Shown: in pieces, positions 1 through 20,133 of the stretch
Layout of the letters: each line of letters opens with the position of its first letter
Numbering within the stretch: position 1 is the stretch's first letter
Virus record (IMG/VR): IMGVR_UViG_3300031951_001527
Span: 1 to 20,133 of that record
Length of the DNA: 20,133 bases
Source of the DNA: a virus
Reading direction: 5' to 3' (one strand)
Notes under the pieces: model-generated
What the model was told of the DNA's origin: nothing
Seen by the model: the letters and a program-made list of their open reading frames with translations, nothing else
Databases searched by the model: none
Translations under genes and position numbers: made by a program

Positions 1-296
1 CTCATCATTTCTTTAACGTGCCTGATTGGGGCTTGGCAGTTCATCGTTCGTTTCAAAATGGTCAAAAAGATCCTGTGGAAGTGCACATACAAAAAATCAA
101 GTGGCACTTCAGAGGTAAGTTAGGAAGGATTGAATACGAGTTTGATCGTGACTCTGGTCAGTATTCAGAAGATGGTTTTTTCAAAAATTTATTACAGATA
201 AAAAATGATATTGAACTTGATGAACAAGATTTGTTCAGCTCACCTAATGCGTGGGGAAAAGGTTTTGGAATTCAACCTGAACCCACAAATTTTTAA
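1..296 (+). CDS. Replicative DNA helicase / primase-helicase, C-terminal end (partial)
   Basis: Only the last ~98 codons are in the window; the frame is open to the left edge (codons His-His-Phe-Phe-Asn precede a GTG at 18), so that GTG should not be taken as the start. The segment HHFFNVPDWGLAVHR, followed about ten residues later by VEVHIQKIKW and then HFRGKLG, resembles the end of the RecA-like core of DnaB/T7 gp4-type helicases, where a passage of this kind (aromatic-Asn, an acidic/aromatic pair, a basic VxVxKxR-like strand) closes the ATPase domain. The tail (residues about 60-98) is acidic and has no recognised motif. It would unwind DNA at the phage fork, and its position just upstream of the DNA polymerase fits that. 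Whether a primase or toprim domain is attached cannot be seen. Confidence 0.7.
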   Translation, partial: HHFFNVPDWGLAVHRSFQNGQKDPVEVHIQKIKWHFRGKLGRIEYEFDRDSGQYSEDGFFKNLLQIKNDIELDEQDLFSSPNAWGKGFGIQPEPTNF

Positions 297-474
297 AACA
301 CTCAAGCACCAGCATTTTGATTACAAAGGGCAGAAGATTCCTATTGTTTCAGAGGGTTGGGAAAAGATAAAGAACTTTTATTTCCTTAGGGTTAATAGAG
401 AAGACAAAGAAAATTTAATTGTAGACTTAACTTATAAATTGTATGATAATCATATACGACATCGAGACATTTAA
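247..474 (+). CDS. Small protein of unknown function between helicase and polymerase
   Basis: 75 codons from ATG 247 (an in-frame ATG at 205 would give 89). The start at 247 is preferred because it shortens the overlap with the helicase from 92 to 50 bases; no Shine-Dalgarno is visible for either. The protein is mixed charged/aromatic (GWEKIKNFYFLRVNRED near the middle, VDLTYKLYDN near the end) with no TM segment and no family I recognise. Its 3' end overlaps the polymerase start by 32 bases in another frame. The long overlaps on both sides leave some doubt that it is translated; the ordinary protein-like composition argues for it. Confidence 0.5.
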   Translation: MRGEKVLEFNLNPQIFKTLKHQHFDYKGQKIPIVSEGWEKIKNFYFLRVNREDKENLIVDLTYKLYDNHIRHRDI

Positions 475-2377
475 AAATTGCTTTACCTATACAGGACTTA
501 ACCATCAAACCAAAGAACTAGACATCTTTGTGATTGGAGATGGTAATTTGGGTTCAGACTTAGAAGCCTTCAAAGTTTACCTGAAGGGTCTAGAAGAAAA
601 GAAAGCCGGTATGGTAGGCTTCAACAATATCCATTTTGACTGGCCCATTATCCGTGCCATTATGATGGAGGAGTTGACTACAGCAACGCAAATCTATGGG
701 TATGCCCAAAAGATAATTTCACAGGAGAAACGTACTTATATCCCACAAGAAATTACTCAATTGGATTTGTATCTGCTGAACCACTACGATAACAAATCTC
801 GTTCTACTTCCTTGAAAGCCTTGCAGGTTTCTTGCGGATGGGATAACGTAATGGATATGCCGTTTGATCACACCACATCAATCGATCACATCAATTTGGA
901 AAAAGTCATCGGTTACAACAAAAACGATGTAGAATTCACAGCCTACTTTTATGACCTATGCCACGATAAAGTTGAACTTCGTAAGAAAATCGGTAAGAAA
1001 TACAACCTTAAAGTGCTAAACAAGAGTGACGTAGTTATCGGTGAGTCAATCTTTTTGAAATACCTTTCTCAGGCTATGCAGATACCCATTCGCCAATTGA
1101 CTGAGATTCGGGGTAAGCGAGCAGATGTACCTCTGAAGAAAATCATTTTGCCCAATGTGAAATTTGAATCGCCTCAGTTCAATAAACTTTTGACCCTGAT
1201 GAACGAGACCACATCTTCATCTACATTCCTAAAGAAGTTTGTCGAGGAATTGGATACTCGCAAAACTACCAACGAACTACTGGAGAAATTCGAAGACAAC
1301 AACATCAGGGTTCAGAGAATCGCACAGCAGAAGAAGAGTTTCAGTTTCTCTGTGAGATTTGGTGGGATGCGATTGGATTATGGGGTTGGTGGTATTCACG
1401 GATGTGTTGCTCCCGGAGTATACAAGTCAAGCAAAACGTACAACATACTTGACATCGATGTGAAGTCGTACTACCCAAACCTTTTCATTCAGAATAAGTT
1501 ACACCCTCGTCAGATGAGACAAGATGTTTTTGTTAAGGTATACTCTGACATCTTCCAAGAAAGGGTCAAGGCACAGAGTGAGAAGGACCAATTGACTAGC
1601 GATGCATTGAAGTTGGCATTGAATGGTATGTTCGGTAAGACAGGATCAGATGTGTCTTGCTTCTACGATCCGTTTGTATTCTACGCCATCACGGTCAATG
1701 GTCAGTTGTTTATCTCGATGTTGGTTGAGCGATTGGTTGCCGCTGGTGCCGAGTTGCTTCAGGTAAACACGGATGGCGTAACAGTGAGCGTACCTCGTAA
1801 AAACCAGGGGCAAATCATAGCCATTTGTGAAAAATGGGAGCAAGAGACCAAGTTGACATTGGAATATGCAGATTATGCATCTATGGTGATTCGGGATGTG
1901 AACAACTACATCGCTGTGCGTGAGGATGGTAAAATCAAAGAGAAGGGTGCATTTGAAACCAAAAAGGATTGGCATAAGGATAACTCTTATATGGTTGTAC
2001 CTCTAGCTGTTCGTGAGTACTTTGTGAATGGGACTCCGATTGCTGAGACCCTACGCAAACACGACAACATTCTTGACTTCTGCGGTCGCTACAAGGCTAC
2101 CAAAGGCTGGCACGTTGAGTTTGTTTACCTTGATGGTAACGAAGAAAGGAGACTAGATTTCGGCAAAATATATCGTTTCCTGCCGGTACATAGAGGCGGT
2201 GTATCTTTGAAGATTAACAAGGATGGTCGTGAGCATCATTTGTGTGAAGGATATCAGACTTACCCATTCAATCGCAAGGATGAATTTGATAAGAGCAATC
2301 TGAACTACGGCTTTTTTGAAAACGAATGCAGGAAACTAATAGAATTGATTCAGCCGAAACAACTGACTCTATTATGA
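443..2377 (+). CDS. Family B DNA polymerase with 3'-5' exonuclease
   Basis: 644 residues, a compact replicative polymerase. The proofreading domain shows Exo I (YDIET, Asp6/Glu8), Exo II (GFNNIHFDWP, Asn61/Asp66) and Exo III (YNKND, Tyr158/Asp162). The polymerase domain shows a Gly-Gly motif (GGIHG, about 316-320), motif A DVKSYYP (339-345), motif B KLALNGMFG (390-398) and motif C VNTDG (441-445). Motif C has Asn-Thr-Asp-Gly in place of the canonical Tyr-Asp-Thr-Asp-Ser, so one acidic residue is replaced while the invariant Asp444 remains; similar variants occur in phage family B enzymes. Only about 45 residues separate motifs A and B, so no large TPR2-type insertion is present and protein-primed synthesis is not indicated. 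It is followed by the next gene through an ATGA overlap. Family call is secure; fine subfamily is not. Confidence 0.93.
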   Translation: MIIIYDIETFKNCFTYTGLNHQTKELDIFVIGDGNLGSDLEAFKVYLKGLEEKKAGMVGFNNIHFDWPIIRAIMMEELTTATQIYGYAQKIISQEKRTYIPQEITQLDLYLLNHYDNKSRSTSLKALQVSCGWDNVMDMPFDHTTSIDHINLEKVIGYNKNDVEFTAYFYDLCHDKVELRKKIGKKYNLKVLNKSDVVIGESIFLKYLSQAMQIPIRQLTEIRGKRADVPLKKIILPNVKFESPQFNKLLTLMNETTSSSTFLKKFVEELDTRKTTNELLEKFEDNNIRVQRIAQQKKSFSFSVRFGGMRLDYGVGGIHGCVAPGVYKSSKTYNILDIDVKSYYPNLFIQNKLHPRQMRQDVFVKVYSDIFQERVKAQSEKDQLTSDALKLALNGMFGKTGSDVSCFYDPFVFYAITVNGQLFISMLVERLVAAGAELLQVNTDGVTVSVPRKNQGQIIAICEKWEQETKLTLEYADYASMVIRDVNNYIAVREDGKIKEKGAFETKKDWHKDNSYMVVPLAVREYFVNGTPIAETLRKHDNILDFCGRYKATKGWHVEFVYLDGNEERRLDFGKIYRFLPVHRGGVSLKINKDGREHHLCEGYQTYPFNRKDEFDKSNLNYGFFENECRKLIELIQPKQLTLL

Positions 2378-2676
2378 GAATCAATATCCCTCACTATGGG
2401 ATAGACTTAAGGGTGATATTGCTGGCCATAAGCGATCACCTGCCTTATAGGAAACTAATTTTTGGTCCAAAGATTAATGACCGTGCGGATGTAGTAGTCC
2501 CCACGATCAAATCTAAATTTACAACCAACCCTAAGAATGGTTTCTTGGTAATACAATACAGAACCAGAAAGGTAAAGGTCCCTATGAAGATAGAGAATAG
2601 AAAAATGAGCGAGGAGACTATAGATATAATTTTTGCTTATTTAGAACGAATCAAAATAAACTATCCTATACCCTAA
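2374..2676 (+). CDS. Protein of unknown function, coupled to DNA polymerase
   Basis: 100 residues from ATG 2374, whose ATGA overlaps the polymerase stop codon; an in-frame upstream ATG at 2326 would give 116 residues but lies deep inside the polymerase gene, so the coupled start is preferred. The sequence is hydrophobic/basic without an obvious TM segment; the middle (FGPKINDRADVVVPTIKSKF) and the strand-like run VIQYRTRKVKVPMKI suggest a small alpha/beta fold. No family recognised. Its position suggests a replication accessory role, but that is only context. The 3' end overlaps the terminase 3' end by 11 bases, tail to tail. Confidence 0.7.
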   Translation: MRINIPHYGIDLRVILLAISDHLPYRKLIFGPKINDRADVVVPTIKSKFTTNPKNGFLVIQYRTRKVKVPMKIENRKMSEETIDIIFAYLERIKINYPIP

Positions 2677-4477
2677 CCTTTACCCATTCACGCACATACC
2701 TACCGTTTACAAATTTCAAAATTGGAATCTCCTTGGCTAGAGTCTTTTGTGGTTCTTGCTGCTTTGACTTCTTGATTATGTTCTTATGCATAATTTCACA
2801 GGCCACCATAGCATCTGCCAAATCCGTGTTGTCTATTAGATAGTTTTTTAAATCCGTTATCATATCGATAAACCAGATATCGTCACAATGAGCATTGAGG
2901 TAATCGATTATGTAAGTATTGCCTCGTTCTGCTGTGGTATCGTTCTTGTAGTAGCCAACAGAGTCATCGTCCTTGAAGAATCCCTTTCCAAGAAAGATAG
3001 GTTTCTTTGCTAGGAGATGTAGTTTACCTGCGTCCTTATACTTCTGCTTCACAACACCACCACGGTTTATCTCAATCATTGCTATGGCATTGTTGTAGTA
3101 TTGTTGCATAAGCATCATATTGTTCACAATAACATCAGGATCTGAGTCCCTTTCCGCATAGTGAGCAACATAGCGATTGGTATCGATATCTTTAATTACC
3201 AAAGCCTGCTTAGAACCATCTCCCATATTCTTTGAGTTGAAAGGAATCGGGTCAATGCCACCTATGTAAGTATGCCCCTCTTGGGGTTCTTCTAAGAAGT
3301 GCATAAGACTGTTGATATTCGGACGCTTGCTGATTACACCATCGTAATTACAATGCAATTCCGAACGATCAATAGGAGGACGTGAACTAAGGATAATTCT
3401 CTCTTGGTTGTCCAACTTGGTCATAATGTGCTTAGGGAATGCACCGTGTCCGCTAACAGAAAACACCTCATTGATTTCCAATGGGTACTGCTTGATGAAT
3501 GAGTTTAGATAGGACTTGTCCTCCAACTTATCAAGTATGTCCCTGGTCTGCATAATCCAATCGGTTGCCGCCTTCTCATCGCTGTGACCATTAGGACAAA
3601 AGTTTAGAATGTTGCCAGTTTCCTTACCATTTATGTCTAATTCGGGAGCCTCCATAATCCCTTGATTACCAGGGAGAAAGAGGGTAAGAATCTTCAATGC
3701 TTCGGCATTTTCCCACAAAGTTTTGGCTAACTTCTGGCCAATTGATGTGGCTTCCCCGGCACTTCCCCCGATGACAATTGGGGCCACCTTTACGAAGCCT
3801 GATTTGGTACTCGCCTGTGCCGATTTGTAAACCTTGTCAGCCTTGGGATGGAGCATACACTCGTCAATAAAAATGTGCATCGCACGATATGCCTCGAATG
3901 CTGTAGGTGTATCTACGGTCTCCTTGGTGATGATTTGGGAATCCAAGCCTGTTACCTTACCTGTCTTGTTATCTCTGCGACCCAAGTGTAAGTAACCTTC
4001 CTGTCGGGTAGATACAATGCCGGGCTTTGCATACTCATCGAACTCATCGTATACCACACGCAATTTGTCTTTGAATAAAGCCTCAAGACGTTTTTTATCT
4101 GCTGATGTAATGAGCGAGGTAGATCCTGGGTTGGTCATTGCAATCCACATAGGAATAATTCCCCCGAAGATAAACGACAGACCGACCTCACGTCTTTTTG
4201 TGATAAACAAATCGTGGTTAGTCCTTCTAGCCTCTACATATCCGTTATAGATTAAGTCATCTATATCTCGCCAAATCGGTCTTTTTTTGTAACCTCTGGC
4301 GTCTTTTACGAAACTTTGTGTTAGTGCATAGTAGTGAGCCCCAACCAAATCGAAACGACCTTCAACCCAATATTCTTTCTCCTTGCCCCACCAAAGCTCT
4401 TTCTCTTTCGGTGTTGCGTTGGGGTTCAGACCATATTTAGGATACCATTTGTCATATTCAAATTTGCTTGCCTTCAT
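2666..4477 (-). CDS. Terminase large subunit (TerL)
   Basis: 603 residues. The packaging ATPase occupies the N-terminal half: a deviant Walker A at about 94-101 (KRREVGLS), strand/turn MTNPGSTSLITSADK (114-128), Walker B HIFIDE (201-206) with the catalytic Glu, and a Ser/Gly-rich coupling-like motif GGSAGE (237-242). The C-terminal RNase H-fold nuclease is marked by GGIDP (Asp409), MIEINRGG (Glu469) and TDLADAMV (Asp552/Asp555), the usual acidic metal ligands. It translocates genomic DNA into the prohead and cuts the concatemer. It is the last gene of the minus-strand block and starts by an ATGA overlap with the preceding gene, as a small/large terminase pair often does. Length and motif order are typical; the packaging type (cos, pac, T4-like) cannot be decided from this alone. 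Confidence 0.93.
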   Translation of the reverse strand: MKASKFEYDKWYPKYGLNPNATPKEKELWWGKEKEYWVEGRFDLVGAHYYALTQSFVKDARGYKKRPIWRDIDDLIYNGYVEARRTNHDLFITKRREVGLSFIFGGIIPMWIAMTNPGSTSLITSADKKRLEALFKDKLRVVYDEFDEYAKPGIVSTRQEGYLHLGRRDNKTGKVTGLDSQIITKETVDTPTAFEAYRAMHIFIDECMLHPKADKVYKSAQASTKSGFVKVAPIVIGGSAGEATSIGQKLAKTLWENAEALKILTLFLPGNQGIMEAPELDINGKETGNILNFCPNGHSDEKAATDWIMQTRDILDKLEDKSYLNSFIKQYPLEINEVFSVSGHGAFPKHIMTKLDNQERIILSSRPPIDRSELHCNYDGVISKRPNINSLMHFLEEPQEGHTYIGGIDPIPFNSKNMGDGSKQALVIKDIDTNRYVAHYAERDSDPDVIVNNMMLMQQYYNNAIAMIEINRGGVVKQKYKDAGKLHLLAKKPIFLGKGFFKDDDSVGYYKNDTTAERGNTYIIDYLNAHCDDIWFIDMITDLKNYLIDNTDLADAMVACEIMHKNIIKKSKQQEPQKTLAKEIPILKFVNGRYVREWVKVRV

Positions 4478-4821
4478 CTTCTTTGTGATATACGATCAAG
4501 AAAGCCACCTTCTTCTTCGACATTGTTGTCTTCGGGGTAGGCTTCTAGTTTCGCAAGTTTCAAACTCTTGTTGATTTTATCTCCTGCTTGGAGTAGTTGG
4601 AACAAACCCTTTTGATAAGGATCGTCCAAGTCGAGCATCTCATCTCTTACCTTTTGCATCAATTGTTTGGATGCAGAAACCAAAGTCGAATAAAAGTCTT
4701 TTGCAGGATCAAACGATTGAACCTGTAGTCTTTCTATTGCTTCAGCCTCTGAAATATTATTTTCCCTTAGGTACTCCGAGAGATTCTCTAAGCTCTGCGA
4801 TTTTACGTTTTTGGTCTTCAA
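4474..4821 (-). CDS. Small helical protein next to TerL; small-terminase candidate
   Basis: 115 residues if started at the TTG at 4821, which lies 65 bases inside the upstream gene; no ATG is available before residue 55, and an ATT at about 4755 directly after the upstream stop is a less orthodox alternative. The N-terminus (SLENLSEYLRENNISEAEAI) reads as two amphipathic helices, as in a helix-turn-helix, then comes a helical middle (SASKQLMQKVRDEML) and an acidic tail with an EEEGG run. The stop overlaps the TerL start (ATGA). Length, helical character and position fit a small terminase subunit that would recognise the packaging site, but I see no specific family signature, so this is inference from context. 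Confidence 0.6.
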   Translation of the reverse strand: MKTKNVKSQSLENLSEYLRENNISEAEAIERLQVQSFDPAKDFYSTLVSASKQLMQKVRDEMLDLDDPYQKGLFQLLQAGDKINKSLKLAKLEAYPEDNNVEEEGGFLDRISQRR

Positions 4822-4945
4822 TTTCTTTTTGTGCTTTGTTTGCTTCGATTGGGTTTCCTACTGCTGTGTAGTAGTCACACCAAGAAATTAACTTCTGAAG
4901 TTCAACGACTTCTTTCTCAATTATTTGTTTATTGCCCTTAGCCAT
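4757..4945 (-). CDS. Short coiled-coil protein of unknown function
   Basis: 62 residues from ATG 4945. Almost entirely charged helix: a Lys/Glu/Gln-rich N-terminus, a Trp-Cys-Asp-Tyr-Tyr patch near residues 22-26, then a run of Lys/Glu heptads (about 35-55). Starts 25 bases inside the preceding gene and runs 65 bases into the next, so the three genes are stacked by overlap. Such a helical peptide beside the terminase could bind DNA or serve as an oligomerisation partner of the next protein; together the two could be one functional packaging unit. No family is recognised. Confidence 0.6.
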   Translation of the reverse strand: MAKGNKQIIEKEVVELQKLISWCDYYTAVGNPIEANKAQKEIEDQKRKIAELRESLGVPKGK

Positions 4946-5295
4946 AATTTTAAATCAAAGTTTGAAAAGTCCCCCTCTTCTATTACTTCCCCCAAAGATA
5001 GATAAAATCTACATACATTACCTAAAGTCAACAATTGTTGACTCGTGGCTGTATTCATATAGTTATTATCGTTATTCAAACCACCGATTAACGCCAAGTG
5101 AATTTCGTTTCCTGGGCAATAGTTCAATGTATAAAGATTGCCTTGTGGACATATGCAATGTGTGAATAAAGGGGTTATTCTGTTGAGCCCACCAACATGA
5201 TATTTCTCATTGGACAATCTAACCTTTTCCTGCTCGTGCTTGGCTATGTCGCAGGCCCTTAAATCTGTACGGCTATATGTCCAATATATTTTCAC
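4921..5295 (-). CDS. Protein of unknown function; possible divergent amidase-like fold
   Basis: 124 residues from a GTG at 5295 that overlaps the upstream stop (GTGA). No signal peptide or TM segment. The order KYHVGG (about 31-36), FTHCICPQGNLYTL (44-57), GNEIHLALIGG (62-72), NTATSQQLLTLGNVC (about 81-95) echoes Amidase_2 / PGRP-type peptidoglycan amidases: a YHxxI-type strand, a strand with a following turn, an N-x-x-(S/E)-I-x-(L/I)-x-x-x-GG core, then a T-x-x-Q helix. The zinc-binding histidines cannot be assigned with confidence, so it could be a weakly conserved endolysin or an inactive relative. Location in the block that contains the spanin supports a lysis role. I regard the amidase reading as a hypothesis. 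Confidence 0.6.
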   Translation of the reverse strand: MKIYWTYSRTDLRACDIAKHEQEKVRLSNEKYHVGGLNRITPLFTHCICPQGNLYTLNYCPGNEIHLALIGGLNNDNNYMNTATSQQLLTLGNVCRFYLSLGEVIEEGDFSNFDLKLWLRAINK

Positions 5296-5594
5296 AACTT
5301 GCTAAATGATGACGATATCTGATCGTCTTTGTATTCTTCAGCGTACACCGCATTAGGATGTACGAATTCTTTTGGTGGCTCTTCAGCGTACTGAGCAATC
5401 ATTCTGTTCAGATACCACTGGGCTTTCTTCAAATCCTCTACACCACCCTTCTGCTCACATCTCCAGATATACTTAATTACATTGGCGGTACAAACGGCAT
5501 CTAAGCCTTTTTTGTGGACCGTTGCTGCTTCGATAGCATCGATACATTCAACTCTACCTTGTTTATAGTGCGAGGGGTTTACGTTATCTTTCAT
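5292..5594 (-). CDS. DUF3310 family protein
   Basis: 100 residues. The N-terminal signature NPSHY (6-10) followed by ECIDAI (about 16-21) and NVIKYIWRCEQKGGVEDLKKA (38-58, with Lys-Tyr-Ile-Trp-Arg at its core) and WYLNR is the standard pattern of DUF3310, a small protein common in phages of many hosts. Its biochemical role is not established; it is sometimes labelled nucleotide kinase-like, without an evident P-loop here. The C-terminal 30 residues are not part of the domain. Starts 11 bases inside the nuclease gene and ends in a GTGA junction with the next gene, so it is co-translated with both. Confidence 0.88.
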   Translation of the reverse strand: MKDNVNPSHYKQGRVECIDAIEAATVHKKGLDAVCTANVIKYIWRCEQKGGVEDLKKAQWYLNRMIAQYAEEPPKEFVHPNAVYAEEYKDDQISSSFSKL

Positions 5595-6033
5595 CTACAA
5601 ATTCTTCTGGTGGCACAAATATACATAATTCTTTTGGCACTCGATAAAAATTATCCAAACCTGTACGATCGTTTGTTTTAATATATAATTTTTGTTTATA
5701 ATTTTCGTTAAATATAATATCCGAGTTGCAGAATATCGCAGCCTTTGTTTCCTTGCAGATGATGACATACCAGAAGTGTTGCTCTTTCCACTTTTCCTTT
5801 CGGCTCAGGAATGAAACGGATAGGAAAGGGAAGTCTTCTCTATTGGTCCACGGTCTTTGGGATTTCATTTCGACCTCCCAATAGTAGCTTTTGCCATTCT
5901 TATCGGAGACAAGATCTACTGCATATTTGTCACTATTCTCCGAAATATTGTGACCCTTTGAACGCAAAAAAGCCATAAGCAATTCCTTACCTATGGCATC
6001 GTTGTCATCGAATGATTTTTGATTGAATCTCAA
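5584..6033 (-). CDS. PD-(D/E)XK superfamily nuclease-like protein, TTG start
   Basis: 149 residues. A helix GKELLMAFLRSKGH (15-28) precedes YAVDLV (Asp40) and YYWEVEMK (Glu55-x-Lys57), the D-x(n)-(D/E)-x-K pattern of PD-(D/E)XK nucleases; Glu17 could be the accessory acidic residue. The downstream WTNREDFPFLSVS and WYVI strands complete an alpha/beta core. Many phages carry such proteins for DNA degradation, resolvase or repair work; which applies here is unknown. The start is a TTG at 6033 that overlaps the spanin stop (TTGA); the first in-frame ATG (residue 20) would delete the first helix, so TTG is preferred. Overlaps DUF3310 by 11 bases. Confidence 0.72.
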   Translation of the reverse strand: MRFNQKSFDDNDAIGKELLMAFLRSKGHNISENSDKYAVDLVSDKNGKSYYWEVEMKSQRPWTNREDFPFLSVSFLSRKEKWKEQHFWYVIICKETKAAIFCNSDIIFNENYKQKLYIKTNDRTGLDNFYRVPKELCIFVPPEEFVDER

Positions 6034-6446
6034 GATTTAAATCTATACGCAATAACCATTCCAATAAGGAAGGCCACGAATAGATACCACCAATTGATAA
6101 TTTTTTCGGTGTGAATTCTTCCCGGAACTTTCACCTCGTAGGGTATTGTATCTCTGAAGGTTATGGTGTCGGGTTTGATTGTTACCCCGAAGAAATCACC
6201 TCGCCTCTCGATGATTAGTTTTTCGGTCTCAATGATGGTATCATGTGAGATTATGAATGAGTCTTTGTACTCAGGAACCGGCACCTTGGTTTCTTTGATT
6301 ATGGTATCCTTTACGATTACTGTATCAGTTTCGATTAAATACGGATATTTGCGTATCAGTCGATCGTATCTTTTCTTCGGAGTCCCACAGGAAATTATCG
6401 CAATGCACATTACGGTAATTAGGGTTGCGATGAATCTATATTTCAT
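6030..6446 (-). CDS. Predicted unimolecular spanin (lipoprotein with C-terminal TM)
   Basis: 138 residues with the two-membrane layout of u-spanins such as phage T1 gp11. The N-terminus has a basic start, a hydrophobic stretch and a lipobox IISC ending at Cys20, then a basic CGTPKK segment, predicting an outer-membrane lipid anchor. Residues about 40-112 form an extended, strand-rich ectodomain with repeated D-T-I / D-T-V units (DTVIVKDTII, DTIIETEK, DTITFRDTIPYEVKV) and no coiled coil, as expected for the beta-type u-spanins. Residues about 117-134 (INWWYLFVAFLIGMVIAY) are a single TM helix followed by a basic tail, placing the C-terminus in the inner membrane. It would fuse inner and outer membranes in the last step of lysis of a Gram-negative host. 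First gene after the structured non-coding region. Confidence 0.75.
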   Translation of the reverse strand: MKYRFIATLITVMCIAIISCGTPKKRYDRLIRKYPYLIETDTVIVKDTIIKETKVPVPEYKDSFIISHDTIIETEKLIIERRGDFFGVTIKPDTITFRDTIPYEVKVPGRIHTEKIINWWYLFVAFLIGMVIAYRFKS

Positions 6447-6450
6447 AGTA

Positions 6451-6458
6451 CAAAGGTA
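6451..6458 (-). promoter_or_regulatory. Possible Bacteroidota -7 box before the spanin gene
   Basis: Minus-strand TACCTTTG matches TAnnTTTG and lies only 4 bases before the spanin ATG, the same geometry as the box before the 955-residue virion gene. No good TTTG/TTG lies 19-21 bases upstream, so this is a half-site. A hairpin (GTAAGG at 6456-6461 with CCTTAC at 6475-6480) overlaps it. If active, the mRNA would be nearly leaderless. Confidence 0.35.
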
Positions 6459-6490
6459 AGGTTTATACCTACATCCTTACTATAAACAAT

Positions 6491-6669
6491 AAAAGCCCAC
6501 CGATTAATTCTTTGTTTATTAGTTTATTACTAATACAAAAATAATAACCATTTCAAGTTTTCTCCTTTACGAGTTCGGAGACCAAGAAACATTTCGCCCA
6601 TTTTTCAGGGCCGTTAGCCGATTTGAGTTGCCTCCAGCTAACACGAGTCAATTGTTTTCGGTGGGCTTT
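6491..6669 (-). ncRNA. Candidate structured RNA, multi-helix, class unknown
   Basis: Read on the minus strand, this ~179-nt segment folds into at least five helices. P1 closes the whole element: AAAGCCCACCGA (6658-6669) pairs perfectly with TCGGTGGGCTTT (6492-6503). P2 is 6635-6642 with 6613-6620 (GUUAGCUG/CGGCUAAC) stacked on a 3-bp GAG/CUC stem with a GCAA (GNRA) tetraloop. P3 is GCCC/GGGC (6608-6611 with 6596-6599). P4 is UCUCC/GGAGA (6577-6581 with 6561-6565). P5 is an 11-bp AU-rich stem with a 2-nt bulge (6535-6539+6529-6534 with 6518-6523+6511-6515). P2 contains a U-G pair that would be A-C on the other strand, so the minus strand is the folding strand. After the P1 3' arm comes UUUUAUUGUUU, a possible 3' end. 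I do not recognise tmRNA, RNase P, SRP, 6S, riboswitch or hammerhead cores. It could be an independent RNA or a long leader of the spanin operon. A short reading frame overlaps it. Confidence 0.6.
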
Positions 6670-6704
6670 AAAAAGTAAGAGTTGCACTTTAGTACAACCC
6701 TTAC
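6670..6704 (-). terminator. Intrinsic terminator-like hairpin downstream of the reductase
   Basis: Minus-strand GUAAGGGUUGUAC-UAAA-GUGCAACUCUUAC (6704 to 6675) forms a 13-bp stem with two G-U pairs, followed by five U residues (6674-6670). On the plus strand both wobble pairs would be A-C mismatches, so the hairpin belongs to minus-strand transcripts, those coming from the reductase gene or from the possible promoter at 6751-6758. Its U-tract abuts the first helix of the structured RNA. Confidence 0.75.
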
Positions 6705-6750
6705 TACTAAACTAAACTAACTTCACTAAATCAAAGCATGAAAACCGAAA

Positions 6751-6793
6751 CAAATATAGTAAAAATTTGTTACAATAGTCGGAAATTTTCCGA
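6751..6793 (-). promoter_or_regulatory. Possible promoter with palindromic operator
   Basis: Minus-strand TATATTTG (6758-6751) matches the Bacteroidota -7 consensus. Where the -33 TTTG box is expected there is instead a perfect 7-1-7 inverted repeat, TCGGAAATTTTCCGA (6779-6793). The arrangement resembles a promoter that depends on, or is blocked by, a regulator bound at the palindrome. Transcription would run through the hairpin at 6670-6704 into the structured RNA, giving an attenuator-like order. The match is partial, so activity is inferred. Confidence 0.35.
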
Positions 6794-6831
6794 ATTTGTC
6801 CTGTTTTTTTAGCAAAAAAGTGGACATTTAC

Positions 6832-8685
6832 TTATGAAATTTCACAAGCACCACCAGCACAAGCGGCCTCTCCTAGTAGGCTTGTATTGTCGCTAATTTC
6901 TACAATATTTGCGACATTTATCTTGCTCACAACCTTAGATAATTCAAGGTAGGTGGCCTCATCAATATCCTCAAAAGGAGTCTGCTTATATGAACCCAAA
7001 TCCTGTGGCATAAACGACAAACCATTGTAGTGATTTTGGTTTTCCCACAGCCATCCTCCAACGATTCCCCATTCATTTGGTTTCATAGTTACGCTCGCTG
7101 ATACATTGTGCGTATTCTCGCCATAAACGTGGCCAGGTTTGATCCATTTCTCGTGGAGCAACTTCACCCTTTCCAAGAACTGAATTGCACTTTCTGAGTG
7201 CCTAGTAATCGCTCCTTTAGGTGCAGCGATTGGAACACACACATAAGCCTCAGTAGCAGTAGACAAACTATCTTCCAATAGTTCCGGGTGATTGATTGCC
7301 AAATAGGTGTAGAGTGCTTCGCTCTTGCCCACTTTCATTCTACGAATGTAGTACTCTGAGTGCCAAGCGTGAACACCAGATGAGCATCCCAATACGATTG
7401 ATGAAGTTCCTGATGGCTTGATTGTAGTAATACGAGCAGAAGGATTGATTCCAATTTCTTTAGCGACAACTTTGTTGGTTCTGTAAGCCATCTCAGCAGC
7501 TTCTGGCATATCTAAATCAAGAACTTTGCCCGATGCAATACCAGTCATTCCGATTCCCAATAAGGCTTCTCTTTCGGTTACTTCTTTCCATTGGGGTCTC
7601 AGATAATGAAAATCGGTGTAAGATGCCTGCAATGTTCCAATAAAGGCAGCAGCAGCCGTTCTCTCTTCGAAATCGTGCTGATCTTTCAAATCAGATGCAT
7701 TAATCTCCACTAGATTACAGAATTGGAATGAGTTCAAAGAAATCTCAGCACAAGGATTGGTGCCAAGTTCCAAGTCATTGGTAAAGAAGAAACCAGGCTC
7801 ACCTGAGTTGCTTATCTCAACCTTCTTCCACAAATCTAAGAATTCATTCTTTGTGATTTTACCACGGAGCAATTTAGCACTATTGTTAGCACGTCCACGT
7901 TGTGGGTTGGCTATGTACCACTCACCAAATTTGCAGGTCAACATCTCTTCATCATCGTGATCAAACAAGGCAATCATTGCTGACCTACGGATACCACCAG
8001 CCAAAACTGCGTTTGCAATGTGACATAGGATATCGTGGCACTCCAATGATGATAGTTGTTCTCCATCTTGTTTGCGTTCAAAAATGGCTTCAATCTGAGC
8101 CAAACAGATACGCAATGGTTCGGGACCAGGAGCAACACCACCTGATGTGATTAGTCTTTCGCCTTTTGCTCGTATCGATCTAAAATCGAAATTAGGCTTC
8201 CAGTTGCTGAGTCCAAAATAGGATTTGACCAAAACTTTAACTGCATCAGCCCAGCCTTCAATATTGTCAGGAATGAGATACCTTCTCTTTTTCGTAGCTC
8301 TAGAAATGGCAGGCAACTTAGCAATATGGTTATGGCTAACACTATAACCCACTCCAGTACCTGAAAGCAAAAGGAACATAGTCTCACTAAAAGCCCTATA
8401 ATCGTCAATATGAAGGTAACTACAGTTAAAAAGACGAGCGTTATTAACTTCAATAGGCTTACCAGCAAATTGAAGGGAACGCATCGAGGGGAGGATTTTT
8501 TTATCATAAACGAATGTATAGGCTTGTCTAATTTGTTTTTCTAAATGAGGAAATTTACGAATGTGCATCTGCATATTGCGATCTGCAATTTCGTTCCAAA
8601 TTTCTCTTCTTTGAACAGGCTCATCGTATTTGGCGTACTTAGACCAAACAACGATGTCCGATAGTATTTCGTGATTGATTTCCAT
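6832..8685 (-). CDS. nrdJ: Class II (adenosylcobalamin-dependent) ribonucleotide reductase, monomeric NrdJ type
   Basis: 617 residues from ATG 8685, which follows the MazG stop after one base; a GTG at 8715 would add ten residues but overlap that gene by 29 bases. It converts ribonucleotides to deoxyribonucleotides with a B12-generated thiyl radical. Key positions: the redox Cys in LFNCSYLH (about Cys88), SGTGVGYS loop (108-115), active-site NPCAEISL (Asn310, Cys312, Glu314), partner Cys in FCNLVE (Cys323), phosphate-binding PSGTSS and the C-terminal swinging-arm pair CAGGAC at the very end. No N-terminal ATP cone is seen and no small subunit gene is nearby, both consistent with the Lactobacillus RTPR-like monomeric class II enzymes common in phages. 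Oxygen independence and reliance on host or imported cobalamin follow from the class. It shares a transcription unit with MazG and is followed by a terminator. Confidence 0.93.
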   Translation of the reverse strand: MEINHEILSDIVVWSKYAKYDEPVQRREIWNEIADRNMQMHIRKFPHLEKQIRQAYTFVYDKKILPSMRSLQFAGKPIEVNNARLFNCSYLHIDDYRAFSETMFLLLSGTGVGYSVSHNHIAKLPAISRATKKRRYLIPDNIEGWADAVKVLVKSYFGLSNWKPNFDFRSIRAKGERLITSGGVAPGPEPLRICLAQIEAIFERKQDGEQLSSLECHDILCHIANAVLAGGIRRSAMIALFDHDDEEMLTCKFGEWYIANPQRGRANNSAKLLRGKITKNEFLDLWKKVEISNSGEPGFFFTNDLELGTNPCAEISLNSFQFCNLVEINASDLKDQHDFEERTAAAAFIGTLQASYTDFHYLRPQWKEVTEREALLGIGMTGIASGKVLDLDMPEAAEMAYRTNKVVAKEIGINPSARITTIKPSGTSSIVLGCSSGVHAWHSEYYIRRMKVGKSEALYTYLAINHPELLEDSLSTATEAYVCVPIAAPKGAITRHSESAIQFLERVKLLHEKWIKPGHVYGENTHNVSASVTMKPNEWGIVGGWLWENQNHYNGLSFMPQDLGSYKQTPFEDIDEATYLELSKVVSKINVANIVEISDNTSLLGEAACAGGACEIS

Positions 8686-8686
8686 A

Positions 8687-9085
8687 TCAAAATGCCTTTC
8701 CGTGTTTGTAACCACGCATAGAATTATACTTCATTTTCAATTCGATATGCTTCTCAAGGTCGATGTTCATACCTCCACACAAATCAAACAAACGAATGGC
8801 TACGTCTGCGATTTCATCTTCGAAAGTTGACTTGATTTTCTCTTCAAATAAAGACTTCCAAATACCTCTGTTCATTTGGAATTCCTCATCGGTGTATTGC
8901 AACTGAATGTCGTGCATCAAACCATCAGCAACTGCTTTTTCAGCATACTGATTTTTACGCAATGCTTCTTGTGCTTCTGCCAATTCAGATACTACAAGCA
9001 TTAACATTTCGGACACATTTCTCTCTGTGTCCCAAAAGCCTTTTTCTTTGGCTGTTCCGTGTGCTCTTGCTATTAAATTTTTCAT
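8687..9085 (-). CDS. MazG-like nucleotide pyrophosphohydrolase
   Basis: 132 residues, all helical. The MazG/all-alpha NTP pyrophosphatase metal site is visible as SELAEAQEAL (about 33-42, E-x-x-E type) and FEDEIADVAIRLFDL (about 88-102, E-x-x-D type), then a helix with IDLEKHIELKMKYN. The product likely hydrolyses a (d)NTP or a related nucleotide to the monophosphate and PPi, sanitising or biasing the nucleotide pool; the same family in phages has been proposed to act on ppGpp, which the sequence cannot settle. It begins a two-gene unit with the ribonucleotide reductase, behind a consensus promoter, so both act in nucleotide supply for phage DNA synthesis. Confidence 0.88.
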   Translation of the reverse strand: MKNLIARAHGTAKEKGFWDTERNVSEMLMLVVSELAEAQEALRKNQYAEKAVADGLMHDIQLQYTDEEFQMNRGIWKSLFEEKIKSTFEDEIADVAIRLFDLCGGMNIDLEKHIELKMKYNSMRGYKHGKAF

Positions 9086-9093
9086 AAGGGCTA

Positions 9094-9125
9094 CAAATAT
9101 AATCTGAGCCCAAACCTAAAGCAAA
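9094..9125 (-). promoter_or_regulatory. Bacteroidota-type promoter for mazG-nrdJ
   Basis: Minus-strand TTTG (9125-9122), 20-base spacer, TATATTTG (9101-9094), then 8 bases to the mazG ATG at 9085. This is a full match to TTTG-N19-21-TAnnTTTG, the housekeeping promoter of Bacteroidota. It abuts the stop codon of the preceding small gene and allows the nucleotide-metabolism pair to be expressed separately from the structural operon. Confidence 0.72.
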
Positions 9126-9401
9126 TTATTTTTTGGTTGTTTTTCCGTTCTTACCGTTACGAGCACGGTTGGTAGCACGCTTCTCAAGCACCATACTACC
9201 TGACTTTGTGTGACTTAAGTCAACACCACTAGAATGACGCTTGCCATAAATTTTTCTCTTGCGTGCCTCAGCATTAAGTTCAACACGTTTTGCAACCTGA
9301 TCAGGTCGCTTATTGAATGCCTTTTGGGTAGTGTAATCCCTACCAGTTGCTTTGGTGCTTCCGGGCTTTTTACTTTTTCCTACGATTGTGTTCTTGGCCA
9401 T
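9126..9401 (-). CDS. Small basic phage protein
   Basis: 91 residues from ATG 9401 (a TTG at 9413 would add four). Highly basic throughout. The C-terminal part GVDLSHTKSGSM...LEKRATNRARNGKN resembles short phage proteins that carry a degenerate HNH-like D-(V/L)-x-H-K ... N-R-x-R-N-G pattern, but the second His and metal ligands of a working HNH site are not evident. It may bind nucleic acid through charge; a nuclease function is unlikely. It is the last gene of the small-gene operon and overlaps the preceding gene by 32 bases. Confidence 0.72.
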   Translation of the reverse strand: MAKNTIVGKSKKPGSTKATGRDYTTQKAFNKRPDQVAKRVELNAEARKRKIYGKRHSSGVDLSHTKSGSMVLEKRATNRARNGKNGKTTKK

Positions 9402-9489
9402 CTTGTTTATCAATTATTTCTCCAATGATGTAGGACATTCCTATTGTAAAGGTAACAAATAATAACCCAAATAGGAATCCACCAATCAT
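9370..9489 (-). CDS. Tiny single-TM membrane protein (39 aa)
   Basis: ATG 9489 overlaps the stop of the upstream gene in an ATGA junction; stop TAA at 9370-9372. Residues 2-24 form one hydrophobic segment beginning IGGFLFGLLFVTFTIGMSYI, followed by a polar tail EIIDKQDGQEHNRRKK with a basic end, predicting N-out/C-in topology. The exact junction and the clean TM/positive-tail layout argue for a real gene. It could be a small holin, antiholin or membrane effector; no family recognised. Confidence 0.6.
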   Translation of the reverse strand: MIGGFLFGLLFVTFTIGMSYIIGEIIDKQDGQEHNRRKK

Positions 9490-9830
9490 TTCTTTTTGAT
9501 GTTAGTAACTCTTTTACCCATACCAACTCTTGATTTCTCTGCTTTCTTTGCAACCAATTTAGATGGACTTAATTCTGATTTGGTTACTGGGGTTTTTGAT
9601 GATACTCTTTTTGACGGACGGCAATACTCGTTCTTTCCTCCAGCACCGCAAGCTTTGCCGCTCTTGGTGTCTACCCACTTCTCCGCTCCCCATCTTTTTA
9701 GATCTGAGCCCGCCTTTGTCTTCTTTACATTACCAGATGCTTTTCTACACTTGGCAATTGCTTGTGATGCCCTTGCAGAAGGGAATACAGCGTACTTAGC
9801 TTTGACCTTAGTGTAACAAGCATCTTTCAT
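9486..9830 (-). CDS. DUF5872-like basic phage protein
   Basis: 114 residues. The sequence order CYTKVKAKYAVFPSARASQAIAKCRK (residues 5-30), RWGAEKWVD (46-54), KACGAGG (59-65), YCRPSKRVSSKTP (69-81) matches the pattern I associate with DUF5872, a family of phage and giant-virus proteins of unknown role. Four or more Cys in fixed spacing (Cys5, Cys28, Cys61, Cys70) could bind zinc or form disulfides. Lysine-rich tail. Coupled on both sides by ATGA junctions. Confidence 0.7.
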   Translation of the reverse strand: MKDACYTKVKAKYAVFPSARASQAIAKCRKASGNVKKTKAGSDLKRWGAEKWVDTKSGKACGAGGKNEYCRPSKRVSSKTPVTKSELSPSKLVAKKAEKSRVGMGKRVTNIKKK

Positions 9831-9973
9831 CCTTGACCTCTGTATTTTTTAACGTAGTTCTTACTAGTCTTTAAAGAAGAACTCTTCTTTTTAGAAACAA
9901 CACCCGGTCTTTTGATGGATGCCTTTGGCTTCCACTTGGTAGCCTCTTTACTTGATTTTACTTTTGCTGCCAT
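9827..9973 (-). CDS. Small Lys/Ser-rich protein (48 aa)
   Basis: ATG 9973 to TGA 9827, too short for routine ORF calling. It lies 16 bases inside the preceding gene and its stop shares ATGA with the next start. Sequence is strongly basic with PKASIKRPG, a KKKSSSLKTSKNY run and ending in YVKKYRGQG. The KKYRGQG ending looks conserved in small phage proteins of this kind, but I cannot name the family. Probably binds nucleic acid or an acidic partner. Confidence 0.65.
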   Translation of the reverse strand: MAAKVKSSKEATKWKPKASIKRPGVVSKKKSSSLKTSKNYVKKYRGQG

Positions 9974-10404
9974 ATATACATTCTGAAATAATCAAACTCT
10001 TCTTTACCGCCTTCTTCAACGTAGTTCAAGTAAGCCTCGTATATTGGGCCTCCGAAACTAACTTCTTGATAAGAGGTGTCAACACCACTACCAATCATTT
10101 TAACTTGGTAGAATTCAACCTTTTGTTCAATCACCTCCATTGCTTTTACTACCTGCTCTGTTTTGGCTTCAGCAACTATAACAGCTTCTTTCAGTTCGGC
10201 TTTTTCCTCTTGCTTTTGTGCAACAAGTGCTGCACTTTTGGTTTGAGCAACTTTGGTTACCTCTGAGGCCAAACTCAAATTCCTTTGGATTTTCGCCATC
10301 ATCATTTCAATCTCATCTACAGGAGGAGTAGTAACTGCTCCTACAGGAAATGAAATTTCAATCAATAATAAAAATACGCAAAATGCAATAATGAGCGTTC
10401 TCAC
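9958..10404 (-). CDS. Exported coiled-coil protein
   Basis: 148 residues from a GTG at 10404 overlapping the upstream stop (GTGA). Residues 2-23 are a hydrophobic signal sequence or anchor (TLIIAFCVFLLLIEISF then PVGA, a plausible cleavage site at Ala23). Residues about 33-105 are Ala/Glu/Lys/Gln-rich with heptad spacing, a coiled coil lying in the periplasm. The C-terminal 40 residues are acidic/aromatic. Together with the neighbouring two-TM and TM-coiled-coil genes this could be part of an envelope-disruption set (Rz1/Rz-like in layout, although no lipobox Cys is present). Function not established. Confidence 0.6.
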   Translation of the reverse strand: MRTLIIAFCVFLLLIEISFPVGAVTTPPVDEIEMMMAKIQRNLSLASEVTKVAQTKSAALVAQKQEEKAELKEAVIVAEAKTEQVVKAMEVIEQKVEFYQVKMIGSGVDTSYQEVSFGGPIYEAYLNYVEEGGKEEFDYFRMYIWQQK

Positions 10405-10682
10405 AATTTTTTAACTGTGTTGATAATCCGCAGTTCTGTTATGGCCGCAGATAGAGCAGAATCTGATTTCTTTAGAGCCGCTCCCATTTTATCCACCTTG
10501 ATTTCAAGGGCATCAATCTTCTTGTTAGATTTTTCAATCTGATCAAGATAACTCGTCTTACCGTCATAGTACAGATAGCTAACAGCCAGCAGCATACAAA
10601 AAGCCACACCTGCAACTGGATTCTTTTTGAAATCATCGAAGGAGATGGGTAAGGGGTTAGTTTTAACTTTTGGGGTGCTCAT
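10401..10682 (-). CDS. Single-TM protein with coiled coil (i-spanin- or holin-like layout)
   Basis: 93 residues. Residues 14-21 are FDDFKKNP, followed by one TM helix (about 22-39, VAGVAFCMLLAVSYLYY) and a long charged coiled coil (42-80, with regular Ile/Leu/Met heptads). A short cytoplasmic head, TM and coiled-coil ectodomain is the layout of inner-membrane spanins and of some small phage holin-like proteins. Preceded by the two-TM gene and followed by the exported coiled-coil gene, with ATGA and GTGA junctions. The phage already has a u-spanin-like gene, so the role here is uncertain. Confidence 0.6.
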   Translation of the reverse strand: MSTPKVKTNPLPISFDDFKKNPVAGVAFCMLLAVSYLYYDGKTSYLDQIEKSNKKIDALEIKVDKMGAALKKSDSALSAAITELRIINTVKKL

Positions 10683-10852
10683 TCTTTTATCTTTTTATAG
10701 TAGTAGATAATTGCCATAACGCCTGATACACAGCCGATTAGCCCAACGGCTACAGCTACTACAGGTTGCCAAGCAGTTGCTATAGAAATTAAAGCGGAGG
10801 CCCCAGTCAAAATCGTAAGCCCATCGGCTGTGGAATCAGTTTGTTGAATCAT
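10679..10852 (-). CDS. Two-TM small membrane protein, holin candidate (57 aa)
   Basis: ATG 10852 shares TAATG with the upstream stop, and the stop TGA 10679 shares ATGA with the next start. A polar N-terminus (MIQQTDSTAD) precedes two hydrophobic helices, about 11-28 and 30-52 (around LTILTGASALISIA and VAVGLIGCVSGVMAII), and a short basic tail KKIKE. This size and layout match class II holins, which make the inner-membrane lesion that triggers lysis. No family signature confirms it. Confidence 0.62.
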   Translation of the reverse strand: MIQQTDSTADGLTILTGASALISIATAWQPVVAVAVGLIGCVSGVMAIIYYYKKIKE

Positions 10853-11004
10853 TACTTTTTTTTGATTTTTGCAGTTACTGTTTTTGTCAAACCCATCCTA
10901 GTCTTTATTCCTTTTGGCTTTGGGTATTTCGCATTATCCATATATGCTATAAATGCACTTTTTGGTGCAGCCTTAGAAGTAGATTTTGGTTTTGGTTGTT
11001 TCAT
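10852..11004 (-). CDS. Small Lys/Pro-rich protein (50 aa)
   Basis: ATG 11004 follows the upstream stop with no gap, and its TAA shares an A with the next ATG (TAATG). Basic N-terminus (KQPKPKSTSK), a short hydrophobic/aromatic centre FIAYMDNAKYP, and a Lys/Thr-rich end (TVTAKIKKK). No TM segment. The centre could be a short folding motif flanked by unstructured basic arms. Unknown function. Confidence 0.62.
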   Translation of the reverse strand: MKQPKPKSTSKAAPKSAFIAYMDNAKYPKPKGIKTRMGLTKTVTAKIKKK

Positions 11005-11250
11005 TTAATAAAGATTTATTGATGAAGGTTTGCCTTTTTTCTTTGGTAAATTTACCGTTTTACCAGTTGGAGTGCCTTTTTTCTTTGGCAATGGTTTTAG
11101 TGCACTAGGCTTGCTTGGTGCGGCAGATTTTGGAGGACCAGTGGTTTTTCCCATAGCTTTCGCTTTAGCAAATCTTGCTTTTGCCTTCGCTGCATCTTTT
11201 AAAGATACCTTCATTCCTGTAGGCATCTTTGGATTTTTTGGAGTCATCAT
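11005..11250 (-). CDS. Lys/Ala-rich protein, paralogue of the next upstream gene
   Basis: 81 residues. Starts MMTP, then the block PTGMKVSLKDAAKAKARFAK (10-29) and KAMGKTTG, nearly the same as in the 98-residue protein encoded at 11274-11570. The C-terminal half has two copies of the unit LPKKKGxP (LPKKKGTP and LPKKKGKP) about 14 residues apart. The high Lys and Ala content and lack of hydrophobic core suggest a histone-tail-like or nucleic-acid-binding peptide; this is inference. Confidence 0.65.
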   Translation of the reverse strand: MMTPKNPKMPTGMKVSLKDAAKAKARFAKAKAMGKTTGPPKSAAPSKPSALKPLPKKKGTPTGKTVNLPKKKGKPSSINLY

Positions 11251-11610
11251 AGTTGTATTTATTTATTTTGATTTTAGAATCCCCCTTCGCTGCGTAGACC
11301 ACCAGCATTTACAGGACGTTTTACAATGCCTTTTCCTTTATTAAGGCGATTTGGTCCTTTGGTTAACCCACCTTTACTACCTGGAAGGGCTGGGAGGTTT
11401 TTTTTCATACCGCCTTTGGCTTTCGGAGTGTCTTTTTTCATTTTTGGTCCAATGCTGCCTGTTGTTTTTCCAGTAGCTTTCAATTTAGCAAATTTTGCTT
11501 TTGCCTTCATTGCATCTTTTGGCTTAACCTTCATTCCTGTAGGCTTAACCGGTTTGTTGGTATACATCATAGTTTTATTTACTTATTGTGTTATTTAGAA
11601 TCCCCCTTCG
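11150..11610 (-). repeat. Imperfect tandem duplication of a ~320-bp unit
   Basis: Segments about 11157-11289 and 11478-11610 are closely similar: the PTGMKV-KDA-KAKA coding block, the start region (ATGATG), the ~24-base intergenic A/T stretch and the last bases of the upstream gene. The clearest exact piece is TTTAGAATCCCCCTTCG at 11273-11289 and 11594-11610, which includes the stop codon and encodes a Glu-Gly-Gly-Phe end in two different proteins. The repeat therefore copies a gene junction, not only a gene. Confidence 0.7.
11274..11570 (-). CDS. Lys/Gly-rich protein, paralogue of the downstream 81-aa protein
   Basis: 98 residues. Begins MMYTNKPVKPTGMKVKPKDA; residues 9-38 match the same block in the 81-residue protein encoded at 11005-11250 (PTGMKV-x-x-KDA-x-KAKA-x-FAK-x-KA-x-GKTTG). 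The middle and C-terminus are Gly/Lys/Pro/Leu-rich with no hydrophobic core, ending RSEGGF. The same final EGGF and surrounding bases end the next upstream gene. Likely arose by tandem duplication; the function is unknown, with DNA binding possible from charge. Confidence 0.65.
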   Translation of the reverse strand: MMYTNKPVKPTGMKVKPKDAMKAKAKFAKLKATGKTTGSIGPKMKKDTPKAKGGMKKNLPALPGSKGGLTKGPNRLNKGKGIVKRPVNAGGLRSEGGF

Positions 11611-12212
11611 TTATTACGTCCTTGTGGAAGGCACAAGTTATTTCCTCTGCCTCCAGGAATACACTTGGATGCTTGTTTGGATTTTTTTCTGTTCTGCTTA
11701 CGCATTTCCTCCATAGTCTTAGGTTTAGATTTGATTTCTCTCAAATCACTTTTGGCTTTTTGTCTAAGTTCTCTTGGAGTTGATTTTTCAGCACCTTTGT
11801 CAGTTCGCATACTAATCAGCTCATTAATTGCTGTTCTTCTATTGCGACTCAATTCATACTGTTGACCATCTTTATATACAGTTGGTCCTGACTTTTTTGA
11901 TCTTGCACTTTTTATTCGTGCACGACCAACAGAAGCATTAGGTCGGAAAAGTGAGGGAACCTTACCTTTACCTGCTGAAAATGCTTCAGCTACATTGTAA
12001 GAAAGAGTGTTATCTTTTTTTCCTGCTTTCTTTGCTGCTACTTTTATTTGGCGAGTATCTCTTATAGCTGCAGCAGCGTTTTTGACACCAGATACTGCTT
12101 TCTTTGCTGCTGTAGCAGCACCGGCTGTTGCCGCTTTTACTTCTGCTTTAGTCCGTGTTACACGAGAACGAACTTTCTGCATAATTGGTCCGGGAGTTTT
12201 CTTAATAGCCAT
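11595..12212 (-). CDS. Large Lys/Arg/Ala-rich basic protein (205 aa)
   Basis: The longest of the basic set. The N-terminal third (residues about 15-70) is Ala/Lys/Val-rich with an alternating AA-K pattern (VKAATAGAATAAKKAVSGVK), like the helical tails of H1-type histones or bacterial histone-like proteins. The middle has a tyrosine-containing segment VYKDGQQYELSRNRR (about 111-125) and a helical region with TPRELRQKAKSDLREIKSKP (about 145-164). The C-terminus has two Cys (CIPGGRGNNLC) and ends NNEGGF, sharing EGGF with its neighbour. Begins in a TAATG junction. A DNA-condensing or virion-packaged role is plausible, not shown. Confidence 0.68.
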   Translation of the reverse strand: MAIKKTPGPIMQKVRSRVTRTKAEVKAATAGAATAAKKAVSGVKNAAAAIRDTRQIKVAAKKAGKKDNTLSYNVAEAFSAGKGKVPSLFRPNASVGRARIKSARSKKSGPTVYKDGQQYELSRNRRTAINELISMRTDKGAEKSTPRELRQKAKSDLREIKSKPKTMEEMRKQNRKKSKQASKCIPGGRGNNLCLPQGRNNEGGF

Positions 12213-12442
12213 TATGGTCTTTTTTTGTTTCCTAAGTAAGACTTACCTGTCAAACGTCTTTTAGTGTTAACCATATCGGCAACAGCACCGACAGCAGTAG
12301 CAGCCATACCACCAATTTTCATTGCGGTTTGCTTACGTTTTTTAGCAGCACCAGCAGCACTCAAAGGAGGCTTAACCTTGCTGGTCTGTTTCATAACCTG
12401 TTTTTTGGTTACGGCTCCGATAGTTGGTTTCTTCGGTTTCAT
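12212..12442 (-). CDS. Small basic protein with a weak hydrophobic segment
   Basis: 76 residues flanked by TAATG junctions on both sides. Basic N-terminus (KPKKPTIGAVTKKQVMKQTS), an Ala/Gly/Met stretch IGGMAATAVGAVADMV (about 43-58) that could be a short membrane-associated or buried helix, and a basic C-terminus (TKRRLTGKSYLGNKKRP). No family recognised. Confidence 0.62.
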   Translation of the reverse strand: MKPKKPTIGAVTKKQVMKQTSKVKPPLSAAGAAKKRKQTAMKIGGMAATAVGAVADMVNTKRRLTGKSYLGNKKRP

Positions 12443-12708
12443 TATTTTTTAGTTTTGATTGTTTTAGTAGGTATGGTTTTTTCAAATGTCTTTGAATAAC
12501 CAGGACCCTTAGGTTTAAACTGCTGCAAACCAGTCTTATTAAAGATAGCAGCACTATCTTGATAGCCTTGAGATGGAGGTCCCATTCTATAGACATTAGT
12601 AGTTGGTTCTGTTTTTGGTTTTGGTGCATTAACACTACCCATAGCCGCTCTCTTCATCATATACTCTTGCATAGATGGTGAGCCTTTCTTTTTATCGTTT
12701 TTTGCCAT
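12442..12708 (-). CDS. Small basic, Pro-rich protein
   Basis: 88 residues from ATG 12708, which lies 17 bases inside the upstream gene. Met-rich helical patch SMQEYMMKRAAMGS (about 12-25), then Pro/Thr/Gln-rich (PKPKTEPTT, GPPSQGYQDS), ending in a Lys/Thr tail (TIPTKTIKTKK). Looks largely unstructured, with one short helix. No family recognised; part of the same coupled operon. Confidence 0.6.
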   Translation of the reverse strand: MAKNDKKKGSPSMQEYMMKRAAMGSVNAPKPKTEPTTNVYRMGPPSQGYQDSAAIFNKTGLQQFKPKGPGYSKTFEKTIPTKTIKTKK

Positions 12709-12976
12709 TTTTCTTGGATTTAATTGGTATATTTAATTTAACATTTGCTCCGTAAGATTTTCCTGTTCCGATCTGAGCCCCAAGAGTAAGATTTTTATTT
12801 ACTCTTCTCTCTACACCGATATCGGCATTTCTATAACCCGGACCAACATTAGCCTTGCCGATTACAGTTGTTTTCTTACGCTGAACAGAAACGGTTCCTC
12901 CTCCACCTATATTCTTTCCTTCTCCATACGCATACAGAGATAATTTCGGAGGCCCTTTCTTTACGGTCTTTTTCAT
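12692..12976 (-). CDS. Small basic protein with beta-barrel-like strands
   Basis: 94 residues. Differs from its neighbours: after a basic start, residues about 27-85 alternate polar and apolar positions with glycine turns (GTVSVQRKKTTVIGKANVG, GYRNADIGVERRVNKNLTLG, AQIGTGKSYGANVKLNIPI), the texture of antiparallel beta hairpins such as outer-membrane barrels. The tail is KSKKNGKKR and there is no signal peptide. It could be a small beta protein of the virion. Starts in an ATGA junction. Confidence 0.6.
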   Translation of the reverse strand: MKKTVKKGPPKLSLYAYGEGKNIGGGGTVSVQRKKTTVIGKANVGPGYRNADIGVERRVNKNLTLGAQIGTGKSYGANVKLNIPIKSKKNGKKR

Positions 12977-13068
12977 TTGTTCTTTTTGACTTTGATTTTC
13001 CCACTAGGTTTAGTCGGCTTTGAGTTGTTGTGTTCTAGCTTCTTCGCTACAAAATTACAATTATACAT
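12973..13068 (-). CDS. Tiny basic protein (31 aa)
   Basis: ATG 13068 shares TAATG with the upstream stop and its TGA shares ATGA with the next start, so it exactly fills the gap between two genes. The sequence starts MYNCNFVAKKLEHNN and ends in a Lys/Pro/Ser-rich tail. It could be a true micro-protein or a coupling spacer; the paired junctions are the main support. Confidence 0.5.
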   Translation of the reverse strand: MYNCNFVAKKLEHNNSKPTKPSGKIKVKKNK

Positions 13069-13358
13069 TAGCACTTCCATCTTTTACGAGCCTGTCTCAA
13101 ACGTGAGTTTGGATCGGCTGCTGCTTTTGGGAAATTTGCCATTTGGCCAGCACTACGAGCACAAAATGATTTGCGTCTCTTAGCATCTGCACTACCTGCC
13201 TTTACCTTACCAGTAACGGCTGTCTTTAATTTAGATCCGGGATTTGCTTTGCGATAGGCAGCAACACCTTTAGCCGTCATACCTGCCCCTGATTTTGTAG
13301 GGAGGTAGTTGGCGTTTTTACCTCTAGTTGTTTTCGCTATGGGTTTATCCTTCGGCAT
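13068..13358 (-). CDS. DUF6321-like basic phage protein
   Basis: 96 residues from ATG 13358; an upstream in-frame start at 13415 would run 71 bases into the preceding gene and add a segment of different composition, so it is not used. The pattern PTKSGAGMTAKGVAAYRKANPGSKLK (about 21-46), KRRKSFCARSAGQM (about 61-74) and the end RLRQARKRWKC matches a small, widespread marine/aquatic phage family (I associate it with DUF6321): an S-G-A-G-(L/M)-T-A-K-G helix, a K-S-F-C-A-R segment and a C-terminal K-R-W-K-C. Role unknown; found near structural genes. Confidence 0.7.
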   Translation of the reverse strand: MPKDKPIAKTTRGKNANYLPTKSGAGMTAKGVAAYRKANPGSKLKTAVTGKVKAGSADAKRRKSFCARSAGQMANFPKAAADPNSRLRQARKRWKC

Positions 13359-13578
13359 CTTCTTTTTTCTTGAAGATTTTATTAGCGGCTCCGAGACCCA
13401 ATGCACCGAATGCAAGGGCAGTCACGCACTCTACCAAAATAGCGGAAGGAGCAACGTGTTCTTCTGAAAAAGAATTGTGATACATAGTAGCACACAAAGC
13501 GATGGCACACAAAATGCCCACGAAACGATTTGAAGAAAACTTGTCGTGCTCGTCTTTGAATATTTGAAAGAATTTCAT
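13345..13578 (-). CDS. Two-TM membrane protein, holin candidate
   Basis: 77 residues. A short cytoplasmic N-terminus (MKFFQIFKDEHDKFSSNR), TM1 about 19-34 (FVGILCAIALCATMYH), an acidic/His loop, TM2 about 43-64 (SAILVECVTALAFGALGLG) and a basic tail (KIFKKKEDAEG). Size and topology are those of class II-type holins; a similar SSxRxxG start occurs in phage membrane proteins of Bacteroidota. First gene of the small-gene operon, just behind a terminator and a promoter. A second two-TM candidate lies at 10679-10852, so one of the pair may be an antiholin. Confidence 0.68.
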   Translation of the reverse strand: MKFFQIFKDEHDKFSSNRFVGILCAIALCATMYHNSFSEEHVAPSAILVECVTALAFGALGLGAANKIFKKKEDAEG

Positions 13579-13585
13579 CCTATAT

Positions 13586-13617
13586 CAAAGATAACAAATA
13601 AAAATAAAAAAGGCAAC
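13586..13617 (-). promoter_or_regulatory. Bacteroidota-type promoter for the small-gene operon
   Basis: Minus-strand TTG (13616-13614), 20-base spacer, TATCTTTG (13593-13586), then 7 bases to the ATG at 13578. The -33 box lies inside the 3' arm of the terminator hairpin of the preceding virion gene, so the end of one unit and the start of the next share bases. Expected transcripts would have a very short leader. Confidence 0.6.
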
Positions 13618-13631
13618 CTTTTGGGCTGCCT
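13600..13631 (-). terminator. Intrinsic terminator after the 955-aa virion gene
   Basis: Minus-strand AGGCAGCC-CAAAA-GGTTGCCT (13631-13611), an 8-bp stem with one G-U pair, followed by a T-rich run TTTTTATTTT. On the plus strand the G-U pair becomes A-C, so the minus strand is the natural reading. It lies 24 bases downstream of the stop codon. Confidence 0.8.
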
Positions 13632-13654
13632 CTTTCTTTTGATGATTTTTTTTG

Positions 13655-16522
13655 TTATGCTTGAGCTTCAGTCCAAGATAAGCGTCCGAATACGTTAGAT
13701 GTACCTGTGGTCAAAGCCTGTACCATAATGGTAAGTACGTCTGGCCCATCAGGATAGAACTGTGTGTTAACCGTAGTTGTACCGCCACCTAAGATTGAGT
13801 TTGACAGATCTCGAATTTTGGTCAAGTTATAAGTAGACGTACCAAAAGTAGCACCTCCTGAGTTTACATAGAATCCACCCACAATTTCACCACCTGTTAT
13901 AGTACGAGCCGCTCCGTGGAAACAAATCTGACTCAAAGATGAACCCCCTACGTTAGTCCAAGCATCAGCAGCACTCAAAGTTCCGTTAAGAACCAAAGTT
14001 ACAAGGTAGTTACCCTGTGCGTACACACCCAACTCATTTAAAGACAACTGCATACGATTAATAATCTCACGAACTCCAAAAGCACCTACAAGACCAGAAC
14101 TTACAGAAGGAGCCAAACGCAATGATAAAAGAGCGTAACGCAAACCTGCTGTCGGTACAGACAAAGCCGTAGTTGTACCCCCGGTAAACAAGAACTGCTT
14201 ATCTTCATCAAAACGACCATCCATAATTACTGAAGATCCCCAGTGTGAAATGATTGGAGCAGCAGTTGGGCCTCCGAACTCAACACCGATTGGGGCGTTT
14301 GCGTTGAAGGTATATGCTTGACCTGTAGTTGCACCCATTGGCGAGAAGATAACTCCTGTTGGGTTCAAGGTAACAGCAGCGTTGCTGAAAGTAATTGTGG
14401 TTCCAGAAATGTTTGCCACATATGTTCCATCGGGGAAAGCGGCAGAAATTACACGCTGACCAATTTGCATATTTGCACTAGATGCCACGGTTCCTGTAAC
14501 AGAACCGATTGCAATAGTCACAGTTACACCCGATGGTTCACCTGCTCTTGCACGAGTCAAACCAGTAAAGGTAGTAGCAGTTTTACCTGTATAGTTAACA
14601 TACTCAATAGTTCCACTTGCTCCTCCTGTATTAAGTACTAGAATACCACTAGATGGGAAGAAAGTAGTATCCAACACGTTAATAGTAGTATCTCCTGTTC
14701 CAATGCTTGAAGTAATACGAGTTGTGGCAGGCATTGTGCTTGTCTCGTAACGAGCAGGCAAGTTACCTGAACGCATATATGCCTCAAGATTGACGTTGTT
14801 GTTGGCTAACTTGTGAACATAAGTAACCGTACCATTTGCACCACGGAATCCCCAACGAATCGGTCCTGCACCATACCAAGAATAGTCGATGTAGAACATC
14901 TGCATCTTAGACAAATCCAAGTTAAATCCTGATGGGTTGGCGGTTCCACCTGCTCCGTTCATACGATCAATGTTCCAAAGAGACTGAGGAATCTTAGTAT
15001 CTATGGTCTTGGTTACAAAAGCGTAAGAAGGAGCAGCAATAGAAGGACCTCTATAAGAAGGATTGATTGTGAATTGTGTATCACTAATAACACGAGCTAC
15101 TTTGTATGATTGACCTTTGATTACAATCATATCATTTGGAATCAATTGGGTTGAAAATTCAGAACCAACACCAGTTACTACGTTTGCTCCGTTGGTTACC
15201 GTAACTGAACCTGAAATTTGATAGGTAGATGCCCTACGAACAGCATAGATAGTTGTGCCGTCAAATTCAAAGAACATACCATTCTGATCATCATACATAC
15301 CCAAACGACAAGTAGAACCTACCCAAGAATTTACATATACTTGATATTGACCTGAGGCCGAAGCAGCAGATGGAGTAGAACCAGCAACATATTGGAATTG
15401 AGTAGGATTAATAACAGCACTTACGTTGAAGGTACCATTGTAAGCTACTTCATTACATCCTTGTACTACAATCTGAGCACCAAACTGAAGGTTGTGAGCC
15501 TCTTTACAGTTAACAGTAACCAAAGTACCACTAGAAGTAATCAAGTCAGGGTTGAAAGATGGCTTCAAGATAGAACCTGTTGACATCATAATACCTTTAC
15601 CTGATTGGTAGCGGAAGTATTTACGAGTTTGACGAATCAATTGCTCGTTGTTTGCCTGAGCGTTAGATGAGAATTTAACACCACCATCAAATGCTCTGTG
15701 CAATGCAGCACCTTGAGGACGGCTAAATACTAGACCACCTGTAGGGTTAGCAGCAACTGCTGTAGTACTATAAAATGCAAACTGAACGTCTGAGATGATA
15801 CGAGCAACTGTCCAAGCACCGTTTGCGTTTGCTTGAGAAGAACCAGTGACTACGATTTCGTTACCCAAAGCCAATCCGTGAGGCACGGTAGTAGTAACAG
15901 GAATCAACAAACCTGCTGTCCAACCATAAGTAGGAGCAGTTCCAATTGAAGCACCTGTAAAGATTTGACCTTGATAAACAGTTGTTACGTTTGCGTTCAA
16001 GATAGAACCTGTGGTTGGTGCTACATACTGAGCAGTATAAGTAAAGGTTGTACCTGTGCTATTCGCAGTAAACAAACCATTGGCCCCTTCCCAAGTAGCA
16101 TCCTGAATAAACACAGGAGAACCAGCAGTAACAGAAGTACCTGTGGTTACACTTACTATACGAGAACCAGCGGTACTAGAAATAGCAGTTACTATCAAAG
16201 GAGTCTGTACGTTATAGGTAGCGTAAGGTCTACGGTTAGTCAAGTTGATCGTCTCCCACTTGGTAGGCTGAGTACCATATTCAAAGTCAGTATCAAACAT
16301 TGACTGAGGCTGAGAAACACGGAAACGATCAACAGGATCGGTAAGGTTTTCTGAGGCCCGAATAGGAAGACCAAATTGTAAATCACCACCTATAGTGGGT
16401 CGCATAGTTGATGTGGACAATGTCGAAGTAACACTTTGTCCTTCTATCCCAACTTTTAAACGCTTACCACCTGAGGGGCTGCTTTCAATGAGGGGTTTGT
16501 TTTCCTGAGAATCTAAGTTCAT
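13655..16522 (-). CDS. Large virion structural protein resembling T4-like cyanophage structural proteins
   Basis: 955 residues, no TM. Segments DRFRVSQPQSMFDTDFEYG and QPTKWETI (residues about 65-92), YFRYQSGKGIMMSTG (about 303-317), LGMYDDQNGMFFEFDG (about 407-422), NDMIVIKGQSYKV (about 461-473), KMQMFYIDYSWYGAG and IRWGFRG (about 541-562) and AYMRSGNLPARYE (about 580-592) recall, from memory, a large structural protein of marine T4-like cyanomyoviruses. Interspersed are at least three ~70-residue strand-rich repeats with an H-x-L-x-x-G-x-x-(I/V)-V-V-x-G ... N-G-x-(F/W)-T-V ... F-x-Y pattern (about 105-180, 205-270, 333-395), typical of adhesin-like decorations. A tail or baseplate position is likely, but not provable from sequence. 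It has its own consensus promoter and terminator, so it is expressed as a monocistronic late unit. Confidence 0.82.
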   Translation of the reverse strand: MNLDSQENKPLIESSPSGGKRLKVGIEGQSVTSTLSTSTMRPTIGGDLQFGLPIRASENLTDPVDRFRVSQPQSMFDTDFEYGTQPTKWETINLTNRRPYATYNVQTPLIVTAISSTAGSRIVSVTTGTSVTAGSPVFIQDATWEGANGLFTANSTGTTFTYTAQYVAPTTGSILNANVTTVYQGQIFTGASIGTAPTYGWTAGLLIPVTTTVPHGLALGNEIVVTGSSQANANGAWTVARIISDVQFAFYSTTAVAANPTGGLVFSRPQGAALHRAFDGGVKFSSNAQANNEQLIRQTRKYFRYQSGKGIMMSTGSILKPSFNPDLITSSGTLVTVNCKEAHNLQFGAQIVVQGCNEVAYNGTFNVSAVINPTQFQYVAGSTPSAASASGQYQVYVNSWVGSTCRLGMYDDQNGMFFEFDGTTIYAVRRASTYQISGSVTVTNGANVVTGVGSEFSTQLIPNDMIVIKGQSYKVARVISDTQFTINPSYRGPSIAAPSYAFVTKTIDTKIPQSLWNIDRMNGAGGTANPSGFNLDLSKMQMFYIDYSWYGAGPIRWGFRGANGTVTYVHKLANNNVNLEAYMRSGNLPARYETSTMPATTRITSSIGTGDTTINVLDTTFFPSSGILVLNTGGASGTIEYVNYTGKTATTFTGLTRARAGEPSGVTVTIAIGSVTGTVASSANMQIGQRVISAAFPDGTYVANISGTTITFSNAAVTLNPTGVIFSPMGATTGQAYTFNANAPIGVEFGGPTAAPIISHWGSSVIMDGRFDEDKQFLFTGGTTTALSVPTAGLRYALLSLRLAPSVSSGLVGAFGVREIINRMQLSLNELGVYAQGNYLVTLVLNGTLSAADAWTNVGGSSLSQICFHGAARTITGGEIVGGFYVNSGGATFGTSTYNLTKIRDLSNSILGGGTTTVNTQFYPDGPDVLTIMVQALTTGTSNVFGRLSWTEAQA

Positions 16523-16526
16523 ATAT

Positions 16527-16557
16527 CAAATTTAACGATTAAAATTTATTTTTCAAA
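16527..16557 (-). promoter_or_regulatory. Bacteroidota-type promoter for the 955-aa virion gene
   Basis: Minus-strand TTTG (16557-16554), 19-base spacer, TAAATTTG (16534-16527), 4 bases before the ATG at 16522. The -33 box is inside the 3' end of the upstream gene. With this spacing the transcript would begin at or very near the start codon, implying leaderless or nearly leaderless translation. Confidence 0.72.
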
Positions 16558-16809
16558 GCACCCAAGTGCTTGTGCCTTAACCAAGATACTCATAGTCTCA
16601 TTGTCCTTGATAAAATTCGTCAGAATCATAGTATCTGTGGGATCTAAGTCCAAAGGTTCGCCTTGGTACATCTTGGTTGCCCAATACCAAAATTTAAGAG
16701 CATCACCCTTAGGCGTTGAAATTAATGCTTGAGCTACGATTTTTCCAATGTACGCTCCCTCGATTTCTTTTCCATCGAGTCCTACTGCAAGTTTATTTAA
16801 GTTTATCAT
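16546..16809 (-). CDS. Small tail-region protein of unknown function
   Basis: 87 residues from ATG 16809, acidic/neutral. The sequence has LDGKEIEGAYIGKIVAQALI (about 11-30), STPKGDALKFWYWATKMYQGE (about 31-51) and LDPTDTMILTNFIKDNE (about 55-71), ending in a helix with LVKAQALGC. I recall similar short proteins (DG-K-x-I...KGD...KxYxGE...LxxxD...FIKEN) in Bacteroidota phages, but no assigned function. It sits between fibre genes and the 955-residue virion gene, where assembly chaperones are often found. No promoter of its own is apparent. Confidence 0.75.
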   Translation of the reverse strand: MINLNKLAVGLDGKEIEGAYIGKIVAQALISTPKGDALKFWYWATKMYQGEPLDLDPTDTMILTNFIKDNETMSILVKAQALGCFEK

Positions 16810-16827
16810 AAATTTTCAGATACGAAG

Positions 16828-17361
16828 TTACAAAACATTTACAATTATCCCATTTTGTATATCCAAAGTTTGTTGACCAGGAGGGTTTGTAGGAACTGTA
16901 AACATCCCTGTAAAACCACTAGGTAATGCAGGACCATCAGCAGCAGCGGTAATTCTACCCTTTGCGTCTACTGTTATGTTTGCACTTGTGTACGAACCTG
17001 CGGTCACGCCTGTATTACTAAGAGTTGTAGTAATTGAAGTTGCACCAGATCCTGTTACATCACCAGTTAAATTAATTGTTTGGTTGCCACTAACCGGAGT
17101 GAAACCGAGAGCAGTAGTGACATCACTACCACTCAAGGTTACGGCTCCTGTTCTAGTGTTGAAACTAGTTACCAAATTAGTTGTACTGAGACCCAAAGTA
17201 ACATCTCCGGTTCCTGAATCTACCCCTGTGCTACTAATAGTCAATGGGGAGTTTACAAGTAGTTTTGTAATTACTGCTTGTGTTGTAGTTGTAGTGTCCA
17301 TATCGACCCTACGAACCGCACCATCAGCAATTAAAAATGTTCCAATTTGAGTTCTAGGCAT
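16828..17361 (-). CDS. Short tail-fibre-like protein with fibre repeat
   Basis: 177 residues, Thr/Ser/Gly/Val-rich. Residues about 38-90 carry a beta-rich array (GTGDVTLGLSTTNLVTSFN, GAVTLSGSDVTTALGFTP). Residues about 91-140 carry the repeat NQTINLTGDVTGSGATSITT then GVTAGSYTSANITVDAKGRI, which also occurs in the 564-residue protein encoded upstream. The C-terminus (TGMFTVPTNPPGQQTLDIQN) is different. It is likely a trimeric fibre tip or adaptor. Two bases after the upstream stop. Phage fibre genes of this type evolve by module exchange. Confidence 0.78.
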   Translation of the reverse strand: MPRTQIGTFLIADGAVRRVDMDTTTTTQAVITKLLVNSPLTISSTGVDSGTGDVTLGLSTTNLVTSFNTRTGAVTLSGSDVTTALGFTPVSGNQTINLTGDVTGSGATSITTTLSNTGVTAGSYTSANITVDAKGRITAAADGPALPSGFTGMFTVPTNPPGQQTLDIQNGIIVNVL

Positions 17362-17363
17362 AA

Positions 17364-19058
17364 TTATGGTTTCAAATAATTGATTCTAATTTTATCAGTT
17401 GGGAATGGTACAAACAAGAATGTAACGGTCAAAGGAGTATTGGTCACGGTGTAGTCATTACCTGCACCTGGCTCCATCAAAACACCATTCAAGTACACTC
17501 GCTCTGAACCAGGAACTGCGTTACCTGTAGTAGTAAATACCGTAACTACCCCGTTAGGGGCAGGGGAAGGAGTTTCTCTTACTACGAAGTTAGCACTATT
17601 CATTGTTCCCGATGGCAAATCACCTGTACCCAAAGTAGTACCAGAAGTTACCCGGCCTTTTGCATCGGTAGTAACCTTGGTGTAAGTACCGGCAGTTCCC
17701 ACAGAAGCAAGGGTTACAGTAATTGCGGTTGTTCCACTTCCACTTGCGTCACCACTCAAAGTAATTGATTGGTTACCTGTGATGTAAGTATTGGTATCCA
17801 AAGACCAAGTGTTAGCGGCAGTCTTCTTCAAGAAACCAGAGGTACCAGCCAAAGCAGCGATTGCATCTAAGTCAGCATCCCAAGCCTGTACGTTTGTACC
17901 AATAGCAAGTCCCAAAGTAGTACGAGCAGTAGCAGCATCGGCATCGTCAATCAAAGAACGACCAAAGGTAGTCAATGAAGCCATTGCAAAAGTATCTACA
18001 CCTGTAGCGTAAATCAATTGATCGGCAGCAGTTGTCAAACCTGCCAAAGCAGTTAAGGTAGCATCTAAATTTTGCTTATTGCCCAACTGAGTTTGGATAG
18101 CACTAGTTACACCAGACAAATATCCTAGTTCAGTAGAAGTTACTGCTGATACTGCTACTTTACCTGAACCATCTGCGACCAAAGCTCTTGACGCAGTCAA
18201 GTTAGAAGTAACAATGGTAGACGCACCACCTGTAATAGCCGCTTGTGCACGAGCATTGGTAAAGAATAAGTTAGTACTACCTTCTGTTAAGTTATCAGTT
18301 GTACCTGCAACGGCACTAGTAATACGACCATATACATCAACCGTGAAGCGGTTGTAAGTACCAGCAGTAACACCTGTAGTTGCTAAGTCAATGTTGTCAG
18401 CATTAACAACAATACGAGCAGAAGAGGCAGTTCCTACATCAAAGGTAAGACCAGTCTTTGTTAGACCTGCACCTGCTTGGTAATCAGCGGCTCCAGAGAA
18501 TTGGTTAAAGACAATGGCGGTTGAGCCGATTGTAATAGGACCAGGTGTACTTTGAGTCCAACCTGTTGCCTGTAAGGTACTTCCTAAAGTTACAAAGTAG
18601 AAGGCGTTTACCAATTCTGCACCTGTGTCAGAATCTGTTGAACGAGTCCACGCACCTGATGCTGCATCGTATACACCATTCTGTGTGTTAGTACTTTGGT
18701 TCTTTACAAGAACACGGTCTCCTGCCACAAGGGTAACACCATCAATGGTCTGTATACCACTCAGAGTAATGTTTGCAGTTGTTGCTACACGGACGGCAGT
18801 CTTAACAGACAAACCTTGAGCAACTGAGTCTACATATGCCTTGGTTGCAGCATCTGTAGTTGATGTTGGAGTACCTACGTTGGTTATTTTAAAACCACCG
18901 TGGGATTGATCAGCCGTAAACGCAACCGATCCATCCTTTTTTATAAAATTCGCACCATCAGCCAATTTGGAACTGGCAATAGCCGCAGCGGCATCGATGT
19001 CAGCGTTCACAATCGTGAGGGCATCGAGTTGGGATTTTTTGATTTTGGTTATTGGCAT
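17364..19058 (-). CDS. Tail-fibre-like protein with multiple modules
   Basis: 564 residues. N-terminal start LDALTIVNADIDAAAAIASSKLA (10-32) and the FIKKDGSVAFTADQSHGGFKI / TDAATKAYVD region (about 38-76) are standard phage fibre repeats. A middle module (about 100-195) has IDGVTLVAGDRVLVKNQ and YDAASGAWTRSTDSD. Then come TEGSTNLFFTNARAQAAI, TALAGLTTAADQLIYATG (about 338-355), ARTTLGLAIGTNVQAWDADL and a repeat NQSITLSGDASGSGTTAITV then TYTKVTTDAKGRV, like the next gene. The C-terminal ~65 residues (VVTVFTTTGN, RVYLNGVLMEPG, DYTV, DKIRINYLKP) match the C-terminal domain of the 327-residue protein. Expected to form trimeric fibres for host binding; the exact position in the virion is unknown. 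Confidence 0.83.
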   Translation of the reverse strand: MPITKIKKSQLDALTIVNADIDAAAAIASSKLADGANFIKKDGSVAFTADQSHGGFKITNVGTPTSTTDAATKAYVDSVAQGLSVKTAVRVATTANITLSGIQTIDGVTLVAGDRVLVKNQSTNTQNGVYDAASGAWTRSTDSDTGAELVNAFYFVTLGSTLQATGWTQSTPGPITIGSTAIVFNQFSGAADYQAGAGLTKTGLTFDVGTASSARIVVNADNIDLATTGVTAGTYNRFTVDVYGRITSAVAGTTDNLTEGSTNLFFTNARAQAAITGGASTIVTSNLTASRALVADGSGKVAVSAVTSTELGYLSGVTSAIQTQLGNKQNLDATLTALAGLTTAADQLIYATGVDTFAMASLTTFGRSLIDDADAATARTTLGLAIGTNVQAWDADLDAIAALAGTSGFLKKTAANTWSLDTNTYITGNQSITLSGDASGSGTTAITVTLASVGTAGTYTKVTTDAKGRVTSGTTLGTGDLPSGTMNSANFVVRETPSPAPNGVVTVFTTTGNAVPGSERVYLNGVLMEPGAGNDYTVTNTPLTVTFLFVPFPTDKIRINYLKP

Positions 19059-19063
19059 GATCG

Positions 19064-20047
19064 TTAAATTTGATATTCAATTATAAGTAAATCAGTTGCC
19101 ACAGGGGCAACCGCTAATGTTATTTGGTTGGCACCAGATTCGGTGTAGTCATAAGTTGCACCTCTTGTTAATCTGAGACCGTTCCAAAAAACTCTTGTTG
19201 TTGTAGACACGAAGTTTGAACTTGTAGTAAAAATTGTATTAGTACCATTTTTAGTCCCTGTGATATTTGGATCGTAATCAATTTCAAACTGAGCCCCACC
19301 CAAAGAATTCTCATCTAGTATGCTAACACGAATAGCAAGTACGCCATTTGAAGCAGAGTGCACCACAAACGCAATAGGTAAAGCTAAGTTAGGAGACGAT
19401 GGTTTGGTTGATGTGAGATTTCCTGGAGTGCTTGCATCACAATATAAAACAGAACCAGCAGTAAATGCCGAAGTGTTTACTTGACGCAACTTACCAATAT
19501 TAATAACAAAGCCATCTGCTCCGTCAGCGATATCTTCTGCTGTAATACCAAGTAAAAATTTGCTTGAGACTGAACCATCAGCAACCATCTCATCAATTAA
19601 AATACGACCTGATGCCCCCAAAGTTCCAACGGCCATCACAGCCTTTCCTTTAGGAATGCTTGCACCACTTTGGTTTTTGACGTACCAAAAGTTGTCTTGT
19701 CCTATTTTAGCCGATACATCAGAGTCTAATTGAACATCGACCGTACTTCTGTCTGAGTCCCAAAACATCATCCCCTGCACAGGGGTTGGGGTGGCAGCGG
19801 TATCTAATCTATAGTAGTCGCTTATTGCTCCACCAATATCGATTGTATTGGTAGTTGTGTTACCTGCTGTGGTAACTTGTGCTAAAGTTGGTGTACCTCC
19901 ACCACCTGTAAATGTTGCTAACTCAGCAGCAATTCTGCGTAACCTTAATTCTTCGTCTTTATACTTCTGAATACGAGTAGAGTCGTAGAGTTTTTTTAAC
20001 TCTATCGCCTGCTTTAATATCTCCTGCCTCGTAGTTTCAAAAGCCAT
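19064..20047 (-). CDS. Tail-associated structural protein
   Basis: 327 residues. N-terminal charged coiled coil (about 5-45: RQEILKQAIELKKLYDSTR, KYKDEELRLRRIAAEL), a Gly/Thr linker, then WDSDRSTVDVQLDSD (about 96-110). A large beta module about 118-245 (WYVKNQSGASIPKGKAVMAV, LGITAEDIADGADGFV, FTAGSVLYCDASTPGNLTS) is common in phages of many hosts, usually in fibre or baseplate proteins. The C-terminal domain (about 260-327: GTKNGTNTIFTTS, RVFWNGLRLTRGATYDYTE, DLLIIEYQI) is shared with the 564-residue fibre protein. Starts in a TAATG junction and has 5 bases to the next gene. Confidence 0.82.
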   Translation of the reverse strand: MAFETTRQEILKQAIELKKLYDSTRIQKYKDEELRLRRIAAELATFTGGGGTPTLAQVTTAGNTTTNTIDIGGAISDYYRLDTAATPTPVQGMMFWDSDRSTVDVQLDSDVSAKIGQDNFWYVKNQSGASIPKGKAVMAVGTLGASGRILIDEMVADGSVSSKFLLGITAEDIADGADGFVINIGKLRQVNTSAFTAGSVLYCDASTPGNLTSTKPSSPNLALPIAFVVHSASNGVLAIRVSILDENSLGGAQFEIDYDPNITGTKNGTNTIFTTSSNFVSTTTRVFWNGLRLTRGATYDYTESGANQITLAVAPVATDLLIIEYQI

Positions 20048-20133
20048 TAAATAATGTCTTTGCTTTCGATGACGGTGTAGGTAAATGAATTTCCTTGCAA
20101 CTTGGCGGCCTTCTTACAATGCTGCATAAATAC
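20047..20133 (-). CDS. Unknown protein, C-terminal end (partial or complete 26-aa)
   Basis: The frame is open to the right edge; the last 28 codons end in TAA 20047-20049 that shares an A with the next ATG (TAATG). The visible sequence (MQHCKKAAKLQGNSFTYTVI then ESKDII) has a Cys and a strand-like end. An internal ATG at about 20127 could make it a 26-residue gene. No family assigned. Confidence 0.45.
   Translation of the reverse strand, partial: VFMQHCKKAAKLQGNSFTYTVIESKDII

What the first reader, a model, noticed from the sequence alone, without database searches (positions are those of the whole stretch)
6480..6704. Unclassified multi-helix RNA between the reductase and the lysis operon
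Seen: on the minus strand a perfect 12-bp helix (6492-6503 with 6658-6669) encloses four further helices, one with a GNRA tetraloop, preceded by a 13-bp hairpin with a U-tract. G-U pairs in the hairpin (two) and in P2 (one) would be A-C mismatches on the plus strand, so the folding strand is fixed independently in two helices. The segment is GC-richer than the AT-rich DNA around it. Inference: a phage regulatory or structural RNA, or a leader controlling the spanin/terminase operon. I cannot match it to tmRNA, 6S, SRP, RNase P, hammerhead or riboswitches I know.
Basis: partly seen in the sequence, partly recalled or inferred. Interest (0 to 1): 0.85.

Follow-up and report, generated by a model that had tools for sequence, protein, structure and literature searches.

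The report
Phage-borne retron RNA lacking its enzyme
A virus of bacteria carries, on its own, the RNA half of a bacterial anti-virus system called a retron, without the enzyme that normally goes with it, which suggests the virus uses a copy of the bacterium's own RNA to keep that defence switched off.

Summary
The structured RNA is real (minus strand, core 6492-6669) and supported by covariation. It is not unclassifiable: it is the msr-msd non-coding RNA of a Bacteroidota retron, found in phages without a reverse transcriptase (RT). A pattern from the phage RNAs, scanned over 84,980 species genomes, found copies in 23 genomes; all 24 copies there lie directly 5' of a retron RT (usually 15-34 nt away), often fused to a HisKin-conflict domain. 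An evenly drawn sample of 395 class genomes gave 7 hits, all next to an RT. Twenty-one phage records carry the RNA; none searched has an RT, including two of about 67 kb. A 31-sequence alignment of phage and cell RNAs shares 29 invariant columns; 18 of 26 pairs show two-sided changes (0/500 shuffles). The RNA is accessory: missing from close relatives with the same gene order, sitting elsewhere in others, probably acquired at least twice, and usually behind its own promoter box. Best explanation, inferred and untested: an RNA antitoxin mimic or decoy that binds the host retron RT-effector and keeps it off, like pseudo-ToxI and RNA anti-CRISPRs. I found no published example in the literature held. 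Rfam has no matching family.

The parts
6492..6669 (-). RT-less retron-type ncRNA (msr-msd homologue), core from P1 5' strand to P1 3' strand
   Evidence: R2 covariance model 155 bits, E 1e-23; 31-sequence alignment
6658..6669 (-). P1 5' strand = retron a1
   Evidence: pairs with 6492-6503; 10 of 12 P1 pairs show two-sided changes across phage and cell homologues
6492..6503 (-). P1 3' strand = retron a2, followed by a short U-run
6648..6652 (-). invariant AUUGA; its G (6649) is the candidate branch/priming guanosine (inferred)
   Evidence: invariant in all 31 homologues
6612..6643 (-). P2 msr hairpin with invariant CUGGA...UCARAUCGG and GCAA tetraloop
   Evidence: 100% of cells paired in the lower helix, 4 of 8 pairs changed on both sides
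6596..6611 (-). P3 msr hairpin stacked directly on P2
   Evidence: the three counted pairs all show two-sided changes
6550..6590 (-). P4 (GUUUC/GAAAU outer helix, variable inner helix): start of the putative msd
6518..6534 (-). P5 AT-rich hairpin of the putative msd, which is shorter than in most cellular copies
6505..6520 (-). conserved box AAUAAACAAAGAAUUA before a2 (putative start of the reverse-transcription template)
   Evidence: near-invariant in all homologues
6674..6705 (-). upstream 14-bp hairpin with U-run; kept by shape but not sequence in the window lineage, absent in L067 and L126; RNR terminator or 5' hairpin of the transcript
6751..6758 (-). TATATTTG, Bacteroidota -7-type promoter box upstream of the RNA
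   Evidence: a T[AT]NNTTTG box lies in the 120 nt upstream of 12 of 13 phage RNAs, background about 0.2 per 120 nt
6451..6458 (-). TACCTTTG, separate promoter-like box for the downstream lipoprotein operon
6832..8715 (-). upstream neighbour: class II-type ribonucleotide reductase
   Evidence: PHROG 367 E 9e-121; PF02867, PF21995
6030..6446 (-). downstream neighbour: small lipoprotein-like ORF (spanin-like by position only)
   Evidence: no family match

Best explanation
This is a complete, compact retron ncRNA (a1/a2 helix, two msr hairpins, short msd) that a family of Bacteroidota phages has taken from host retrons without the RT. Most likely it is transcribed from its own promoter during infection, binds the RT (usually an RT-effector fusion) of a resident host retron through the conserved msr/a1-a2 core, and forms a complex that keeps the effector inhibited or soaks up the RT, so the retron cannot abort the infection: an RNA antitoxin mimic or decoy. 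Shown here: homology, structure, absence of an RT in the records searched, accessory distribution, promoter-like boxes. Inferred: expression, RT binding, inhibition of defence.
For: Homology: R2 model and 29 invariant columns over 12 phage and 19 cell sequences; all 24 cell copies precede a retron RT, mostly with a 15-34 nt gap; 7 of 7 in a 395-genome sample; the RT has NAxxH and VTG motifs, PADLOC retron RT classes and retron Ec67/Eco2 as best PDB match; RTs fused to PF22561. RT-less: 0 of 20 phage records by PF00078, 0 of 21 records of the phage family by RT profile, two of about 67 kb with the RNA among them, with positive controls. Accessory: absent from close relatives with the same gene order, other loci in other phages, in a spacer that also holds mobile-type ORFs. 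At least two acquisitions. The RNA is kept better than its neighbours: in L022 92.8% nucleotide identity against 65% (lipoprotein) and 77% (RNR) protein identity. Precedent: phage pseudo-ToxI RNA mimics (PMC3475682); retron effectors are held off by the RT-RNA/DNA complex (PMC12405507, PMC12548924).
Against: No expression, RT-binding or infection data. The hosts of these phages are unknown, so co-occurrence with a target retron is not shown. Most phage records are fragments; only the records of about 67 kb make a missing RT convincing. A domesticated RNA with an unrelated phage role would look the same.
Confidence: 0.6

Rival explanations
1. Trans-acting retron template: the phage RNA is reverse transcribed by the host's retron RT into a phage-specified msDNA that serves the phage (for example exclusion of competing phages, or a DNA reagent), not inhibition of defence.
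For: All conserved elements expected for priming and templating are kept: the invariant G in AUUGA, the a1/a2 helix and the 3' box.
Against: It would depend on a patchy host system: 7 of 395 Bacteroidia genomes.
Confidence: 0.17
2. Domesticated RNA: derived from a retron, now doing an unrelated phage job (regulation, packaging, stability).
For: Maintained structure in a phage lineage; fixed RNR-lipoprotein position in the window lineage.
Against: Missing from close relatives, sits at several loci, acquired at least twice, and the retron-specific core is kept rather than drifting.
Confidence: 0.13
3. Decaying remnant of a phage-carried retron that lost its RT.
For: Shorter msd and shorter P2 apex than in most cells; two viral records do carry an RT of this clade.
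Against: Compensatory changes within the phage lineage, promoter-like boxes in 12 of 13 phages, independent RT-less cases, no RT fragment.
Confidence: 0.05
4. Leader of the lysis/terminase operon.
For: Same strand, just upstream of that operon in the window.
Against: Separate downstream promoter-like box, operon present without the RNA, RNA elsewhere in other phages.
Confidence: 0.03

Closest known systems
Retron ncRNA (msr-msd) of Bacteroidota RT / RT-HisKin-conflict retrons (RT near PADLOC types XI, XII, I-C; nearest solved RT Ec67/Eco2)
   Same: a1/a2 helix, AUUGA, P2 with CUGGA..UCARAUCGG, P3, GAAUGU, AUAAACAAAGAAU box; 29 invariant columns
   Different: no RT or effector in the phages; shorter msd and P2 apex; a1/a2 sequence replaced by compensatory changes
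pseudo-ToxI of phage PhiTE (PMC3475682)
   Same: phage-encoded copy of the RNA part of a host abortive-infection system
   Different: ToxI is a short repeat RNA bound by ToxN; here a roughly 180-nt retron RNA
RNA-based anti-CRISPRs (Camara-Wilpert et al. 2023, cited in PMC12948488)
   Same: solitary phage RNA resembling the RNA part of a host defence complex
   Different: target would be a retron RT-effector, and here untested
ROOL, GOLLD and other phage structured RNAs in Rfam
   Same: phage-borne structured ncRNA (recalled, not compared)
   Different: no Rfam match here

Membership tests
Retron ncRNA (msr-msd) | inverted a1/a2 ends closing the RNA | tested here: met
   P1, 10 of 12 pairs covary across phage and cells
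Retron ncRNA (msr-msd) | sequence and structure homology to ncRNAs adjacent to retron RTs | tested here: met
   R1/R2 models; RT adjacency
Retron ncRNA (msr-msd) | invariant branch G near the end of a1 | tested here: inconclusive
   G in AUUGA invariant in 31 of 31; role as branch point not shown
Retron ncRNA (msr-msd) | is reverse transcribed into msDNA | not testable with these tools
   needs RT-DNA sequencing
Complete retron system | cognate reverse transcriptase in the same element | tested here: not met
   0 RT in the RNA-bearing phage records searched, two of about 67 kb included
Complete retron system | effector gene or domain | tested here: inconclusive
   immediate window neighbours matched no effector family; whole genome not in hand
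RNA-based anti-defence (antitoxin mimic) | phage copy of the RNA of a host defence system, without its proteins | tested here: met
RNA-based anti-defence (antitoxin mimic) | suppresses the cognate defence on infection | not testable with these tools
   plaque assay needed
Known Rfam RNA class | score at gathering threshold | tested here: not met
   window; cell loci

The most novel reading that the evidence does not exclude
A widespread phage counter-defence made of RNA alone: orphan retron msr-msd RNAs, captured repeatedly from hosts, act as antitoxin mimics that hold retron RT-effector complexes in the off state. It would be the first RNA-based anti-retron, to my knowledge.
Probability: 0.5. 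Interest if true: 0.92.

Novelty: new variant of a known kind. Interest (0 to 1): 0.82.

Why it matters
Retrons are treated as an RT plus an RNA. RT-less retron RNAs in phages point to a new form of counter-defence and make it directly testable whether retron RNAs alone can disarm retrons. The work also delineates an ncRNA, absent from Rfam, for a Bacteroidota retron group with HisKin-conflict effectors, with covariance-based structure, and gives a way to find further RNA-only anti-defence elements: search phages for defence-system ncRNAs lacking their enzyme.

Tried and rejected
Rfam at gathering score and at E up to 10: no class. tRNA/tmRNA: none. Small ORF ATGGTTATTATT... after AAGGAG: not conserved in homologues, replaced by P5. 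Operon leader: rejected on synteny and promoters. Isolated phages in INPHARED: no RNA or terminase homologue (only short weak matches). Chance pattern matches: 42 genome hits, of which 23 scored as the RNA (22 by R1 at E < 0.01, L176 by R2), and an RT was found in none of the rest. Phage loci with long RNR-lipoprotein spacers (L031, L065, L068, L076, L020): R2 found no RNA; mostly protein ORFs instead.

Full report
Observation. The minus strand of 6480-6710 folds to -77.5 kcal/mol (z -7.5, 0/200 shuffles), the plus strand less well (z -5.2). Rfam has no match.

Relatives in phages. The window is a 20,133-base virus record. Terminase and RNR relatives were fetched from IMG/VR. Blastn and a first covariance model R1 found the RNA in L002, L003 (cut), L004, L005, L006, L012, L022, L029, L052 (cut), L066/L067 and L126, and, with quite different P1 sequences, in L011, L016, L017, L018; a pattern scan added L133, L137, L140; R2 added a cut copy at the edge of L027. 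P1, P2, P3 and P4 show compensatory changes within this set.

What it is. The pattern ATTGAN{3,7}TGNNNNCTGGAN{7,18}TCARATCGG in one genome per species (84,980 species) gave 42 hits; 22 match R1 at E < 0.01, all Bacteroidota by title except two MAGs titled Rhizobium and Phycisphaerales, and L176 was confirmed with R2. In 21 of these 23 tblastn found a reverse transcriptase directly 3'; the two exceptions resolved on inspection (L176: a more distant RT; L174: RT start at the contig end), and a second copy in one genome is also followed by an RT, so 24 of 24; the gap is mostly 15-34 nt. The RTs carry NAxxH and VTG, hit PADLOC retron classes XI, XII, I-C, match retron RTs in the PDB with Ec67/Eco2 first, and are often fused to PF22561 HisKin-conflict. 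An evenly drawn sample of 395 genomes of the class found 7 copies, all followed by an RT. P1, P3 and the 3' box were not in the search pattern, yet align: 31 sequences, 29 invariant columns, 96.1% of cells paired, 18 of 26 pairs with two-sided changes, 0/500 shuffles.

RT-less in phages. PF00078 finds nothing in 20 RNA-bearing virus records, and the RT profile nothing in 21 records of this phage family, two RNA-bearing ones of 67.2 and 67.6 kb included, while control genomes and the RT-bearing viral records score. Most other records are fragments.

Accessory and mobile. Close relatives keep RNR, lipoprotein and TerL with no RNA (spacer 25-280 nt). In the phages of L126 and L133/L019 the RNR spacer is short and the RNA lies elsewhere; in L137 and L140 it lies beside a peptidoglycan-binding-domain ORF. 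The RNR-lipoprotein spacer also holds mobile-type ORFs in other members. A tree of conserved columns separates the window lineage from cells (100) and places the L011 and L137 groups with the cells: at least two acquisitions, with the caveat of a short alignment. A promoter-type box precedes 12 of 13 phage RNAs, and in most cells and in the L011/L137 groups lies 4-15 nt before P1, suggesting promoter and RNA were taken together.

Mechanism. Retron effectors are neutralised by the RT with its RNA/DNA, and disturbance of the RT-DNA by phage factors releases them (PMC12548924); in Eco2 the complex is self-inhibitory and phage DenB is implicated as the trigger (PMC12405507). A phage RNA that supplies the inhibitory partner, or occupies the RT, would therefore protect the phage, as pseudo-ToxI does against ToxIN (PMC3475682). 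This step is inference: expression, binding and protection are untested. No paper found reports an RT-less phage retron RNA (only part of the literature is held).

Noticed in passing
L162, L147, L157, L163, L178, L180, L182 (cell RTs): tblastn of the RT breaks near residues 154-160 with a few hundred extra nucleotides in the subject: a variable insertion inside the RT domain, before the YADD motif.
   Followed up: no
L067:10402-10950 and L031:7298-7870: The RNR-lipoprotein spacer of other members carries a GIY-YIG-like/HTH protein (weak homing-endonuclease and HTH matches) or an HNH-like ORF (by eye): an accessory cargo site of this phage family.
   Followed up: partly
L067 near 9950-10190, L126:7203-7520, L137:3420-3644, L140:7068-7292: A small protein (MKAxLEFNLPEDQxEF...) lies within about 1.3 kb of the RNA in four phages, also without it in L065 and L068; no PHROG match for two of them.
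   Followed up: partly
L067, L126 msd: The msd contains an (ATT)n microsatellite-like run that differs in length between two otherwise similar RNAs.
   Followed up: no
G026:C89:1403-1590 (L193): A second copy in one genome has lost most of the P2 apical hairpin yet still sits 16 nt before an RT, with a separate HisKin-conflict ORF next to it.
   Followed up: partly
window 443-2377: Phage DNA polymerase (PHROG 1252) on the strand opposite to the structural genes.
   Followed up: no
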